64,000 nucleotides of DNA from an uncultured Paracoccaceae bacterium (GTDB lineage: Bacteria; Pseudomonadota; Alphaproteobacteria; Rhodobacterales; Rhodobacteraceae), in the NCBI GenBank assembly GCA_947501355.1, contig CANMVA010000001.1:938001-1002000 (forward strand), given 5' to 3'. The position numbers and the translations under genes were made by a program. The notes below the pieces were generated by a model that was not told the origin of the DNA, did not search any database, and saw nothing but the letters and a program-made list of their open reading frames with translations. Positions 1 to 64,000 of the stretch are shown here, one piece after another (position 1 is the stretch's first letter; each line of letters begins with the position of its first letter).

Positions 1-122
1 TAGCGGTAAAGCGTGTCGATCCCGCGCTTCTCCCAGATGTCTTCGGTGATGCCGAGGATGTAATCCTCGACGCCATCCCAGCGCGTGTCAAAACCGGGCA
101 TGAAAGGGGTTTTATCGTTCAT
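1..122 (-). CDS. NTF2/SnoaL-like protein, N-terminal part only
   Basis: The first 40 codons of a gene that runs off the left edge. The start codon overlaps the stop of the TSUP gene (ATGA), so it is probably the last gene seen of the sulfonate operon. The visible sequence contains DTRWDGVEDYILGITEDIW, which recalls the N-terminus of small NTF2/SnoaL-like cyclase-fold proteins common in roseobacters. That family call is from memory of similar sequences and is tentative because no catalytic part is visible. A role in sulfonate metabolism rests only on operon position. Confidence 0.6.
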   Translation of the reverse strand, partial: MNDKTPFMPGFDTRWDGVEDYILGITEDIWEKRGIDTLYR

Positions 123-871
123 GCAAGCAAAGTGCGGATCAGCGCGAGCGCTGCAAGCCCAATCAGCAAAGACAGGCAAAACGGTTTGTAGTAGGGCTCG
201 TATTTCGGCGTGAAAAGCCGCTGCCCCATTAGCACGCCCGCCATTGTCGGCAGGATAAACGCCATCCCGCGCAGCGCCGCTTGGCGGTCCATCACCCCAA
301 AGATCAGCAGCGTGAACAGGCTGATCAGGGACGAAACGAACAGAAACAACACCAGCGATCCGCGCATCTGCCTTGCGGGTGCGTCGCGGGCCAGCACGTA
401 AAGCGCGACGACCATACCGCCGATAGATGCAATCCCTGTCGCAACACCTGCAAGAACGCCCGACCCGTAAAGACCCGGTGTGGTCGCCAAGAAGGGCAAG
501 CGCAGCTTCGCAAGTTGAGAGGCGGCCAGCACAATCAACAGGCTCAGTGCCAACAGCGCCGATATCTCAACCGAGACCGCTTGGGTCAGAGCCAACCCCA
601 AGGGCAAGCCCAAAGCCGATCCGATCACTAACCCTTTGACCACGCCGCGATCTGCATCGCGCCACCCGCCGCGCGCCATCAGCACCGAGGCCGACATCTC
701 CAGAAACCAGCAGATTGGGATCAGCTCCACCGGCGGCAGGATCAAGACGGCAGAGGCCATGACCATCGCCGACAGCGCGAAGCCTGAAAAGCCGCGCACG
801 AGCCCCGCTGTAAAGGTGATCAAAACAAGTGCTGCGATCTCAATTCCGTTGAGATCCAGCAGCGCGCTCAT
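119..871 (-). CDS. TSUP/TauE-SafE family membrane exporter, probably sulfite
   Basis: A 250-aa integral membrane protein with about eight hydrophobic segments and the early motif AGLVRGFSGFALS (~22-34), typical of the TauE/SafE (TSUP) family. Family members export organosulfonates or sulfite or take up sulfur compounds. It follows pta with a 4-bp ATGA overlap in an xsc-pta-exporter order, the same arrangement known for taurine clusters, where such proteins remove the sulfite released by Xsc. The family is clear. The substrate is inferred from neighbours only. Confidence 0.85.
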   Translation of the reverse strand: MSALLDLNGIEIAALVLITFTAGLVRGFSGFALSAMVMASAVLILPPVELIPICWFLEMSASVLMARGGWRDADRGVVKGLVIGSALGLPLGLALTQAVSVEISALLALSLLIVLAASQLAKLRLPFLATTPGLYGSGVLAGVATGIASIGGMVVALYVLARDAPARQMRGSLVLFLFVSSLISLFTLLIFGVMDRQAALRGMAFILPTMAGVLMGQRLFTPKYEPYYKPFCLSLLIGLAALALIRTLLA

Positions 872-1848
872 GCCCGCCGCGCGTCGATCTGGGCAGAGGT
901 CACCGCGATCATATCCAGAATATCGTCAGCCGAGCATCCGCGGCTCAAGTCATTGGCCGGCATCGCTAAGCCTTGGAGCACAGGGCCAATCGCTGTCGCC
1001 CCGCCAATGCGCTGCGTGATCTTGTAACCGATATTGCCCGCCTCAAGGTTGGGGAAGACAAAGACATTCGCGTGCCCCGCCACCGGGCTTCCGGGCGCCT
1101 TGCGCTGCCCCACGCCGGCATCAAAGGCCGTGTCGAATTGAAACTCGCCATCAATCTCGAAATCCGCGGTTTTCTTCGCGATCTCGGTGGCCTCCGCCAC
1201 TTTGTCCACGCGCGGATGCCGCGCCGACCCCTTGCTGGAGAAGCTCAGCATCGCAACCTTCGGGTCAAACCCCAGCAGCGCGCGGGCGGAGTTGGCCGAC
1301 TGGATCGCAATCGCCGCCAGCTCCGCTGCCGATGGCTCAATCACCAGGCCGCAATCGGAATAGACCAGCGGTGCACCGGGATGCGTCGGGTGGCTGTCCG
1401 GCAGGATCATCAGGAAAAAGCTCGACACCAAAGGCGCGTCCTCAGCCGTGCCGATCATCTGCAACGCCGCGCGCACCGTGGCGGAGGTCGTGTTGATCGC
1501 CCCGCCAATGGTCCCGTCCGCGCGTCCCAGCCGCACCATCAGCGCAGCCCAGACCAGCGGATCGCTGACCGCCTCTGCCGCCTGCGCCTCAGTCGGGTTC
1601 TTCTTGGCCCGCACCTCAAGGAACCCCGCGATCATCGCGTCGCGATGCGCGCTTGTCGCCGGATCCTCCAACTGCACGCCCGCGGGCACATCCGTGCCCT
1701 CCGGGGCCAGCACCGTGACCTGCGCCAGACCGTCCGCCACCGCGCGCCCCGCCGCCTCGATCACCCGCGCATCCACGCCTTCGGACAGCACAATATGGTG
1801 ACGCGCCGCCTTGGCGCGCTCCCGTAACGCAAGAAGCGGCGAACTCAT
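868..1848 (-). CDS. pta: phosphate acetyltransferase
   Basis: A 326-aa single-domain phosphotransacetylase (PTA_PTB family) that converts acetyl phosphate and CoA to acetyl-CoA and phosphate. The N-terminus RERAKAARHHIVLSEG and the late segment KITQRIGGATAIGPVLQGL with DLSRGCSADDI match the short Pta type, without the regulatory N-terminal domain of long enterobacterial Pta. It lies 34 bp downstream of xsc, whose product is acetyl phosphate, so here it very likely serves C2-sulfonate degradation rather than overflow metabolism. The stop overlaps the TSUP start, indicating translational coupling. Confidence 0.95.
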   Translation of the reverse strand: MSSPLLALRERAKAARHHIVLSEGVDARVIEAAGRAVADGLAQVTVLAPEGTDVPAGVQLEDPATSAHRDAMIAGFLEVRAKKNPTEAQAAEAVSDPLVWAALMVRLGRADGTIGGAINTTSATVRAALQMIGTAEDAPLVSSFFLMILPDSHPTHPGAPLVYSDCGLVIEPSAAELAAIAIQSANSARALLGFDPKVAMLSFSSKGSARHPRVDKVAEATEIAKKTADFEIDGEFQFDTAFDAGVGQRKAPGSPVAGHANVFVFPNLEAGNIGYKITQRIGGATAIGPVLQGLAMPANDLSRGCSADDILDMIAVTSAQIDARRA

Positions 1849-1882
1849 GCCGCCGCTTCCCGTATCGTCGTCCCAGCCAAGA

Positions 1883-3661
1883 TCACTCAGCCGCGACGTT
1901 CATGTCGTCTTTGGAGACACCAGCCACCTTGACCGGCTTCTTCATCGCATCGCGACGGAACGGCTCGCCCAGCTCTTGGTTCAGGATCACTTCGATCAGC
2001 GTGGTCTTGTTGTTCTCCATCTGATCCTTGATCGCCTGGTTCAGCATCGCCGTCAGCTCGTCCATGGTCTTGGCCTGCACACCGATCAGGCCACAGGCCT
2101 CAGCGATCTTGGCGTAGTTGACCTGCATGTCCAGCTCGGTGCCGACGAAGTTGTCGTCAAACCACAGCGTGGAGTTCCGCTTCTCAGCCCCCCACTGGTA
2201 GTTGCGGAAAACGATCTGCGTCACAGCAGGCCACTCAGGGCGACCAATCGCGGTCAGCTCGTTCACCGCGATACCGAACGCACCGTCGCCCGCAAAACCG
2301 ACAACCGGCACGTCCGGCTTGCCGATCTTCGCACCCACGATGGAGGGCAGACCATATCCACAAGGGCCAAAGAGACCCGGCGCCAGATACTTCCGACCCT
2401 CGTCGAAATCCGGATAGGCATTGCCGATCGCACAGTTATTGCCGATGTCGGACGAGATAATCGCCTCCCGCGGCAACGCGGCTTGAATAGCGCGCCACGC
2501 CTGACGGGGGCTCATCCAATCGGGACGCGCTTCCCGCGCACGTTCGTTCCATGTGGTGCCGGGATCATCCTGCTCGTGATCGAGCGAGGACAGCTCCTGC
2601 TTCCAGGCCGATTTCGTCTGCGCAATCTTGTCCTTACGCTCTCGACGCCCTGCATCACCCGCATCATCGGCCAGCTTCTCCAGAATGCCGTTGGCCACTT
2701 TTGCGGCATCGCCGACGATCCCAACGCTGACCTTCTTGGTCAGGCCGATCCGATCCGGGTTGATGTCGACCTGAATGATCTTCGCGTCGCTTGGCCAGTA
2801 ATCAATGCCATAGCCCGGCAGGGTGGAGAACGGGTTCAGCCGCGTGCCAAGGCACAGCACCACATCCGCTTCGGAGATCAACTGCATCCCGGCTTTCGAG
2901 CCATTGTAGCCCAAGGGCCCCGCAAACAGCGGGTGCGAGCCGGGGAACGCGTCATTGTGCTGGTAGCCCACACAGACGGGCGCATCCAAACGCTCGGCCA
3001 GCTTCATCGACGCCTCGATCCCGCCTTCCGACAGAACAACACCTGCGCCGTTCAGGATCACCGGGTTTTTCGCGTTCGAGATCAGTTCCGCTGCCTTGGT
3101 GACCGAGTTCTCACCGCCGGGCGAAACCTCAAACTCAATCGCCTCAGGGATCTCGATATCAATCACTTGGGTCCAGAAATCGCGCGGGATGTTGATCTGC
3201 GCGGGGCCGGACAGACGATGCGCCTTGGCGATCACGCGGGTCAGCACTTCGCAGATGCGCGACGGGTCGCGGACCTCTTCCTGATAGGCAACCATGTCCT
3301 CGAACAGTTTCATCTGCTCGACTTCCTGGAAACCACCCTGACCGATGGTCTTGTTGGCCGCCTGCGGCGTGACCAGCAGCAGCGGCGTATGGTTCCAGTA
3401 AGCGGTTTTGACGGCGGTGACGAAGTTCGTAATGCCGGGGCCGTTCTGCGCGATCATCATCGACATTTTGCCAGTCGCACGGGTGTATCCATCAGACATG
3501 AACCCGGCAGAGCCTTCATGCGCGCAATCCCAGAACTGGATGCCAGCCGTGGGGAACAGATCCGAAATCGGCATCATCGCCGAGCCGATAATCCCGAAAG
3601 CGTGTTGGATTCCGTGCAGTTGCAGGCTTTTAACAAAGGCCTCTTCGGTCGTCATTTTCAT
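1883..3661 (-). CDS. xsc: sulfoacetaldehyde acetyltransferase
   Basis: A 592-aa thiamine-diphosphate enzyme that cleaves sulfoacetaldehyde with phosphate to acetyl phosphate and sulfite, the key desulfonation step for taurine, isethionate and sulfolactate. It has the N-terminal pyrimidine domain with catalytic Glu in CAHEGSAGFMSDGYTRATG (E49), a central domain, and the C-terminal ThDP/Mg site GFAGDGAFG followed by NYQWGAEKRNSTLW, characteristic of Xsc. The length matches known Xsc proteins. A GGGAGAG ribosome-binding site precedes the start. It heads an xsc-pta-TSUP unit. The 111-bp gap from the upstream aldehyde dehydrogenase could hold its own promoter. Confidence 0.96.
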   Translation of the reverse strand: MKMTTEEAFVKSLQLHGIQHAFGIIGSAMMPISDLFPTAGIQFWDCAHEGSAGFMSDGYTRATGKMSMMIAQNGPGITNFVTAVKTAYWNHTPLLLVTPQAANKTIGQGGFQEVEQMKLFEDMVAYQEEVRDPSRICEVLTRVIAKAHRLSGPAQINIPRDFWTQVIDIEIPEAIEFEVSPGGENSVTKAAELISNAKNPVILNGAGVVLSEGGIEASMKLAERLDAPVCVGYQHNDAFPGSHPLFAGPLGYNGSKAGMQLISEADVVLCLGTRLNPFSTLPGYGIDYWPSDAKIIQVDINPDRIGLTKKVSVGIVGDAAKVANGILEKLADDAGDAGRRERKDKIAQTKSAWKQELSSLDHEQDDPGTTWNERAREARPDWMSPRQAWRAIQAALPREAIISSDIGNNCAIGNAYPDFDEGRKYLAPGLFGPCGYGLPSIVGAKIGKPDVPVVGFAGDGAFGIAVNELTAIGRPEWPAVTQIVFRNYQWGAEKRNSTLWFDDNFVGTELDMQVNYAKIAEACGLIGVQAKTMDELTAMLNQAIKDQMENNKTTLIEVILNQELGEPFRRDAMKKPVKVAGVSKDDMNVAAE

Positions 3662-3724
3662 TGCAGAACTCTCCCATGGCAGAACGAGGTCCTCATCCTC
3701 GCGTCGAGAGAGTAAATAAGCAAG

Positions 3725-3756
3725 CCCTTCACCTAGCGTTAGGACCAGATGAAGGG
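3725..3756 (-). other. imperfect hairpin between aldehyde dehydrogenase gene and xsc
   Basis: Inverted arms CCCTTCA and TGAAGGG enclose a smaller CCTA/TAGG stem. On the minus strand it lies just after the aldehyde dehydrogenase stop and before the xsc start. The sequence after it is only moderately T-rich (CTTGCTTATTTAC), so it may be a weak terminator or mRNA-stabilising stem rather than a strong intrinsic terminator. Confidence 0.35.
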
Positions 3757-3772
3757 TTGGTTTAAGACCAGA

Positions 3773-5248
3773 TCAGACAGACATGCACATGTATTTCATC
3801 TCAAGGAATTCTTCGATCCCATGATGGCTCCCCTCGCGGCCAAGCCCCGATTGCTTGACCCCGCCAAAGGGGGCCGCCTCGGTCGAGATGATGCCGGTAT
3901 TGATCCCGACGATGCCATATTCCAGCGCCTCGGCCACTTTGTATACGCGGCTCAGGTCGTTGGCATAAAAATACGCAGCCAGACCAAAGATCGTGTCATT
4001 GGCCATTTCAATCACGTCGTCTTCGGTCTCGAACTTAAAAAGCGGTGCCATCGGGCCAAAAGTCTCTTCATGGCTGACCTTCATATCTTGCGTGACGCCG
4101 GTCAGGATGGTTGGCTCGAAGAACTTGCCGCCCAATTCGTGGGGCTCACCGCCCAGAAGGACTTTCGCCCCTTTCTTGGTCGCATCCGCGATGTGATCCT
4201 TCACCTTCTTAACCGCAGGCTCTGAAATCAGTGGCCCAAGATCGGCCCCGTTAAAGCCGTCCCCGACGCTCATCTTGCCGACGGCTTCCGCGAATTTTTT
4301 CGCGAAATCATCATATACCCCAGCTTGCACATAGATGCGATTGGCACAGACACAGGTCTGGCCATTGTTGCGGAACTTGCAGGCGATGGCGCCCTCAACG
4401 GCAGCGTCCAGATCGGCATCATCGAAGACAATAAACGGCGCGTTGCCGCCCAGCTCCATCGAGCATTTCATGACCTGATCGGAGGCCTGTTTCAGCAGAA
4501 TGCGCCCCACAGCGGTCGAGCCGGTAAAGGTCAGTTTGCGCACGGTTTCGTTTTCGCAGAACTCCTTGCCCATGGCAGAGCTGTCGCTGCCTGTCACGAC
4601 CGAGAAGATACCTTTGGGCAGCCCGGCGCGTTCGGCCAGAACGCCCAAAGCCAGCGCCGAAAGTGGGGTCAGCTCTGCCGGACGCGCCACGAACCCACAG
4701 CCTGCCGCGAGCGCAGGGGCGGCTTTGCGGGTGATCATCGCATTGGGGAAATTCCACGGCGTGATAGAGCCGACAACCCCGATGGGTTGCTTGATCACGG
4801 TGATGCGCTTGTCGGGCTGATGACCGGGGATCGTCTCGCCGTAAACGCGCTTGGCCTGCTCGGCGAAGAATTCGACGAAAGAGGCGCCATAGCCTATCTC
4901 ACCCTTGGCTTCGGCCAGCGGTTTGCCCATTTCGGCTGTCAGGATCATGGCCAGATCATCCTGATGCTCCATCATCAGGTTGAACCATGTGCGCAAGATA
5001 TTGGCGCGATCCTTGGCCGTCCGCGCTGCCCAGTCTTTTTGCGCGATCCGCGCGGCTTCGATGGCACGGGCAACCTCTGTCCGACCAAGATCGGCGACCT
5101 GCGCGATGGTATCTCCGCGCGCAGGGTTCACCACATCGAAAGTCTCTCCGCTATCGGCAGAAATCCAGTCGCCTCCGACATAGGCTTTGCTCTGCAAAAG
5201 CTCCGGATCGTTCAGCATCGCGCGCAGATCGGTGGTTTGGTCCAGCAT
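3773..5248 (-). CDS. NAD(P)-dependent aldehyde dehydrogenase, GabD-like
   Basis: A 491-aa aldehyde dehydrogenase of the succinate-semialdehyde dehydrogenase type. Seen are the cofactor region ITPWNFPNAMITRKAAPALAAG, the general base motif ELGGNAPF and the catalytic cysteine in RNNGQTCVCANRIYV, a signature of the GabD group. A GGGAGAG site lies just upstream of ATG. Direct placement ahead of xsc suggests the substrate might be a sulfonated aldehyde (sulfoacetaldehyde dehydrogenases and sulfolactaldehyde dehydrogenases belong to this group), but ordinary succinate semialdehyde oxidation cannot be excluded. Confidence 0.88.
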   Translation of the reverse strand: MLDQTTDLRAMLNDPELLQSKAYVGGDWISADSGETFDVVNPARGDTIAQVADLGRTEVARAIEAARIAQKDWAARTAKDRANILRTWFNLMMEHQDDLAMILTAEMGKPLAEAKGEIGYGASFVEFFAEQAKRVYGETIPGHQPDKRITVIKQPIGVVGSITPWNFPNAMITRKAAPALAAGCGFVARPAELTPLSALALGVLAERAGLPKGIFSVVTGSDSSAMGKEFCENETVRKLTFTGSTAVGRILLKQASDQVMKCSMELGGNAPFIVFDDADLDAAVEGAIACKFRNNGQTCVCANRIYVQAGVYDDFAKKFAEAVGKMSVGDGFNGADLGPLISEPAVKKVKDHIADATKKGAKVLLGGEPHELGGKFFEPTILTGVTQDMKVSHEETFGPMAPLFKFETEDDVIEMANDTIFGLAAYFYANDLSRVYKVAEALEYGIVGINTGIISTEAAPFGGVKQSGLGREGSHHGIEEFLEMKYMCMSV

Positions 5249-5303
5249 CGGTCTCTCCCTTAATCATTGGGTCATAAATGGCATGTCGCGCGGGATTGGC
5301 AAC

Positions 5304-6278
5304 TCACTCCGGCAACTGGGACCAACACGGCAGGGGGCTATTTGGTTGCGGTTCCGCCGCGAAAACCCCGCGTGCGATGGCCCGTGCGAGGGTTGTAGCC
5401 GCGGTGTGGCAGAGGCTCAGCAGGGTCGCGTCGTCGGTCTGCCCGTCCGTGGTGGATGCGGCGAACACGAGGTCCCCGTCGAAAGGCGTATGCGACGGCA
5501 CCAAGGCCCGCGCCATGCCGTCATGGGCCGCTGTGGCCAATCGGGTGCATTGGGCTTGGGTCAGAGGTGCGTCCGTGGCGACGATGGCGATGGTGGTGTT
5601 GTGCTGGCTGAGCTTGGTGTCGGGCATGGTCTTTGGGAAGGCCTGCGCCGGGGGCAGACCGCCGAATTCCGCGCCTAGCTCAAAGGGGGTCGCCCAGAAG
5701 GATTTCGTCTTCCCGATGGTGGCGGAGCCAAGGGCATTGACGGCGACAAGCGCCCCGACCGTATGGCCGTTGATGACGGCAGAGGCCGATCCGAGACCGC
5801 CCATCGTCGTGGCGGTCGTTGCCCCGAAGCCTGCGCCTTGGGTGCCAATCTCGAAGTGGTCAGAGGCATTGTCGAGCGCCTCTTCCCCAAGCGCTGCATA
5901 GGGGTTCTGGTCCCACCCTTTGTCGCCCCCATTTAGTAGATCAAAGAGGATCGCCGCTGGCACAATCGGCACCCGCTGACCCCCAACCTCAAACCCCCGG
6001 TTTCGCGCGCGAAACGCATTTGCGACGCCAGAGGCTGCATCGAGACCGAGGGCGGACCCTCCGGATAGGACCAGCGCGTCGACCTTTTGGACCAGCCGGT
6101 CGGGCGCCAGCAGATCGGTCTCCCGCGTGCCGGGCGCGCCGCCCATGATATGCACGCCCGCGGTGAAGGGTTGGTCTGCAGTCAGGACCGTGGTGCCCGT
6201 TTTGATCGCCGCATCATGAGCATTGCCGACCAGCAGGCCGGGGACGTCAGTGATGAGATTTTGAGCGCCGGGCTGCAT
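5304..6278 (-). CDS. P1 family (S58) aminopeptidase/amidase
   Basis: A 324-aa protein of the DmpA/BapA/NylC P1 family, Ntn-fold enzymes that self-cleave into two chains and act on N-terminal residues or cyclic and beta-peptide amides. Family features are the N-terminal ITDVPGLLVGNA with the following GTTVLTAD, LSGGSALGLDAASG (~71-84) and the glycine-rich TTMGGLGSASAVINGHTVGALVAVN (~157-181). Spacing from the aldehyde dehydrogenase gene is 55 bp and it may be transcribed with it, but no link to sulfonates is evident. The actual substrate is unknown. Confidence 0.85.
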   Translation of the reverse strand: MQPGAQNLITDVPGLLVGNAHDAAIKTGTTVLTADQPFTAGVHIMGGAPGTRETDLLAPDRLVQKVDALVLSGGSALGLDAASGVANAFRARNRGFEVGGQRVPIVPAAILFDLLNGGDKGWDQNPYAALGEEALDNASDHFEIGTQGAGFGATTATTMGGLGSASAVINGHTVGALVAVNALGSATIGKTKSFWATPFELGAEFGGLPPAQAFPKTMPDTKLSQHNTTIAIVATDAPLTQAQCTRLATAAHDGMARALVPSHTPFDGDLVFAASTTDGQTDDATLLSLCHTAATTLARAIARGVFAAEPQPNSPLPCWSQLPE

Positions 6279-6428
6279 GGGATCAGCTATTCAAATGCGC
6301 GCCTGCGGCGCAAGACTTTACTTATTTGGTGCATTGGGTCAGCGTAGTTTTGCAGGGGCGATGGCGTCGCCCGGTTGCTGCTTTTCTTTCAGTCCTGAAC
6401 GCCGGGATCTCTTTGATCGGAGGTCGCT

Positions 6429-7631
6429 ATGAACCGTCCTGAATTCTATCGTTATCACAATGGCCAGAAGGCCGTTTTGCCGTTTGAAGACGCCGAATAC
6501 GAGGCGCGCTTGAAGGGGTTGCGCGCCATCATGGCGGAGGCGGGGGTGCAGGCGGCCGTGTTCACCTCAATGCACAATATCGCCTATTATTCTGGGTTCC
6601 TCTATTGCGCGTTTGGGCGGCCTTACGGGTTGGTCGTGACCGACACGGAATGTGTAACGATTTCGGCGGGGATTGATGCGGGGCAGCCGTGGCGGCGGAG
6701 CTATCGCGACAACATCACCTATACGGACTGGCAGCGAAACAATTACTGGCGCGCGGTGCGGTCTGTGACGGGAACGGGGGTGCATTGCGGCTATGAAGGC
6801 GATCACATGACGGTTTCGCAGCGCGACCTTTTTTGCGCGATGCTGGAGCCGTCTGAGGTGACGGATCTGGCGCCCGCGACGATGCGGCAGCGGATGCATA
6901 AATCGCCGGCCGAGATTGATCTGATCCGCGCGGGCGCGGCGGTGGCGGATGTGGGTGGCTATGCGATCCGGGATGCGATCAAGGAAGGCGTGCGCGAGAT
7001 TGATGTGGCGATGGCCGGGCGGGACGCGATGGAGGTGGAGATCGCCAAGCGGTTTCCCGACGCGGAGTATCGCGACACGTGGGTCTGGTTTCAGTCGGGG
7101 ATCAACACGGACGGGGCGCATAATCCTGTGACGGGTCGCAAGCTGGAACGCGGCGATATCCTGAGCCTGAACACGTTTCCCATGATCTCGGGCTATTATA
7201 CGGCGTTGGAACGGACGCTGTTTGTGGGCGAGGTCGATGAGGCTTCCCGCGCGATCTGGGAGGCGAATGTGGGCGCGCATGAATTGGGGATGTCGTTGCT
7301 GAAACCGGGTGCATCCTGTGCCGAGGTAACCGCAGGCGTGAACGCGTTTTTTGAAGAGCGGGACCTATTGCAATACCGGACCTTTGGCTACGGGCACTCC
7401 TTTGGGGTTCTGTCCCATTACTATGGCCGCGAGGCGGGGTTGGAGCTGCGCGAGGATATCGACACGGTGCTGGAGCCGGGGATGGTAATCTCGATGGAGC
7501 CGATGCTGACGATCGCGGACGGGGAGCCGGGGGCTGGCGGATACCGTGAGCATGATATTCTGGTGATCACCGAGGACGGGAACGAGAATATCACGGGCTA
7601 TCCGTATGGGCCTGACTTCAACGTGGTCTGA
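6429..7631 (+). CDS. creatinase (creatine amidinohydrolase)
   Basis: A 400-aa pita-bread-fold hydrolase that splits creatine to sarcosine and urea. The N-terminal FTSMHNIAYYSGFLYCAFGRPY (~45-66), GQPWRRSYRDNITYTDWQR and the INTDGAHNPVTGR segment closely resemble Pseudomonas creatinase. H231 matches the known catalytic histidine. The M24 metal ligands are absent: the usual Asp pair in GD..iDxG...D is replaced (GDILSLNTFP...YTALERT), as in true creatinases, which argues against a metallopeptidase or the related DMSP lyase DddP. The sarcosine product fits the downstream dehydrogenase gene. A CGGAGGT ribosome-binding site precedes the start. Confidence 0.88.
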   Translation: MNRPEFYRYHNGQKAVLPFEDAEYEARLKGLRAIMAEAGVQAAVFTSMHNIAYYSGFLYCAFGRPYGLVVTDTECVTISAGIDAGQPWRRSYRDNITYTDWQRNNYWRAVRSVTGTGVHCGYEGDHMTVSQRDLFCAMLEPSEVTDLAPATMRQRMHKSPAEIDLIRAGAAVADVGGYAIRDAIKEGVREIDVAMAGRDAMEVEIAKRFPDAEYRDTWVWFQSGINTDGAHNPVTGRKLERGDILSLNTFPMISGYYTALERTLFVGEVDEASRAIWEANVGAHELGMSLLKPGASCAEVTAGVNAFFEERDLLQYRTFGYGHSFGVLSHYYGREAGLELREDIDTVLEPGMVISMEPMLTIADGEPGAGGYREHDILVITEDGNENITGYPYGPDFNVV

Positions 7632-7654
7632 GTATTTGGGCACAAAAGAAGCAG

Positions 7655-7700
7655 AGGCGTTTCGCATGCGAAACCGGGTTTGCGAGACGCCTTTGTTGAT
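7655..7700 (+). terminator. intrinsic terminator-like hairpin after creatinase
   Basis: A 12-bp stem (AGGCGTTTCGCA pairing with TGCGAGACGCCT, one G-U wobble) with a 14-nt loop lies about 24 bp after the creatinase stop and is followed by TTGTTGAT. The loop side also contains the palindrome TTTCGCATGCGAAA, so an alternative smaller fold exists. Confidence 0.65.
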
Positions 7701-7703
7701 ATC

Positions 7704-7735
7704 ATTATGTTTTATTTTCCGAGAGTTAACATAAT
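7704..7735. promoter_or_regulatory. inverted repeat ATTATGTT/AACATAAT upstream of DUF2161 gene
   Basis: Perfect 8-bp inverted arms ATTATGTT and AACATAAT separated by 16 bp within an unusually AT-rich stretch (about 7695-7800) that otherwise separates the creatinase terminator from the DUF2161 start. It could be an operator or simply part of the promoter region. No regulator is indicated. Confidence 0.3.
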
Positions 7736-7805
7736 AAGGGTTAATGCAGGAACGCTCTGTTATTTAAGGGTATTTTAAGGTGTTTTCCTGCGCTAGAGTC
7801 TGGGT

Positions 7806-8495
7806 ATGGCCAAGACTGCGATCCGTGAAACCGAGCTTTATGAACCTGTGAAAGCGCTGCTGGAAGGGCAGGGTTACGAGGTGAAGGGCGAGGTCGGGGC
7901 GGCGGATATCGTGGCATTGCGGGACGGCGATGATCCCGTGATTGTCGAGCTGAAAACAGGGTTTTCGCTGGCGCTTTATCATCAGGGGATCGCGCGGCAG
8001 AAGCTGTCGGATGACGTGTATCTGGCGGTGCCACGGGGCAAGGGGCGGCAGTTCAAGGCGTCTTTGAAGAACAACAAACTGTTGTGTCGGCGGTTGGGGC
8101 TGGGGCTGATTACGGTGCGGTTGAAGGATGGCTATACGGAGGTGCATCTGGACCCATCTCCTTACGTGCCGCGGCAAAGCAGGAAGCGCAAAGGACGGCT
8201 TTTGCGGGAGTTTTCGCGGCTTGTCGGCGATCCGAATACCGGGGGGCAGGTGCGTGTGGGGATTGTCACGGCCTACCGGCATGATGCGCTGCGCTGTGTT
8301 TGTGCGCTGCGGGGCGGGCCGTTGAAGGCCAGCGCTGTGGCGGCGGCGTCGGGTGTGGAGGTCGCGCGGCGGGTGATGGCGGACAATCACTACGGCTGGT
8401 TCGAGCGGGTGGAGCGCGGGGTCTATGCGCTGTCGCCCAAGGGTGCGGCGGCGGTGGAGGACTATGCGGTTGTCCTGGCGGAGATCGACCGTTAA
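7806..8495 (+). CDS. DUF2161 protein with PD-(D/E)XK nuclease-like fold
   Basis: A 229-aa soluble protein. The N-terminal part has the spacing expected of a PD-(D/E)XK phosphodiesterase: D34 in AADIVAL and E48-x-K50 in VIVELKTG, followed by a helix with HQGIARQKLSDDVYLAVP. This matches what I know as the DUF2161 family in Rhodobacteraceae. The C-terminal third (from ~150) looks like a winged-helix-type segment. It is flanked by an AT-rich promoter region and an independent LysR gene, so it is probably monocistronic. Biological role unknown. DNA cleavage or repair is only inferred from the fold. Confidence 0.75.
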   Translation: MAKTAIRETELYEPVKALLEGQGYEVKGEVGAADIVALRDGDDPVIVELKTGFSLALYHQGIARQKLSDDVYLAVPRGKGRQFKASLKNNKLLCRRLGLGLITVRLKDGYTEVHLDPSPYVPRQSRKRKGRLLREFSRLVGDPNTGGQVRVGIVTAYRHDALRCVCALRGGPLKASAVAAASGVEVARRVMADNHYGWFERVERGVYALSPKGAAAVEDYAVVLAEIDR

Positions 8496-8532
8496 ATCAT
8501 TGGAAAATCCGGCGAAAATCGCACATAGTCAT

Positions 8533-8547
8533 ATGAACTGAGTTCAT
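8533..8547. promoter_or_regulatory. 15-bp palindrome ATGAACTGAGTTCAT, putative LysR operator
   Basis: A perfect palindrome (6-bp arms around TGA) 11 bp upstream of the LysR start codon. A near-identical copy, ATGAATTGAGCTCAT, lies upstream of the Rieske oxygenase gene at the other end of lysR. Both match ATGAAYTGAGYTCAT, which strongly suggests the binding site of this LysR for autoregulation. Confidence 0.65.
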
Positions 8548-8558
8548 GCGAGGCGGTG

Positions 8559-9440
8559 ATGGCGCGGGCGTTTTACGATCTTCCCCCGATGACGACGCTG
8601 GTCGCGTTTGAAGCGGCGGCACGCCATGGGAGTTTCAAGACCGCGGCGGCGGAGTTGAATGTCACGCCGGGGGCGGTGAGCCATCAGATCAAGGCGCTGG
8701 AGGGCGAGTTGGGCGTGGCCTTGTTCGAGCGGGTGCATCGCGGCGTGATGCTGACCGAGGACGGGCAGGATCTGTTTACCAGCGTGCAGAGCGCGTTTTC
8801 GGGGATGTCGCGAAGCCTTGCGCAGATCAAACGGGCGGATACCGAACGGGCGATTACGGTGGCGGCGACGACGGCTGTTTCGGCGCTGTGGCTGACGCCG
8901 CGGATCACGGCATTCTGGCGCGAGAGGCCGGATATCAGGGTTAATCAGGTGGTGTCGGATGCGCGGGTCGAGGGCAGCGGGCCTGACCTGATTATCGAGT
9001 ATGGCTTGGCCAAGGGGCGCGCGGGGGAAAGCTGTGAGTTATTTACCGATGTGCTTGTGCCGGTGGCCTCGCCCGAATTTGTGGCCAGCCGACCTGTGCC
9101 GGAACTGGCGGCGTTGGCGGCGATGCCGCTGATCCATATGACCGCGCCGAACACCAACTGGACGACGTGGAAACACTGGTTTGCCGCGCTGGGCTATGAC
9201 GGGCCATTGGCGCGCGGCACCCGCGTGAACAATTACATGATCGCGTTGCAGGCTGCACAGGACGGGGTGGGCGTGGTGCTGGGGTGGAAGCGGTTGGTCG
9301 CTCCGTTTCTGGAGAACGGGTCACTGGTGTCATTTGGCGGGTATGAATTGCCCGCGCCCAGCAGTTTCTACATCACGCGCGGGCCGAAAACGGATGCGCG
9401 CGAGAGCGTGGATTTACTGGAGCGATGGCTCTTGGGATGA
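8559..9440 (+). CDS. LysR family regulator, GcvA-like
   Basis: A 293-aa LysR-type regulator with an N-terminal winged HTH (TLVAFEAAARHGSFKTAAAELNVTPGAVSHQIKALE) and a C-terminal effector domain (ITVAATTAVSALWLTPRI onward) of the GcvA-like subgroup. I chose the ATG; a GTG one codon earlier is possible. It lies immediately before, and codirectional with, the Rieske oxygenase gene. The two matching palindromes at both ends of this gene make it the likely regulator of the Rieske/dehydrogenase unit. The inducer is unknown; a methylated amine would fit. Confidence 0.9.
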   Translation: MARAFYDLPPMTTLVAFEAAARHGSFKTAAAELNVTPGAVSHQIKALEGELGVALFERVHRGVMLTEDGQDLFTSVQSAFSGMSRSLAQIKRADTERAITVAATTAVSALWLTPRITAFWRERPDIRVNQVVSDARVEGSGPDLIIEYGLAKGRAGESCELFTDVLVPVASPEFVASRPVPELAALAAMPLIHMTAPNTNWTTWKHWFAALGYDGPLARGTRVNNYMIALQAAQDGVGVVLGWKRLVAPFLENGSLVSFGGYELPAPSSFYITRGPKTDARESVDLLERWLLG

Positions 9441-9451
9441 ATTGAGCTCAT
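9437..9451. promoter_or_regulatory. 15-bp palindrome ATGAATTGAGCTCAT, putative operator of the Rieske operon
   Basis: Second copy of the ATGAAYTGAGYTCAT palindrome. It overlaps the lysR stop codon and sits 78 bp before the Rieske start, a usual distance for LysR activation. The two copies differ at two symmetric positions that keep near-dyad symmetry, which favours protein recognition over chance. Confidence 0.65.
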
Positions 9452-9528
9452 CTGACGCCGAAAATTTCCGCGATTGAACGGGCGCGCTGACGGGCGCAGT
9501 CTTGCGCGATCCATTAGGAGGGCGCGCG

Positions 9529-10680
9529 ATGAATATTCAGACAGATCTGGGTGCGGTGATGACATCGGTGGCGCAGGCCAAGGGCTTGCCCAATGCGCAT
9601 TACGTGTCGCCCGAAGTGTTCGAAGAAGAAAAGCAGGCGGTGTTGTTCGATCACTGGGCGGGCGTTGGCTTTGGCAAGGATGTGCCCGAAAAGGGCGACG
9701 CGATGCCGGTGAATTTTTTGGGCATGCCGCTGCTGATCGTGCGGGATCGGGATGGCGAGGTAGGTGTGTTTCAGAACACCTGCCGCCATCGCGGGATGAT
9801 TTTGGTGGATGCACCGAAGAAGATCGAAGGGGCGATCCGCTGCCCCTATCATTCGTGGTGCTACAGCTTGAAAGGGGCGTTGAAATCGACGCCCCATGTG
9901 GGCGGACCGGGGCGCAATACGCATCCGGACATCAAGCGCGATGAACTGGGGCTGATCCGCGTGCCGTCCTATGTCTGGCATGACGTGATTTATGTGAATG
10001 TGAACGGCAATGCGGCGCCATTCGAGGAGGTGAATGCCGACTTGATGGCGCGCTGGTCGGAGTTCCAGACGCCAATGGTGCATGGCGGCGAAAGCTCTTC
10101 GTTCAAGCTGGAGGTGGCGACGAACTGGAAGCTCGCGGTCGAGAATTATTGCGAGAGCTATCATCTGCCGTGGGTGCATCCGGGGCTGAACAGTTATTCG
10201 CGGCTGGAGGATCACTATAATATCGAAGTGCCCGGCGCGTATTCGGGGCAAGGCACGTTGGTCTATCGCCAGCTAAAGGGCGCGCGCGGTGAGACGTTCC
10301 CCGATTTTGGCGCACATTCCAGCCAGTGGGACGAAGGCGCGGAATATGTGGCGGTCTATCCAAATGTGCTGCTGGGCATTCACCGTGACCATTACTTTGC
10401 GATCATTCTGGAGCCGAAAGCGCTGGACCAGACGGTTGAGCATATCGAGATTTACTACTCTGACGCCGGCGCGCGCGACCCCGATCTGGCGGAGTTGCGC
10501 GACGCGAATGCCGCGCAGTGGAAGGGCGTTTTCGTCGAGGATGTGTTCGTTGTGGAGGGCATGCAGAAGGGCCGGAAGGGCGCTTTGTTCGATGGCGGAA
10601 AATTCTCGCCTGAGATGGACGGGCCGACTCATAATTTCCATCATTGGGTCGCCTCGGCTGTGGATGCGGCGCGGCGGTGA
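9529..10680 (+). CDS. Rieske non-heme iron oxygenase alpha subunit, quaternary-amine type
   Basis: A 383-aa oxygenase. The Rieske cluster ligands are C85/H87 (CRHRG) and C105/H108 (CPYHSW). The mononuclear iron site is NYCESYHLPWVH, with histidines 212 and 217 and Glu209 where most ring hydroxylases have a bridging Asp. Glu at this place is known for carnitine and betaine-type monooxygenases, so N-demethylation or hydroxylation of a quaternary amine is more likely than aromatic dihydroxylation. The start follows a TAGGAGG site. Its neighbour is a dimethylglycine dehydrogenase-like gene. No reductase gene is adjacent, so electrons must come from elsewhere. Confidence 0.85.
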   Translation: MNIQTDLGAVMTSVAQAKGLPNAHYVSPEVFEEEKQAVLFDHWAGVGFGKDVPEKGDAMPVNFLGMPLLIVRDRDGEVGVFQNTCRHRGMILVDAPKKIEGAIRCPYHSWCYSLKGALKSTPHVGGPGRNTHPDIKRDELGLIRVPSYVWHDVIYVNVNGNAAPFEEVNADLMARWSEFQTPMVHGGESSSFKLEVATNWKLAVENYCESYHLPWVHPGLNSYSRLEDHYNIEVPGAYSGQGTLVYRQLKGARGETFPDFGAHSSQWDEGAEYVAVYPNVLLGIHRDHYFAIILEPKALDQTVEHIEIYYSDAGARDPDLAELRDANAAQWKGVFVEDVFVVEGMQKGRKGALFDGGKFSPEMDGPTHNFHHWVASAVDAARR

Positions 10681-10907
10681 GTGCGCTGGATGACGCGTTG
10701 CTGCGCGCGCATGCGGACGCGGACAACGCGGCGTTGATCCGGCTTTATACGCAAGCGGCGGATCAGGCGGGCGATGTGGATGCGGCGTGTTTCTATCTCA
10801 CTCATGCGTATGTTTTCGCTTTGGAAAGCGGCGCGCCGGAAGCGGCTGCGTTGAATGCGCGGCTGGCGGATCACGGGCGCGAGGTGCGGGATGCCGTTTG
10901 CGACTGA
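10677..10907 (+). CDS. small unknown helical protein between oxygenase and dehydrogenase
   Basis: A 76-aa acidic, alanine-rich protein starting at GTG, which overlaps the Rieske stop (GTGA). The sequence (LDDALLRAHADADNAAL..LYTQAADQAGDVDAACFYLTHAYVFALESG) looks like a pair of TPR/Sel1-like helices. The tight overlap and matching GC content support it being real and coexpressed with the oxygenase. It may be an accessory or scaffold for the oxygenase or dehydrogenase, but nothing in the sequence proves this. Confidence 0.65.
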   Translation: MSALDDALLRAHADADNAALIRLYTQAADQAGDVDAACFYLTHAYVFALESGAPEAAALNARLADHGREVRDAVCD

Positions 10908-10990
10908 GCGGGGCTTGATTTGGCGCGAATGGGCAATTTTGCTGGTGAGGGCGGCGTAAGTTGGGACCGCGCAGCAATGGAGTTTGAGCG

Positions 10991-13402
10991 ATGAAGACCC
11001 ACGCACAGGCGGTGGTGATTGGCGGCGGGGTGATCGGATGCTCGATCCTCTATCATCTGACGAAACTGGGATGGACGGATGTTGTGCTGCTGGAGCGGGA
11101 TGAGTTGACGTCGGGCTCCACTTGGCACGCGGCGGCGAACATCCACGGGCTGCATGACAACAACAACATCACGCGCATCCAGAATTATACGATGGATTTG
11201 TATAATGCGCTGGAGGCCGAGACGGGGCAAAGCTGTGGTGTGTTCCAGCCAGGATCGCTTTATCTGGCGCAGACCGAAGCGCGGGAACATCAGCTGCGCT
11301 TGCAGGCGGCGAAGGCCAAGTATTACGGGCTGAACTTCTATGAGGTAGACCGCGATGAGGCCGAAAGGCTGCATCCGCTGGTTAATTATGATGGCATCCG
11401 CTGCATCATGTATGAGCCCTCGGGCGGGAATGTGGACCCGTCGGGGGTGACGAATGCCTATGCCTCGGGCGCGCGGCAGAACGGGGCTGAGATTCACCGG
11501 TTCACGCCTGTGACGGGGACGGAGCAGCAGGCAGATGGCACGTGGATTGTGCGCACGCCAAAGGGGGACGTTCGGACTGAAGTTGTGGTGAATGCCGCTG
11601 GCCTTTGGGGCCGTGAGGTGGCGGCGATGGCTGGCATTGAGCTGCCGCTTTTGCCGACGGAGCATCAGTATTTTGTGACTGAGACGATTGCAGAGATTGC
11701 GGCGCTGGATCGCCGTTTGCCCTCGGTCGCGGATCGGGATGGGGAGTATTACCTGCGCCAAGAAGGCAAGGGCCTGCTGGTTGGCGCCTATGAAAAGGAC
11801 GTGCGGTTCTGGGCCGAAGATGGCACGCCGCAGGGCTTTGGGCATGAGCTGTTTGCCGATGATCTGGAGCGGATCGAGGACAATATGATGCGCGCGATTG
11901 ACCGGGTGCCTGCCGTGGGCGAGGCGGGGATCAAACGGGTGATCAACGGGCCGATGATCTGGTCGCCCGATAGCAATGCCCTGTTTGGGCCGGTGCCGGA
12001 ATTGAAGGGCTATTTCTGTTGTAACGGAATCATTCCGGGGTTTTCGCAGTCCGGGGGGCTGGGGTCTTTGACGGCGGAATGGATCGTCACGGGCGAGCCT
12101 CATCTGGATATGTTCCCGTGGGATATGGCACGGTTCGGGGCTTGGGCGGATCGGAAGTTTACCAAGGCGAAGGTGGGCGATCAGTACGCCAATCGATTCT
12201 CGATCCATTTCCCGAATGAGGAGCGCTCTGCCGGGCGTCCGGCGCGGGTGCGACCCGTCTATGAGATGCAAAAGGATATGGGTGCGGTCTTCGGGTTGAA
12301 CTACGGGTGGGAACATCCGCTGTGGTTTGCGGACCAGCCGGGGGTGGCTGATACCAACGGGTTCACACGGCAGAACTGGTGGGAGCCTGTGGGGGCGGAA
12401 TGCCGGATGCTGCGGGAGAAAGCGGGGATCATCGATATCTCCAACTTCGCGAAATATTCGGTGAAGGGTGCGGGGGCGAGCGACTGGCTGAACAGCCTTT
12501 TTGCCAACAACATGCCGAAGGCGGTGGGGCGGTCCTGCCTGACGCCCTTGATCGGGAAACGGGGGGGGATTGCGGGGGATTTCACCGTGACCAAGCTTGA
12601 TGAGGAGGACTTCTTGATTATCGGCTCCGGCATGGCGGAGCGGTATCACCTGCGGTTCTTCAACGATGTGCCGCGCCCTGAAGGCGTTGTTTTTGAGAGC
12701 AAAACCGAAGACATGTGCGGCTTCAACGTGGCGGGGCCGGAAAGCCGCGCGATGTTGCAGCGGCTGACGAATGCCTCGCTGGCGACAGAAGATTTCCCGT
12801 TCATGCGGTCGCAGAAGATCACGCTGGCAGGCGTTGATCTGGTGGCTCTCAGGGTGTCGTTCACCGGTGATCTGGGCTGGGAATTGCATTGCAAGACCGA
12901 GGATCAGGCGCGGCTCTATGAGGCGCTGCTGGAGGCGGGGCGCGAGTTGGGCGCGGGGCCAGTTGGCAGCCGTGCGCTGATGAGCCTGCGGATCGAGAAA
13001 GGCTATGGGTCGTGGAGCCGCGAGTATTCGCCGGAATATTGGCCGCAGGAAGTCGGGCTGGCTCCGCTGATCAAGATGGGCAAGGAGTTCCTGAACAAGG
13101 GGGCCTACGAGGCGCTGGCAGAGAACACGCCGCGGGAGCATTTGTCGATCATCGAAGTGCTGGATGTCGAGGATGCAGATGCGTCTGGCGGGGAGCCGAT
13201 TTTCCTGCCCGATGGCACGCCCGTGGGGCGGGTCAGCAGCGGGGCTTATGGGTATTCGGTGGGCAAATCGCTGGCGCTGGGCTTTCTGAAAGGTGTGGAG
13301 GCGGGCGCGGATGTCGATGTGATGATTTTAGGCCGCCCGCATCGCGGTGTGGTGCTGGCGGAGCCTCCGTTCGATCCGGAGGGTGTGAGGCTGCGGGCGT
13401 GA
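10991..13402 (+). CDS. FAD-dependent dimethylglycine/sarcosine dehydrogenase-like protein with GcvT domain
   Basis: An 803-aa two-part enzyme. The N-terminal DAO-type FAD domain begins VVIGGGVIGCSILYHL (~8-23) and has SGSTWHAA with H46, the residue that carries covalent flavin in dimethylglycine dehydrogenase. The C-terminal half (~440-790) is a GcvT/aminomethyltransferase-like tetrahydrofolate domain (for example DISNFAKYSVKGAGASDWLN and GYGSWSREYSPEYWPQE). The likely reaction is oxidative demethylation of dimethylglycine or sarcosine with transfer of the methyl carbon to folate. It is downstream of a Rieske oxygenase and near creatinase, both of which can feed it. Exact substrate unresolved. 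Confidence 0.88.
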   Translation: MKTHAQAVVIGGGVIGCSILYHLTKLGWTDVVLLERDELTSGSTWHAAANIHGLHDNNNITRIQNYTMDLYNALEAETGQSCGVFQPGSLYLAQTEAREHQLRLQAAKAKYYGLNFYEVDRDEAERLHPLVNYDGIRCIMYEPSGGNVDPSGVTNAYASGARQNGAEIHRFTPVTGTEQQADGTWIVRTPKGDVRTEVVVNAAGLWGREVAAMAGIELPLLPTEHQYFVTETIAEIAALDRRLPSVADRDGEYYLRQEGKGLLVGAYEKDVRFWAEDGTPQGFGHELFADDLERIEDNMMRAIDRVPAVGEAGIKRVINGPMIWSPDSNALFGPVPELKGYFCCNGIIPGFSQSGGLGSLTAEWIVTGEPHLDMFPWDMARFGAWADRKFTKAKVGDQYANRFSIHFPNEERSAGRPARVRPVYEMQKDMGAVFGLNYGWEHPLWFADQPGVADTNGFTRQNWWEPVGAECRMLREKAGIIDISNFAKYSVKGAGASDWLNSLFANNMPKAVGRSCLTPLIGKRGGIAGDFTVTKLDEEDFLIIGSGMAERYHLRFFNDVPRPEGVVFESKTEDMCGFNVAGPESRAMLQRLTNASLATEDFPFMRSQKITLAGVDLVALRVSFTGDLGWELHCKTEDQARLYEALLEAGRELGAGPVGSRALMSLRIEKGYGSWSREYSPEYWPQEVGLAPLIKMGKEFLNKGAYEALAENTPREHLSIIEVLDVEDADASGGEPIFLPDGTPVGRVSSGAYGYSVGKSLALGFLKGVEAGADVDVMILGRPHRGVVLAEPPFDPEGVRLRA

Positions 13403-13411
13403 TGGGGGCGC

Positions 13412-13693
13412 CTAGCTCGACAATCGCGCGGGATAGGCGCCGCCCCAGACTTTCGGAGCATCTTTGGCGACGAGCCGTGCTTGAATGTCGTTGAGTTCTT
13501 TCAAGGCAAGCTCAGGATCGCCCGTGCGCGCAACCGCCTTGTCAAACGCGCGTTGAACGGACCCGGCCCGCCACGGCAGCACGGCCTGAGAGAGCCAAAT
13601 GCGCAGTTCGGCGGGCAGGTGGTCATACTCGCGCATCGGGTTGGCCGCGCGGCGTTTGCATTTCAGGCTGGTGGTTCCGCGATTTCGGGGCAA
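13412..13693 (-). CDS. DUF6525-like small protein
   Basis: A 93-aa basic protein (RGTTSLKCKRRAANPMREYDHLPAELRIWLSQAVLPWRAGS) that resembles a short family I recall from Rhodobacteraceae (DUF6525). It ends 9 bp from the convergent dehydrogenase gene and diverges from the secreted beta-propeller gene; a strong palindrome lies in the shared upstream region. Function unknown. The repeated W and RR/KR residues might suggest nucleic-acid contact but this is speculation. Confidence 0.65.
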   Translation of the reverse strand: MPRNRGTTSLKCKRRAANPMREYDHLPAELRIWLSQAVLPWRAGSVQRAFDKAVARTGDPELALKELNDIQARLVAKDAPKVWGGAYPARLSS

Positions 13694-13717
13694 TTTCGGC
13701 GCGTCCTATGATGAATC

Positions 13718-13737
13718 TGCAATGTTATAACATTACA
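13718..13737. promoter_or_regulatory. palindrome with core AATGTTATAACATT, Zur-box-like operator
   Basis: A perfect 14-bp palindrome AATGTTATAACATT, extended with one symmetric mismatch to TGCAATGTTATAACATTACA. It sits in the divergent region, 25 bp from the DUF6525-like start and about 80 bp before the beta-propeller start. The core resembles, from memory, published proteobacterial Zur (zinc uptake regulator) boxes. A TetR- or GntR-type site would look similar. Confidence 0.5.
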
Positions 13738-13819
13738 AATTGAGTGGAGCGCAAGCCGGTTTTCATTGACCTGTGGTCTGAGGGGTGCAGTCTTGTGGCA
13801 ACGGCTGAGCGCGGGGGCG

Positions 13820-14590
13820 ATGATGTTTGATAGGGCTGCTTTTCTGACATGCGTTCTGACGCCGCTTTCGGCGGCTGCTTTGGGGCTGATCGAGACCGGG
13901 CGGTATGAGCTGAACCGGCCTGCGAGCCTCGAATATGATCCGACATTTTGCGGGCTTTGGATTGCCAATGAGGGGCCGGAGGCAGTTCTGGTCACGCTGG
14001 AAGGCGATGAGCTGCGCCGGATCACGAGCGATCTGTTTCGGATCAAGGCGATCACGATTGAGGACGATCACCTGCTGGTGGGTGATGGCTTTGGCAAGCT
14101 GCAGCGGTTGAGCAAGGATGGAGAGCCGCTGGCGGAGCCGTTTCAGTTGGAAGGGGGCGCTGCGGATACGGAAGGGGTTGCGGTGAATGCCGAGGGGCAG
14201 ATCCTGACGGTGGAGGATGATCCCGAGCGGCTGACTTGGTTTGATCGCAGCGGTGCGATGACCCAGCGGATCGATACGATGGATCTTGATCCGCCTTTGA
14301 CCGAAGCGCAGGGCATCGCGATTGATCCGCGCACGGGACATTTGCTGATCGTGGATGATTGGGAAGGCTCCAACAGCCTCTATGAATTTACGGCGGAGGG
14401 GGAGTTATTGGCGCAGGCGAGCCTGCTGGAATATGGCACCGATCCGGAGGGGATTGCGATTAGGCCGGGGTCGAACCAGTTGTTCGTGGCCTTTGATGGC
14501 GGGGCGCAGATTGTCACGTTTGAGTATACGCCGACCTTGCCGGAGGGTGCGGAGCCGCTGCCGCCGGGGGCGGATTGTATGTTGTTTTAG
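13820..14590 (+). CDS. secreted beta-propeller protein, SdiA-regulated/SMP-30-like
   Basis: A protein of about 256 aa with a probable signal peptide (FDRAAFLTCVLTPLSAAALG). The rest consists of repeated blade-like units such as LEYDPTFCGLWIAN, TEGVAVNAEGQILTVEDD, AQGIAIDPRTGHLLIVDD and PEGIAIRPGSNQLFVAFD, the pattern of six-bladed YjiK/SMP-30-like propellers. I chose the ATG pair just before the signal peptide; an earlier in-frame start would add a non-signal-like extension. It should be periplasmic or extracellular. Substrate unknown; metal or lactone binding is possible for this fold. Confidence 0.7.
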   Translation: MMFDRAAFLTCVLTPLSAAALGLIETGRYELNRPASLEYDPTFCGLWIANEGPEAVLVTLEGDELRRITSDLFRIKAITIEDDHLLVGDGFGKLQRLSKDGEPLAEPFQLEGGAADTEGVAVNAEGQILTVEDDPERLTWFDRSGAMTQRIDTMDLDPPLTEAQGIAIDPRTGHLLIVDDWEGSNSLYEFTAEGELLAQASLLEYGTDPEGIAIRPGSNQLFVAFDGGAQIVTFEYTPTLPEGAEPLPPGADCMLF

Positions 14591-14612
14591 GGGGGTGCTT
14601 TGGGGCTTCGAG

Positions 14613-15471
<859 letters not shown>

Positions 15472-15589
15472 GGGCTAAAGGTAGGAAGGCCAGCGCCGCG
15501 ATGGGATGCGACAGAATGTGCCGATGCGGGTTGGACAGGGGCGCGTGGAGCGCCTAGGGTTCGCGGGATATCTTTGGGAGGAGAGACGC

Positions 15590-16480
15590 ATGCGCATTGC
15601 GGCAATCGGTTTGGGATCAATGGGATATGGCATGGCGGCCTCGGCGTTGAAGGCCGGGTTGGTTGTGCATGGATTTGACGTGAACGCCGACGCGGTGGCG
15701 CGGTTTCAAGAGGCGGGCGGTCAGCCCGGTGCGCTGGCAGAGGTGGCACCGACGATTGGCGCGGTGATGGTCGTGGTGCTGAACGCGGCACAGACCGAAA
15801 GCGTTTTGTTCGGGGATGATGCGCTGGTGCCGAAGATGGCCAAAGGTGCTATTGTGATCGCCTGCGCGACGGTGCCGCCGGAATTTGCCCGCGAGATGGC
15901 GGCGCGCTGCGCAGAGCATGGGGTGCTTTATCTGGATGCGCCAATCTCGGGCGGGTCGTTGCGGGCGGCGGATGGCGATTTGACGATCATGGCGTCCGGA
16001 TCAGATGAGGCGTTTGCGGCGGCGGGGCCTGCTTTGGAGGCGACAGCGTCAAACGTCTATAACATGGGGTCCGAGATCGGGGCCGGGTCTGCCATGAAGG
16101 CCGTGCATCAGGTGCTGGCGGGCGTGAATATCGTCACCATGGCGGAGGCGATGACCTTTGGGATGAGCCAAGGGATCTCGCCAGAGAAATTCATGGAGAT
16201 CGTGCCCAATTGCGGCGGCACCTCGTGGATGCTGGAGAACCGGGGGCCGCATATTGTTGAGGGGGATTACACGCCTCATTCGACGGTGGATATCTGGCTG
16301 AAGGATTTGGGCATCGTCCTGGATATCGCGAAGAATTCGAAATTTGGCGTGCCGATCACGGCGGCGGCGTTGCAGCAATACGTGGCGGCGTCCGGCATGG
16401 GGCATGGGCTGGAGGATGACGCGGCGGTGGCCAAGGTCTATGCGCGCCATGCGGGGCTGACGCTGCCGGGCGAAGAATAG
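15590..16480 (+). CDS. 3-hydroxyisobutyrate dehydrogenase family, L-threonate dehydrogenase-like
   Basis: A 296-aa NAD(P)-dependent beta-hydroxyacid dehydrogenase. Rossmann motif IGLGSMGYGMAASALKAG (6-23), substrate loop LDAPISGGSLRAADGDLTIMASG (~119-141) and catalytic lysine in GSAMKAVHQVLAG (~170) are intact. The C-terminal helices include MLENRGPHIVEGDYTPHSTVDIWLKDLGI, which resembles threonate/glycerate-type members more than valine-pathway enzymes. The start follows a GGAGGAG site. It stands alone between the copper chaperone and a helicase gene, so its pathway is not shown by context. Confidence 0.85.
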   Translation: MRIAAIGLGSMGYGMAASALKAGLVVHGFDVNADAVARFQEAGGQPGALAEVAPTIGAVMVVVLNAAQTESVLFGDDALVPKMAKGAIVIACATVPPEFAREMAARCAEHGVLYLDAPISGGSLRAADGDLTIMASGSDEAFAAAGPALEATASNVYNMGSEIGAGSAMKAVHQVLAGVNIVTMAEAMTFGMSQGISPEKFMEIVPNCGGTSWMLENRGPHIVEGDYTPHSTVDIWLKDLGIVLDIAKNSKFGVPITAAALQQYVAASGMGHGLEDDAAVAKVYARHAGLTLPGEE

Positions 16481-16592
16481 GCCGGCCTGCGGCGCGGATA
16501 TTTTTTCCAGAGTGAAGGGTGGGGGCGCGGCAAGAGGCCCCTATACAAGGGGGGCGCTTGTCTTTAGAGGCGGGGCCTTGATCTGACGAAAA

Positions 16593-18782
16593 GTGACCTC
16601 CCTTTTGAAAAAAGCTCTCTCTGATGCGCTGGCGGCGCGTGATTATACTTCTTTGACCCCGGTTCAGGAGGCTGTGACCAAGCCTGAACTGGAAGGCGCG
16701 GATATGCTTGTCTCGGCCCAGACGGGATCGGGCAAGACGGTGGGCTTTGGTCTAGCGATTGCGCCGACCGTGTTGGAGGGAGAACGGTTTGAGGCCGCGG
16801 GCGCGCCGTTGGCGTTGATCGTCGCGCCGACGCGCGAGTTGGCGATGCAGGTCAAGCGGGAGCTGGCTTGGCTTTATGCGCAAGCGGGTGTGGTCATGGC
16901 GTCTTGCGTGGGCGGCATGGACATGCGCGACGAGCGGCGCGCGCTGGAGCGCGGGGCGCATATGGTGGTGGCGACGCCGGGGCGGTTGCGCGACCACATC
17001 ATGCGCGGGTCGATTGATCTGAGCGGCGTGCGCGCGGTGGTTCTTGATGAAGCGGACGAGATGCTTGATCTGGGGTTCCGGGAAGATCTTGAGTTCATTC
17101 TGGGCGAGGCGCCTGAGGAGCGTCAGACGCTCTTGTTCTCGGCCACGGTGCCGCGGGCGATTGCCAAGCTGGCGGAGAGCTATCAGCGCGATGCGGTGCG
17201 GGTGGAGACGGTGTCGGGCGCGTCGCAGCATGCGGATATCGAGTATCGCGCGATGGCTGTTTCGGCGCGGGATGGCGAGAACGCGATCATCAACGTGTTG
17301 CGCTTCTTTGAGGCGCCCAATGCGATTGTCTTTTGCAATACGCGGGCGATGGTCAACCGGCTGACGACGCGGCTGTCGAACCGGGGGTTCCCGGTTGTGG
17401 CGCTGTCGGGGGAGTTGACACAGAGCGAGCGGACCCATGCGTTGCAGGCGATGCGCGACGGGCGTGCGCGGGTGTGTGTGGCGACGGATGTGGCGGCGCG
17501 GGGGATTGATTTGCCGAACCTGGACTTGGTCGTGCATGCGGAATTGCCGTCGAGCCATGAGACGCTTTTGCACCGGTCGGGTCGCACCGGGCGCGCGGGG
17601 CGCAAGGGCGTGTCTGCGCTGATTGTTCCGCCTGCCGCGCGCAAGAAGGCGGAGCGGATTTTGCACTTTGCCAAGCTGAAGGCGGAGTGGGGGGAGGCGC
17701 CCTCGGCCGAGGAGGTGACTGCGGCGGATGAAGCGCGGATGGTTGAGGATCCGGCATGGCTGGAAGAGATCCCCGGGTCAGATATCGGGGCGGTGAATAT
17801 GCTGGTGGGGCGGTTTGCGCCCGAGCAGATCGCGGCGGCGTATTTGCGGCTTTATCATGCGCATCACACGCCGCCCGAAGAGCTGTCGGCGGTGGATGCG
17901 AAACCTGCGCCGCGCAAGGCGTTTGGGCCGTCGGTCTGGTTTTCTGTCGCCGGTGGGCGTGCCGCAGACGCGGAGCCGCGGCGGTTGTTGCCGATGCTGT
18001 GCAAGGCCGGCGGGCTGACGAAGGATGATATCGGGGCCATTCGGGTGCAGCAGGACGTGTCTTATGTCGAGCTGCGCGAAGGGGCTGTGGACGGGTTCCT
18101 ATCAGAGCTGGGTGAGGCGATGACTGTTGAGGATGGCGCGCAGGTTGTGCGTCTGGACAAGGCGCCGGATTTGGGGCCCGGCGGTGGGAAGCCCGGTGGG
18201 TTCAAAGGCAAGCCGCGCGGGCCGAAGCGAGAGTATGGGGATAAGCCACGCGGGCCGAAGCGGGACTTTGCGGAGGGGCCACGCAAGCCCAAGCGGGAGT
18301 GGGACGGTGAGGATAAGCCGCGCAAGCCCAAGCGGGAGTATGAGGACAAACCGCGCAAGCCTAGGGCGGAGAAGGCTTCGGAGGGGACGACGACTCCGGT
18401 GGATTGGAATGATGCGCCGACACCTCGGGTGAAGAAGCCGAAGGGGGCTCCGAAAGGGGGCGCTCCGAAGCAGCGGTCGAAAGAGCGGCGGGAGTATGAT
18501 GGGGCGGTCGCGCCTAAGCGGCGGTCGGATGGCGATGGGCCGAAGCGGCGGAGTTTTGACGACAAGCCGAAGCGGCGTACGGAGGGTGATGGCACGCCCA
18601 AGCGCGCGTTTGAGGGGGGCGGCAAGCCGAAGCGGCGGTCGGATGCGGCGGATACGAGCAAGCGGTTTGAGCGGCCTGGGAAGAAGGGGCCTCCGCCGCC
18701 GAAGGGCAAGCCGAGCAGTAAGAAGAACCGGGCGCGGGCTGCGGCGAAGGGTGGTAATTCGGTGCCGAAACGGCGCGGTTAG
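16593..18782 (+). CDS. DEAD-box RNA helicase with DbpA-like domain and basic repeat tail
   Basis: A 729-aa ATP-dependent RNA helicase starting at GTG. Motifs are AQTGSGKT (I), PTRELAMQV (Ia), VVATPGRLRDHI, VLDEADEMLDLGF (II), SATVPRAI (III), ATDVAARGIDL (V) and HRSGRTGRAGRKG (VI). Residues ~450-510 resemble the DbpA RNA-binding domain (WFSVAGG...DIGAIRVQQDVSYVEL). From ~525 the tail is a long low-complexity stretch of repeated GPKRE/KPKRE/KRRS units, strongly basic. Likely roles are ribosome assembly or cold-stress RNA remodelling. It converges with the FMN dehydrogenase gene with a 4-bp overlap. Confidence 0.93.
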   Translation: MTSLLKKALSDALAARDYTSLTPVQEAVTKPELEGADMLVSAQTGSGKTVGFGLAIAPTVLEGERFEAAGAPLALIVAPTRELAMQVKRELAWLYAQAGVVMASCVGGMDMRDERRALERGAHMVVATPGRLRDHIMRGSIDLSGVRAVVLDEADEMLDLGFREDLEFILGEAPEERQTLLFSATVPRAIAKLAESYQRDAVRVETVSGASQHADIEYRAMAVSARDGENAIINVLRFFEAPNAIVFCNTRAMVNRLTTRLSNRGFPVVALSGELTQSERTHALQAMRDGRARVCVATDVAARGIDLPNLDLVVHAELPSSHETLLHRSGRTGRAGRKGVSALIVPPAARKKAERILHFAKLKAEWGEAPSAEEVTAADEARMVEDPAWLEEIPGSDIGAVNMLVGRFAPEQIAAAYLRLYHAHHTPPEELSAVDAKPAPRKAFGPSVWFSVAGGRAADAEPRRLLPMLCKAGGLTKDDIGAIRVQQDVSYVELREGAVDGFLSELGEAMTVEDGAQVVRLDKAPDLGPGGGKPGGFKGKPRGPKREYGDKPRGPKRDFAEGPRKPKREWDGEDKPRKPKREYEDKPRKPRAEKASEGTTTPVDWNDAPTPRVKKPKGAPKGGAPKQRSKERREYDGAVAPKRRSDGDGPKRRSFDDKPKRRTEGDGTPKRAFEGGGKPKRRSDAADTSKRFERPGKKGPPPPKGKPSSKKNRARAAAKGGNSVPKRRG

Positions 18783-19900
18783 GGGGGTGCCAGCGCGGTT
18801 TCGGTGACGTCGTTGATGTCGCGCAGGCCAAGCTGGGCGAGGGTGATGCTGGTCTCGTCCCGGAGGACTTCTGTCAGGGCATCGAGGCCGCGCGCGCCGT
18901 CGGCGGCGATGGCGTAGGAGAAGGGGCGGCCGAGGAAGGCGAAGTTGGCGCCGAGGGCGTAGGCTTTGACGATATCCTCGCCAGAGCGCAGGCCGCTGTC
19001 GAAGAAAAGCGGCATGTCGGGGCCGACGGCTTTGCGGATGGCGGGGAGCGCATGGGCCGGGGCTATGGCCCCGTCGAACTGGCGACCGCCATGGCTGGAC
19101 ACCTGAATGGCATCGACGCCGAGGGATTGCAGTTTGAGCGCGTCATCGGCGCTGAGTACGCCTTTCACGACCAGATTGCCGGACCAGTCGTCGCGCATTT
19201 TGGCGAGCATGTCCCAGTTCGCTCCGGCGCGGCTGCTGGTGCGATCGAAGGCGCCGTTCTTGCCGCCGAAATTGCCCATCTCGGGCTTGCCGTGGATCAG
19301 TTGCGGGATTGACCAGCCGGGATGGCAGGCGAAATCGAAGACCTGACGCGGCCCCATGCGGAAGGGCATTTTGAAGCCGCGGCGCAGCTCGCGGGGGCGG
19401 CGTCCGACCTCGGGGACATCGACGGTGAGGACGAGGGTCTCAAAGCCAGCGGCCTGCGCGCGGGTGACGAGGGGGCCAGGGCCGTCGGTGCTGGAGCTGA
19501 CGTAGAGTTGGAACCATGCGTGGCCGTCGGACCAGTCGATCATTTGTTCCAGCGAGGTGGAGGCGACGGTGGAGACGCCGACGGGGATGCGGTTTTTCGC
19601 GGCGAGTTTGGCGAGCCAGCGGTCGGCATGGGGCGAGGTGAGATTGCACATGCCCATGGGGGCGATGCCGAAGGGAAGGCCTGTTTCTTTACCGAAGAGC
19701 GTCGTGGTGAGCGAGCGGTGTTCGACCCCGTTCAGGATGCGCGGTTGCAGTGGCGTGGCGCGCAGGGCGGCGCGGCCTGCGGCTTCGCCGTGACCGGAGC
19801 CAGCGGCCCCGTCGATATAGTCGAAGACCATCCACGGCAGGCGACGCTTGGCGATGCGGCGCGCGTCGTCATAGCAGTGGATGGAGCGGTCCCGCAGCAT
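18779..19900 (-). CDS. FMN-dependent 2-hydroxyacid dehydrogenase, candidate sulfolactate dehydrogenase
   Basis: A 373-aa TIM-barrel flavoprotein of the lactate dehydrogenase/glycolate oxidase family. Seen are FDYIDGAAGSG near the start, PFGIAPMGM, WFQLYVSS, LVVKGVLSADDA (FMN lysine), SSHGGRQFDGAIAP with the catalytic His and Arg, and FFDSGLRSGEDIVKA. The chosen ATG gives the normal family length; longer in-frame starts overlap comE. It is 11 bp after comE. Because ComDE decarboxylates sulfopyruvate, oxidation of sulfolactate to sulfopyruvate is the natural reaction. Lactate or mandelate oxidation remains possible. Confidence 0.88.
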   Translation of the reverse strand: MLRDRSIHCYDDARRIAKRRLPWMVFDYIDGAAGSGHGEAAGRAALRATPLQPRILNGVEHRSLTTTLFGKETGLPFGIAPMGMCNLTSPHADRWLAKLAAKNRIPVGVSTVASTSLEQMIDWSDGHAWFQLYVSSSTDGPGPLVTRAQAAGFETLVLTVDVPEVGRRPRELRRGFKMPFRMGPRQVFDFACHPGWSIPQLIHGKPEMGNFGGKNGAFDRTSSRAGANWDMLAKMRDDWSGNLVVKGVLSADDALKLQSLGVDAIQVSSHGGRQFDGAIAPAHALPAIRKAVGPDMPLFFDSGLRSGEDIVKAYALGANFAFLGRPFSYAIAADGARGLDALTEVLRDETSITLAQLGLRDINDVTETALAPP

Positions 19901-19911
19901 GTGCTGCTGGC

Positions 19912-20466
19912 CTAGGCCTTGACGGCGGTCATGAAGCGGTCGCGGATCACGACGGGGTCTTTGGTGATAACCGGCAGCTTGATGTTGCCGCTTTCGCATT
20001 TGCAGACGATGATCGTCATCTTGCCGCTGTCGAGGGCGGCTTGCAGGGTTTTGCCCGTATCCTCGGCGGCGCATTCGACCACGTTTTCGCAGCCGCAAGC
20101 GGAGGCGACGGCGGCGAGCGAGGTTTTCTTGCCCGCATAGGTCGGCTGATCGCCGGTTGAGCCGTAAGAGCCGTTGTCGACGATGAGCAGGATGAAGTTG
20201 TCGGCCACGTTGTTGGCGATGGTCGGCAAGGTGCCGAAATTGGTCAGCACAGAGCCGTCGCCGTCGATGGAGATGACGGGCTTATCTTGCGCCATGGCCA
20301 GCCCAAGTCCGATGGAGGAGGCGAGCCCCATGGTGCCGAGCATGTAGAAGTTGGTTGGCTGGTCGTCGATCATGTGCAGCTCTTGGCTGGGCAGACCGAT
20401 GTTACAGATCACGAGGTGGTCGCGGATGATGGGCGCGATATCGCGCAGAACGTCAGAGCGGATCAT
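19912..20466 (-). CDS. comE: sulfopyruvate decarboxylase beta subunit
   Basis: A 184-aa ThDP-binding subunit. The cofactor motif is ISIDGDGSVLTNFGTLPTIANN (GDG to NN), preceded by FYMLGTMGLASSIGLGLA. Length and split into two small subunits match ComE of ComDE, which decarboxylates 3-sulfopyruvate to sulfoacetaldehyde, the substrate of Xsc found 16 kb away. Phosphonopyruvate decarboxylase is a close relative, but no phosphonate genes are near. Translation is coupled to comD by an ATGA overlap. Confidence 0.85.
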   Translation of the reverse strand: MIRSDVLRDIAPIIRDHLVICNIGLPSQELHMIDDQPTNFYMLGTMGLASSIGLGLAMAQDKPVISIDGDGSVLTNFGTLPTIANNVADNFILLIVDNGSYGSTGDQPTYAGKKTSLAAVASACGCENVVECAAEDTGKTLQAALDSGKMTIIVCKCESGNIKLPVITKDPVVIRDRFMTAVKA

Positions 20467-20969
20467 TGGTCGCCATAGCCTCCCCAGAAGGACGCGTCGG
20501 TCAGGATCGCGACGGGTTTGTTGCACATGAAGGTGTATTTCAGGATCGTGTCGAATTCGTCGGCGTCACTTTCGCGGTGAAAGTGATAGGTCGGGATGTG
20601 CAGCTGGTTCAAAAGCGCCTTGGTGTGCACGGCCATTTCGACTTGGCAGGAGACGGGTTCGCGCAGCTCGCCCCGGTAGCTGATGAGCATGGGCAACGGC
20701 ATGCGGTAAAACTGGGTCAGCGTCACAAGCGTGTTGATCGTTACGCCAATCGCGGTGTTCTGCATGATGATCGCGGGGCGTTTGCCGCCCATGAACGCGC
20801 CTGCACACAGGCCCATCCCTTCGTCTTCCTTGTTGGCTGGGACGTGGTGGATTTCGGGGCGGGCTTCGACTTCGTCGATCACGCCGGCCAGCTGCTTGCA
20901 GGGCACGGTGGTGATGAAGGACACGTCATTGGCGATGAAGTCATCGACGAGTTTGGAACTGATGGACAT
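20463..20969 (-). CDS. comD: sulfopyruvate decarboxylase alpha subunit
   Basis: A 168-aa pyrimidine-domain subunit of a ThDP decarboxylase. The catalytic Glu region VPANKEDEGMGLCAGAFMGGKRPAIIMQNTAIG is typical of ComD, and the tail SFWGGYGDQ closes the domain. It is the first gene of comD-comE-FMN dehydrogenase and diverges from a LysR gene. Together with comE it would form the heteromeric sulfopyruvate decarboxylase of sulfolactate and cysteate breakdown. Confidence 0.85.
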   Translation of the reverse strand: MSISSKLVDDFIANDVSFITTVPCKQLAGVIDEVEARPEIHHVPANKEDEGMGLCAGAFMGGKRPAIIMQNTAIGVTINTLVTLTQFYRMPLPMLISYRGELREPVSCQVEMAVHTKALLNQLHIPTYHFHRESDADEFDTILKYTFMCNKPVAILTDASFWGGYGDQ

Positions 20970-21044
20970 GGCGGCTCCGGGGTTGTTTGGGGTTGGTTTC
21001 GCCCTAAACGGAAATTTGTGCCAGTCATAAATTTTTGGCTTTTG

Positions 21045-21061
21045 CTAAAGCATTGCTTTAG
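21045..21061. promoter_or_regulatory. 17-bp palindrome CTAAAGCATTGCTTTAG, putative LysR operator
   Basis: Perfect 7-bp arms around ATT in the 111-bp divergent region between comD and lysR, 19 bp before the lysR start. It contains the T-N11-A arrangement seen in LysR sites, so it is the best candidate for control of both comDE and lysR. Confidence 0.6.
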
Positions 21062-21080
21062 TGAGGTTGGAGGAGGTCTG

Positions 21081-21965
21081 ATGTCGATCACGCTGTTCAG
21101 AACGCTGGTTGCGGTTGCCCGGACGGGGAGCTTTCGGGGCGCTGCCGCCGCAGTGAGTGTCACCGATGCGGCTGTGGGCCAGCAAATGAGGCGGTTGGAG
21201 GATCAGTTGGGTGTTGCCCTGTTTGATCGGTCCGAGAAGACGCCACGGTTGAACCAGTTGGGCAAAGCGCTGGTGCCAAAGGCGCAGGCGGTTGTCGCTG
21301 CGTATGACACGATCCTTGATGATCTGACCGGTGATCCGCGCATGATTGGGGAGCTGACCCTGGGGGCGGTTCCGTCGACCATTCGAGGGTTGATCCCGCA
21401 GACGGCCAAGCGATTGGTCGGGCTTTATCCGGACCTGCATATCCGCGTGGTGCCGGGCTTGTCGCCCGATCTGTTGGAGCAGGTGGAGCAAGGCGTGCTG
21501 GACGCCGCCGTTCTAAGCGCGCCTGCGCGGGTGACGGAGCGGTTGAACTGGATGCCGTTCTTTGAGGAAGAGCTGGTGTTGCTGACCGCCCCTTCTGTGA
21601 CCGAGACGGACCCGCGCCGTATTCTGGCGACGCAGCCCTATATTCGGCACACGCGCAAGGCGGCGGTGGGTGAGCTGGCTGACGCGTGGCTTTTTGCGCA
21701 AGGCATTACGGTGCAGGACGCGATGGAGATGGGGTCTTTGGAGAATGTCGTCAGCATGGTCGCGCATGATCTGGGTGTGTCCGTCGTGCCCAATATGTGT
21801 GTGCCCGATGCGAGCTTTGCGGGGTTGCGCAAACTGACGCTTGGCCCGGATGCGCCGTCGCGCGTTTTGGGGATTCTGACGAGGGCGGATTGCTCGAAGC
21901 TACAGCTTGTAAGGCGGTTTCTGGAACAGGTGAGCGCCGTTGCAACGGGCGATTTGCCTAAGTAA
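21081..21965 (+). CDS. LysR family regulator, likely of the comDE unit
   Basis: A 294-aa LysR regulator with HTH TLVAVARTGSFRGAAAAVSVTDAAVGQQMRRLEDQLGVALF and a CbbR/CysB-type effector domain starting ELTLGAVPSTIRGLIPQ. The start follows GGAGGAGGT. The same frame is open far upstream, but there it covers comD on the other strand and is not coding. Divergence from comDE and a palindrome between them point to control of sulfopyruvate metabolism. The inducer is unknown. Confidence 0.9.
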   Translation: MSITLFRTLVAVARTGSFRGAAAAVSVTDAAVGQQMRRLEDQLGVALFDRSEKTPRLNQLGKALVPKAQAVVAAYDTILDDLTGDPRMIGELTLGAVPSTIRGLIPQTAKRLVGLYPDLHIRVVPGLSPDLLEQVEQGVLDAAVLSAPARVTERLNWMPFFEEELVLLTAPSVTETDPRRILATQPYIRHTRKAAVGELADAWLFAQGITVQDAMEMGSLENVVSMVAHDLGVSVVPNMCVPDASFAGLRKLTLGPDAPSRVLGILTRADCSKLQLVRRFLEQVSAVATGDLPK

Positions 21966-21995
21966 TGCTGTGTTTTGAGGCAGTCTTTCGAAATA

Positions 21996-22024
21996 ATTGA
22001 AACTCAAAATATTTAAGATTGAAA
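21996..22024 (+). promoter_or_regulatory. AT-rich promoter region with two ATTGAAA direct repeats
   Basis: The 255-bp stretch between lysR and the ABC binding-protein gene begins with a very AT-rich block holding two ATTGAAA direct repeats 22 bp apart (two helical turns). It is followed by about 190 bp of GC-rich leader in which I recognise nothing. The repeats may be an activator site for the transporter operon; the evidence is only spacing. Confidence 0.25.
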
Positions 22025-22220
22025 TAAAATTTACCGTGGACTACCGTTGAGTCGATCCCGTCAGGGTCAGGCGTGTCTGATGGGCTGCGGCAGTGCAAAC
22101 GCCTCTTGTATGCGGTGGCGTCGTAAGGAAAGCTGGGACTTGCAAAACCTGTCCGGTTCGCAGAGGTCGCAAAGACCCGGCTCCGGCACAGATCACAACA
22201 GACCGACCGGGAGACTAGGA

Positions 22221-23393
22221 ATGACATTCAAAGGTATCGTAAAACTGGGCTGTGGTGCGCTGGGCACTGCGGCGGCCGTGATGGCGCTTGCAACGGCTGC
22301 GATTTCAGAGGGCCATGGCGGCGATGTGAAGATCGGCATGATCACCACGCTGACCGGTGGTGGCGCGGGTCTGGGCATCGACATTCGCGACGGCTTCATG
22401 CTGGCGGTGGAGCAATCGGGCAAGGACAATATCGAGGTTTTCGTGGAAGACGACCAGCGCAAGCCGGAGATTGCGGTGCAGCTTGCCGACAAGCTGATCC
22501 AGTCCGAGCAGGTGGATATCATGACGGGGATCGTCTGGTCGAACCTCGCATTGGCGGTGATCCCGTCTGCAACCGCACAGGGTAAAATCTATATCTCGCC
22601 CAATGCGGGGCCGACGCAATTGGCGGGCAAAGGGTGTCACGCCAATTACTTCAACGTCGCTTGGCAGAACGACAATCTGCATGAGGCTGCGGGTGCGTAT
22701 ACGAACAGCGCCGGGCTGAGCAATACGTTCATTCTGGCGCCGAACTACCCGGCGGGGCAGGACGCGCTGACCGGTTTCAAGCGGATGTATGAAGGCGAGT
22801 TGGCCGGTGAGATTTACACCAAGCTGGGCCAGACCGATTACGCCGCCGAGATCGCGCAGATCCGGGCGTCGGGCGCGGATAGTGTGTTCTTCTTCCTGCC
22901 TGGTGGCATGGGGATTTCGTTCCTCAAGCAATATGCCGATAGCGGCATCGACTTGCCGGTCGTTGGTCCTGCGTTCAGCTTTGATCAGGGTATCCTGCAA
23001 GCTGTGGGCGAAGCGGCTTTGGGTGTGAAGAACACCTCGCAATGGTCCAAGGATATCGACAACGCGGCGAACGCGGCTTTTGTCGAGACGTTTGAGGCCA
23101 AGTATGGTCGTTTGCCGTCGCTTTACGCCTCGCAAGGCTTTGATGCGGCGAACCTGATCATCAGCGCGATGGGCAAGGCCGACATCTCTGATCAGGATGC
23201 GTTCCGTGCAGCGCTGCTGGAGGCTGATTTCGACTCCGTTCGGGGTGATTTTGAGTTCGGCAACAACCAGCACCCGATTCAGGACATCTATGTGCGCGAA
23301 GTCATTCAGGAGGGCGACATCTTTACCAACAAGATCGTCAGCACCGGTCTGAGCGACCATCAGGATATCTACGCCGCCGAGTGCGCGCTGTAA
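22221..23393 (+). CDS. ABC transporter periplasmic binding protein, branched-chain/aromatic type
   Basis: A 390-aa type-I periplasmic binding protein with a signal peptide (GALGTAAAVMALATAAISEG). The mature part starts DVKIGMITTLTGGGAGLGIDIRDGFMLAVE and shows the two-lobe pattern of LivJ-like proteins (SPNAGPTQLAGKGCHANYFNVAWQNDN, NYPAGQDALTGFKRMYEGE). LivJ-like proteins in aromatic clusters often bind aromatic acids. Location next to the anthranilate and kynurenine genes suggests an aromatic ligand such as tryptophan, kynurenine or anthranilate. This is inferred from context only. Confidence 0.9.
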   Translation: MTFKGIVKLGCGALGTAAAVMALATAAISEGHGGDVKIGMITTLTGGGAGLGIDIRDGFMLAVEQSGKDNIEVFVEDDQRKPEIAVQLADKLIQSEQVDIMTGIVWSNLALAVIPSATAQGKIYISPNAGPTQLAGKGCHANYFNVAWQNDNLHEAAGAYTNSAGLSNTFILAPNYPAGQDALTGFKRMYEGELAGEIYTKLGQTDYAAEIAQIRASGADSVFFFLPGGMGISFLKQYADSGIDLPVVGPAFSFDQGILQAVGEAALGVKNTSQWSKDIDNAANAAFVETFEAKYGRLPSLYASQGFDAANLIISAMGKADISDQDAFRAALLEADFDSVRGDFEFGNNQHPIQDIYVREVIQEGDIFTNKIVSTGLSDHQDIYAAECAL

Positions 23394-23408
23394 CCTTTGG
23401 GTGTTCCT

Positions 23409-23440
23409 TGCGGGCGGTGGTTGTGAGGCTGCCGCCCGCA
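23409..23440 (+). other. intercistronic hairpin after the ABC binding-protein gene
   Basis: Perfect 9-bp arms TGCGGGCGG and CCGCCCGCA between the binding-protein and permease genes, followed by TCTTGTC without a T-run. Such stems usually protect the upstream mRNA and reduce readthrough so that binding protein is made in excess over membrane parts. Confidence 0.6.
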
Positions 23441-23459
23441 TCTTGTCAAAGGGCCTAAG

Positions 23460-24377
23460 ATGTCAACGATCCTTCTTATCGAGCAGCTTCTGAACGGGCT
23501 TCAGTTCGGGGTGATGCTGTTTTTGATGGCGGCCGGTCTGACGCTGATTTTCGGCGTGATGGGGCTGATCAATCTGGCCCATGGCTCGCTTTACATGGTG
23601 GGTGCCTTTGCGGCGGCAGGCGTTGCGGGGCTGACGGGATCCTTTGCCTTGGCGCTGATTGCGAGCCTCGCAGCCGCCGCGATGTTTGGCGCGTTGATTG
23701 AGCTGACAGTGATCCGGCGGCTCTATAAGCGCGACCATCTGGATCAGGTTCTGGCCACATTCGCGCTGATCCTCGTCTTCTCGGAAGGCACGCGCTGGGC
23801 GTTTGGGTCGTTCCCGCTGTTTCTGAACATTCCCGATATGCTGTCCGGCACGGTGATGTTGCCCGGCGGGATCGAGTATTCGCTTTACCGGCTGACGATC
23901 ATTGGGATCGGGCTGCTGGTCGCGGCGGGGCTGTTCCTTTTGATCTCGAAAACCCGCGTGGGCATGCGCATCCGGGCGGGCGAGAATGACCGGGAGATGA
24001 TCAGTGCTTTGGGCGTCGATATCTCGGTGCTTTACACGCTGGTCTTTGCGCTGGGCGCAGCGCTGGCGGGCCTGTCGGGCGCTTTGGTCGGCGCGATCCA
24101 GTCGGTCGAGGTCGGCATGGGCGAGCCGGTGCTGATCCTCGCCTTCGTGGTGATCGTGATCGGCGGCATCGGGTCGATCAAAGGAGCTTTGGCGGGGGCC
24201 ATTCTGGTCGGTGTGACGGACACGATGGGGCGCACGCTGCTGCCGGTGATTTTCGGCAGTTTCATGGACCCGTCGGCGGCGACTTCAGTCGGGTCGGCGC
24301 TGGCGTCGATGTTGATCTATATTCTGATGGCAGGGGTGCTGGTCTTCAAACCCACCGGCCTTTTCGGAGAGGCCTGA
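23460..24377 (+). CDS. branched-chain-type ABC transporter permease, LivH-like
   Basis: A 305-aa inner-membrane permease with about eight hydrophobic helices. The N-terminal LLNGLQFGVMLFLMAAGLTLIFGVMGLINLAHGSLYM and the C-terminal EPVLILAFVVIVIGGIGSIKGALAGAILVG (EAA-like loop) are standard for LivH. One base separates it from the second permease gene. It forms the heterodimeric channel with that protein for the import of the ligand caught by the binding protein. Confidence 0.93.
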   Translation: MSTILLIEQLLNGLQFGVMLFLMAAGLTLIFGVMGLINLAHGSLYMVGAFAAAGVAGLTGSFALALIASLAAAAMFGALIELTVIRRLYKRDHLDQVLATFALILVFSEGTRWAFGSFPLFLNIPDMLSGTVMLPGGIEYSLYRLTIIGIGLLVAAGLFLLISKTRVGMRIRAGENDREMISALGVDISVLYTLVFALGAALAGLSGALVGAIQSVEVGMGEPVLILAFVVIVIGGIGSIKGALAGAILVGVTDTMGRTLLPVIFGSFMDPSAATSVGSALASMLIYILMAGVLVFKPTGLFGEA

Positions 24378-24378
24378 G

Positions 24379-25362
24379 ATGCTGCGCGAGACACATCTGA
24401 ACGGGTTGCTCATGCTGGCTTTGCTGATCGTGCCACTGGCCGCTTTGGCCTTGAACGAGCCGTTCATCATCACATTGGCGACCAAAGTCACCATTCTGGC
24501 GCTGGCAGGCGTGGGCTTGAACCTTGCGCTGGGGCAAGGCGGATTGATCAGCTTCGGACACGCGATCTTCTTTGGGCTGGGGGGCTATTCGATGGGGATC
24601 CTCGCCAGCCATGCGCAAAGCTTTACCCCGCTGATGGAGGTGCCGTTTCTGATCGAAGGCACCAAGCTGATGCCGGTGATCTGGATCGTGGCGATTGCTG
24701 TGAGCTGTCTTGCGGCGCTGTTGGTGGGGCTTTTGAGCCTGCGCACCTCGGGCGTTTACTTCATCATGGTGACGCTCGCCTTTGGGCAGATGTTTTACTA
24801 TTTCGCGATTTCCTGGCCCGCTTACGGGGGCGAGGACGGCTTGGTGATCTTTGTGCGCAACGAGTTTCCGGGGCTTAACACGCTGGTGCCGATCCAGTTC
24901 TTTGGCTTATGTTTCGCGGTGCTGTGCGCGGTTCTGTTCTTCGTCTCAAAGCTGAACAAATCGGCGTTCGGGCTGGCGCTGTCGGGTGCGCATTTCAACG
25001 CCGAACGGGCAGAGACGGTGGGCATCGATATCACGCGGGTGCGCCTTGTGGCTTTTGTGATCTCTGCCGGGATCACCGGGCTGGCGGGCGCGCTTTTTGC
25101 GGACCTTAACCGCTTTGTCAGCCCCACGATGTTCAGCTGGCACACCAGCGGCCAGATCATGATCTTCATCATTCTAGGCGGTGTCGCGCGGCTTTACGGG
25201 CCTATTGCAGGGGCCGCGGTCTACATCATCTTAGAGCATTATTTGGGCGCGTTTTCAGACTATTGGCAGATTTATCTGGGACTGATCCTGCTCTTTGTCG
25301 TGCTTTTTGCCCAAGGCGGTTTGATCGGCGGTTTGAGCAAGCGGGAGGCGGCCCATGACTGA
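24379..25362 (+). CDS. branched-chain-type ABC transporter permease, LivM-like
   Basis: A 327-aa membrane permease. Family motifs are GVGLNLALGQGGLISFGHAIFFGLGGYSMG (~46-75), LLSLRTSGVYFIMVTLAFGQMFYYF and HTSGQIMIFIILGGVARLYGPIAGA near the C-terminus. The last codons overlap the start of the first ATPase gene by 8 bp. It pairs with the LivH-like permease. Confidence 0.93.
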   Translation: MLRETHLNGLLMLALLIVPLAALALNEPFIITLATKVTILALAGVGLNLALGQGGLISFGHAIFFGLGGYSMGILASHAQSFTPLMEVPFLIEGTKLMPVIWIVAIAVSCLAALLVGLLSLRTSGVYFIMVTLAFGQMFYYFAISWPAYGGEDGLVIFVRNEFPGLNTLVPIQFFGLCFAVLCAVLFFVSKLNKSAFGLALSGAHFNAERAETVGIDITRVRLVAFVISAGITGLAGALFADLNRFVSPTMFSWHTSGQIMIFIILGGVARLYGPIAGAAVYIILEHYLGAFSDYWQIYLGLILLFVVLFAQGGLIGGLSKREAAHD

Positions 25363-26113
25363 GCCGATCCTGACAGTGCGCGACGTGCATAAAGCGTTTG
25401 GCGCGCTGAAGGCAAGCGACGGGATTTCGCTGGACCTGAAACCGGGTGAGATCCATGCGCTGATCGGGCCGAACGGGGCGGGCAAGTCGACGCTGATCAA
25501 GCAGATAGCGGGCGGTCTGACGCCCGATCGTGGGACCGTGCATTTTGAAGGGCGCGAGATCAGTGGTGATACGGTTTATGAGCGCGCGCGGCTGGGCTTG
25601 GGGCGGACGTTCCAGATCTCGGCGCTGGCGATGCAGTTCACTGTGCTGGAGAATGTCGTGCTGGGGCTGGTCGGCGAAAGCGGGAGCGTCTTTCGGTTTT
25701 TCCGGCCCGTGATGAAGAACCCCGCCTATCTGGAGCGCGCGCATCACGCGTTGAAACGCGTTGGATTGCAGGATCATGCGCAGACCAAGACGGCCGAGCT
25801 GAGCCACGGCCAGCGACGTCAGTTGGAGGTCGCGGTGGCGCTGACGCTGGAGCCGAAAGCGTTCCTAATGGACGAGCCGATGGCGGGCTTGGGCGCGGAA
25901 GGATCGAAGGCGCTGACGGGCTTCTTGCGCGAGCTGAAAGCGGAGGCGCCGATCCTGTTGGTGGAGCATGACATGGATGCGGTTTTCGCCTTGGCCGACC
26001 GGATCAGCGTCCTGGTTTACGGCAAGATCATCGCGACCGGATCGGTGGCCGAGATCCGCGCCAACCCGGAGGTGCGCGCGGCCTATCTGGGCCACGAGGA
26101 GGTCGAGGCATGA
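25355..26113 (+). CDS. branched-chain-type ABC transporter ATPase, LivG-like
   Basis: A 252-aa ATPase with Walker A GPNGAGKSTLIK (~37), LivG-type Q-loop region GRTFQISALAMQFTVLENVVLG, signature ELSHGQRRQLEVAVAL, Walker B KAFLMDEPMAGLG and H-loop LLVEHDMDAVF. It is fully coupled to neighbours on both sides (8-bp overlap upstream, ATGA downstream). It energises import by the two permeases together with the LivF-like ATPase. Confidence 0.94.
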   Translation: MTEPILTVRDVHKAFGALKASDGISLDLKPGEIHALIGPNGAGKSTLIKQIAGGLTPDRGTVHFEGREISGDTVYERARLGLGRTFQISALAMQFTVLENVVLGLVGESGSVFRFFRPVMKNPAYLERAHHALKRVGLQDHAQTKTAELSHGQRRQLEVAVALTLEPKAFLMDEPMAGLGAEGSKALTGFLRELKAEAPILLVEHDMDAVFALADRISVLVYGKIIATGSVAEIRANPEVRAAYLGHEEVEA

Positions 26114-26802
26114 GCGCGCTTTTGGAGCTGCGCGGGATCACCGCGACCTATGGGGCGTCGCAGGCGCTGTTTGGTGTTGATCTGACGATTGGTGAGGGCG
26201 AGTTGGTGGCGCTGATGGGGCGCAACGGGATGGGCAAATCGACGACGATCAAGGTGATTTGTCGGTTGCTGGCCAATCAGGAGGGGTCGGTTTTGTTCGC
26301 GGGGCAGGACCTGACGCGGCTGCCGGCGCATCGTGCCGCGCGGCTGGGTTTGGGGCTGGTGCCCGAAGGGCGGCGGTGTTTTTCGAACCTGTCGGTGTGG
26401 GAGAACCTCTATGCTTCGGCGCGGCCCGGGGAGTGGACGAAAGACCGGGTTTACGGGCTTTTCCCGCGGTTGGGAGAGCGCGCGGATCAGTCGGCGGGAT
26501 CGTTGTCGGGGGGCGAGCAGCAGATGCTGGCGATTGGCCGTGCGCTGATGACGAACCCGCGTTTGTTGATCCTTGACGAGGCGACCGAAGGGTTGGCCCC
26601 GGTCGTAAGGCAAGAAATCTGGGACGCGATTGGCACGCTGAAACAGTCGAGCGGTCTGTCGATCCTAGTGGTGGACAAGACGTTGAGCGAGCTGCGCCAG
26701 ATTGCTGATCACGCGACTATACTGGAGCGGGGCACGTCCGTGTGGCACGGCTCGATTGACGATTTGACGCCGGAGCTGAAGGACAAGTATCTGGGCATCT
26801 GA
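26110..26802 (+). CDS. branched-chain-type ABC transporter ATPase, LivF-like
   Basis: A 230-aa ATPase with Walker A GRNGMGKSTTIK, LivF-type LVPEGRRCFSNLSVWENL, signature SGGEQQMLAIGRAL, Walker B LLILDEATEGLAP and a degenerate H-loop (ILVVDKTLSEL, with Lys where His is usual). Substitution of the H-loop histidine is seen in some LivF proteins, whose site may be the non-canonical one of the pair. It is the last transport gene, followed 34 bp later by a thioesterase. Confidence 0.93.
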   Translation: MSALLELRGITATYGASQALFGVDLTIGEGELVALMGRNGMGKSTTIKVICRLLANQEGSVLFAGQDLTRLPAHRAARLGLGLVPEGRRCFSNLSVWENLYASARPGEWTKDRVYGLFPRLGERADQSAGSLSGGEQQMLAIGRALMTNPRLLILDEATEGLAPVVRQEIWDAIGTLKQSSGLSILVVDKTLSELRQIADHATILERGTSVWHGSIDDLTPELKDKYLGI

Positions 26803-26836
26803 GCGCCTCTTCTTTTGCAGAACGGACCCCGTCGCG

Positions 26837-27241
26837 ATGAGTTTTACCTTACCGATCAAGATCGTGTTTCAGCATTGCGACCCGGCGGGGATCGTTTTCT
26901 ATCCGCGCTATTTCGAGATGATTAACCTGATCGTTGAGGAATGGTTCGCGCAGCGGTTGGACCTGTCATTTGCCGAAATGCACGGCGCGCGGCGCGGGGT
27001 GCCGACGGCGACGATTGAGGCGGATTTTCCGGCGCCCAGCCGGTTGGGCGATCTGTTGCAGGCCGAGCTGACGGTGACCAAGCTGGGGCGCACGAGCGTC
27101 GGGCTGGCGATCACGGCGAAGGCAGGTGGCGAGGTGCGGATGCAAGTGCGGTCGGTGCTGGTCTATGTCGATCTGGACAGCGGTCGCCCGATCCCCTGGC
27201 CCGAGGATGTGCGGGCGCGTATGGCGGGCGATCAGGGCTAA
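26837..27241 (+). CDS. 4-hydroxybenzoyl-CoA thioesterase-like hotdog thioesterase
   Basis: A 134-aa hotdog protein with motif HCDPAGIVFYPRYFEMIN (~14-31), whose Asp is the catalytic residue in 4-hydroxybenzoyl-CoA thioesterases. It is in line with the ABC transporter genes and its stop overlaps the end of the convergent thiolase gene by 4 bp. In aerobic aromatic-CoA pathways such thioesterases free CoA from dead-end thioesters. Here anthraniloyl-CoA or derived intermediates are plausible substrates. Confidence 0.85.
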   Translation: MSFTLPIKIVFQHCDPAGIVFYPRYFEMINLIVEEWFAQRLDLSFAEMHGARRGVPTATIEADFPAPSRLGDLLQAELTVTKLGRTSVGLAITAKAGGEVRMQVRSVLVYVDLDSGRPIPWPEDVRARMAGDQG

Positions 27242-28437
27242 GGCGCGCGCAGGGCGAGGGCGACGCCTTGACCGACACCGACGCACATCGTGGCAAGGGC
27301 GTGGGTGCCGCCGGTGAGGCTCAGTTCGAGCGCGGCGGTGCCTGCGATGCGCGCGCCGGTCATGCCGAGGGGATGCCCCAGCGCGATGCCGCCGCCATTG
27401 GGATTTACGCGTGCGTCTGAAGGATCAATGCCGAGGTCGTGGAGCACGGGGAGGCATTGGGCGGCGAAGGCCTCGTTCAACTCGATTACGTCGAAGTCTT
27501 TGGGCGTCAGGACGAGGCGGGTGCAAAGCTTTTGCACGGCGGGCACCGGCCCCAGCCCCATGATGCACGGGGCGAGGCCTGCGCTGGCGCTGCCGATAAT
27601 CTCAGCCAGCGGGGTCAGGTTGTGGCGGCGCATCGCGTCCTCGGACGCGATGAGGAGGGCGGCGGCGCCGTCATTGATACCGGCGGCGTTGCCCGCCGTG
27701 ACGGTGCCTGCGTCGCGGAAGGGCGCGGGCAGGGCGGCGAGCTTTTCGAGCGTGGTGTCGCGGGGGTGTTCGTCTGAGGAGACCTCAAGCGGTGGGCCTT
27801 TCCGCTGGGGGATGGGGACCGGGGTGATCTCGCGCGCGAGCCTGCCAGCGCTTTGCGCGGCGCGGGCTTTTTTCTGGCTGGAGAGCGCGAAAGCGTCTTG
27901 ATCGGCGCGGGAGACGGCACGCTCGCTGGCGACGTTCTCAGCGGTCTCAGGCATGGACTCGATGCCGTATTGCGCTTCGATCGCGGCGTTGACAAACCGC
28001 CAGCCGATGGTGGTGTCGTAGATTTGGGCGTCGCGGGCGAAGGGCGTCTGAGCTTTGGGCATGACAAACGGCGCGCGTGACATGCTTTCGACGCCGCCAG
28101 CGATTACTAGATCGGCCTCGTCACTGCGGATCGCGCGGGCGGCGGCGGTGACGGCGTCCATGCCGGAGCCGCACAGACGATTGAGCGTAAGCGCGGGTAC
28201 CGTGTCGGGCAAATCGGAGAGCAGCGTGGCCATGCGGGCGACGTTGCGACTGTCTTCGCCGGATTGGTTGGCGCAGCCGAAAATCACCTCGTCGGTCATG
28301 GCCCAATCAAGGTCATGGCGGGCGGTGAGCGCGCGGATCACATGGGCGGCCATATCATCCGGGCGCACCGAAGAGAGCGCGCCGCCATAGCGCCCGATGG
28401 GCGTGCGGATATAGTCGCAGATGAACGCGCGGGCCAT
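27238..28437 (-). CDS. acetyl-CoA acyltransferase (3-oxoadipyl-CoA thiolase-like)
   Basis: A 399-aa thiolase with nucleophilic cysteine in LNRLCGSGMDAV (~91), NPNGGGIALGHPLGMTGAR (His) and the second cysteine in TMCVGVGQG. Sequence style is that of PcaF/PaaJ-type thiolases acting on dicarboxylic 3-oxoacyl-CoA, though acetoacetyl-CoA thiolases are close. It is the last gene of the nine-gene minus-strand operon; its start overlaps the RidA stop by one base. It should release acetyl-CoA in the final beta-oxidation steps of the anthranilate route. Confidence 0.9.
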   Translation of the reverse strand: MARAFICDYIRTPIGRYGGALSSVRPDDMAAHVIRALTARHDLDWAMTDEVIFGCANQSGEDSRNVARMATLLSDLPDTVPALTLNRLCGSGMDAVTAAARAIRSDEADLVIAGGVESMSRAPFVMPKAQTPFARDAQIYDTTIGWRFVNAAIEAQYGIESMPETAENVASERAVSRADQDAFALSSQKKARAAQSAGRLAREITPVPIPQRKGPPLEVSSDEHPRDTTLEKLAALPAPFRDAGTVTAGNAAGINDGAAALLIASEDAMRRHNLTPLAEIIGSASAGLAPCIMGLGPVPAVQKLCTRLVLTPKDFDVIELNEAFAAQCLPVLHDLGIDPSDARVNPNGGGIALGHPLGMTGARIAGTAALELSLTGGTHALATMCVGVGQGVALALRAP

Positions 28438-28841
28438 CAGTCGTGCGGCGCGATATGCGCGGTGGCTTCGATTTCGAGCAGCGCCTCGTCCTCGACCAGA
28501 CCAGCGACGATCAGCATCGACATGGCGGGGAAATGACGGCCCAAGACGCGGCGGTAAACCTCGCCCACTTCGCGTTGCCGGGCGAGGTATTCACGCTTGT
28601 CCGTGACGAACCATGTCAGCCGGGTGAGATCTTCGACGCGGCCCCCGGCGGCCTCAAGCACGGCGACAATATTGCGGAGCGCCTGTTCCATCTGGCCGAT
28701 GAAATCATGGCTTTCAAAGACCTGATCGGCGGTCCAGCCGATCTGACCGCCGATATAGAGCGTGCCATCTGCGGCCAGCATGCCATTGGCATAGCCTTTG
28801 GCGGGCGCCCATCCGTCGGGCTGAATTGTCTTGGCAGTCAT
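28437..28841 (-). CDS. RidA family protein lacking the conserved active-site Arg
   Basis: A 134-aa member of the RidA/YjgF family (GTLYIGGQIGWTADQ, DFIGQMEQALRNIVAVLEAAGG, LTWFVTDKREY). Canonical RidA has Arg105 in VEVARLP to hold the substrate carboxylate; here the aligned segment reads IVAGLVED, with G114 in that place. Family members without this Arg act in specific pathways. In this operon a deamination of an enamine CoA thioester is required after the anthraniloyl-CoA reductase, and the carboxylate there is masked by CoA, which would explain the loss of Arg. That last point is inference. Confidence 0.88.
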   Translation of the reverse strand: MTAKTIQPDGWAPAKGYANGMLAADGTLYIGGQIGWTADQVFESHDFIGQMEQALRNIVAVLEAAGGRVEDLTRLTWFVTDKREYLARQREVGEVYRRVLGRHFPAMSMLIVAGLVEDEALLEIEATAHIAPHD

Positions 28842-28847
28842 GGCCGT

Positions 28848-29084
28848 TCAGAACGCCTTGAACGTCAGCGTTGTCAGCGTGCGTTCGATATTGGCGATAT
28901 TGGCGACGTTGTTGTTGATGAAGAGGCCGATATCCTCGTCTTCCGGGATGTAGAGCTTGAGCAGCAGGTCGAACTCGCCACTGACGGAATGCAGCTCTGA
29001 ATGGATCTCGCGCTTCATGATTTCGTCGGCGACGGTGTAGGTCGTGCCGGGCTTGCAGCGGATTTGAACGAAGACACATTTCAT
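28848..29084 (-). CDS. stand-alone Lrp/AsnC ligand-binding domain protein
   Basis: A 78-aa protein equal to the RAM (AsnC effector) domain alone: MKCVFVQIRCKPGTTYTVAD, HSVSGEFDLLLKLYIPEDED and NIANIERTLTTLTFKAF. There is no HTH. Similar stand-alone domains oligomerise and bind small molecules, and some occur in aromatic degradation operons. It lies 6 bp upstream of ridA and 12 bp after the CoA ligase gene. It may bind an intermediate or modulate an enzyme. No DNA-binding role is expected from this chain alone. Confidence 0.85.
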   Translation of the reverse strand: MKCVFVQIRCKPGTTYTVADEIMKREIHSELHSVSGEFDLLLKLYIPEDEDIGLFINNNVANIANIERTLTTLTFKAF

Positions 29085-29096
29085 GGGCGTGGCCTT

Positions 29097-30731
29097 TCAG
29101 CTTTTGAGCAGGAAGCGCTGGATCTTGCCGGTCTGCGTCTTGGGCAGGCTGTCGGTAAAAACGATCCGGCGCGGGTATTTATAAGGAGCAATGGTCGCTT
29201 TGACGTGATCTTGCAAGGTCTTGGCGGTGTCCGGGTCGGGTGTGCCTGAGGCGAGCACCACATGGGCCTCGACGATCATGCCGCGCTTTGTGTCGGGCGC
29301 GCCGATGACCGCACAATCGGCCACGTCTGCGTGGGACAGCAGGGCGGCCTCCACCTCGGGTCCGGCGATGTTGTAGCCGGAGCTGACGATCATATCGTCG
29401 TTGCGAGCCGCGAAATGCAGGTAGCCGTCTTCGTCCATCCAGAAGGCATCGCCGGTGATGTTCCAGCCGTCCAGCACGTAGGCTGCCTGACGGTCGGCGT
29501 CGTCCAGATAACGGCAGCCGGTGGGGCCGCGCACGGCAAGGCGGCCCACTTCGCCGCGCGGGACTTCCTTGCCGTCGGCGTCGATGATCTTGGCGCTGTA
29601 GCCTGTCACGGGGCGTCCGGTGCAGGCGGGTTTGTGATCGTCAAACCGGTTCGAGATGAAGATATGCAACATCTCGGTTGCGCCGATCCCGTCGAGCATG
29701 GGTTTGCCGGTTTGCTTTTGCCAGTCTTCATAGACGGGCGCGGGGAGCGTCTCGCCCGCAGAGACGGCGGCGCGCAGGGAGGACAGGTCAGCGCCGTCCT
29801 CCATCGCGGCGAGCATCGCGCGGTAGGCGGTGGGCGCAGTGAAGCAGACGGTCGCTTTGTAGGTTTCGATGATGTCGATCATGTTGGGGGGTGAGGCGGT
29901 CTCCAGCAGGGTCGCGGTGGCCCCGAAACGCAGGGGGAAGATCGCGAGACCGCCGAGGCCGAAGGTGAAGGCCAGCGGCGGGGAGCCGACGAAGACATCG
30001 TCGGGGGTCACTTGGAGCACTTCGCGCGCGTAGCCGTCGGCGATGGCCAGCAGGTCACGGTGAAAGTGCATCGTGGCTTTGGGCGTACCCGTGGTGCCGG
30101 AGGTGAAGCCCAGCAAGGCCACGTCGTCCTGGCTGGTTTGCACGGCTTCAAACTGCACAGGTTTTTCGAGGGCGAGGCGGTCAAGCTCGGCGGCGTGGTT
30201 GGAGGTGCCGTCAAAGCCTGTGACCGTCTTGAGGTAGCGGCTGTCTTTGGCGCAGGCGGTCATTTCCTCCATCAGGCGGGTGTCGCAAAGGGCGTGGGTG
30301 ATCTGGGCCTTATCGACGATTGCGCCAAGCTCTTTGGCGCGCAACATCGGCATGGTGTTGACCACGACCGCGCCGACCTTGGTCGCGGCCAGCCAGCAGG
30401 CAACGAGCGCAGGGTTGTTGGCGGCACGGATCAGCACGCGGTTGCCGGGTTTCACGCCCAGATCATCGACCAGCGCATGGGCGAGGCGGTTGGTCCAGTC
30501 CGACAGTTCCTTGTAGGTGCGGCGACGGCCATTGCCGATGAGTGCGGTGTGATCGCCAAAGCCTTTGGCGACCATGGCGTCGGTCAGTTCCACAGCCGCG
30601 TTGAGGTGGTCGGGGTAGGGGAAGCCGTCTTGGGGCAGGTCGGGCCAAAGCTCTGCCGGTGGGAGGTTGTCCCGCGTGAAACTGTCGGTATGTGCAGAGG
30701 GGCGCAGCATGGGATGGGCATCGGGGGTCAT
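29097..30731 (-). CDS. aryl-CoA ligase, probable 2-aminobenzoate-CoA ligase
   Basis: A 544-aa AMP-forming ligase of the benzoate-CoA ligase group. Motifs are [19 protein letters not shown] (A3), [27 protein letters not shown] (A5), [37 protein letters not shown] (A7-A8) and the C-terminal Lys in [11 protein letters not shown]. Anthranilate produced by kynureninase and consumption of anthraniloyl-CoA by the monooxygenase/reductase in the same operon make 2-aminobenzoate the likely substrate. Benzoate or salicylate are the alternatives. ATGA overlap with the acyl-CoA dehydrogenase upstream. Confidence 0.88.
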
Positions 30732-31894
30732 GTCTGTCCTCCGGGTTTGGCTTGGGCCAGCGTTTGACGCGCAATGATGACGCGTTGCACGTCGGAGGCC
30801 CCTTCATAGATGCGCAGGGCGCGGATCTCGCGGTAGAGGCTTTCGACGGTCTCGCCGCTGCGCACGCCGTCGCCGCCATGCAGTTGCACCGCGCGGTCGA
30901 TGACCTTTTGAGCCTGATCGGTGGAAAAGAGCTTGGCCATGGCGGCTTCGCGGGTGACGCGAGGCGCGCCTTTGTCTTTTGCCCATGCGGCGCGGTAGAC
31001 GAGCAGAGCGCTTGCGTCGATCTCGACCGCCATGTCGGCGATGTGGCCTTGGACCATTTGCAGATCGAAGAGCGGTGCGCCTTGGACGTGGCGGGTGGTG
31101 ACGCGGGTGAGGGCTTCGTCCAGCGCGCGGCGGGCAAAGCCGAGGGCGGCAGCGGCGACGGTGGAGCGGAAGACATCGAGCACCGACATGGCGATCTTGA
31201 AGCCGTCGCCAGAGGCGCCAAGGCGGGCATGGGCGGGGATGCGGACATCGGCGAAATCAAGCGTGGCGAGCGGGTGCGGGGCGATTGTGTCGAGCCGCTC
31301 GGTGACCGTCAGGCCGGCCGTATCGGCGGGGACGATGAAGGCGGAAAGGCCCTTAGCACCGGGCGCGTCGCCGGTGCGGGCGAAGACGGTGTAAAGGTCG
31401 GCGATGCCGCCATTGGAGATCCAGGTTTTTTGTCCGTTCAGGATGTAATGATCGCCGTCTTCGGTTGCGGTCATGGTGGAGTTGGCGACGTCAGAGCCGG
31501 AGGCGGGTTCGGTCAGCGCGAAGGCGGCGATTGCTTTGCCGCTGCGCACTTTAGGCAGCCAGTCCTGTTGCTGGGCTTGGGTGCCGAAAAGCGAGATTGC
31601 GCCGGTGCCGAGGCCTTGCATGGCGAAGGCAAAATCGGCGAGGCCGTCATGGCGGGCCAGCGTCTCGCGGATCAGGCAAAGGGTGCGCACATCGAGCGGC
31701 GTGTTGGAGCCGGGCGTGACAGTGGCGTGGTTCAGCCAGCCTTCTGCGCCCAGGGTCGCGACCAGATCGCGGCAGGCCTGATCAGTGTCCGTGTGGTCGA
31801 TCTGCAGCCCGCTTGCAAAGGCCTCCAGCCGGTCGGCGAGAGCGGTGTGCGTGGCATCGAAAAACGGCCAGGAGAGGAAGCTGCGATCGGGCAT
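30728..31894 (-). CDS. acyl-CoA dehydrogenase
   Basis: A 388-aa FAD-dependent dehydrogenase. Signatures are [73 protein letters not shown] with the C-terminal catalytic Glu in YEGASD. It shares a TGATG overlap with the crotonase gene. Within the operon it would desaturate an open-chain acyl-CoA after ring cleavage (a C7 dicarboxyl or hydroxy-acyl-CoA is the guess). Confidence 0.9.
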
Positions 31895-32700
31895 CAGTCG
31901 CCTGTGAACTCAGGTTTTTTCTTGGCGACGAAGGCGCGGTAGGCGCGTTCGAAATCGCCGGTTTGCATGCAGATGGCTTGGGCCTGGGCCTCGGCCTCAA
32001 TGGCTTGTTCAATGGACATGGACCATTCCTGCGCGAGCATCGTCTTGGTCATCATATGCGCGAAATTGGGGCCTGCGGCGATGCGGAAGGCGATGTTTTG
32101 CGCGGTCTCGTCGAGCTTGTCTGCTGGCACGATCTGGTTGTAAAAGCCCCACGCCGCACCTTCGTCGGCGCTCATGGAGCGGCCGGTATAGAGCAGCTCT
32201 GCCGCGCGGCCTTGGCCGATGATACGGGGCAGGATCGCGCAGGCGCCCATGTCGCAGCCTGCGAGGCCGACGCGGGTGAAGAGGAAGGCGCATTTCGCTT
32301 CGGGCGTGGCGATGCGCAGGTCAGAGGCCATGGCGATGATGGCACCGGCGCCAACGCAAATGCCGTCGATGGCGGCGATGATGGGCTTGCCGCAATTGAC
32401 CATGGCTTTGACCAGATCGCCGGTCATGCGGGTGAAATTCAGCAGCTCTTTCATGTTCATCTTGGTGAGCGGGCCGATGATGTCATGGACGTCGCCGCCT
32501 GAGCTGAAATTGCCGCCGTTGGAGGCAAAGATCACCGCGTCGACATCGTCGGCATAGACCAGATCGCGGAACCAGTCGCGCAGCTCGGCGTAGCTGTCGA
32601 AGGTCAGCGGGTTCTTGCGGTCGGGCCGATTGAGGCTGACCGTCGCGATGCGGTTCGCGAGCGTGCAGTTGAAATGGGTGACGTCGGTGCGCGTGCTCAT
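31894..32700 (-). CDS. crotonase-fold protein lacking hydratase glutamates
   Basis: A 268-aa crotonase. The oxyanion-hole segments are present ([10 protein letters not shown] ~64-73; GICVGAGAI ~113-121). However, the two catalytic Glu of enoyl-CoA hydratases are absent: GGGxELAMxCD is replaced by [11 protein letters not shown] and PEVxLGLIPGxGG by [14 protein letters not shown]. So a normal hydration reaction is doubtful. Ring-cleaving or decarboxylating crotonases such as BadI and MenB also use other residues in this region, and ring hydrolysis is a step this operon needs. General annotation would be enoyl-CoA hydratase/isomerase. Confidence 0.88.
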
Positions 32701-33164
32701 TCCGGGGTCTCGCCCTCCATGCGGTCGAAGCGTTCGGCCAGGTCTGCGGCTTCTTCGGCGGTGAAGTCGCCCAGCATGTCTGCGATCCAGTTTTCATGGG
32801 CTTCGGCTTGGCGGTCAAATTCTTCGCGACCTCGTTTGGTGAGGCGCACGAGGGACGCGCGGCGGTCGCCGGGGACAGCGACGCGCATGATGAAACCATC
32901 CTCGGTCAGGCGATCCACGATGCCGGTGACATTGCCGTTGGAGACGCGCAACACGCCGGAGAGTTGGCTCATCTTGAGGCCGGAGTCGTAGCGCGACAGG
33001 GCGGCCATCACGTCAAAGCGGGGGAGGGTCGTGTCGAACTCTGTCCGCAGATTTTCGCGCAGCTGTGCTTCGACCGTGCGGCTGGCCTTGAGCAGGCGCA
33101 GCCAGAGGCGCAAACGCTCTTTGGAGGCGGGGCCGAGGGTGGGTTTGGGATCGGTCTGTGTCAT
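32697..33164 (-). CDS. MarR family regulator of the anthraniloyl-CoA operon
   Basis: A 155-aa winged-helix regulator ([63 protein letters not shown]). It is embedded between SDR and crotonase genes with ATGA overlaps on both sides. MarR proteins in aryl-CoA operons typically repress and respond to the aryl-CoA thioester. The best operator candidate is the inverted repeat CTTCAAGT-N13-ACTTGAAG at the divergent promoter ahead of the operon. Confidence 0.92.
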
Positions 33165-33904
33165 ATCTCTCCTCCAGAGAGGCTGAGGGCGTGGCCGTTC
33201 ACACCGCGCGCGGCGTCTGAGCAGAGCCAGAGGGCGGTGGCCGCGATTTCATCGGTTTGGATAAAGCGATCTTGCGGGTTGTTTACGCGCAGAGAGGCGG
33301 CAGCGGCGTCGGCCGTCATGCCGGTTTTCGCGACGATATTTTCGATGGAGCGGTCAAGCATCGGGGTTTCGACAAAGCCTGGACAGATCGCGTTCACGGT
33401 GATCCCGGTTTGTGCAAGCTCAAGCGAAAGCGCGCGGGTCAGGCCGATCACAGCGTGTTTGGCAGCGCAGTAGCCCGCCACATACGGATAGCCTTTCAGC
33501 CCCGCGGTGGAGGCGATGGCGATGAGGCGTCCCGTGCCTGCGGCCTGCATATCAGTCAGGGCGGCTTGCCAGACGTTGAAGACGCCGGTGAGGTTCACAT
33601 CGGTCATCGCGGTCAGGTCGGCGGCTGTCATTTTAGCAAATGGCTTGGCCTCGGCTGCGCCCGCATTGGCGATCACGGCGGTGATGGGGCCATGGGCGCT
33701 GCGAGCCGCGGCAAAGGCGCTTTGGACGGCATCGGCGTTGGTCACATCGCAGATCTGGTAGGGCAGGTTTTGTGCGGCAAGCGGGGCCTCGCGGCGGCCC
33801 ATGATCGTCACGGTTCCGCCTGCTTGGGCGAAATGCCGGGCGATGTCCGCGCCCACGCCAGAGCCGCCCCCGGTCACGACGATATGGGTGCCGGTGACGC
33901 TCAT
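33161..33904 (-). CDS. short-chain dehydrogenase/reductase
   Basis: A 247-aa SDR with [15 protein letters not shown] (NAD(P) binding, ~10), NAG ([12 protein letters not shown]), active site Ser in IAIASTAGL and YCAAK. I chose the ATG that overlaps the upstream stop (ATGA); an earlier in-frame start lies inside the monooxygenase gene. The likely step is oxidation or reduction of an alicyclic or open-chain hydroxyacyl-CoA in the anthranilate route. No substrate can be read from the sequence. Confidence 0.9.
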
Positions 33905-36192
33905 ACGCGGGCGGCCTCGGCCTCGCTGTCGGCCAGACGCCAAGCCTGATCGCGGCCTGCCTCATAGGGGCGGGGCCATGTTTCGAACCGGTCGCCAAGG
34001 GCGGTGGCCGCATGCAGTGTCCAATACGGATCGTTGAGATGCGGGCGGGCGAGGCAGACCAGATCGGCGCGGCCCGCCATCAGGATCGAATTGACGTGAT
34101 CGGCCTCATAGATATTGCCGACGGCCATGGTTTTGATCCCGGCCTCGTTGCGGATGCGGTCGGAGAAGGGGGTCTGGAACATGCGTCCGTAGACGGGCTT
34201 TGCGTCGGTCGAGGTTTGCCCGGCAGAGACGTCGATGATGTCCGCGCCTTCGGCTTCGAACATCTTAGCGATTTGCACGGCGTCTTCGGGGGTGATGCCG
34301 TCCTCGCCCGTCCAATCAGTGGCGGAGATGCGCACGGACATCGGCTTGTCCGCTGGCCATGCGGCGCGCATGGCGGTGAAGACCTCTAGCGGGTAGCGCA
34401 TCCGGTTTTCCAAGCTGCCGCCATAGGCGTCGTCGCGCGTATTTGAGAGCGGCGAGATGAAGGACGAGATCAGATAGCCGTGGGCAGCGTGCAGTTCGAT
34501 CATGTCGAAGCCGGCGCGGTCGGCCATTTGGGCGGCTTGTACGAATTGCTGGGTGACGGCCTCCATATCGGCGCGGTCCATGGCTTTGGGTGTCGCGTTC
34601 TCGTCGGCCCATGGGATCGCGGAGGCGGAGAGCAGGGGCCAGTTGCTGTCATTTAGCGGGCGGTCCATGCCGTCCCAGCCCAAACGGGTGGAGCCTTTGC
34701 GGCCCGCATGGCCGATCTGGCAGCAGGTCTTTGCCTCGGTCTCGGTGTGGATGAAGGTGTTCAGGCGGGACCATGCGGCTTCATGCTCGGCCGTGTAGAG
34801 GCCGGGACAGCCGGGGGTGATGCGCCCCTCTGCCGAGACGCAGGTCATTTCGGTGTAAACGAGGCCTGCGCCGCCCTTGGCCCGCTCGCCGTAATGGATG
34901 AGATGCCAATCGGTGGGGCAGCCATCGACGGCCTTATATTGCGCCATGGGCGACACGACGATGCGGTTTTTCAGGTGCATGTCGCGCAGTTTGAAAGGGG
35001 CAAACATCGGGGGACGGACGGGGCTGTTGGTGTCGGCACCCGATTGCGCCATGAACCATGCCTCTGCCGATTTGAGCCAGTCGGCATCGCGTTCGCGCAG
35101 GTTCTCGTGGCTGATCCGCTGGGAGCGCGTGAGCATCGAGTAGTTCAGCTGAACCGGGTCGAGATCGAGGTAGCGTTCGACGTCTTCGAACCACTCGACA
35201 GAGTTGCGGGCAGCCGATTGCAGGCGCAGCACCTCAAGACGGCGCTTGGCCTCATAGTTGGCGAAGGCGGTCTCTAGATCGGGTTCGGTCGTAATCTCGT
35301 CCGCCAAGGCGATGGCGCTTTCGAGGGCCAGTTTCGTGCCGGAGCCGATAGAGAAATGTGCGGTGGCGGAGGCGTCGCCCAGCAGGACGACGTTCTTGTG
35401 GCTCCACTTATTGCAGAGCACGCGAGGGAAGCGGATCCAGGCAGAGCCGCGGATGTGGTTGGCATTGGTCATCAGCTTGTGACCGCCAAGATGGTCTTTG
35501 AAAACCTCCTCGCAGATGGCGATGGTTTCCTGCTGGGTCATGTCACCAAAGCCGTAGGCGTCGAACGTGTCTTGGCTGCATTCCACGATGAAGGTCGCGG
35601 TGTCATCGTCGAATTGATAGGCATGCACCCAAAGCCAGCCCTTGTCGGTTTCCTCAAAGATGAAGGTGAAGGCGTCGTCGAATTTCTGGTGTGTGCCGAG
35701 CCAGACAAAGGGGCATTTGCGCAGGTCGATATCAGGCTCGAACGCGTCTGCGAATTCGGTGCGGGTCTTGGAGTTCAGACCGTCGCAGGCGACGACCAGA
35801 TCGTAGTCGTCCATATAGTCGGAGGCGGCGCCGACTTCGGTCTCGAAACGCAGATCGACGCCGAGTTCTTGAGCGCGTGCGTGAAGCAGCAGCAGTAGTT
35901 TCTTGCGCCCGATGCCGCAAAAGCCATGGCCTCCAGAGACGAGACGCTCGCCCTTATAGTGCAGGGCGATGTCGTCCCAGTAAGCGAAGTTGGCGCGAAT
36001 CTGTGCGGCGCTGACAGGGTCATTAGCGTGCAGATTGTCGAGCGTTTCATCCGACAGAACGACGCCCCAGCCGAATGTATCATCGGGTTTGTTGCGTTCG
36101 ATGACGACAACCTCGGCCTCCGGGTCGCGCAGTTTCATCGAGATGCCGAAATAAAGTCCCGCAGGACCGCCGCCAAGGCATGCAATACGCAT
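33901..36192 (-). CDS. bifunctional anthraniloyl-CoA monooxygenase/reductase
   Basis: A 763-aa fusion. Residues 1-385 are a PHBH-type flavin monooxygenase ([13 protein letters not shown] at 7-19, VVACDGLNS ~134, [14 protein letters not shown] ~272). Residues from ~393 are an old yellow enzyme-like NADH:flavin oxidoreductase ([61 protein letters not shown]). This architecture is that of 2-aminobenzoyl-CoA monooxygenase/reductase, which hydroxylates and reduces the ring of anthraniloyl-CoA. Automatic labels often say salicylyl-CoA 5-hydroxylase; the kynureninase and formamidase genes next door favour anthranilate. First gene of the minus-strand operon. Confidence 0.9.
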
Positions 36193-36249
36193 GGATTCGT
36201 CCTATAATTGATGAAACGATGAGGTCAGGCTAGGAAGGTTGCCGATAAA

Positions 36250-36278
36250 CTTCAAGTATAAATATTTTGAACTTGAAG
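36250..36278. promoter_or_regulatory. inverted repeat CTTCAAGT-N13-ACTTGAAG at divergent promoter
   Basis: Perfect 8-bp arms with an AT-rich 13-bp centre (ATAAATATTTTGA), located in the 142-bp region between the anthraniloyl-CoA and glutaryl-CoA/kynurenine operons, about 58 bp from each start. Position and symmetry suit a repressor such as the MarR protein of the operon controlling both directions. Confidence 0.55.
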
Positions 36279-36334
36279 GAAATGCGACCTCACGCTAGAA
36301 ATATGTAAGTATACCGCTGTCAGGAGTCCGCCTT

Positions 36335-37570
36335 ATGAACGCCCCCGCGAAAATCCCGTCTTTGTCTGGTCCGGAGCAGGCCCGCGCAAAACCTGCTGAT
36401 CTGGTCTGGGACGATCCGTTCCTGCTGGAGCAACAGCTGACCGAAGAAGAGCGGATGATCCGCGATGCCGCCCACGCCTATTGTCAGGACAAGCTAGGCG
36501 CGCGCGTGATGATGGCCAACCGGACGGAGACATTTGACCGCGAGATCATGTCGGAGATGGGGGAACTGGGTCTGCTGGGTGCAACGATCCCCGAAGAATA
36601 TGGCGGCGTGGGCGCGAATTATGTCTCCTACGGCCTGGTCGCGCGCGAGGTTGAGCGGATCGACAGCGGGTATCGCTCGGCCATGTCGGTGCAGTCGTCC
36701 TTGGTGATGCACCCGATTTACGCCTACGGGACCGATGCGCAGCGCGAAAAGTATCTACCGAAGCTGGCCACCGGCGAAATGGTCGGTTGCTTTGGTCTGA
36801 CCGAACCGGATGCCGGATCGGACCCCGCGTCGATGCTGACCCGCGCCAAGCAGGTCGATAGCGGCTATTCGCTGTCGGGGGCGAAGAACTGGATCACCAA
36901 CTCCCCCATCGCGGATGTATTCATCGTCTGGGCGAAATCCGATGCGCATGACGGCAAGATCAAAGGATTCATCCTGGAGAAGGGGATGAAGGGTCTGAAC
37001 GCGCCCAAGATCGAAGGCAAGTTCAGCCTGCGAGCGTCGATCACCGGCATGATCCAGATGGATGAGGTGTTCGTGCCTGAGGAAAACCTGCTGCCCCATG
37101 TGAGCGGGCTTGCGGGGCCTTTCGGGTGCCTGAACAGGGCGCGCTATGGCATCTCATGGGGCGCAATGGGGGCTGCGGAGGCGTGTTTTCACGCCGCGCG
37201 CAGCTACACGATGGATCGCAAGCAGTTTGGCAAGCCTTTGGCGGCGACGCAGCTTATTCAAAAGAAGCTGGCCGATATGCAGACAGAGATCGGCTTGGGC
37301 CTTCAGGGCGCGTTACAGCTAGGCCGGATGTTTGATGCACATACCGCGCCCGCGGAATTGATCAGCCTGATGAAGCGCAACAATTGCGGCAAGGCGTTGG
37401 CCATCGCCCGCGAGGCGCGCGACATGCATGGTGGCAACGGGGTCTCGGACGAATATGGCGTAATCCGCCATGTGATGAACCTTGAAGCGGTCAACACCTA
37501 TGAGGGCACCCACGACGTGCACGCGCTTATCCTGGGGCGCGGGATCACAGGGATGCAGGCGTTTCAATAA
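36335..37570 (+). CDS. gcdH: glutaryl-CoA dehydrogenase
   Basis: A 411-aa acyl-CoA dehydrogenase that oxidises and decarboxylates glutaryl-CoA to crotonyl-CoA. Seen are [44 protein letters not shown] (substrate and GcdH-specific region), [54 protein letters not shown] and the catalytic Glu in [20 protein letters not shown]. Family-specific sequence is convincing. It heads the plus-strand operon with kynurenine genes, so glutaryl-CoA is probably an intermediate of the ring-cleaved anthranilate carbon, though lysine breakdown also yields it. Confidence 0.92.
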
Positions 37571-39523
37571 GTGACGGTCTCGGTTCACACGGACGGACCG
37601 GTTGCTTTTGTCGAAATTGACAACCCGCCGGTAAACGCGGCGAGCTTTGCCGTGCGCGCGGGCTTGATGGAGGCTTTGGCCCAGACCGAAGCGGATGCCG
37701 CCGTGCGGGCCGTTGTTCTGCTTTGCGCGGGGCGGACCTTTGTGGCGGGTGCGGATGTGCGCGAGTTTGGCAAACCGCCTGCCGCGCCGCTTTTGCCTGA
37801 TGTGGTGCTGGCCCTTGAAGGCGCGCGCAAGCCGTGGATCGCGGCTTTGCATGGCACCGCGCTGGGCGGCGGATTGGAGATCGCGTTGGGCTGCGCTTAC
37901 CGTGTCGCAGTGCCGGAGGCCAAGATGGGATTGCCAGAGGTCACGCTGGGGCTTTTGCCGGGAGCGGGCGGCACGGTTCGCTTGCCGCGTTTGGTCGGGC
38001 CGGTGGCAGCGCTCAACATCATGGCGAGCGGGAAACCGGTGGGCGCGGCGCGGGCGTTAGAGCTTGGGCTGATCGACGCGGTGCTGGAGGGCGACTTGCG
38101 CGCGGCGGCGCGGGCGTTTGCCTTGGACATTGCGGAAGCGGACAAGCCGGTGCTATTGAATGCGCGGGATGTGCCGGCGTTTGATGCGGAGGTGCTGCAT
38201 CAGCGGATTGCGGCGATACGGGCGAAGGCGCGAGGGCAAAATAGCCCTGAGGCGGTGTGCGAAGCGGTTGTGAACGCAACACGGATGGGCGCGGAGGAAG
38301 CGCTGGCGGCGGAGCGCGCACTCTTTTTGCGGCTGAAGGACGACCCGCAGTCGCGTGCTTTGCGGCATATCTTTTTTGCGGAACGGAGTGTCGGGAAGTC
38401 TTTAGCCGCAGGTGAGGCTCTGCCTTCCGAGCATATCGGCGTCGTCGGCGGCGGCACCATGGGGGCAGGGATCGCGGCGGCAGCGCTTTTGGCCGGATTT
38501 TGTGTGACGATGATCGAGCGCAACGCCGAAGCGGTTGCTGCGGGCCACGCGCGGGTGGTCGAGGTTCTGGGCGGCGGCCTGAAGCGCGGGGTTCTGACGG
38601 AGGACGCACACGCGCGTTGTCTGGAGGCGTTTTCGGGCAGCGATGAGTATGGCGCTTTGGCAAGTGCCGATCTGGTGATTGAAGCGGTGTTTGAGTACAT
38701 GGACGTGAAGCATGCGGTCTTCAAAGCGCTGGACGCGGTGGTCAAACCGGAGGCCGTCCTAGCAACGAACACGTCCTATCTGGATGTCGGTATGATTGCG
38801 AAAGCGGTGCGCAAGCCCTCGCGCGTCATCGGTCTGCACTTCTTCTCGCCTGCGCATATCATGAAGCTGCTGGAGCTTGTGATCCCGCCCGGTGCCGACC
38901 CAGACGCGGTGGCGACAGGGGCGGCTTTGGGCAAGCGGCTGGGCAAGGTCACGGTGCCGTCCGGCGTGTGCGATGGGTTTATAGGTAATCGGATCATGTC
39001 GGCCTATCGGCGGGCCTGTGAATACATGATCGAGGACGGGGCGCTGCCCGCCGAGGTCGACCAAGCCATGCGCGGCTTTGGCTTTCCGATGGGTATTTTC
39101 GAGATGCAGGACCTTGCGGGGCTCGACATCTCCTGGGCGATGCGCAAGCGGCAGGCCGCGACCCGCGATCCCGCGCAGCGCTATGTCGACATTGCCGATC
39201 AGCTTTGTGAGCAAGGGCGCTTTGGGCGCAAGACCGGGCGGGGCTGGTATCTGTATGATGGTAAAACCGCACAGGTGGACCCGGAGGTGACCGCGCTGAT
39301 CGAGGCGACCTCGGCGCGCAAGGGGATCACGCGGGTCTCAATGAGCGGGGACGCGATCATGGGGCGTATTCTGGACGTGATGCAGGCCGAAGGGCGGGCG
39401 ATTTTGGCCGAAGGGATCGCCGCGCGGGCGGAGGATATCGACGTGGTGATGGTCAATGGCTACGGCTTTCCGCGCTGGCGGGGTGGGCCGATGTTCATGG
39501 CCTCGGAGGGAGCAGAGATATGA
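37571..39523 (+). CDS. bifunctional enoyl-CoA hydratase/3-hydroxyacyl-CoA dehydrogenase, FadB-like
   Basis: A 650-aa protein starting at GTG directly after the gcdH stop. The N-terminal crotonase (1-~280) has both Glu ([14 protein letters not shown] and [20 protein letters not shown]). The C-terminal part (~285-650) is 3-hydroxyacyl-CoA dehydrogenase with [54 protein letters not shown] and [10 protein letters not shown]. It can turn crotonyl-CoA from GcdH into acetoacetyl-CoA. Contrast with the minus-strand crotonase, which lacks these Glu. Confidence 0.92.
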
Positions 39524-40338
39524 CCGGGAAACCCAAGCGCGACTGGGACGATGCGTATGCGAACATGGCGCATATTCTGGGATCGGAGGCGCTTCCGGCG
39601 CAGTGGGCTGCGGATGCTGCAGCCTATCGGGCAAGCGGCGTGCAGATCGACGAGGATATTGCTTACGGCGATCACGCGCGGGAGCGGTTGGATCTGGTGC
39701 ATCCGGATGGGGACGCCAAAGGTTTGATAGTGTTTGTTCATGGGGGCTATTGGGTGCGGCTCGACAAGTCCTATTGGACGCATTTCGCAGAAGGGCTGCG
39801 GGCGTCCGGTTGGGCCGTTGCGATGGTGCAATATACGTTGGCTCCAGAAGCGCGGATCGGGCAGATCACGCAGCAGGTTGGCGCGGCGATTGCCAAAGCC
39901 GCGGAGCTGGTTGAGGGGCCTATCCGGTTGGCAGGGCATTCAGCGGGTGGGCATCTGGTGTCGCGGATGGTGTGTGCGGATAGCCCCTTGCCAGAGATGG
40001 TAATGGCGCGCGTGGTGCGCACGGTGTCGATCAGCGGCTTGCATGACCTGCGGCCCTTGATGTGGACCGAGATGAACAAGGAATTGCGTCTTGATGAGAC
40101 CGAAGCGGTGGCCGAAAGCGCGGCCTTGCAACGCCCTCATCCCGACGCGGACATCACCGCCTGGGTCGGTGGCGGGGAGCGACCGGAGTTCATCCGACAG
40201 GCGCGGCTTTTAGCGATGATGTGGGAGGGTCTGGCCGTGACGGTCGACTGTGTCGTCGACGGGGATCACGATCATTTCTCGGTTCTGGATGGGCTGCGCG
40301 AGGCGCAAGGGGCGCTGACGCAGGCGATCCTCGCGTAG
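39520..40338 (+). CDS. alpha/beta hydrolase, probable kynurenine formamidase
   Basis: A 272-aa alpha/beta hydrolase. HGGYWVRLDKSYW (oxyanion hole, ~90), nucleophile Ser in AGHSAGGHLVSRM (~146) and late His in DHDHFSVLDGL (~250) define the triad. This is the animal/AFMID-like formamidase type, not the metal-dependent KynB. It hydrolyses N-formylkynurenine to kynurenine and formate. The gene sits directly before tryptophan 2,3-dioxygenase and kynureninase, which supports the assignment. ATGA overlap with the FadB-like gene. Confidence 0.85.
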   Translation: MTGKPKRDWDDAYANMAHILGSEALPAQWAADAAAYRASGVQIDEDIAYGDHARERLDLVHPDGDAKGLIVFVHGGYWVRLDKSYWTHFAEGLRASGWAVAMVQYTLAPEARIGQITQQVGAAIAKAAELVEGPIRLAGHSAGGHLVSRMVCADSPLPEMVMARVVRTVSISGLHDLRPLMWTEMNKELRLDETEAVAESAALQRPHPDADITAWVGGGERPEFIRQARLLAMMWEGLAVTVDCVVDGDHDHFSVLDGLREAQGALTQAILA

Positions 40339-40418
40339 AACGGGATGTCGCGGATCGGAAATGATAGGAGCCAATTTGATGCTTGGAACCACGATCTCAA
40401 CGCAACAAGAGGTGCTTT

Positions 40419-41249
40419 ATGAGCGGGTATGATCCAGCCGATGACGGCGCGAAGATGTCTTTCGCCAAGGACATGTCCTATGGCGATTACCTGTCGCTTG
40501 ATCCGATCCTTGGGGCGCAGAACCTGCAATCGGACGCCCATGACGAAATGCTGTTCATCATTCAGCACCAGACTTCTGAACTGTGGATGCGCCTTGCGCT
40601 GCATGAACTGACAACGGCGAGGGAGGCACTAGCGCAGGGCGCGTTTCCCACGACGTTCAAGATGCTTGCGCGCGTTGCGCGGATTTTCGAGCAGCTGAAC
40701 AGCGCATGGGATGTTTTACGAACGATGACGCCCAGTGAATACACGCAGTTTCGTGATGATCTGGGGGCGTCTTCTGGGTTTCAGTCGCATCAGTATCGGT
40801 TGATCGAGTTCGTGTTGGGCAACCGCAACCGGGCGATGATGAAAGTGCATGAACATCGGCCTGAACTGCATCATATGCTAGGACAAGAACTGGAGACCAA
40901 GTCGCTTTATCACGTGGCAATGGACACGTTGGCGGTAGAGCTGGACGTGACGTTTGCGCCGCACATCTACCGTCTGGATCAGCCGCATAAGGCGAGTGCT
41001 GAAGTGATGGACGCCTGGACCGTGATCTACCGCGATCCGGGCGCGCATTGGGCGCTTTACGAGTTGGCCGAAAAGCTGGTCGATCTTGAGGATTACTTCC
41101 GCCGGTGGCGCTTTAACCACGTTACAACCGTCGAGCGGATTATCGGGTTCAAGCGCGGCACGGGTGGCACATCGGGCGTCAAATACTTGCGCAAGATGCT
41201 GGAAGTGGAGCTTTTCCCGGAACTTTGGAACATGCGAGGACAGCTATGA
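40419..41249 (+). CDS. kynA: tryptophan 2,3-dioxygenase
   Basis: A 276-aa heme dioxygenase that opens the indole ring of L-tryptophan to N-formylkynurenine. Seen are YGDYLSLDPILGAQNLQSDAHDEMLFIIQHQTSELWMRLALHE, FQSHQYRLIEFVLGNRN and the heme histidine region WRFNHVTTVERIIGFKRGTGGTSGVKYL. I chose the ATG preceded by AAGAGGT because it gives the normal N-terminus; an upstream in-frame ATG has no site. It overlaps kynU by 4 bp and is separated from the formamidase gene by 80 bp. Confidence 0.95.
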   Translation: MSGYDPADDGAKMSFAKDMSYGDYLSLDPILGAQNLQSDAHDEMLFIIQHQTSELWMRLALHELTTAREALAQGAFPTTFKMLARVARIFEQLNSAWDVLRTMTPSEYTQFRDDLGASSGFQSHQYRLIEFVLGNRNRAMMKVHEHRPELHHMLGQELETKSLYHVAMDTLAVELDVTFAPHIYRLDQPHKASAEVMDAWTVIYRDPGAHWALYELAEKLVDLEDYFRRWRFNHVTTVERIIGFKRGTGGTSGVKYLRKMLEVELFPELWNMRGQL

Positions 41250-42448
41250 AAGATGCGATGACGTCATTGCCGATGAAAGAGCAGTTCGTGTTGCTGGAAG
41301 GGGTGATCTATTTAGATGGCAACTCCCTTGGGCCGTTGCCAAAATCGGTCGCACCGCGTGTGGCCGAGATGATGACGGGGGAGTGGGGGCAGCATCTGAT
41401 CCGGGGTTGGAATGTCGATGACTGGATGGGCCAGCCGATGCGGGTGGGCAATCAGGTCGCCCGTCTGATCGGTGCGCCCGAAGGGTCGGTCGTGATGGGC
41501 GATACGCTGTCCCTGAAAGTCTATCAGGCGCTTTCGGCGGCGGTGCAAATGCGCCCGGATCGCAACGTGATCTTGTCGGATAGCGGGAATTTTCCGTCTG
41601 ATCTGTATATGGCGCAAGGGCTGATTGCGCAGCTGGATCAAGGGCTTGAGTTGCGGATCGTGGCACCGGAAGAAGTCATGGATGCGCTGACCGACGAGGT
41701 TGCCGTCGCGATGATCACGCAGGTTGATTACCGCACGGGGCGGATGCATGACATGGCCGCCATGACGGCGAAAGCGCAGGACGCGGGCGCTGTGATGCTG
41801 TGGGATCTGGCGCATAGCGCGGGCGCGGTGCCGGTCGATCTGGCGGCGAGCGGGTGCGAGTTTGCAGTGGGCTGCACGTATAAATACCTCAATGGCGGTC
41901 CGGGTGCGCCGGCGTTCATCTATGTGCGCCCCGATCTGGTTGAAAAGATCACACCGGCGTTGTCGGGATGGCTGGGCCATGCCGCACCTTTCGCTTTCGA
42001 ACAGGAATATCGCCCCGCCAAAGACGTCGAGCGGATGCGTGTGGGCACGCCGCCTGTGGTGCAGATGACCGCGCTGGAGGAGGCGCTGCGCCTGTGGGAC
42101 GGCCTCGATATGGCCGATGTGCGTGCAGCGAGCGTGGCGCTTTGTGAGACGTTTATCGCCGCCGTTGAGGCGCGCTGTCCTGAGCTGGTGCTGGCCAGCC
42201 CGCGAGAGGCCGCATTGCGCGGCAGTCAGGTGTCGTTTCATTTCGAGCATGGGTATGCAGCGATGCAGGCGCTGATCTCCAAAGGGGTGATCGGGGATTT
42301 CCGTGCGCCTGACATCATGCGTTTCGGGTTCACGCCGCTTTATATTGACGAGGCCGATGTGCTGGCCGCGGTCGACATTCTGGAGGATGTGCTGAGCAAC
42401 CGGCTTTGGGATCAGGACCAGTTCAAGACGACGAGCCGGGTCACCTGA
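41246..42448 (+). CDS. kynU: kynureninase
   Basis: A 400-aa PLP enzyme that cleaves kynurenine to anthranilate and alanine. VIYLDGNSLGPLPKSV (~24), ITQVDYRTGRMHDM, WDLAHSAGAVPVDL and the PLP lysine in GCTYKYLNGGPGAPAF (~217) are intact. The start overlaps the dioxygenase stop (ATGA) and follows GAGGA. Anthranilate produced here is the presumed substrate of the CoA ligase on the opposite strand. It converges with the AI-2E permease gene. Confidence 0.95.
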   Translation: MKDAMTSLPMKEQFVLLEGVIYLDGNSLGPLPKSVAPRVAEMMTGEWGQHLIRGWNVDDWMGQPMRVGNQVARLIGAPEGSVVMGDTLSLKVYQALSAAVQMRPDRNVILSDSGNFPSDLYMAQGLIAQLDQGLELRIVAPEEVMDALTDEVAVAMITQVDYRTGRMHDMAAMTAKAQDAGAVMLWDLAHSAGAVPVDLAASGCEFAVGCTYKYLNGGPGAPAFIYVRPDLVEKITPALSGWLGHAAPFAFEQEYRPAKDVERMRVGTPPVVQMTALEEALRLWDGLDMADVRAASVALCETFIAAVEARCPELVLASPREAALRGSQVSFHFEHGYAAMQALISKGVIGDFRAPDIMRFGFTPLYIDEADVLAAVDILEDVLSNRLWDQDQFKTTSRVT

Positions 42449-42461
42449 GCGACCGCAGGTC

Positions 42462-43550
42462 TCAAGCCGCTTTGCGCCCGTCTTCGGCCACTCCAAGAAA
42501 GTTTCCGATCGCATAAAGGGACGGGAAATTCTCGCATACGACTTTGAAGACCAGCAAAACCGGCACGGCGACCAGCGCGCCTGCGATGCCCCAGATCCAG
42601 GCCCATAGAACGATGGTCAGGAACACGGCAACGATGTTGAGCTCCATCCGTTTTCCGACGAGGTAGGGCGTCACGAATTGCGCCTCGGTCGAGGTCAGGA
42701 TCTGGTAGAGGAGCGGGGCCAGCAGCGCGTAGGACAGCGTGTCAAAATAGACGACCGCATGAACGCCGACCAGGATCGTGCCGACGATGCCGCCAAGGAT
42801 CGGCACGTAATTCAGCAAGAACGCCGCAATACCCCAGATGTAAGCGTATTCGAGGCCAATCAGATAAAGCACGCAGGCCACGACAACGCCTAGACCCGCA
42901 TTGATCAGCGTGATCGTCAGCAGGTAGCGAGAAACCCGCCGCTCGATATCATAGACGGTGCTGAGCGCGCGTTTCTTCTCACTCATCTTTTGAAAGGTCT
43001 GCACCAGTTTGGTGTAGAAAAGATCCCCCGAGGACAGCAGGAAAAGCGCAAGGATCATCGCCACACCAATGGATGTAATGGTGCTTGCTGCAACCGTCAG
43101 GACCGAGTTCAAAAGGGGAGCCTGCTGAACGACAACGGCTTCGGAGCCTTCGTCGGCCGCTGCGGCCATTTCCTCGACCTGTTTGGATGCGTCTTTGACG
43201 GACTCGATGGCGTCGGAGACATTGGTCAGTTTGTAGCGCAGTTCTTGCAGGATGCCGGGGATGTCCTGCGACCAAGCCCGCGCGGTTCCGCCGGCGAAGA
43301 AAATCACCGCAGCGACGGCCCCTGCTGTGACTGTGATCAGAAGGACAGCGCCAACCGAGGCTGGCAAGCCCAGTCTTTGTAGGCTGCGATTGATCGGGCT
43401 CAATGTCAGGGCGATCAGAAAGCCCAGGATGATGGGCAGGACCAGATCTTTTGCCAGATAGGCCGTGGCCAAAAGCAGGATCGTAATCAGCACAGCAACA
43501 CCGCGGCGCAGGGCGCGGATATCCTCTGGCAGGCTGGTCCGTCGTATCAT
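42462..43550 (-). CDS. AI-2E family (UPF0118) membrane transporter
   Basis: A 362-aa membrane protein of the AI-2E/PerM family: hydrophobic N-terminal pair (AVLITILLLATAYLAKDLVLPIILGFLIALTLSPI), a soluble segment (~100-150) and the C-terminal family core YIWGIAAFLLNYVPILGGIVGTILVG...TPYLVGKRMELNIVAVFLTIVLWAWIWG. Substrates of family members vary (autoinducer, Na+/H+, unknown) and cannot be assigned. A 24-aa membrane peptide is encoded 28 bp upstream on the same strand. Confidence 0.88.
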   Translation of the reverse strand: MIRRTSLPEDIRALRRGVAVLITILLLATAYLAKDLVLPIILGFLIALTLSPINRSLQRLGLPASVGAVLLITVTAGAVAAVIFFAGGTARAWSQDIPGILQELRYKLTNVSDAIESVKDASKQVEEMAAAADEGSEAVVVQQAPLLNSVLTVAASTITSIGVAMILALFLLSSGDLFYTKLVQTFQKMSEKKRALSTVYDIERRVSRYLLTITLINAGLGVVVACVLYLIGLEYAYIWGIAAFLLNYVPILGGIVGTILVGVHAVVYFDTLSYALLAPLLYQILTSTEAQFVTPYLVGKRMELNIVAVFLTIVLWAWIWGIAGALVAVPVLLVFKVVCENFPSLYAIGNFLGVAEDGRKAA

Positions 43551-43578
43551 GTTGTCCCCTTTGCGCGCGCGGGTGGCG

Positions 43579-43653
43579 TTAGCGCAGGCCGAGGAAGGAC
43601 AGGATCAGAAGAACGACCACGACAAGGCCGACAAGATAGATGATGCGGTTCAT
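43579..43653 (-). CDS. 24-aa single-pass membrane peptide
   Basis: A complete small gene of 24 codons. The product begins MNRIIYLVGL, continues with an unbroken hydrophobic run of Val/Leu/Ile and ends SFLGLR, so it is one transmembrane helix with a short basic N-terminus. A perfect AAGGAGGT Shine-Dalgarno lies 5 bases before ATG, which strongly supports translation. It is followed 28 bp later by the AI-2E permease gene, suggesting cotranscription. Function unknown; a regulator or subunit of the permease is possible. Confidence 0.75.
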   Translation of the reverse strand: MNRIIYLVGLVVVVLLILSFLGLR

Positions 43654-43658
43654 GAGAA

Positions 43659-43666
43659 ACCTCCTT
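43659..43666 (-). promoter_or_regulatory. consensus ribosome-binding site AAGGAGGT of the 24-aa peptide
   Basis: An exact match to the anti-16S consensus with 5-nt spacing to the ATG. It is the main evidence that this very short reading frame is translated. Confidence 0.8.
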
Positions 43667-43761
43667 GAATCACAGAAACAGCGGGGCCTATCGAATGATA
43701 CGGACCGTGCTTCACCGTCAAGGAACGCGTCAAATGACATATCGGTTCCATCTGACGCGGT

Positions 43762-43781
43762 GTGATGGGCCGGCTCATCAC
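43762..43781. other. 20-bp near-palindrome after guaD
   Basis: GTGATGGGCCGGCTCATCAC is a near-perfect dyad located immediately after the guanine deaminase stop. On the minus strand it could fold as a hairpin but no T-run follows, so a Rho-independent terminator is doubtful. Confidence 0.3.
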
Positions 43782-43784
43782 GGC

Positions 43785-45077
43785 TCAGGGCTTTTGCGGT
43801 GCCCCCGCGACATAGGTCTGAACCACGGCGCGGTCATCGCCCATCATCTGCAGAACGAACAGCTCTTCGGCGAGGGTCTCGGCCCGTTCCATCCGTAAGG
43901 CCATGGCAGGGGTGGCATGCGCGTCCAGCACCACGATGTCGGCTTCGGTTCCGGCCTCAAGGGTGCCGATCCGGTCGTCCATGCCCAGAACAGAGGCATT
44001 GGCGCGGGTGATCCAGTCAAAGGCCTGCAGGGCGTGCAGGGTCTGGTCTTGCAATTGCAAGATCTTGTAGCCCTCGTTGAGGGTCTGCAGCATCGAATAG
44101 CTGGTGCCGCCACCGATATCCGTGGCGATGCCGCTGTCGATGCCGCGGGCGCGCAGGCCGCCGTCATCGAAAAGGCCGCTGCCCAGAAAGAGGTTCGAGG
44201 TCGGGCAGAAGACCGGATGCGATCCGGTTGCCGCCAGTGCTTCGATCTCGCGATCTTCGAGGTGGATCGCGTGACCCAGCATCGTGCGGGGACCCAGAAG
44301 ACCGTAGCTTTCGTAGATATCGAGATAATCGCGCGCTTGGGGGTAGAGGCGTTTGGTCTCCGCGATCTCGGCGTGGTTTTCGGACAGGTGGGTCTGCACG
44401 AAACAATCGGGATGATCCTGCACCAGCGCGCGGGCCATCTCAAGCTGTTCGAGGCTTGAGGTGATCGCAAAGCGCGGTGTGATCGCATAGCTGAGCCGCT
44501 TGGTGTCGTGCCATTCGGCGATCAGCGCCTTGCTGTCGTCATAGCTGGATTGCGGGGTGTCGTGGACGGCAGGGGCCGCGTTGCGATCCATCATCGTTTT
44601 GCCCGCGATCATCCGCATGTTGCGCGATGCGCTTTCGGAAAACAGTGCCTCGGCGGAGGCTTTGTGGACCGAACAGAAGGCCACGGCGGTGGTCGTTCCG
44701 TGATCCGTCAGCAGATCGCAGAACCGGCTTGCCATGGCGCGGCTGTGCTGGGCGTCGACGTAGTCAGCCTCGGCGGGGAAGGTGTAATTGTTGAGCCAAT
44801 CGAGCAATTGCGCGCCCCAACTGGCGACCACCTGCGTTTGCGGGAAGTGGATATGCATGTCGATGAAACCGGCCATCAGCAGGTGGGGGCGGTGGTCAAC
44901 CTCGGCGGCCTCGGAGGTCGTCTTGCGAATCTCGGCGTAGGGGCCGGACGCCACGATCTGACCTTCCTGCAGCAGCAAGGCGCCGTCTTCGAGATAGGTG
45001 TAGGCGTCGGTATCACTGGCATCGCGCGGGCGGTGGTGAAAGGTCAAAACGCGGCCGCGCAGAAGGGTCTGGGTCAT
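43785..45077 (-). CDS. guaD: guanine deaminase
   Basis: A 430-aa amidohydrolase converting guanine to xanthine. Metal site HxH in AGFIDMHIHFPQ (~70-80), QTHLSENHAEIAETKRLYP, MLGHAIHLEDREI and ATDIGGGTSYSMLQTLNEGYK are characteristic. It lies downstream of a xanthine dehydrogenase operon and an NCS2 purine permease, so its product feeds Xdh. A strong intrinsic terminator separates it from the permease gene, so it probably has its own promoter or depends on readthrough. Confidence 0.94.
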   Translation of the reverse strand: MTQTLLRGRVLTFHHRPRDASDTDAYTYLEDGALLLQEGQIVASGPYAEIRKTTSEAAEVDHRPHLLMAGFIDMHIHFPQTQVVASWGAQLLDWLNNYTFPAEADYVDAQHSRAMASRFCDLLTDHGTTTAVAFCSVHKASAEALFSESASRNMRMIAGKTMMDRNAAPAVHDTPQSSYDDSKALIAEWHDTKRLSYAITPRFAITSSLEQLEMARALVQDHPDCFVQTHLSENHAEIAETKRLYPQARDYLDIYESYGLLGPRTMLGHAIHLEDREIEALAATGSHPVFCPTSNLFLGSGLFDDGGLRARGIDSGIATDIGGGTSYSMLQTLNEGYKILQLQDQTLHALQAFDWITRANASVLGMDDRIGTLEAGTEADIVVLDAHATPAMALRMERAETLAEELFVLQMMGDDRAVVQTYVAGAPQKP

Positions 45078-45093
45078 GGGTCTATCCGTTTGT

Positions 45094-45125
45094 CAAAAAA
45101 AGCGGGCGCAAGGGATGCGCCCGCT
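45094..45125 (-). terminator. intrinsic terminator between purine permease gene and guaD
   Basis: On the minus strand a perfect 10-bp stem AGCGGGCGCA/TGCGCCCGCT with a 5-nt loop is followed by seven or more T. It lies 19 bp after the permease stop and 17 bp ahead of the guaD start, the clearest terminator in the window. Confidence 0.9.
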
Positions 45126-45143
45126 TCATGGCACAATGGCCAC

Positions 45144-46727
45144 TTACCTTTCGGGCATCAGGTCCGGTTCATCGGGGACGATGATCCTGTTCTCAAGGTC
45201 CTCTTTCGGAGCGACCTTGGGGTAGAAGAACAGGAACGCACCCATGATCAGATAGCCGATGGTGATGCCGTCGAATTGCGGCATTTGCAGGCTGGGACCG
45301 TGGATGATCCCGACAGAGGACATCGCAGCGGCGGCGAAGGCAAACCCTGCGCCATTGTTGAAGCGCGCGTCGATCACACTGGCGGCAATCGCGCCCCAGA
45401 CGAGACCGGTGATGATCGCCCCTTGGGCAAGGGCAAGGTGGCCGTCGTAATGCGCACCCTCCATCAGCAGGGCGGCGGTGAGGTCTGCGTCGCCCAAAGA
45501 GGGCAGCCCTTCGACACCGGTGTTGCGCAGCGCATTCACAAGCGAGCCCCATTTGGTGATCAGGAAGCTGGAGATATGCGGCAGGATCGCAATCGCCACG
45601 GCGGCCATGTGTTCCGGTTTGACGCTGAAGGCGGTGTTCGTGATCAGGCTGACCGACACGAAGACCAGCACCGGTGCGGCGGCGGCCACGGGGATCAGCC
45701 CGTTGATAAAGGCCAGGAACCCGAAGAAGGCCGAAAAGGCGATTACGCCCGCCACGCCGATGATATAGCCCGCATGCGCCTCAAGGCGCTTGTAGGCCGG
45801 GTGGCCGATATAGACCGTCGTCGGGAAGGGGGAGCCGAAGATCGCACCGATCATCGTGCCAGCCCCGTCGGTGACCTGACAGGCCGCCACTGGGTAACTG
45901 TCGCCTGCAGCCTCGGCGCTTTCCACGTTATTCATCGTTTCGATGAAATTGTAGATTTGCACCGGGACCAGCACGAGGAAAAGCTCAGGGTTGGCGAAGA
46001 GATACTGCACGCCCGCAATGACGTCGCCGATATAGGGCAGCGGTGGGTAGAAGCCGATGCCGTCCAGCTCAAACGAGGATTGGCCTAGGAGGATCGCGCA
46101 GATCGTGCCGATCCCGATGGCCAACAGACCGGCGGGGATGTTGAAGGGCAGACGGAAGCGACCGATGAGGCCCCAGAGGATGATCACGAGGGACGCAAAG
46201 CCGATGATCGGGTTCTCGAAAATCTGGCTGAGCGGGACGGAGCCGATAAAAACCAGCGCGATGCCGCAGAGCGTGCCCAGCATACCCGCACGCGGGGTTA
46301 CGCGCTTGAGGAAGGGGCCGACGATAGCACCGCAGGCGGCCACGATCCCGCCCATGAAGCCTGCGCCGATACCCACTTGCCACGCAAGAACCGCGTCTTG
46401 GGTGGACCAGTAGATCGGGCCGATCACACCGAACAGATAGACAAACATCACCGGGGTCGAGATGCCGTAGGGCAGGGCGGTGACGTCTTTGCCGGTCCGT
46501 TCGGCCACGCGTTTGGCCATCAGCGTATAGACCGCGACACCGGCCAGAATGGCGATGGCAGCGCCGGGCACGATGCGTCCATAGACGATCTCGGCGGGCA
46601 TCTGGAAGACGAACTGACAGATGGCGGACAGCACCATCAGGTTCACGAGGTTGTCGGTGAAAAGGGCCCAGAAGGCGCTGTAATCGCTGCGACTGAATAA
46701 TCGGTAGCTATAGGGTTGGGTCGTCAT
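45144..46727 (-). CDS. NCS2-type purine permease
   Basis: A 527-aa membrane protein with 12-14 hydrophobic segments, of the xanthine/uracil permease superfamily. Segments include FTDNLVNLMVLSAIC, DVTALPYGISTPVMFVYLFGVIGPIYW, ETMNNVESAEAAGDSYPVAACQVTDGAGTMIGAIFGSPFPTTVYIGHPAYK, the last comparable to the conserved substrate region in NCS2/AzgA proteins. Linkage to xdh and guaD genes indicates uptake of guanine, xanthine or hypoxanthine. Starts within the xdhC stop (ATGA). Confidence 0.88.
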   Translation of the reverse strand: MTTQPYSYRLFSRSDYSAFWALFTDNLVNLMVLSAICQFVFQMPAEIVYGRIVPGAAIAILAGVAVYTLMAKRVAERTGKDVTALPYGISTPVMFVYLFGVIGPIYWSTQDAVLAWQVGIGAGFMGGIVAACGAIVGPFLKRVTPRAGMLGTLCGIALVFIGSVPLSQIFENPIIGFASLVIILWGLIGRFRLPFNIPAGLLAIGIGTICAILLGQSSFELDGIGFYPPLPYIGDVIAGVQYLFANPELFLVLVPVQIYNFIETMNNVESAEAAGDSYPVAACQVTDGAGTMIGAIFGSPFPTTVYIGHPAYKRLEAHAGYIIGVAGVIAFSAFFGFLAFINGLIPVAAAAPVLVFVSVSLITNTAFSVKPEHMAAVAIAILPHISSFLITKWGSLVNALRNTGVEGLPSLGDADLTAALLMEGAHYDGHLALAQGAIITGLVWGAIAASVIDARFNNGAGFAFAAAAMSSVGIIHGPSLQMPQFDGITIGYLIMGAFLFFYPKVAPKEDLENRIIVPDEPDLMPER

Positions 46728-47584
46728 TTGTTATGGTCCTCACTGTCGGATGATGCGGGCTCTTGAGTGCTTTGTGCGGAGCCTCTTTGGGTATTTTCGT
46801 TGGATGTCAGGGCGGCCATCACCTCGGCGGTGATGAAGGCGGCGATGATCTCGGGGCGTTTGTCCGCGCTGCCTTGAGCGCCCATGGGGCAGGTCAACCC
46901 GGCAGGTGAGATGTCAGGGGTGGTGTCACGACAGAACTGGTCGAAGCGCGCGCGTTTTGTGGCTGATCCGATCATGCCGACATAGGCGGCGTCACCGCGC
47001 GCTAGTGCCTCGGATGCCAGAAGGAAATCGAGCGCGTGGTCATGGGTCAGCACGATAAAGGCGCTGCCTGCGGGGGCCTGGCGGAGGTCCGCTTCGGGCA
47101 GGGGGGAGAGGCGGTGTTCGACCTGGTTGGTTGCCATGGACAGCTCGTCCGCGCGGCTGTCGATCAGGAGCGTTCGGACCGGAAGATAGGCGAAGAACTG
47201 CGCCAAGGCGCGCCCGATATGGCCTGCGCCGTGGATTTGAACAACCGGGCGGGCGGCTTGAGTGGTGGCGTCAGCTTGAAGTGCTTTAGTCCGGGCAGTG
47301 GCGTCCATCAGGGTCAGGCTCAGCTCTACCCGGCCACCGCAGCATTGGCCGATTTCGGGGCCGAGGGGGACGTCCATCTGGGCTTGCGTGACGCCCTTGC
47401 GGAGCAGCGCGCGGGCCTTGTCGATGGCCATATATTCCAGCTGACCGCCGCCGATTGTGCCGTGCATCGCATCGTCCGAGACATACATCGTGGCCCCCGC
47501 TTCGCGCGGGGACGAGCCACGCACGCGAGTCAGGGTGACGGCGATGATGGCTGCGTTTTGCGACAGGAAATCGGCGAGCGTCAT
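46724..47584 (-). CDS. xdhC: xanthine dehydrogenase accessory protein XdhC
   Basis: A 286-aa XdhC/CoxI family protein that binds and sulfurates molybdenum cofactor before insertion into XdhB. The N-terminal VTLTRVRGSSPREAGATMYVSDDAMHGTIGGGQLEYMAI and the C-terminal Rossmann-like AGHIGRALAQFFAYLPVRTLLID...VLTHDHALDFLL are diagnostic. It is 3 bp after xdhB. The last ~35 residues are polar and Ser/Glu/Asn-rich, an unusual tail. Confidence 0.93.
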   Translation of the reverse strand: MTLADFLSQNAAIIAVTLTRVRGSSPREAGATMYVSDDAMHGTIGGGQLEYMAIDKARALLRKGVTQAQMDVPLGPEIGQCCGGRVELSLTLMDATARTKALQADATTQAARPVVQIHGAGHIGRALAQFFAYLPVRTLLIDSRADELSMATNQVEHRLSPLPEADLRQAPAGSAFIVLTHDHALDFLLASEALARGDAAYVGMIGSATKRARFDQFCRDTTPDISPAGLTCPMGAQGSADKRPEIIAAFITAEVMAALTSNENTQRGSAQSTQEPASSDSEDHNK

Positions 47585-47587
47585 GGC

Positions 47588-49939
47588 TTAGCCCTCGCCT
47601 TGCAGGCGTTCGACGGCCATCAGCACGCGCTCGGGCGTGGCGGGGGCGTCCAGACGGGGGCAGGTGCGGTAGTCATCGACACTGGCGACGGCCATGGAGA
47701 GCGCCTCTAGGACGGAGATGCCGAGCATGAAGGGCGGCTCCCCCACGGCTTTGGAGCGCTTGATCGTGTTCTCGCGGTTCTCTGACCAGTCGGCCAGTTC
47801 GACGTTGAAGATGCGCGGGCGATCCGAAGCGAGGGGGATTTTGTAGGTCGAGGGCGCGTGGGTGCGCAGCTGGCCTTTGTCGTCCCACCACAGCTCTTCG
47901 GTGGTCAGCCAGCCCATGCCTTGGATGAAGGCGCCTTCGACTTGGCCACGGTCGATCACCGGGTTCAGGGAGCGGCCCACATCATGCAGGATATCGGCAC
48001 GGTCGACGATGTATTCGCCGGTCAGCGTGTCGATGGAGACCTCCGACACCGCAGCGCCGTAGGCGTAGTAGTAGAACGGGCGGCCTGTGCCTTTGTCGCG
48101 GTCCCAGTGGATTTTCGGGGTCTTATAGAAGCCTGCGGCCGACAGGTGGATGCGCGCCATGTAGGCGGCTTTGATGAAGTCGCGGAACGGGATGATGTCG
48201 TCGCCGATTTGCACGGCACCGGGGATGAACTGGACGGCATCGGGGGCGACCGACCACTTTTCGGCGGCGAAGGTCACAAGCCGGGCCTTGATCTGCTCGC
48301 ACGCATCAAGAGCGGCCATGCCGTTCAGATCGGTGCCGGAGGAGGCGGCGGTGGCCGAGGTGTTTGGCACTTTCTCGGTCGTGGTCTTGGTGATCTTGAT
48401 CGTCTCGAAATCGGCTTGGAACGCGTCAGCGACGACTTGGGCGACCTTGGTGTTGAGGCCTTGCCCCATCTCGGTGCCGCCGTGGTTCAGATGGATAGAG
48501 CCATCGGAATAGACATGCACCAGCGCGCCTGCCTGATTGTACCACGTCGCGGTGAAAGAGATGCCGAATTTCACTGGCGTCAACGCGATGCCTTTGCGGA
48601 TCACGCCGCCTTTGGCGTTCCAGTCGAGCACGGCCTGACGGCGCTTTGCATAGTCGGAGCGTGCCTCCAGGTCAGCAACGATTTCTGCGGTGATGTTGTC
48701 CTCAACCGTCTGGTGGTAGGGCGTAATATCGCGGCCCTCGCTGTAGAAATTCAGCTTGCGGATATCGAGGCTGTCGCGGCCCCGGTGGTAGGCGATCTCT
48801 TCGATAATGCGCTCGGCGATGATAACGCCCTGGGGTCCGCCAAAGCCGCGAAAGGCAGTGTTGGAGACGGTGTTAGTCTTCATCGGGTGCGAGTTCAGCA
48901 GCACATTCGGATAGAAATAGGCGTTGTCTGCGTGAAAGAGCGCGCGGTCGGTGACGGGACCGGAGAGGTCCGACGAAAACCCGCAGCGGGCGGCGAAATC
49001 GCCGGTGACGGCAAGGATTTTGCCCTCATTATCAAAGCCGACCTCGTAGTCGACGACGAAATCGTGGCGCTTGCCGGTGGCCGACATGTCATCATCGCGG
49101 TCGGGGCGGATTTTGACGGGGCGGTTCAGGCGCTTGGCCGCCACAGCAGCCACCGCGCAGAAGAGATTCATCTGCGTTTCCTTGCCGCCGAACCCGCCGC
49201 CCATGCGGCGCACATTCACCGTCACCGCGTTGGAGGCGATGCCAAGGACATGGGCCACCATATGCTGGGCCTCGGTCGGGTGCTGGGTAGAGGAGTGCAG
49301 GATGACGTCTTCATCCTCGCCCGGGATGGCGAAGGCGATATGGCCTTCGAGATACATGTGATCCTGACCGCCTACGCGCATCTGACCTTTGATGCGGTGA
49401 GGCGCTGTTTTCATTGCGTCTGACGCATCGCCGCGCTGAAGCGTGAGGGGCGGGGTCACGTAGGGCATGTCGGCTTCCCGCGCGGCGTCGGCTTCCAGCA
49501 CATGGGGCAGGTCTTGGTAGTCGATCTGCGCCAGATGGGCCGCGCGGCGGGCCAGATCGCGGGTTTCTGCGATGACGGCAAAGATGGGCTGGCCCCAGAA
49601 CTGGACGGTGTCGGTGGCCAAAACAGGCTCGTCATCGCGGCCCGTCGGGCTGACGTCGTTGACGCCGGGAATGTCGTCTGCGGTCAGCACGTCGATCACG
49701 CCGGGCGCATTGCGCACCGCCTCCAGATCAATGCTGCGCAGCTTGGCATGGGCGCGTTCGGACAGGCCCAGATAGGCGTGCAAGGTGCCGATAGGTTCTG
49801 CGATATCGTCGGCATATTCGGCACGGCCCGTCACATGTTTGACGGCAGAGTCGTGTTGGCGGTCCACATGCACACCGCCGGACAGGGTGCGCTGGGCGGG
49901 TGGGGTGAGGTCGGCGTTGGGGCGGGTATCGTCGTGCAT
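47588..49939 (-). CDS. xdhB: xanthine dehydrogenase molybdopterin-binding subunit
   Basis: A 783-aa molybdenum subunit. Characteristic are VRRMGGGFGGKETQMNLF, NTAFRGFGGPQGVIIAERIIEEIA with the active-site Arg, INHGGTEMGQGLNTK-like HLNHGGTEMGQGLNTKVAQV, TSATAASSGTDLNG and the catalytic Glu in VGEPPFMLGISVLEAL. It forms the Xdh heterotetramer with XdhA and oxidises hypoxanthine/xanthine to urate. Gene order xdhA-xdhB-xdhC is standard. Confidence 0.95.
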   Translation of the reverse strand: MHDDTRPNADLTPPAQRTLSGGVHVDRQHDSAVKHVTGRAEYADDIAEPIGTLHAYLGLSERAHAKLRSIDLEAVRNAPGVIDVLTADDIPGVNDVSPTGRDDEPVLATDTVQFWGQPIFAVIAETRDLARRAAHLAQIDYQDLPHVLEADAAREADMPYVTPPLTLQRGDASDAMKTAPHRIKGQMRVGGQDHMYLEGHIAFAIPGEDEDVILHSSTQHPTEAQHMVAHVLGIASNAVTVNVRRMGGGFGGKETQMNLFCAVAAVAAKRLNRPVKIRPDRDDDMSATGKRHDFVVDYEVGFDNEGKILAVTGDFAARCGFSSDLSGPVTDRALFHADNAYFYPNVLLNSHPMKTNTVSNTAFRGFGGPQGVIIAERIIEEIAYHRGRDSLDIRKLNFYSEGRDITPYHQTVEDNITAEIVADLEARSDYAKRRQAVLDWNAKGGVIRKGIALTPVKFGISFTATWYNQAGALVHVYSDGSIHLNHGGTEMGQGLNTKVAQVVADAFQADFETIKITKTTTEKVPNTSATAASSGTDLNGMAALDACEQIKARLVTFAAEKWSVAPDAVQFIPGAVQIGDDIIPFRDFIKAAYMARIHLSAAGFYKTPKIHWDRDKGTGRPFYYYAYGAAVSEVSIDTLTGEYIVDRADILHDVGRSLNPVIDRGQVEGAFIQGMGWLTTEELWWDDKGQLRTHAPSTYKIPLASDRPRIFNVELADWSENRENTIKRSKAVGEPPFMLGISVLEALSMAVASVDDYRTCPRLDAPATPERVLMAVERLQGEG

Positions 49940-49953
49940 CTTGGTCTCCTCCG

Positions 49954-51414
49954 TTATGCGCGCATCAGGCGCACGGGGGTGTCGGTGGCTGCGTTCTCAA
50001 GCCAGAAACGGCGCAGCAGGTTTTGCGCGGACCGCATCCGATAATCAGATGAGGCGCGCCAATCGGTGAGCGGTTGAAAGTCTTTGGGCAGTTCGGCGGC
50101 GGCGGCGCGGATGGTGGCTTCGCTCCAGTCCTGACCGATCAGGGCGGCTTCGACGGTTGCGGCGCGTTTCGGCGTGGCGGCCATGCCGCCGAACGCGATG
50201 CGTGCGTCGGTGATCTGACCGTCCTGCACAGTCACATTCAGACCCACGGCGACAGAGCTGATATCTTCGTCGCGGCGCTTGGAGATTTTGTAGGCGGCAT
50301 GAAGGCTGCCCGGCTGCGCAAGGGGGATGTCGATCCGCTCGACAAACTCGCCGGGCGCGAGGTCTTGCTTGCCGTAGTCGATAAAGAACGCCTCCACCGG
50401 AAGGGTGCGGCGGGCGTCGCCCTTGCGCAGGATGACCTGTGCGCCGAGCGCGATCAGAATGGGGGGCGTGTCCCCGATGGGGGAGCCGTTTGCGACGTTG
50501 CCACCAACCGTGCCCATATTGCGAATCTGCCAGCCCGCGATGCGGTCCCAGTAGTCGCGCAGATGCGGGAAGGCGGTGCAAAGCGTGTCGGCGCTGCCGG
50601 AATAGCTGACGCCGGCGCCCATGCGGATCATGCCGTCTGACTGTTCGATGTCGCGCAATTCATTGAGGTGGCTGAGGAAGATCGCCGGAGAGATCGTCTT
50701 GAGGAACTTCGTCACCCAAAGGCCCACATCGGTGGCCCCGGCGACCATTGTGGCATCGGGGTGCTCCAACAGGGCTGCGGCGAGGTCGTCCACATCTGCG
50801 GGCAGGATCGCAAAGCTGTCGTCGGTGCGCAGTTCGACACGCTGGCCGTCCACCATCTTCTCAAGCTGAGCCGTCACGGCGGCGCGTTCGGTGTTCAGCG
50901 CGTCTTGTGCGGGGCTTCCGTAGGTGTTGATCGACTGGGCAGCGCGGATGATCGGCTCATAGCCTGTGCAGCGGCAAAGATTGCCTTGCAGCGCGGTTTC
51001 AATCTGGGTCTCGGTCGGCTCTGGCGTCTCCATCCAGAGGGCGTAGAGCGACATCACGAAGCCCGGTGTGCAAAAGCCGCATTGGCTGCCGTGAAAGTCG
51101 ACCATCGCCTGTTGGACCGGGTGCATGCGCCCTTCGGGTCCGCTGAGATATTCCACGGTCACGATGTGGCATCCGTCCAGTGAGGCCATGAAGCGGATGC
51201 AGGCGTTGACGGCCTCATAGTGCAGTTGGCCACTGTCTAGACGCCCCACCAGCACGGTGCAGGCCCCGCAATCGCCCTCGGCGCAGCCTTCCTTGGTGCC
51301 GGTCAGCCGCTTTTGCAGGCGCAGGTAATCCAACAGCGTGTCGCCCGCGCCGATAGCGTCGAGGGTGACGGGGTCTCCGTTCAGTAGAAACTGGATGTTG
51401 GATCGAGTGGTCAT
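49954..51414 (-). CDS. xdhA: xanthine dehydrogenase FeS/FAD subunit
   Basis: A 486-aa subunit. Two [2Fe-2S] domains: plant-type cysteines in KEGCAEGDCGACTVL (~42-56) and the second cluster SQCGFCTPGFVMSLY ... GNLCRCTGYEPI (~110-155). The FAD domain (~195-480) includes MVAGATDVGLWVTK and NMGTVGGNVANGSPIGDTPPILIALGA. It passes electrons from molybdenum to NAD+. First gene of the operon, with a LysR gene divergent from it. Confidence 0.95.
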   Translation of the reverse strand: MTTRSNIQFLLNGDPVTLDAIGAGDTLLDYLRLQKRLTGTKEGCAEGDCGACTVLVGRLDSGQLHYEAVNACIRFMASLDGCHIVTVEYLSGPEGRMHPVQQAMVDFHGSQCGFCTPGFVMSLYALWMETPEPTETQIETALQGNLCRCTGYEPIIRAAQSINTYGSPAQDALNTERAAVTAQLEKMVDGQRVELRTDDSFAILPADVDDLAAALLEHPDATMVAGATDVGLWVTKFLKTISPAIFLSHLNELRDIEQSDGMIRMGAGVSYSGSADTLCTAFPHLRDYWDRIAGWQIRNMGTVGGNVANGSPIGDTPPILIALGAQVILRKGDARRTLPVEAFFIDYGKQDLAPGEFVERIDIPLAQPGSLHAAYKISKRRDEDISSVAVGLNVTVQDGQITDARIAFGGMAATPKRAATVEAALIGQDWSEATIRAAAAELPKDFQPLTDWRASSDYRMRSAQNLLRRFWLENAATDTPVRLMRA

Positions 51415-51486
51415 GGGCTTTCCTGACGTTGTGGCGTTGGGTGGACGTGGGACCGTGTCTGTAGTGTGCAGCGTTCGACTATATAA

Positions 51487-51514
51487 AAATAGAGAGGATA
51501 GTTATAATCTATTT
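51487..51514. promoter_or_regulatory. inverted repeat AAATAGA/TCTATTT in xdhA-lysR divergent region
   Basis: Perfect 7-bp arms 14 bp apart in an AT-rich patch about 33 bp before the lysR start. The inner ATAG-TTATAAT-CTAT is also symmetric. It may be the operator for the LysR protein controlling xdh, or simply promoter sequence. Confidence 0.35.
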
Positions 51515-51546
51515 CAACGATTCATTGATAATGGGAAAGGCGCGCC

Positions 51547-52443
51547 ATGCCCTATGTGGAAAGTCTTCGGGTTTTTGTCCGCGTGGTGGAGCGGGGCAGC
51601 ATCACCGCAGGAGGGCGCGATTTGCGGCTGACGCCAGCGGTGGCCAGCAACCGGATCAAAGAGCTGGAGCAGCGACTGGACGTGCGCTTGTTCAATCGCA
51701 CCACGCGCAAGTTATCCCCCACAGCGGTGGGGCGAGAGTTCTACGCCCATGCCCGCAAGGTGTTGGAAACGCTGGAGGAAGCGGAAGCTGCGATCTCGGG
51801 TTTTTCGAACCAGCCCAAAGGCGTGATCCATGTGACTGCGCCGCTGGGGGTGGGCAAACGCTTCATCGCGCCGCTTATTCCGCGATTTGTGGACGCCTAT
51901 CCGAAAGTGTCGATCCGCTTGCATTTGTCGGACCGGCGGCTTGATCCGGTGACTGATGGTGTGGACGTTGCTTTTGTCGTGGGGCGGCCGCCGGATTCCA
52001 ATCTCAAGCTGCGCAAAGTGATGGAATGCCCGCGCGTTCTGTGTGCGGCACCGTTTTATTTGCAGTGTTATGGTACGCCGAAAAAGCCGGATGATCTGAT
52101 GTCTCACGCGTGTTTGCTGCTGCGTTATCCACGCTCGCCAGAATATTACTGGCGGTTGGAGACACCTGAAGGGCCGCAGCGGCTGGATGTGGCGGGTAGC
52201 TACGATTCCGATGACGGGGATGTGCTGACGGACTGGGCGCTGAGCGGGCGCGGGATCATCAACAAGCCACGCTTTGAAGTGGCCGCGCATCTGGCCTCAG
52301 GCGCGTTGGTCGAGATTTTGCCGGACACGCCGCCTTTGCCGTCGACCTTCGGGTGTCTTTACCCGCATCGACGGTTGCAGGATTCCAAGGTGCGGCTTTT
52401 CATCGACTTCATGATCGAGCAATTGCGGGCGGATGTGCCCTAG
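51547..52443 (+). CDS. LysR family regulator divergent from xdhABC
   Basis: A 298-aa regulator with HTH VESLRVFVRVVERGSITAGGRDLRLTPAVASNRIKELEQRL and an effector domain of the CrgA/AaeR-like subgroup (GVIHVTAPLGVGKRFIAPLIPRFVDAYPKVSIRLHLSDR). Divergent placement from xdhA is typical of regulators of xanthine dehydrogenase. It converges on the beta-keto acid cleavage gene, so a role there is less likely. Confidence 0.9.
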   Translation: MPYVESLRVFVRVVERGSITAGGRDLRLTPAVASNRIKELEQRLDVRLFNRTTRKLSPTAVGREFYAHARKVLETLEEAEAAISGFSNQPKGVIHVTAPLGVGKRFIAPLIPRFVDAYPKVSIRLHLSDRRLDPVTDGVDVAFVVGRPPDSNLKLRKVMECPRVLCAAPFYLQCYGTPKKPDDLMSHACLLLRYPRSPEYYWRLETPEGPQRLDVAGSYDSDDGDVLTDWALSGRGIINKPRFEVAAHLASGALVEILPDTPPLPSTFGCLYPHRRLQDSKVRLFIDFMIEQLRADVP

Positions 52444-52455
52444 GCGTGAGCGTCG

Positions 52456-53214
52456 CTAGCCGATCAACGCTTTGAGGTCCGCGACCTTGGCGGCGTTGTC
52501 GGGTGCGATGCGGCCAGTGCTGAGATGCAGAGAGTTTTCAAACCCGGTGCGGCATTTGCCCCCCTGTCTGGCAGCGTGTTGCAGGCACTTGGCCTCGTCT
52601 GGCCCAAAGGCGCAGACGGCCCAATCGGGGGTCAGCGCGGTATTGGACAGCCAGTCGAGAAATGGGGTCAGGTCTTCTGGTTTTGCAGGCGTTTCGCTGT
52701 AGCGGCCCAGCACGAAGAGAAGCTGAAGTGCGGGGTCGGTCAGCGTTTCTGCGGGAAGTGTGCGGGCGAGCAAGGCGCAATCATCGGTGTCATATAGGAT
52801 GAATTGCAGGGTAATCTTGCGACTGGCGCAATCGGCGAGAAACGTCTGCACGTCGCCCTCGTCCGCGCGGCACAGCTCGCGGATGGAGACGGAGACCATG
52901 TCGGCCCCTGAATGCAGCGCGATTTGCATCTGGTGGTCGGGGGCGTAGCGGCCAATGGCCTCGGTCGTGATCTGGACAGCCATGTCGGGGACGGCCTTAT
53001 TTAGCGCGGCGACCAGGGCGCGGTAGCGCGCGGCATCCAGCAGGTGCTGGCCGTCGGCATCGCGGATATGGGCGTGGATCGCACCGGCCCCTGCGTCAAA
53101 GCAGGCCCTAGCGCAGGTGATAAGTTCATCGTCGGAGAGCGGGATCGCGGGGTGATCGGCCTTTTGCAGCCGCGCGCCGTTGGGGGCGACCATGATCCGG
53201 GGTAGGGGCGTCAC
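52456..53214 (-). CDS. beta-keto acid cleavage enzyme (BKACE, DUF849)
   Basis: A 252-aa TIM-barrel enzyme, slightly short for the family (usually about 270-310). Zinc-site HxH in GAGAIHAHIRDADGQH (~44-59), substrate loop QITTEAIGRYAPDHQM and the catalytic Glu in RTGFENSLHL are present. BKACE proteins condense a beta-keto acid with acetyl-CoA to give acetoacetate and a new acyl-CoA. ATGA overlap with the aminotransferase upstream suggests that the beta-keto acid arises by transamination of a beta-amino acid. Specific substrate unknown. Confidence 0.87.
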   Translation of the reverse strand: MTPLPRIMVAPNGARLQKADHPAIPLSDDELITCARACFDAGAGAIHAHIRDADGQHLLDAARYRALVAALNKAVPDMAVQITTEAIGRYAPDHQMQIALHSGADMVSVSIRELCRADEGDVQTFLADCASRKITLQFILYDTDDCALLARTLPAETLTDPALQLLFVLGRYSETPAKPEDLTPFLDWLSNTALTPDWAVCAFGPDEAKCLQHAARQGGKCRTGFENSLHLSTGRIAPDNAAKVADLKALIG

Positions 53215-54530
53215 AGAACGGCGTCCAGACTTTTGGAGAGTTTGCCGACAAGCTCGTCAAGCTGCGCAACGGTCGCGATGAAGGGCGGGGCGAGCAGGAC
53301 GTGATCGCCATGCTTGCCGTCGATTGTGCCGTTCATCGGGTAGCAGATCAGGCCGTTCTCCATCGCTTTGGCTTTGAGGCGGGCGGCGAGTTTCTTGGCG
53401 GGATCGAAAGGGCTTGTCGTCTCGCGGTCGGCGACAAATTCGAGCCCGCGGAACATGCCCCGCCCACGGATATCACCGACATGGGGGTGCTGGCCGAATT
53501 CGGTGCGCAGGGCGGCCTCGAAATAGTCACCCATTTTTGCGGCGCGGTCGGCCATGCCGCCGTCGGTCAGCTTTGTGACGACCGCATTGGCGGCGGCGCA
53601 GGCGACCGGGTGGCCCAGATATGTGTGCCCGTGCTGAAAAAAGCCGCTGCCGTTTTCGATGGCGCTGTAGATATCGGCGGAGCAGAGCATCGCACCAATC
53701 GGCTGGTAGCCTGCACCAAGACCCTTCGCGATGGTGAGGATGTCGGGGCGCACGTTGTCCTGGGTGCAGGCGAACAGCGTGCCGGTGCGGCCCATGCCGC
53801 ACATGACCTCATCAAGGATCAAGAGGATGCCGTAGCGGTCGCAAATCTCGCGGATGCGGGTGAAATAGCCCGGGACGGCAGGGACAGCACCCGCTGTGGC
53901 CCCGACAACAGGTTCCGCGAGAAAGCCGATTACGGTCTCGGGGCCGACGCGCTGCAATTCCGCCTCAAGCTCATTGGCGACGCGCTGGCCGTAGTCTTCG
54001 GCGCTCTCGCCCTCCGCGCGGTCGCGGTATTCGTAGCAGGGGGCGATGTGACTGGCGGAGACCATCACCGGATCGAACGGCTCGCGCCGCCACATGTTGC
54101 CGCCCGTGCCAAGCGCGCCCAGCGTGTTGCCGTGATAGCTTTGACGGCGCGAGATGAAGCGGGTGCGATCCGGTTGGCCGATCTCGATCATGTATTGTCG
54201 GGCGAGCTTCATCGCGGCCTCAACCGCCTCGGACCCGCCGGAGACCAGATAGACCCGGTCGATCCCTTCGGGCGCATGGGTGATCAGGCGGGTCGCCAGC
54301 GCCTCGGCGGGCTCGGACGTCAGAAAGCCGGTATGCGCGAAATCCAGAGAATCGATCTGCCATTTGATCGCGGCGATCACGTCGGGATCGCTATGGCCGA
54401 GGCAAGAGACAGCCGCGCCGCCGGAGCCATCAAGATAGGATTTGCCGTCGGAGTCGTGGATGTAAATGCCCTCGCCGCGCACCGCGACAGGCATATGGGC
54501 TTTGGTGTGGCGTGGGAAAACATGTGACAT
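53211..54530 (-). CDS. class III PLP-dependent aminotransferase
   Basis: A 439-aa omega-type aminotransferase: VSGGSEAVEAAMKLARQY, RRQSYHGNTLGALGTGGN, LILDEVMCGMGRTGTLFACTQDN and the PLP lysine in LTIAKGLGAGYQPIGAML (~273). Class III enzymes use amines, gamma- and beta-amino acids. The same frame stays open far upstream but there it lies antisense to the TAXI gene and is not coding; the ATG before SHVFPRHTKAHM gives normal length. Coupled to the BKACE gene and divergent from the TAXI-TRAP transporter. Confidence 0.9.
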   Translation of the reverse strand: MSHVFPRHTKAHMPVAVRGEGIYIHDSDGKSYLDGSGGAAVSCLGHSDPDVIAAIKWQIDSLDFAHTGFLTSEPAEALATRLITHAPEGIDRVYLVSGGSEAVEAAMKLARQYMIEIGQPDRTRFISRRQSYHGNTLGALGTGGNMWRREPFDPVMVSASHIAPCYEYRDRAEGESAEDYGQRVANELEAELQRVGPETVIGFLAEPVVGATAGAVPAVPGYFTRIREICDRYGILLILDEVMCGMGRTGTLFACTQDNVRPDILTIAKGLGAGYQPIGAMLCSADIYSAIENGSGFFQHGHTYLGHPVACAAANAVVTKLTDGGMADRAAKMGDYFEAALRTEFGQHPHVGDIRGRGMFRGLEFVADRETTSPFDPAKKLAARLKAKAMENGLICYPMNGTIDGKHGDHVLLAPPFIATVAQLDELVGKLSKSLDAVL

Positions 54531-54767
54531 GCGCTGCCTCCGCATCGCGCGTTCAGGGTGAGTCAATTTCAACCAGACGTGCCAGTGATTGACAACAAAT
54601 GAAACTGCGTTGACACTCAACGGGTCCGGTTTGGGAGGATTGGAAGTTGCCGCCGCTGGGTCAAAATTTGCCAGACCTATCTGATTGGTGGCAGCCTGTC
54701 TGATGCTCACCCCGACCTTGGGTTGAGCCCCCCAAACCTCACGACATGACATCAACAAAGGGAGTAA

Positions 54768-55739
54768 ATGATGTTTAACAAACTGAAACTGACAGCCGTG
54801 GGTGTGGTGTCTGCTGCGATGATGGCACCTGCCGCCTACGCAGAAGAGTTCATCACCATCGGCACCGGTGGCGTCACAGGCGTTTACTACCCCACTGGCG
54901 GCGCGATCTGCCGTCTGGTGAACAAAGGTCGCCGCGATCATGGCGTGCGCTGCTCGGTCGAATCCACGGGTGGGTCTGTCTACAACATCAACACCATCCG
55001 CGAGGGTGAGCTTGAGTTCGGCGTGGCCCAGTCTGACTGGCAGTATCACGCGTTCAACGGCTCGTCGCGCTTTGAAGAAGCGGGTCCCTTTGAAGGCCTG
55101 CGCGCCGTGTTCTCGGTTCACCCGGAGCCCTTTACGGTTGTGGCCCGTGCTGACGCCGGCATCACAACGGTTGATGATCTGGCTGGCAAGCGCGTCAATA
55201 TCGGCAATCCCGGCTCCGGTCAGCGCGGCACGATGGAAGTGCTGATGGAAGCCAAAGGCTGGACGATGGACGATTTCGCCCTCGCAACCGAGCTGAAAGC
55301 GGCTGAGCAGTCGGCAGCGCTCTGCGACAACCAGATCGACGCGATGGTCTACACCGTGGGTCACCCCTCTGGCTCCATTCAGGAAGCGACGACCGCATGT
55401 GATTCCGTGCTGGTTGAAGTGTCCGGTGACGCTGTCATGGGTCTGGTCGAGAACAACTCGTTCTACCGCACCGCCACCATCCCCGGCGGCATGTATCGCG
55501 GCAATGACAACGACACGATGACCTTCGGTGTGGGCGCGACCTTCGTGACCTCGGCGGATGTCTCTGAAGAGGTTGTCTACACGCTCGTCAGCGCGGTCTT
55601 CGAGAATTTCGAGGACTTCACCGGTCTGCACCCTGCGTTTGCCAACCTCAAGCCCGAGGAAATGGCGACGGCTGGTTTGTCTGCCCCGCTGCACCCCGGT
55701 GCGGAGAAGTATTACAAAGAGCAAGGCTGGATCGAGTAA
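54768..55739 (+). CDS. TAXI family TRAP transporter solute-binding protein
   Basis: A 323-aa periplasmic protein with signal peptide ending PAAYAEE. The start of the mature chain [25 protein letters not shown] is the TAXI family hallmark, followed by [13 protein letters not shown]-like [22 protein letters not shown] proteins bind glutamate, other amino or organic acids, often unknown. It works with the fused permease downstream. Divergent from the aminotransferase/BKACE genes across a 237-bp region in which I saw no convincing operator. Confidence 0.93.
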
Positions 55740-55761
55740 TCTCGACCCGTTGAAAACAGCT

Positions 55762-55781
55762 GGGGGCGGTGCGCTGCCCCC
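55762..55781 (+). other. intercistronic hairpin after TAXI gene
   Basis: GGGGGC and GCCCCC arms 8 bases apart, 23 bp after the stop codon and without a T-run. As for the ABC operon, it likely stabilises the binding-protein mRNA and lowers permease expression. Confidence 0.6.
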
Positions 55782-55846
55782 GGTCTGCACCGGCTCAACT
55801 TGGCCGGGCTTCCAGAATAAGCACGCCGAAAAGGCAGCAGGGGGAC

Positions 55847-58459
55847 ATGATGTCGAAAACAGAAAAACGCGCTCTGAGTGAAGAAGAACTCCAAGAGCTT
55901 GTTGCCGCCAGTGACAGTGGCGCGCGCAGTCCCACCGGCTCCGTTGGTCTGTTCATCGCACTTGTCGCGCTGACATGGTCGATCTTTCAGGTCCTTTTAG
56001 CCTCACCCGTCGCCCCTTGGGTGCTGCCAGGCGATCTGATCAACAACTCGCGTCAGATTCACTTGGCGTTTGCGGTGTTCCTGTCCGCCATGGCCTATCC
56101 GCTCTTCAAGTCGAGCCCGCGCGATTACATCCCGTGGTATGATTGGGCGCTGGGGATCGCAGGCGCGTTCCTCGCGCTTTACGGGTATTTCTTCTATGAC
56201 AAGATCGTGGGCAATGGCGGTTTGGCAGATGCAACCGACGCCTATTTCGCCTTGGCCGGTCTGATCCTGCTTTTCATCGCGTCCTACCGCGTTCTGGGTC
56301 CCGTGATGGTGATCCTCGCGCTGATCTTCCTGTTTTACGTGTTCTTTGGCTCGTCCGAGGCCGTGCCCGACCAGATCCGCTGGGCGGGTGCATCCTTGCG
56401 CAAGGCGATGAGCCATATGTGGATCACGTCCGAGGGGGTCTTCGGGATCGCTTTGGGCGTTTCGACCAAGTTCGTGTTCCTGTTCGTTCTGTTCGGCGCG
56501 CTTTTGGATAAGGCAGGGGCGGGCAATTACTTCATCAAGATGGCGTTTGGCGCGTTGGGCCACCTGCGCGGTGGGCCTGCGAAAGCCGCGGTTGTGGGAT
56601 CGGCTGCCACCGGCCTGATCTCGGGCTCGTCTATCGCGAACGTCGTCACTACCGGCACGTTCACCATTCCGCTGATGAAGCGTGTGGGGTTCAGCGCTGA
56701 AAAGGCCGGCTCGGTCGAGGTGGCGTCATCCGTCAACGGTCAGATCATGCCGCCTGTGATGGGCGCGGCTGCCTTCCTGATGGTTGAGTATGTGGGCATC
56801 TCTTACGTCGAGGTCATCACCCACGCTTTCCTGCCTGCGGTGATTTCCTACATCGCGCTGGTCTACATCGTTCACCTTGAAGCGGTGAAAAACAACATGC
56901 CGACCATTGGCAACAAGGTCGTTAGCATGGGCCGCACCATTGGCGGGATGTTCGCGTTTTTCGCAGGCTTTGCCGCACTTTGCTACATCACGCAGTTCCC
57001 GGTGCGCTTCATCACCGGGCTGTTCCCGGAAGGCTCGGGTTTGATCCTAGCGGTGCTGCTGAGCGCGATCTATGTGGCGCTGATCTATCTGGCCTCGCAA
57101 ACGCCTGATCTTGAGGCCGATGACCCCAATGCAGAGGTCGTGGAGCTTCCCGATCTGGCAAAGATTTACAAATCCGGTCTCTACTTCCTGCTACCGATCA
57201 TCGTGCTGGTCTACTTCCTGATGATCGAGCGCAAGTCGCCCGGCCTCTCGGCCTTCTGGGCGACCTTCCTGCTGTTCGGCATCCTGCTGACCCAGAAGAT
57301 GCTGAAGGCGTTCTTCCGCGGTGAAGATAACGCGATCAGCCGTCTCAAGGACGGTGTGATCGACCTGATCGACGGTATGATCGACGGCGCGCGTAACATG
57401 ATCGGGATCGGTCTGGCGACTGCGACGGCGGGCATCATCGTTGGCACTGTGTCGTTGACCGGGATCGGTCAGGTGATGGCGGATTTCGTTGAATTCCTGT
57501 CAGGCGGGAACCTGATCCTGATGCTGATCTTCGTGGCGATCCTATCGCTGATCCTTGGGATGGGCTTGCCGACCACAGCCAACTACATCGTTGTGTCCTC
57601 CCTGATGGTGGCCGTGGTAGTCGAACTGGGCGCGCAGTCGGGCCTGATCGTGCCGCTGATCGCAGTTCACCTGTTCGTCTTCTATTTCGGCATCATGGCC
57701 GATGTGACGCCCCCTGTGGGTCTGGCGAGTTTCGCCGCCGCTGCCGTCTCAGGCGGCGATGCGATCCGCACAGGTTTCACGGCGTTCTTCTACAGCTTGC
57801 GGACGGTGGCGCTGCCCTTCGTGTTCATCTTCAACACGGACCTGCTGCTGATCGATGTGACGCTGACCCAAGGCATTATCGTCTTCATTGTCTCGACCAT
57901 TGGTATTCTTGTGTTTACCGCCGCAACCATGGGCTGGTTCCTGACCCGCAACCGCATCTATGAGACGGTGCTCCTGCTGCTTGTCGCTTTCGCGCTGTTC
58001 CGTCCGGGGGTCTTCATGAACCAGATCCAGCCGCCGTTCGAACAGATCGCGCCTGCGGCGTTCTCGGAGGCGCTGGGTGCTGCGGAGCCGGGTGACGAGT
58101 TGCGGGTGATTATCTCAGGGCCTGACTTCGACACGCTGGAGGTCAAAGAGGTCACGGTGCCGCTGACCGTGCCGGAAGGTGCGGATGCGCAAGCGCGGCT
58201 GGATGCGCTGGGCTTCATCATCGTGCCGGAAGGCGATGCGCAGCGGCTGGATGAGCCGGGCTTCGGCTCGGACCTGGGCGACGCGCTGTCCTCGTTCGAT
58301 TTCTACGGGGATGACCCGGTGCAAATCGCCAGTGTCCAAGCCACCGCAGATCAGATGCCCAAGGAACTGATCTTCATCCCGGCGCTGCTGCTGCTTGGCC
58401 TTATCGCGCTGATGCAATCGCGCCGCGCGACCCCTGTTCGTGAAGGAGAACTGGCATGA
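55847..58459 (+). CDS. TRAP transporter fused DctQM-type permease with C-terminal extra domain
   Basis: An 870-aa membrane protein typical of TAXI systems (4TM-12TM type). It begins MMSKTEKRALSEEELQ after GGGGGAC. Core segments include AAVVGSAATGLISGSSIANVVTTGTFTIPLMKRVGFSAEKAGSVEVASSVNGQIMPPVMGAAAF and ILGMGLPTTANYIVVSSLMV...FYFGIMADVTPPVGLASFAAAA. Residues ~735-860 form a soluble acidic domain (DUF3394-like) ending with a last helix ELIFIPALLLLGLIALMQ. Overlaps uspA by 4 bp. Confidence 0.92.
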   Translation: MMSKTEKRALSEEELQELVAASDSGARSPTGSVGLFIALVALTWSIFQVLLASPVAPWVLPGDLINNSRQIHLAFAVFLSAMAYPLFKSSPRDYIPWYDWALGIAGAFLALYGYFFYDKIVGNGGLADATDAYFALAGLILLFIASYRVLGPVMVILALIFLFYVFFGSSEAVPDQIRWAGASLRKAMSHMWITSEGVFGIALGVSTKFVFLFVLFGALLDKAGAGNYFIKMAFGALGHLRGGPAKAAVVGSAATGLISGSSIANVVTTGTFTIPLMKRVGFSAEKAGSVEVASSVNGQIMPPVMGAAAFLMVEYVGISYVEVITHAFLPAVISYIALVYIVHLEAVKNNMPTIGNKVVSMGRTIGGMFAFFAGFAALCYITQFPVRFITGLFPEGSGLILAVLLSAIYVALIYLASQTPDLEADDPNAEVVELPDLAKIYKSGLYFLLPIIVLVYFLMIERKSPGLSAFWATFLLFGILLTQKMLKAFFRGEDNAISRLKDGVIDLIDGMIDGARNMIGIGLATATAGIIVGTVSLTGIGQVMADFVEFLSGGNLILMLIFVAILSLILGMGLPTTANYIVVSSLMVAVVVELGAQSGLIVPLIAVHLFVFYFGIMADVTPPVGLASFAAAAVSGGDAIRTGFTAFFYSLRTVALPFVFIFNTDLLLIDVTLTQGIIVFIVSTIGILVFTAATMGWFLTRNRIYETVLLLLVAFALFRPGVFMNQIQPPFEQIAPAAFSEALGAAEPGDELRVIISGPDFDTLEVKEVTVPLTVPEGADAQARLDALGFIIVPEGDAQRLDEPGFGSDLGDALSSFDFYGDDPVQIASVQATADQMPKELIFIPALLLLGLIALMQSRRATPVREGELA

Positions 58460-58887
58460 CCAAGACGGTTCTATGCGCTGTTGACATCAATCGCCCCGAT
58501 GAGGAGGCTCATGTCCTCAAACGCGCCAAGCAGTTGGCGGATCTGGATGGCGCACAGTTAGATGTGATCACCGTTGTGCCTGATTTCGGGGCCAGCCTTG
58601 TGGGCGCCTATTTCGAGGAGCATCACGTCAAGACCGCCAAGGACAGTGCGGTCGAGTTGCTGAGCAAATTCGTGGCCGACACGTTGGGTGCAGAGGCCGA
58701 TGAGAAGGCGCGCCACATCGTTGCGGTGGGCAGTGTCTATGAGGAGGTCCTCAAGACAGCCGCCCTGTCAGGGGCCGACCTGATCGTACTCGGCGCGCAT
58801 CGTCCGGACCTCAAGGACTACTTGCTAGGCCCCAACGCGTCCCGCGTGGTGCGCCATTCGGAGTGTTCGGTTTACGTGGTTAGGTAA
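58456..58887 (+). CDS. universal stress protein (UspA) of the TRAP operon
   Basis: A 143-aa UspA-fold protein (VLCAVDINRPDEEAHVLKRA; C-terminal VLGAHRPDLKDYLLGPNASRVVRHSECSVYVVR). The ATP-binding glycines are partly conserved. It is translationally coupled to the TRAP permease; such UspA proteins (TeaD type) are known to regulate TRAP transport activity in an ATP-dependent way. Confidence 0.92.
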   Translation: MTKTVLCAVDINRPDEEAHVLKRAKQLADLDGAQLDVITVVPDFGASLVGAYFEEHHVKTAKDSAVELLSKFVADTLGAEADEKARHIVAVGSVYEEVLKTAALSGADLIVLGAHRPDLKDYLLGPNASRVVRHSECSVYVVR

Positions 58888-58933
58888 CGGTTTCGCGAGT
58901 TCGGGAGTGTCGCTTCTGGATGCGTGGGCCTCT

Positions 58934-59314
58934 TCAGCTGTCTTCAAGGACTTTTCTGGCAACGCGGAAGCACTCCAAGGCCTGCGGCACACCGCAATAG
59001 ATGCCAACCACATGGATGATGGCGCGGATCTCGTCCGGGGTGACACCGTTGTTGATCGCGCCGCGACAGTGGATTTCCCATTCGTGCATCTTCCCCAAAG
59101 CGCCGATCATGGACAGGTTCATCATGGAGCGCGTCTTGGGATCAATGACGTCGTCGCCCCAGCCAAATCCCCAGCACCACGCTGTCATCGCCTCTTGAAA
59201 GGGACGCGTGAACTCATCGGCGGCGGCAAGGTTCTTTTCAACGTAGGCCTCGCCCAGTGTGGCCTTGCGCTGCTCTAACCCTTTCAGAAACAGATCTTCG
59301 TCAAATGCAGTCAT
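58934..59314 (-). CDS. carboxymuconolactone decarboxylase-like protein
   Basis: A 126-aa all-helical protein of the CMD/AhpD superfamily (RSMMNLSMIGALGKMHEWEIHCRGAINNGVTPDEIRAIIHVVGIYCGVPQALECFRVARKVL). The AhpD CxxC pair is absent; the EWEIHCRGAINNG region matches decarboxylase-type members. It is the last gene of the operon with an RpiR regulator and follows the aldehyde dehydrogenase by 3 bp. No protocatechuate genes are nearby, so the classical PcaC function is unlikely to be meant. Confidence 0.88.
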   Translation of the reverse strand: MTAFDEDLFLKGLEQRKATLGEAYVEKNLAAADEFTRPFQEAMTAWCWGFGWGDDVIDPKTRSMMNLSMIGALGKMHEWEIHCRGAINNGVTPDEIRAIIHVVGIYCGVPQALECFRVARKVLEDS

Positions 59315-59317
59315 TTG

Positions 59318-60763
59318 TCAGCCTTTCAATTTGATCGCGACATTCTTGGTCTGAACGTAGTTCCAAAGGGCTTCGCGGCCCTTTTCGCGCCCATAGCCGG
59401 ATTTACCATACCCGCCGAAAGGCGTTTCGACCCCGCCTGCATACCATTCGTTCACGAAGACCTGTCCGGCGCGCAGCTGACGGGCGGCTGTCGTTGCGCG
59501 GTCAAGGTCGCGGGTGAAGACGCCGCCGACCAAACCGTAGGGCGTTCCGTTGGCGATCTTGAGGGCTTCCGCATCATTTGAGAACTTAAGCACCGACAGA
59601 ACCGGGCCGAAAACCTCTTCATTGGCAATCGTCATGTCAGGGGTGACATCTGTCAGGATCGTTGGTTCCAGAAAGGCACCGGGGATGTTCATCTTGCGGC
59701 CCCCCGTGGCGACCTGAGCGCCCTGCGCTTGCGCCGCCGATATCATATCTGCCGCACGGTCCCGTTGCGCCTCCGACACCATCGCGCCCATGGTTGCGCC
59801 GAATTGGGGCTGCTCGATCCCGGGCTTTACGCTGAGCGATTGGGCGACGCCGACCATCCGTTCGACCAGTTCATCATGAACACTGTCATGGACGATCACA
59901 CGGCTCATGGCCGAGCAGACTTGCCCCGCGTTGAAATAGATGCCCCAACGGATGTCGTTTTCAAACGCCGCGAGATCGGCATCATCATGGACAATGGCGG
60001 CGGATTTTCCGCCCAGTTCCAACACGCAGGGCACGACGTTTTGCGCAGCAGCAGTGGCGATGGCGATGCCCGTCGGGACAGAGCCGGTAAAGACGATCTG
60101 GTTCACTTGAGGGTGGGCTGCGAGGGCTGCACCCGCGTCACGCCCCAGACCGCACAGGATGTTGACGGCCCCTTTGGGCAGGCCCACAGCCTCGGCAGCA
60201 TGGGCGAACCACGCGTTGCTGAGCGGGGTCAGTTCCGGCGTCTTGATCACGCAGGCATTGCCCGTCGCTAGGGCTGCCGACAAGGACCGGGCCGTCATTT
60301 CGACGGGGTAGTTCCATGGAATAATCTGGGCAGAGACGCCAAAGGGCTCGTATGTGGTGAAGTCGAAATAGCCTTTCCCAAGCGGGATTGAGCGGCCTTC
60401 GACCGTTTCGGCCTGATTGCCGTAGTATTCAAAGTAGCGCGCAGCACCTTCAATCTCGATCACGGCTTCCCAGAGCGGTTTACCCTGCTCCATGGTCAAA
60501 ACCCGCGCGATCTCATCTTTATTCTCCAACAGATAGCGCCCCATGGCCTGCACCATCCGTCCGCGTTCGACCGGGCGCAGATCGGCGAGCGCGCCGGACT
60601 GATGCACGCGCTGTGCGGCCATGACGGCGCGGTCCACATCGGCGACATCCGCCAGCGCCTGTTCGGCCAGCTTTTCGCCCGTGCCGGGGTTCGCGATGTC
60701 GATCCGGCCCGCACCGCCGTCGACCCAGGCTCCTTCAATGTAGTTCTGCCAATAGGTCTTCAT
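59318..60763 (-). CDS. aldehyde dehydrogenase, betaine-aldehyde-like
   Basis: A 481-aa NAD(P)-dependent dehydrogenase: PWNYPVEMTARSLSAALATGNACVIKTPELTPLS, FTGSVPTGIAIATAAA, ELGGKSAAIV with the general base and the nucleophile in FNAGQVCSAMSRV. The type resembles betaine and aminobutyraldehyde dehydrogenases. In this operon a Glu-bridged Rieske oxygenase could produce the aldehyde (as malic semialdehyde arises from carnitine), but the real aldehyde is unknown. ATGA overlap with the sulfotransferase-fold gene upstream. Confidence 0.9.
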   Translation of the reverse strand: MKTYWQNYIEGAWVDGGAGRIDIANPGTGEKLAEQALADVADVDRAVMAAQRVHQSGALADLRPVERGRMVQAMGRYLLENKDEIARVLTMEQGKPLWEAVIEIEGAARYFEYYGNQAETVEGRSIPLGKGYFDFTTYEPFGVSAQIIPWNYPVEMTARSLSAALATGNACVIKTPELTPLSNAWFAHAAEAVGLPKGAVNILCGLGRDAGAALAAHPQVNQIVFTGSVPTGIAIATAAAQNVVPCVLELGGKSAAIVHDDADLAAFENDIRWGIYFNAGQVCSAMSRVIVHDSVHDELVERMVGVAQSLSVKPGIEQPQFGATMGAMVSEAQRDRAADMISAAQAQGAQVATGGRKMNIPGAFLEPTILTDVTPDMTIANEEVFGPVLSVLKFSNDAEALKIANGTPYGLVGGVFTRDLDRATTAARQLRAGQVFVNEWYAGGVETPFGGYGKSGYGREKGREALWNYVQTKNVAIKLKG

Positions 60764-61503
60764 GAAGGCATGATCCGATGCTGATAGAGGTGATCATAAT
60801 GGGGTTTCATCCGGCGATGCACGCGCCGAACGCGTTCAGGTGCGTCAGCGACCTCAATATAGCGGCGGGCTTGCGGTTTGAGCCCCGTTGATTGCGCAAG
60901 ATTGGCGTGGAATGATCCCCCATCCCACCAACTATGGGCAGAGGGATCGCCGCCCGGCTCCCACTGCATAGCCTCGGACAAGAAGGGAATGCCAACAGCC
61001 TCACAAAAGGCGCTGACCATAGCATCGGGGTTTTCCAGCAGATCATCGCTGTCGATCACGGGCGGGGGCGCTCCGTTCAGGGCGCTCAAAAGATCGAACA
61101 AGGCCCGCTGTTCGGGAAACCCCACTTCAAGCTCATCGAAATGGGGCCATTTGTTGTAGATCGACGAGATCGTTTTGGCCGGGTCGCGGATGAGGAAAGC
61201 ATGGGTGAAATGGGACAGAAATTCCGGCGTCCACATGTGGTTGATGTAATGGGGAAAGTCCTTGAGAAAGACCGGACCCTTCTGGGCGCGGGCCTGAATA
61301 TCCTCCCAGACGCTGTCGAGCGTCAGGCCCTTGGTCGTCTTGTCGCCTGCCGTGAACCGCGGCCAGAGCGGGTCTTCGCCTTGATACCAGGCTTCTCCGA
61401 AAGGTTCGTGCAGGCACTCCAGATCGCCCCGTTGGCGCATCATCCACTCGAAAGCGGTCGAGGTGGAGCGGGGGACGGCCCAGAGCGCGATGATCTTATG
61501 CAT
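60760..61503 (-). CDS. sulfotransferase-fold P-loop protein of unknown role
   Basis: A 247-aa protein with an N-terminal phosphosulfate-loop-like motif IALWAVPRSTSTAFEWMM (5-22) and FLIRDPAKTISSIYNKWPHFDELEVG (~103-128), where RDP and the following Ser fit the PAPS-binding pattern of sulfotransferases. Small proteins of this sort are often annotated only as sulfotransferase-like. It overlaps both neighbours (8 bp upstream, 4 bp downstream), so it is fully part of the operon. What would be sulfated, or whether a kinase-like reaction occurs, is unclear. Confidence 0.75.
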   Translation of the reverse strand: MHKIIALWAVPRSTSTAFEWMMRQRGDLECLHEPFGEAWYQGEDPLWPRFTAGDKTTKGLTLDSVWEDIQARAQKGPVFLKDFPHYINHMWTPEFLSHFTHAFLIRDPAKTISSIYNKWPHFDELEVGFPEQRALFDLLSALNGAPPPVIDSDDLLENPDAMVSAFCEAVGIPFLSEAMQWEPGGDPSAHSWWDGGSFHANLAQSTGLKPQARRYIEVADAPERVRRVHRRMKPHYDHLYQHRIMPS

Positions 61504-62329
61504 GAAGGCTTTCCAGTAAGCTGCTTTGCGGTGTGGTCGGGGCGATTTCGAGGTCCTTCATGATCCGCCAGTATAGTGCCGTGTCATGGCCGATGACCGG
61601 CTTGCCCAACTGTGCTTCCAGCGCGCGCGCCAGATGGAGGGGGCGTTGCGGCAAACCATCTGGTCCGCTGCGAAAATTGCACATGCCGTTGATCAGATAG
61701 GCATCTGCATCTGGCGCCTGTTCCGCGACATAGGCAAAACTTTTGTAAAAGAGGTCACCGTCGAAAATCCAGCGTTTCGCGTTCACGCTTTCCTGGTCGG
61801 GGAACCATCCCTGATCGACGAAGTTGCCCGCCCAGAGGACGTCAAACCCGGCCTCACGCAGAAAGCCCGCCGTGCCTTGCCACCAAGCGGGCCAATGATA
61901 GGCCGCGTTCAGTGCGACTTTTTCAACATTCATGGCTCGCAAAGCCTCGACCATGGCGTAGCCAGCCATGTGAAACTGCGTTTCATATCTGTCGGACAGG
62001 TCCGCACAATGCTGGCGAATGCCGTCGACGCCCAACCCGCTGGCATGCACCCAGTTTGAGCCAACCTGCCCGCAGACATCCACGCCGTTGCGCGCCATGC
62101 ACTGCACGAAGTCTTCGAGCATCCCGAAGTTCTGTTTGCGCTGCTCCAGACCGTGGACATAGTCGGGCACATGTAGCATCCAGCCATGCACGCCCACATT
62201 GTCGGGGCACATGCGCAGGAAATCCGACGGGGCCGCGTCAAAATCAAATGGCGGGCAGGTAAAACCCACTTGATGGGGAAACAGCTTTTGGTCGGCCGTC
62301 CATTCAGAAGGCATCGCCAGATCAGCCAT
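61496..62329 (-). CDS. Asp/Glu racemase superfamily protein (maleate isomerase-like)
   Basis: A 277-aa two-lobed protein with cysteines in equivalent places of both lobes: C86 in GVDVCGQVGSNWVHA and C217 in YLINGMCNFRSGPDG. N-terminal VGFTCPPFDFDAAPSDFLRMCPDNVGVHGW and C-terminal LEAQLGKPVIGHDTALYWRIM fit the maleate isomerase/arylmalonate decarboxylase branch. Two cysteines favour racemisation or isomerisation over decarboxylation. It overlaps the Rieske gene by 8 bp. Substrate unknown. Confidence 0.75.
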   Translation of the reverse strand: MADLAMPSEWTADQKLFPHQVGFTCPPFDFDAAPSDFLRMCPDNVGVHGWMLHVPDYVHGLEQRKQNFGMLEDFVQCMARNGVDVCGQVGSNWVHASGLGVDGIRQHCADLSDRYETQFHMAGYAMVEALRAMNVEKVALNAAYHWPAWWQGTAGFLREAGFDVLWAGNFVDQGWFPDQESVNAKRWIFDGDLFYKSFAYVAEQAPDADAYLINGMCNFRSGPDGLPQRPLHLARALEAQLGKPVIGHDTALYWRIMKDLEIAPTTPQSSLLESLHA

Positions 62330-63401
62330 CTATCGCCTCGCGCATCCAGCGTTGCAGATGCATGACAGGATGTTCCGAGTTTACGCCGCCTTTCGGGTCC
62401 ACCACCAATGGACCGGGTCGGTATCCGCGCGAGCCAAGACCGCGTTGGACGCTTTCAACCAGATGGATGTCTTCCTCTACCGTGGTTTCACGGTCCTGCA
62501 CGGCCAATTGGCGTATTTTCGGATCGTCCACGCCGTCCAGCGAATACCAGCCGCGCCAGACCACCACGCGGCCCGCATCAACGGCGCGCCAGTGATAGGT
62601 GTTGAGCACATTGCCCGGATAGACCTGAAAGGAGAACATCGGCCAAAGGAACCAACTGGAATATTCATACTGGTGGGCAAAGCCGGAATGAACATCATAG
62701 GTCATGTCCTCAAGGCTTTGGCATTCCGTTGTGTGGCGCAGGCATTTGCCCTGCGGCTGGATGTCATAAGTCTCGGGCTTCACCACTCCATTGGCAAAGG
62801 TCGGATGGTTGAGCGCGCAATGATAGCATTCGGAGTAGTTCTCGACCGAGACTTTCCAATTGCAGTTTTCGGGGATTTCGACCCATTCCAGCGGTTTGAG
62901 GTCAGCCCAATTGGGCAGCCATTCGCTAAGCTCGGTGCGGGCGTTGGGAAACCAATCGTCCATTGGCGCGGCATCCGGGTCGAGGTTCACGAAAACGAAG
63001 CCGATAAACTCCTCAGCGCGGACTTCGGTGAGGCAGATGTCGGATTTCTCAAACCCCTCGACCGCTTTGATGTTCGGCCCTGCGCGCAGTTCTCCGGTCA
63101 GCTCGTAGGTCCACGCGTGATACGGACATACGACGACGCGGGTCGTGCCGCTCCCGTTGACCAACTGGTGCGCGCGGTGCTGGCAGACATTGTAGAACAC
63201 ACGGATTTTCCCGTCGCGCCCCCGGATGGCAAAGAGGCTCTCGCCAGCGATCTCAAAGGTGGTGTAGTCGCCGGTCTTGGCCAGATCAGACGCATGGCAG
63301 CCGAATTGCCAGGTGCTGGCCAGCAGGCCCCGGTTTTCGACCTGAAAGACGTGCGGGTCGGTGTAATAGCGCGCGGCCAATGATCGGATCGGGCCTGTCA
63401 T
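62322..63401 (-). CDS. Rieske non-heme iron oxygenase alpha subunit, carnitine-monooxygenase-like
   Basis: A 359-aa oxygenase with Rieske ligands C73/H75 (CQHRAHQ, lacking the usual Gly after HR) and C92/H95 (CPYHAWTYEL). The iron site is ENYSECYHCALNH with histidines 194 and 199 and Glu191 instead of bridging Asp, as in carnitine monooxygenase CntA and betaine-type enzymes. So the substrate is probably a quaternary or methylated amine rather than an arene. No reductase gene is seen; it may lie beyond the right edge. ATGA overlap with the RpiR gene. Confidence 0.87.
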   Translation of the reverse strand: MTGPIRSLAARYYTDPHVFQVENRGLLASTWQFGCHASDLAKTGDYTTFEIAGESLFAIRGRDGKIRVFYNVCQHRAHQLVNGSGTTRVVVCPYHAWTYELTGELRAGPNIKAVEGFEKSDICLTEVRAEEFIGFVFVNLDPDAAPMDDWFPNARTELSEWLPNWADLKPLEWVEIPENCNWKVSVENYSECYHCALNHPTFANGVVKPETYDIQPQGKCLRHTTECQSLEDMTYDVHSGFAHQYEYSSWFLWPMFSFQVYPGNVLNTYHWRAVDAGRVVVWRGWYSLDGVDDPKIRQLAVQDRETTVEEDIHLVESVQRGLGSRGYRPGPLVVDPKGGVNSEHPVMHLQRWMREAIDG

Positions 63402-64000
63402 TTGCCCTCCGTATGATAGAGGCCCAGTTCGTGACGGCGGGCATGGAATGTCGCCACACGTTCTGGAATTTCATCGCTGGCGACGGCAATCACGAAGGAC
63501 AGCAACGTTTCCAGCAGGGCGATGATGCTGACGGATGAGGGGAAGAATTGCGGGGTATCCACCGAGACCACGAAGCCATGATCAGCCAGACAGATGATCG
63601 GGCTGGCGCGGCTGTCCGACAGGGCAACGATGGTCATCCCTTGTTCATGGGCGATGCGCACGGCCTCGACCACCTCAGAGCGGTAGGGCTTGCAGGTGAT
63701 CGCGATCAGAAGGTCGCGGCCATCGGCCCAGGCCAGATCATCCACTGGTGTGGACCCAGGCCGCGGGATCGCGTGAAATTCGGTCATGCCTGTTGAGGCA
63801 AGATAGGTGAAGTTGCGCGCGACGGAGTTGTTTACACCGACGCCCAGGGTAAAGACGTTGCGGGCGTTCCAGATCGCCTGTGCTGCGGATTTCAGATCGT
63901 CTGTCGAAATCTCTGCGAAGGTTTCTTCTACGTTTGAGATCACGTCCCGAACCATGTCTGCATAAAGCTCGCCCAGATCGCCGGATTTGGAGATGTTCTG
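63398..64000 (-). CDS. MurR/RpiR family regulator, C-terminal part
   Basis: The visible 200 residues are the SIS domain of an RpiR-type regulator: AIWNARNVFTLGVGVNNSVARNFTYLAS, DDLAWADGRDLLIAITCKPYRSEVVEAVRIAHEQGMTIVALSDSRASPI. The frame stays open to the window edge, so the N-terminal HTH lies outside. Members sense phosphosugars or other small acids. It is the most upstream visible gene of the operon and likely controls it. Confidence 0.88.
   Translation of the reverse strand, partial: QNISKSGDLGELYADMVRDVISNVEETFAEISTDDLKSAAQAIWNARNVFTLGVGVNNSVARNFTYLASTGMTEFHAIPRPGSTPVDDLAWADGRDLLIAITCKPYRSEVVEAVRIAHEQGMTIVALSDSRASPIICLADHGFVVSVDTPQFFPSSVSIIALLETLLSFVIAVASDEIPERVATFHARRHELGLYHTEGK

Follow-up and report, generated by a model that had tools for sequence, protein, structure and literature searches.

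Gene content and conservation of a divergent cluster

The window, by which we mean the whole 64,000-nucleotide stretch of DNA that was analysed, ends within a tight minus-strand operon of six genes (Table 1). Their products are an RpiR-family regulator, a Rieske oxygenase (RO), a protein with an arylmalonate decarboxylase fold (AMD), a sulfotransferase (ST), an aldehyde dehydrogenase (ALDH), and a PcaC-like protein (CMD). The RpiR/RO and ST/ALDH gene pairs overlap by 4 bases, the RO/AMD and AMD/ST pairs overlap by 8 bases, and 3 bases separate ALDH from CMD. This agrees with a preliminary description of the locus, which noted catabolic genes and an RpiR gene that overlap or nearly touch. The regulator gene likely starts 285 bases past the window end, a position picked from the extent of the conserved region. 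Pfam matches within the operon include Rieske and Ring_hydroxyl_A, Sulfotransfer_5, Aldedh, CMD, and SIS, and AMD scores 22.5 bits with the Amdase model, under the cut-off of 25.9. Scores with curated models are likewise under their cut-offs for ALDH (418.5 bits with TIGR01804, cut-off 668.6) and for CMD (118.1 bits with TIGR02425, the model for PcaC, 4-carboxymuconolactone decarboxylase; cut-off 155.7).

Table 1. Positions and assignments of the cluster genes (window coordinates unless a locus is given)
Feature	Position	Strand	Assignment
CMD	58934..59314	-	PcaC-like decarboxylase-family protein; PF02627, 69.7 bits
ALDH	59318..60763	-	Aldehyde dehydrogenase; PF00171, 516.5 bits; best curated model TIGR01804 (betaine-aldehyde dehydrogenase)
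ST	60760..61503	-	PAPS-type sulfotransferase; PF19798 (Sulfotransfer_5), 66.2 bits
AMD	61496..62329	-	Fold of arylmalonate decarboxylase/maleate isomerase; both catalytic-Cys positions occupied by Gly
RO	62322..63401	-	Rieske oxygenase alpha subunit, carnitine/betaine type; PF00355 and PF00848
RpiR-family regulator	63398..64000, cut by window end	-	Full-length protein (L002:5399-6391) carries HTH_6 and SIS
Second arm	L002:6342-14455, starting 341 bases beyond the window	+	Six genes

This operon is half of a divergent, 12-gene cluster whose other arm lies wholly past position 64000. The first gene of that arm encodes a dimethylglycine-dehydrogenase-like demethylase (FADox), and the others encode an MDR reductase (ADH), three enolase-superfamily paralogs in tandem (MLE1, MLE2, and MLE3), and an aminotransferase (AT). 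The preliminary description did not contain this arm, which is outside the window, nor the link to DddQ and the accessory nature of the AMD-ST pair discussed below.

The cluster recurs in related genomes and is common to many marine bacteria; Shimia thalassica CECT 7735 (L042), for example, carries the complete set of 12 genes. At 50% identity or more, the 45 named loci with both flanks of at least 9.5 kb carry RO in 41 cases, RpiR, FADox, and ADH in 39 each, CMD and MLE2 in 35 each, MLE3 in 32, MLE1 in 30, AT in 22, and ALDH in 19; the named loci were chosen by the presence of AMD, so these counts make the form with AMD look more fixed than it is. A cluster free of AMD-ST surrounds RO in 16 AMD-negative and four AMD-positive genomes, and all 20 retain the FADox-RpiR-RO arrangement. 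Joint conservation of the genes, on which the preliminary description had staked its proposal, is therefore observed among relatives, with AMD-ST as a separable part. The region between the divergent arms is also conserved, and the RpiR protein encoded there probably controls the cluster. A conserved gene set of this kind, with its regulator between the arms, is well defined for experiments.

A role was also considered for the TAXI-TRAP-USP genes located at positions 54768-58887 of the window. These were dropped as part of the cluster because they are missing from all 80 named loci at 55% identity, and they adjoin AMD-ST in just a single genome of the family (L038).

Enzymes of the two arms and the candidate substrate

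The best match to RO is the carnitine monooxygenase CntA (6y8j; 214.9 bits, residues 12-352), with which it shares an ECYHC segment and aligns over nearly the full length. Its second match is 3vca, which we take to be the stachydrine demethylase Stc2 (117.7 bits for the whole match, with the best stretch confined to residues 7-220). Residue E191 is shared by all 30 aligned ROs, that of the window among them, and aligns with a Glu residue of both CntA and 3vca. This is presumably the bridging residue, with Glu replacing Asp, as had been noted at the outset. Also invariant in the 30 rows are C73, H75, C92, and H95, which we take to be the Rieske ligands (C-x-H...C-x2-H), and H194, H199, and D311, presumably the His/His/Asp ligands of the mononuclear iron. 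RO scores 150.9 bits with the model for glycine betaine monooxygenase GbcA (NF058607), short of the cut-off of 670. As judged by these alignments, RO is a carnitine/betaine-type Rieske oxygenase, nearest to amine-acting enzymes.

Unlike the CntA system, RO has different operon partners, and the reductase that the preliminary description hoped to find beyond position 64000 did not emerge. A whole-genome search with Pfam models (E up to 0.001) for the FAD, NAD, and 2Fe-2S domain composition of GbcB and CntB returned a single protein, presumably NqrF-like, in a genome rated 99.96% complete. Given that no dedicated reductase was detected, we propose that RO draws on a shared ferredoxin and ferredoxin reductase.

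FADox matches dimethylglycine dehydrogenase (4pab) over nearly its whole length (491.5 bits) and has the same FAD oxidase and GcvT domains. However, it is one of seven full-length genes of this kind in the genome, and therefore membership in the family says little about function. The three MLE proteins belong to the same enolase subgroup as cis-3-hydroxyproline dehydratase, although here they occur as tandem paralogs whose scores with that model (383, 321, and 323 bits for MLE1, MLE2, and MLE3) all miss the cut-off of 500. Two Lys motifs, [FHL]-x-x-K-x-G and K-[LI]-[SNT]-x-x-G-G, are kept in MLE1-3, 4mgg, and 4e8g. An active-site Trp was evaluated as a marker of betaine-binding members, but it is present in both 4mgg and 4e8g and thus has no discriminating value. 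Hydroxyproline betaine 2-epimerase, proline betaine racemase, and cis-3-hydroxyproline dehydratase are placed in one group in PMC5144071.

These similarities make it extremely improbable that the cluster degrades aromatic compounds, in which case RO would hydroxylate a ring, and MLE1-3 and CMD would act as in the beta-ketoadipate pathway. There are indeed matches below the cut-off between the MLE proteins and the muconate cycloisomerase model (107, 146, and 90 bits for MLE1, MLE2, and MLE3) and between CMD and the PcaC model. However, the MLE proteins score far higher with the cis-3-hydroxyproline dehydratase model, the closest relatives of RO act on amines and share its Glu bridge, and none of the 12 genes encodes a ring-cleavage dioxygenase.

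The analysis shows the gene content, its conservation, the conserved region between the arms, the family and fold assignments, and the loss of the AMD cysteines; from these we infer the substrate, the regulation of the cluster, and each reaction outlined here. It is fairly probable that the cluster is a divergent catabolic unit that draws carbon and nitrogen from a small betaine-type osmolyte bearing N-methyl groups, with AMD-ST as an accessory. The substrate would be a betaine, with those of a hydroxylated proline type as the likeliest candidates. In marine algae, betaines rank among the major osmolytes that contain nitrogen, with bacteria of the Roseobacter type as main consumers. The preliminary description suggested a chiral, possibly sulfated or sulfonated quaternary amine; the similarity of RO to amine-acting enzymes and the presence of FADox speak for a quaternary amine, while a sulfated or sulfonated substrate does not follow from ST, which would add sulfate.

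In the proposed pathway, RO would remove one N-methyl group as formaldehyde, using electrons from the shared ferredoxin system, and FADox would then move a second N-methyl group onto tetrahydrofolate. The enolase-superfamily trio may epimerise and/or dehydrate the product next to its carboxylate, reactions for which hydroxyproline betaine epimerase and cis-3-hydroxyproline dehydratase provide precedents. The MDR reductase, the aminotransferase, ALDH, and CMD would then process the aldehyde and keto acids so formed. AMD-ST could widen the substrate range, probably via sulfation of a hydroxyl group and handling of the product, and the DddQ-type cupin found in many relatives might serve as an additional eliminating enzyme. 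The presence of two N-demethylating enzymes fits a substrate with two removable N-methyl groups. Proline betaine, for example, undergoes two successive demethylations in Paracoccus denitrificans and Rhodobacter sphaeroides, according to the relevant passages of PMC11337228.

Several observations count against the betaine reading. MLE1-3, RO, ALDH, and CMD all fall below their curated cut-offs. Moreover, a conserved transporter, which the preliminary description had proposed to look for, is not there to suggest a substrate: of the 40 additional gene families seen most often across 87 loci, none recognisable by eye as a transporter occurs in more than five. In addition, the known 3-hydroxyproline route needs no AT, CMD, or ALDH.

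A carnitine-like route, wherein RO acts on an acyclic quaternary amine by breaking a C-N bond and ALDH oxidises the resulting aldehyde, would follow the precedent of carnitine monooxygenase and malic semialdehyde dehydrogenase. The nearly full-length similarity of RO to carnitine monooxygenase is consistent with this route, as are the shared operon of RO and ALDH and the occurrence of a beta-keto acid cleavage enzyme near 8 of the 45 full loci. We nevertheless regard it as unlikely. ALDH (at least 50% identity) is missing from 26 of these 45 loci whereas FADox is present in 39, and neither FADox nor the enolase-superfamily trio has a place in the route. Homarine, for which an operon has reportedly been described, was considered as a candidate substrate as well; among the papers listed in our search of the homarine literature, which covered few of the subscription papers, there was no operon of such composition.

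The AMD-ST pair

No named or curated family supplies a function for AMD or ST, which together form an intact-looking enzyme couple with no assigned reaction. The structural model of AMD (pLDDT 92.3) matches 4ix1 (Z 28.9), 4fq7 (Z 26.1), and 3ixl (Z 25.5), and it has a fold in common with arylmalonate decarboxylase and maleate isomerase (Z 23.5-26.1 over 226-233 residues). The catalytic Cys residue of those enzymes is replaced by Gly in AMD. Specifically, the position of C188 in arylmalonate decarboxylase (AMDase) corresponds to G215, and that of Gly74, which we take to be a Cys residue in racemases, corresponds to G90. Both Gly residues are invariant, and the residue register was confirmed with the G74C/C188S entry 3ixl. 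AMD thus has the fold of arylmalonate decarboxylase without its Cys188, and it is not the two-cysteine racemase of the Asp/Glu type that had been suspected previously. Among 398 genomes of the phylum, an AMD profile matched only the genome of the window and two others of its family, and hence no distant gene context is available.

ST carries the PAPS-binding motifs of a sulfotransferase, as the preliminary mention of a PAPS-loop protein implied. The P11-F18 loop (PRSTSTAF), presumably the 5'-phosphosulfate loop, and residues R106 and S114, presumably the 3'-phosphate motif, are invariant in 57 rows. The best fold matches of its model (pLDDT 92.2) are the sulfotransferase domains of olefin synthase and CurM (4gox, Z 13.3; 4gbm, Z 13.2), at just 13-17% identity and with a margin of about 1 Z over tyrosylprotein sulfotransferases. 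A sequence profile found no significant match among solved proteins: the top hit, at E 0.036, was an oxygenase of no relation, and 4gbm reached E 0.042. The nearest modelled folds of ST are therefore those of olefin-forming sulfotransferases, by a narrow margin, which suggests a possible sulfation-activated elimination.

The genomic distribution marks AMD-ST as an accessory, separable pair in the cluster. Setting aside a 31%-identical outlier, AMD is present in 18 of 295 family genomes, all of which are among the 51 RO-positive genomes (about 3 expected; P about 1e-15, uncorrected for kinship). The pair is missing from the other 33 RO-positive genomes, and in five of the 18 it lies outside the RO operon. 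At two loci that have AMD-ST without RO nearby (L110 and L116), genes for an MttB-type methyltransferase and FAD-demethylase-like proteins are present.

One could argue that the pair is an unrelated passenger in the operon that, for example, sulfates a surface or signalling molecule. Its absence from most RO-positive genomes would be explained in this way, as would the 31%-identical AMD relative, with one internal stop, in a genome that has no RO match (G024). Similarly, 12 of 13 detached AMD-ST loci (10 distinct places, since three genomes are present twice) have no match to a model of the regulatory block below E 0.01, the exception being L026. Three main clusters that had contributed to this model matched as expected, and the divergent region of L039 itself reached only E 0.23. 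A passenger role nonetheless appears distinctly improbable given that all 18 of the other AMD-positive family genomes carry RO, including the five with the pair elsewhere, and that a distant pair (in G200) keeps the regulatory block, which is flanked on the far side by a DddQ-like gene.

DddQ-like cupins in the cluster

A DddQ-like cupin is encoded in 33 of the 55 loci that have FADox and a full left flank, and the motif Y-x2-H-x-H...E...Y is present in all 37 copies examined. There is no trade-off in copy number with the MLE genes, which number three in 23 of 33 loci with DddQ and in 12 of 22 loci without it. Proteins of the DMSP_lyase family are more common in RO-positive genomes (32 of 51) than in RO-negative genomes (91 of 244; P 0.001, uncorrected for kinship), and they occur in 14 of 18 AMD-positive versus 18 of 33 other RO-positive genomes (P 0.13).

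These findings raise the possibility that the cluster serves sulfonium catabolism, with DMSP or a relative as substrate. As stated in portions of PMC5395565, DMSP induces dddQ, and mutation of dddQ lowers DMS production by 97% in Ruegeria pomeroyi and by 20% in Roseovarius nubinhibens. However, the same portions put the Km of DddQ for DMSP at 22 mM, and the genome of the window has no DMSP_lyase-family match. In the dddQ neighbourhoods of these two species an MDR-family gene is linked, as in the named loci, but this gene failed to restore acrylate resistance (PMC3338564; the comparison draws on its passages on the MDR gene alone). RO and FADox, moreover, suit N-methyl rather than S-methyl chemistry, and we therefore judge a sulfonium substrate to be very unlikely.

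DddQ, a marker of DMS production, sits in a cluster seemingly made for N-methylated compounds, and through this cluster the substrate of DddQ-type cupins becomes directly testable. We speculate, as a decidedly long shot, that ST sulfates a betaine hydroxyl group and that the cysteine-free AMD site drives loss of the sulfate, with or without CO2. The real substrate of DddQ-type cupins might then be an acid that derives from a betaine and bears a leaving group in the beta position, and DMSP cleavage would be a side activity. If so, sulfation to create a leaving group would be a new catabolic use of this modification, opening substrates that the enolase-superfamily trio cannot dehydrate. Among the papers listed in a literature search, which took in few of the subscription papers, none joined a sulfotransferase or arylmalonate decarboxylase with DddQ and betaine. 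GFA-like proteins are also encoded at 34 of the 80 named loci, and the one representative checked belongs to PF04828.

The second arm of the cluster

Six genes noted in the preliminary description of the window (contig C1, bases 938001-1002000), encoding an RpiR regulator, a Rieske oxygenase (RO), an arylmalonate decarboxylase/maleate isomerase-fold protein (AMD), a sulfotransferase (ST), ALDH, and CMD, lie where they had been placed on the minus strand, with overlaps of 4 or 8 bases or a 3-base gap between them. The proposed family assignments were borne out by family models, except that AMD, described as racemase-like, only grazes the Pfam Amdase model, under its cut-off. Inspection of the sequence beyond position 64000, as had been proposed, uncovered a second, tightly packed operon past RpiR on the plus strand, in which neighbors overlap by 4 bases or, between MLE3 and AT, are 3 bases apart. 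Because this operon is divergent from RpiR, the six genes constitute one arm of a 12-gene divergent cluster. RpiR probably starts near L002:6286 (L002 being the fetched locus for this cluster), which would leave about 55 bases between the two arms.

Genes of the second arm in locus L002 (window position = L002 position + 57999)
Gene	Position	Strand	Description
FADox	L002:6342-8789	+	FAD + GcvT protein
ADH	L002:8786-9868	+	MDR-family dehydrogenase
MLE1	L002:9865-10971	+	enolase-superfamily, in tandem with MLE2 and MLE3
MLE2	L002:10968-12074	+	enolase-superfamily, middle of the tandem trio
MLE3	L002:12071-13174	+	enolase-superfamily, last of the tandem trio
AT	L002:13178-14455	+	class III aminotransferase

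The short stretch separating RpiR from FADox is conserved. Alignment of 81 distinct sequences among 88 collected gives the common block TGATACATTTGT..CATTCATGATTGACGATGGTACAT.TGT.c.atTAGCCTGTCGAG, part of which is the RpiR start itself, and we infer that RpiR binds this block. Betaine demethylation clusters are already known in kind, and parts of the neighborhood of the DMSP lyase gene dddQ may well be in print. No description of the 12-gene make-up or of the AMD-ST pair was found in the literature searched, whose coverage mostly excluded subscription papers.

Predicted chemistry of the core enzymes

Among solved proteins, RO is closest to carnitine monooxygenase (214.9 bits), with 3vca, which we take to be stachydrine demethylase, second at 117.7 bits. 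The bridging Glu, originally likened to that of carnitine/betaine monooxygenases, is indeed Glu in both of these enzymes and is kept in 30 aligned ROs. FADox matches dimethylglycine dehydrogenase at 491.5 bits. Carnitine-type cleavage, to which the first RO match might point, and aromatic catabolism are both weaker readings than betaine demethylation. MLE1 matches 2rdx (681.9 bits) and MLE2 matches 3eez (726.8 bits), both presumably structural-genomics entries, with Roseovarius nubinhibens and Ruegeria pomeroyi as the source species. One report describes the cis-3-hydroxy-L-proline dehydratase type as carrying out both epimerisation and dehydration of cis-3-hydroxy-L-proline, and relates hydroxyproline betaine 2-epimerase and proline betaine racemase to it (PMC5144071).

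We favor an inducible betaine pathway, in which RO and FADox would remove two N-methyl groups, the enolase trio would catalyze epimerisation or dehydration, and the remaining enzymes would oxidize the skeleton. An N-methyl betaine is a fairly safe assignment of substrate class; that it is of the hydroxyproline type is a tentative guess from the MLE family, to which we give somewhat less than an even chance.

Pfam models applied to the whole genome placed FAD_binding_6 in one protein, which we refer to as NqrF-like; other reductase domains comprise one further NAD_binding_1 protein and nine Fer2 matches, NqrF included. Because these models detected no dedicated reductase of the GbcB/CntB type, RO probably relies on shared carriers.

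Besides FADox, the genome carries a further six dimethylglycine-dehydrogenase-like genes of full length, plus a shorter match. A second Rieske oxygenase gene (product 28% identical to RO) and the dimethylglycine-dehydrogenase-like gene that follows it lie at window positions 9547-13402, possibly another pathway for an N-methyl compound; upstream are what we take to be a LysR-like gene and a creatinase-like M24-type protein (6429-7631).

Conservation and the link to DddQ

The best 80 of 245 AMD relatives, our named-genome sample, are by record titles mostly Roseobacter-type bacteria (Shimia, Ruegeria, Roseovarius, Planktomarina, and others), which we assume to be marine; a few records are labelled SAR116, Rhizobiales, Granulosicoccaceae, and similar. 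In each of the 80 named loci, AMD is followed on its own strand by ST, the matches being separated by -5 to +168 bases. Genes were counted in the 45 loci flanked by 9.5 kb or more on each side, at thresholds of at least 50% identity (30% for DddQ and for GFA, a PF04828-type protein): RO 41, RpiR 39, FADox 39, ADH 39, CMD 35, MLE2 35, MLE3 32, MLE1 30, DddQ-like 26, AT 22, GFA 21, and ALDH 19, in a sample selected via AMD and therefore silent on how often AMD accompanies the other genes. A beta-keto acid cleavage enzyme is encoded 3' of the cluster in L062 and seven more named loci, mainly Roseovarius-labelled records.

A DddQ-like cupin occurs in 31 of 87 loci scanned and, by a more sensitive count, in 33 of the 55 named loci having FADox and a full left flank. 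All 37 copies from the 87-locus scan have the metal-binding motif, one representative matches solved DMSP lyases (E 4e-31 to 2e-22), and at least 15 of 51 RO-positive family genomes have a DddQ-like gene no more than 10 kb from RO. One paper reports linkage of dddQ to an MDR gene in R. pomeroyi and R. nubinhibens, the MDR gene of R. nubinhibens not rescuing acrylate sensitivity (PMC3338564). Another gives DddQ a Km of 22 mM for DMSP and reports induction of dddQ by DMSP and a drop in DMS of 97% and 20% in dddQ mutants (PMC5395565). DMSP catabolism, which this linkage might suggest, is a weaker reading than the betaine pathway; the window's genome (3.48 Mb, completeness rating 99.96%) has zero members of the DddQ family, and thus the pathway does not require DddQ.

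AMD and ST as an accessory pair

When 295 family genomes were searched with both proteins (E ≤1e-90 for RO, ≤1e-20 for AMD), RO matched in 51 and AMD in 19. One AMD match (G024; 31% identical, with an internal stop, in a genome without an RO match) was set aside. The remaining 18 AMD-positive genomes, among them G160, whose AMD is a fragment lying at the end of a contig, are all RO-positive, where about 3 would be expected (hypergeometric 1e-15, genomes treated as independent of kinship). The pair lies outside the RO operon in five of the 18, either more than 1 Mb off on the same contig (G073, G200) or on another contig (G082, G139, G176). Twenty RO neighborhoods without AMD-ST were fetched, 16 from the 33 RO-positive genomes that are AMD-negative and four from AMD-positive ones. 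FADox is divergent from RpiR-RO in all 20, and directly 3' of RO are GFA, ALDH, or CMD (16), a DsbA-like gene then CMD (1), or none of these (3). AMD-ST thus belongs to a wider pathway as an accessory pair. A phylum-wide draw of 398 genomes yielded three AMD matches: the window's genome and two from its family.

The distant GFA-AMD-ST unit of G200 retains the inter-arm block (nhmmer E 4e-4) and an apparent remnant of the RpiR start, with a DddQ-like gene in the opposite direction. This unit is apparently a detached copy of the cluster center, which shows that the two share descent and perhaps control. The block gave no match below E 0.01 at the 12 other detached AMD-ST loci tested.

The AMD model (pLDDT 92.3) is closest in fold, at Z 28.9, to 4ix1, a Rhodococcus protein that is uncharacterised. 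Next, at Z 23.5-26.1, come maleate isomerases and arylmalonate decarboxylase, then an uncharacterised archaeal protein (Z 19.6) and the hydantoin, allantoin, aspartate, and glutamate racemases (Z 11-17). Gly74 and Cys188 of arylmalonate decarboxylase align with AMD G90 and G215, in a register verified by the solved G74C/C188S mutant, and both glycines are invariant in 56 sequences and in a wider set with 4ix1. The two cysteines of the racemase originally proposed were probably C217, invariant in the 56 sequences but Ser and Pro in two remoter members, and C86, often Ala. With Gly at both catalytic positions and these cysteines elsewhere, AMD is not a racemase of the two-Cys kind, and it is not a decarboxylase relying on Cys188 either.

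ST retains its PAPS-binding motifs in 57 sequences, and an APS kinase domain in the genome makes PAPS synthesis probably possible. Its sequence profile found zero significant relatives among solved proteins. The model (pLDDT 92.2) is nearest in fold to the sulfotransferase domains of olefin synthase (Z 13.3) and CurM (Z 13.2), a margin of only about 1 Z over tyrosylprotein sulfotransferases. Those two domains sulfate a hydroxyl, making it able to leave. Most likely, AMD-ST provides a side entry to the pathway. Sulfation-activated elimination by the pair is the boldest of our readings, and an improbable one.

TAXI-type TRAP transporter and universal-stress-like genes (window 54768-58887) converge on the operon, and a similar trio adjoins the detached pair in L038. 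Near AMD-ST, at L038:13311-16639 and L120:15113-18247, a protein of about 560 residues, with zero Pfam matches for the L038 copy, adjoins an Ldh_2-family dehydrogenase. AMD-ST has different surroundings in L110 and L116, with genes for MttB-type methyltransferases and FAD-demethylase-like proteins close by.
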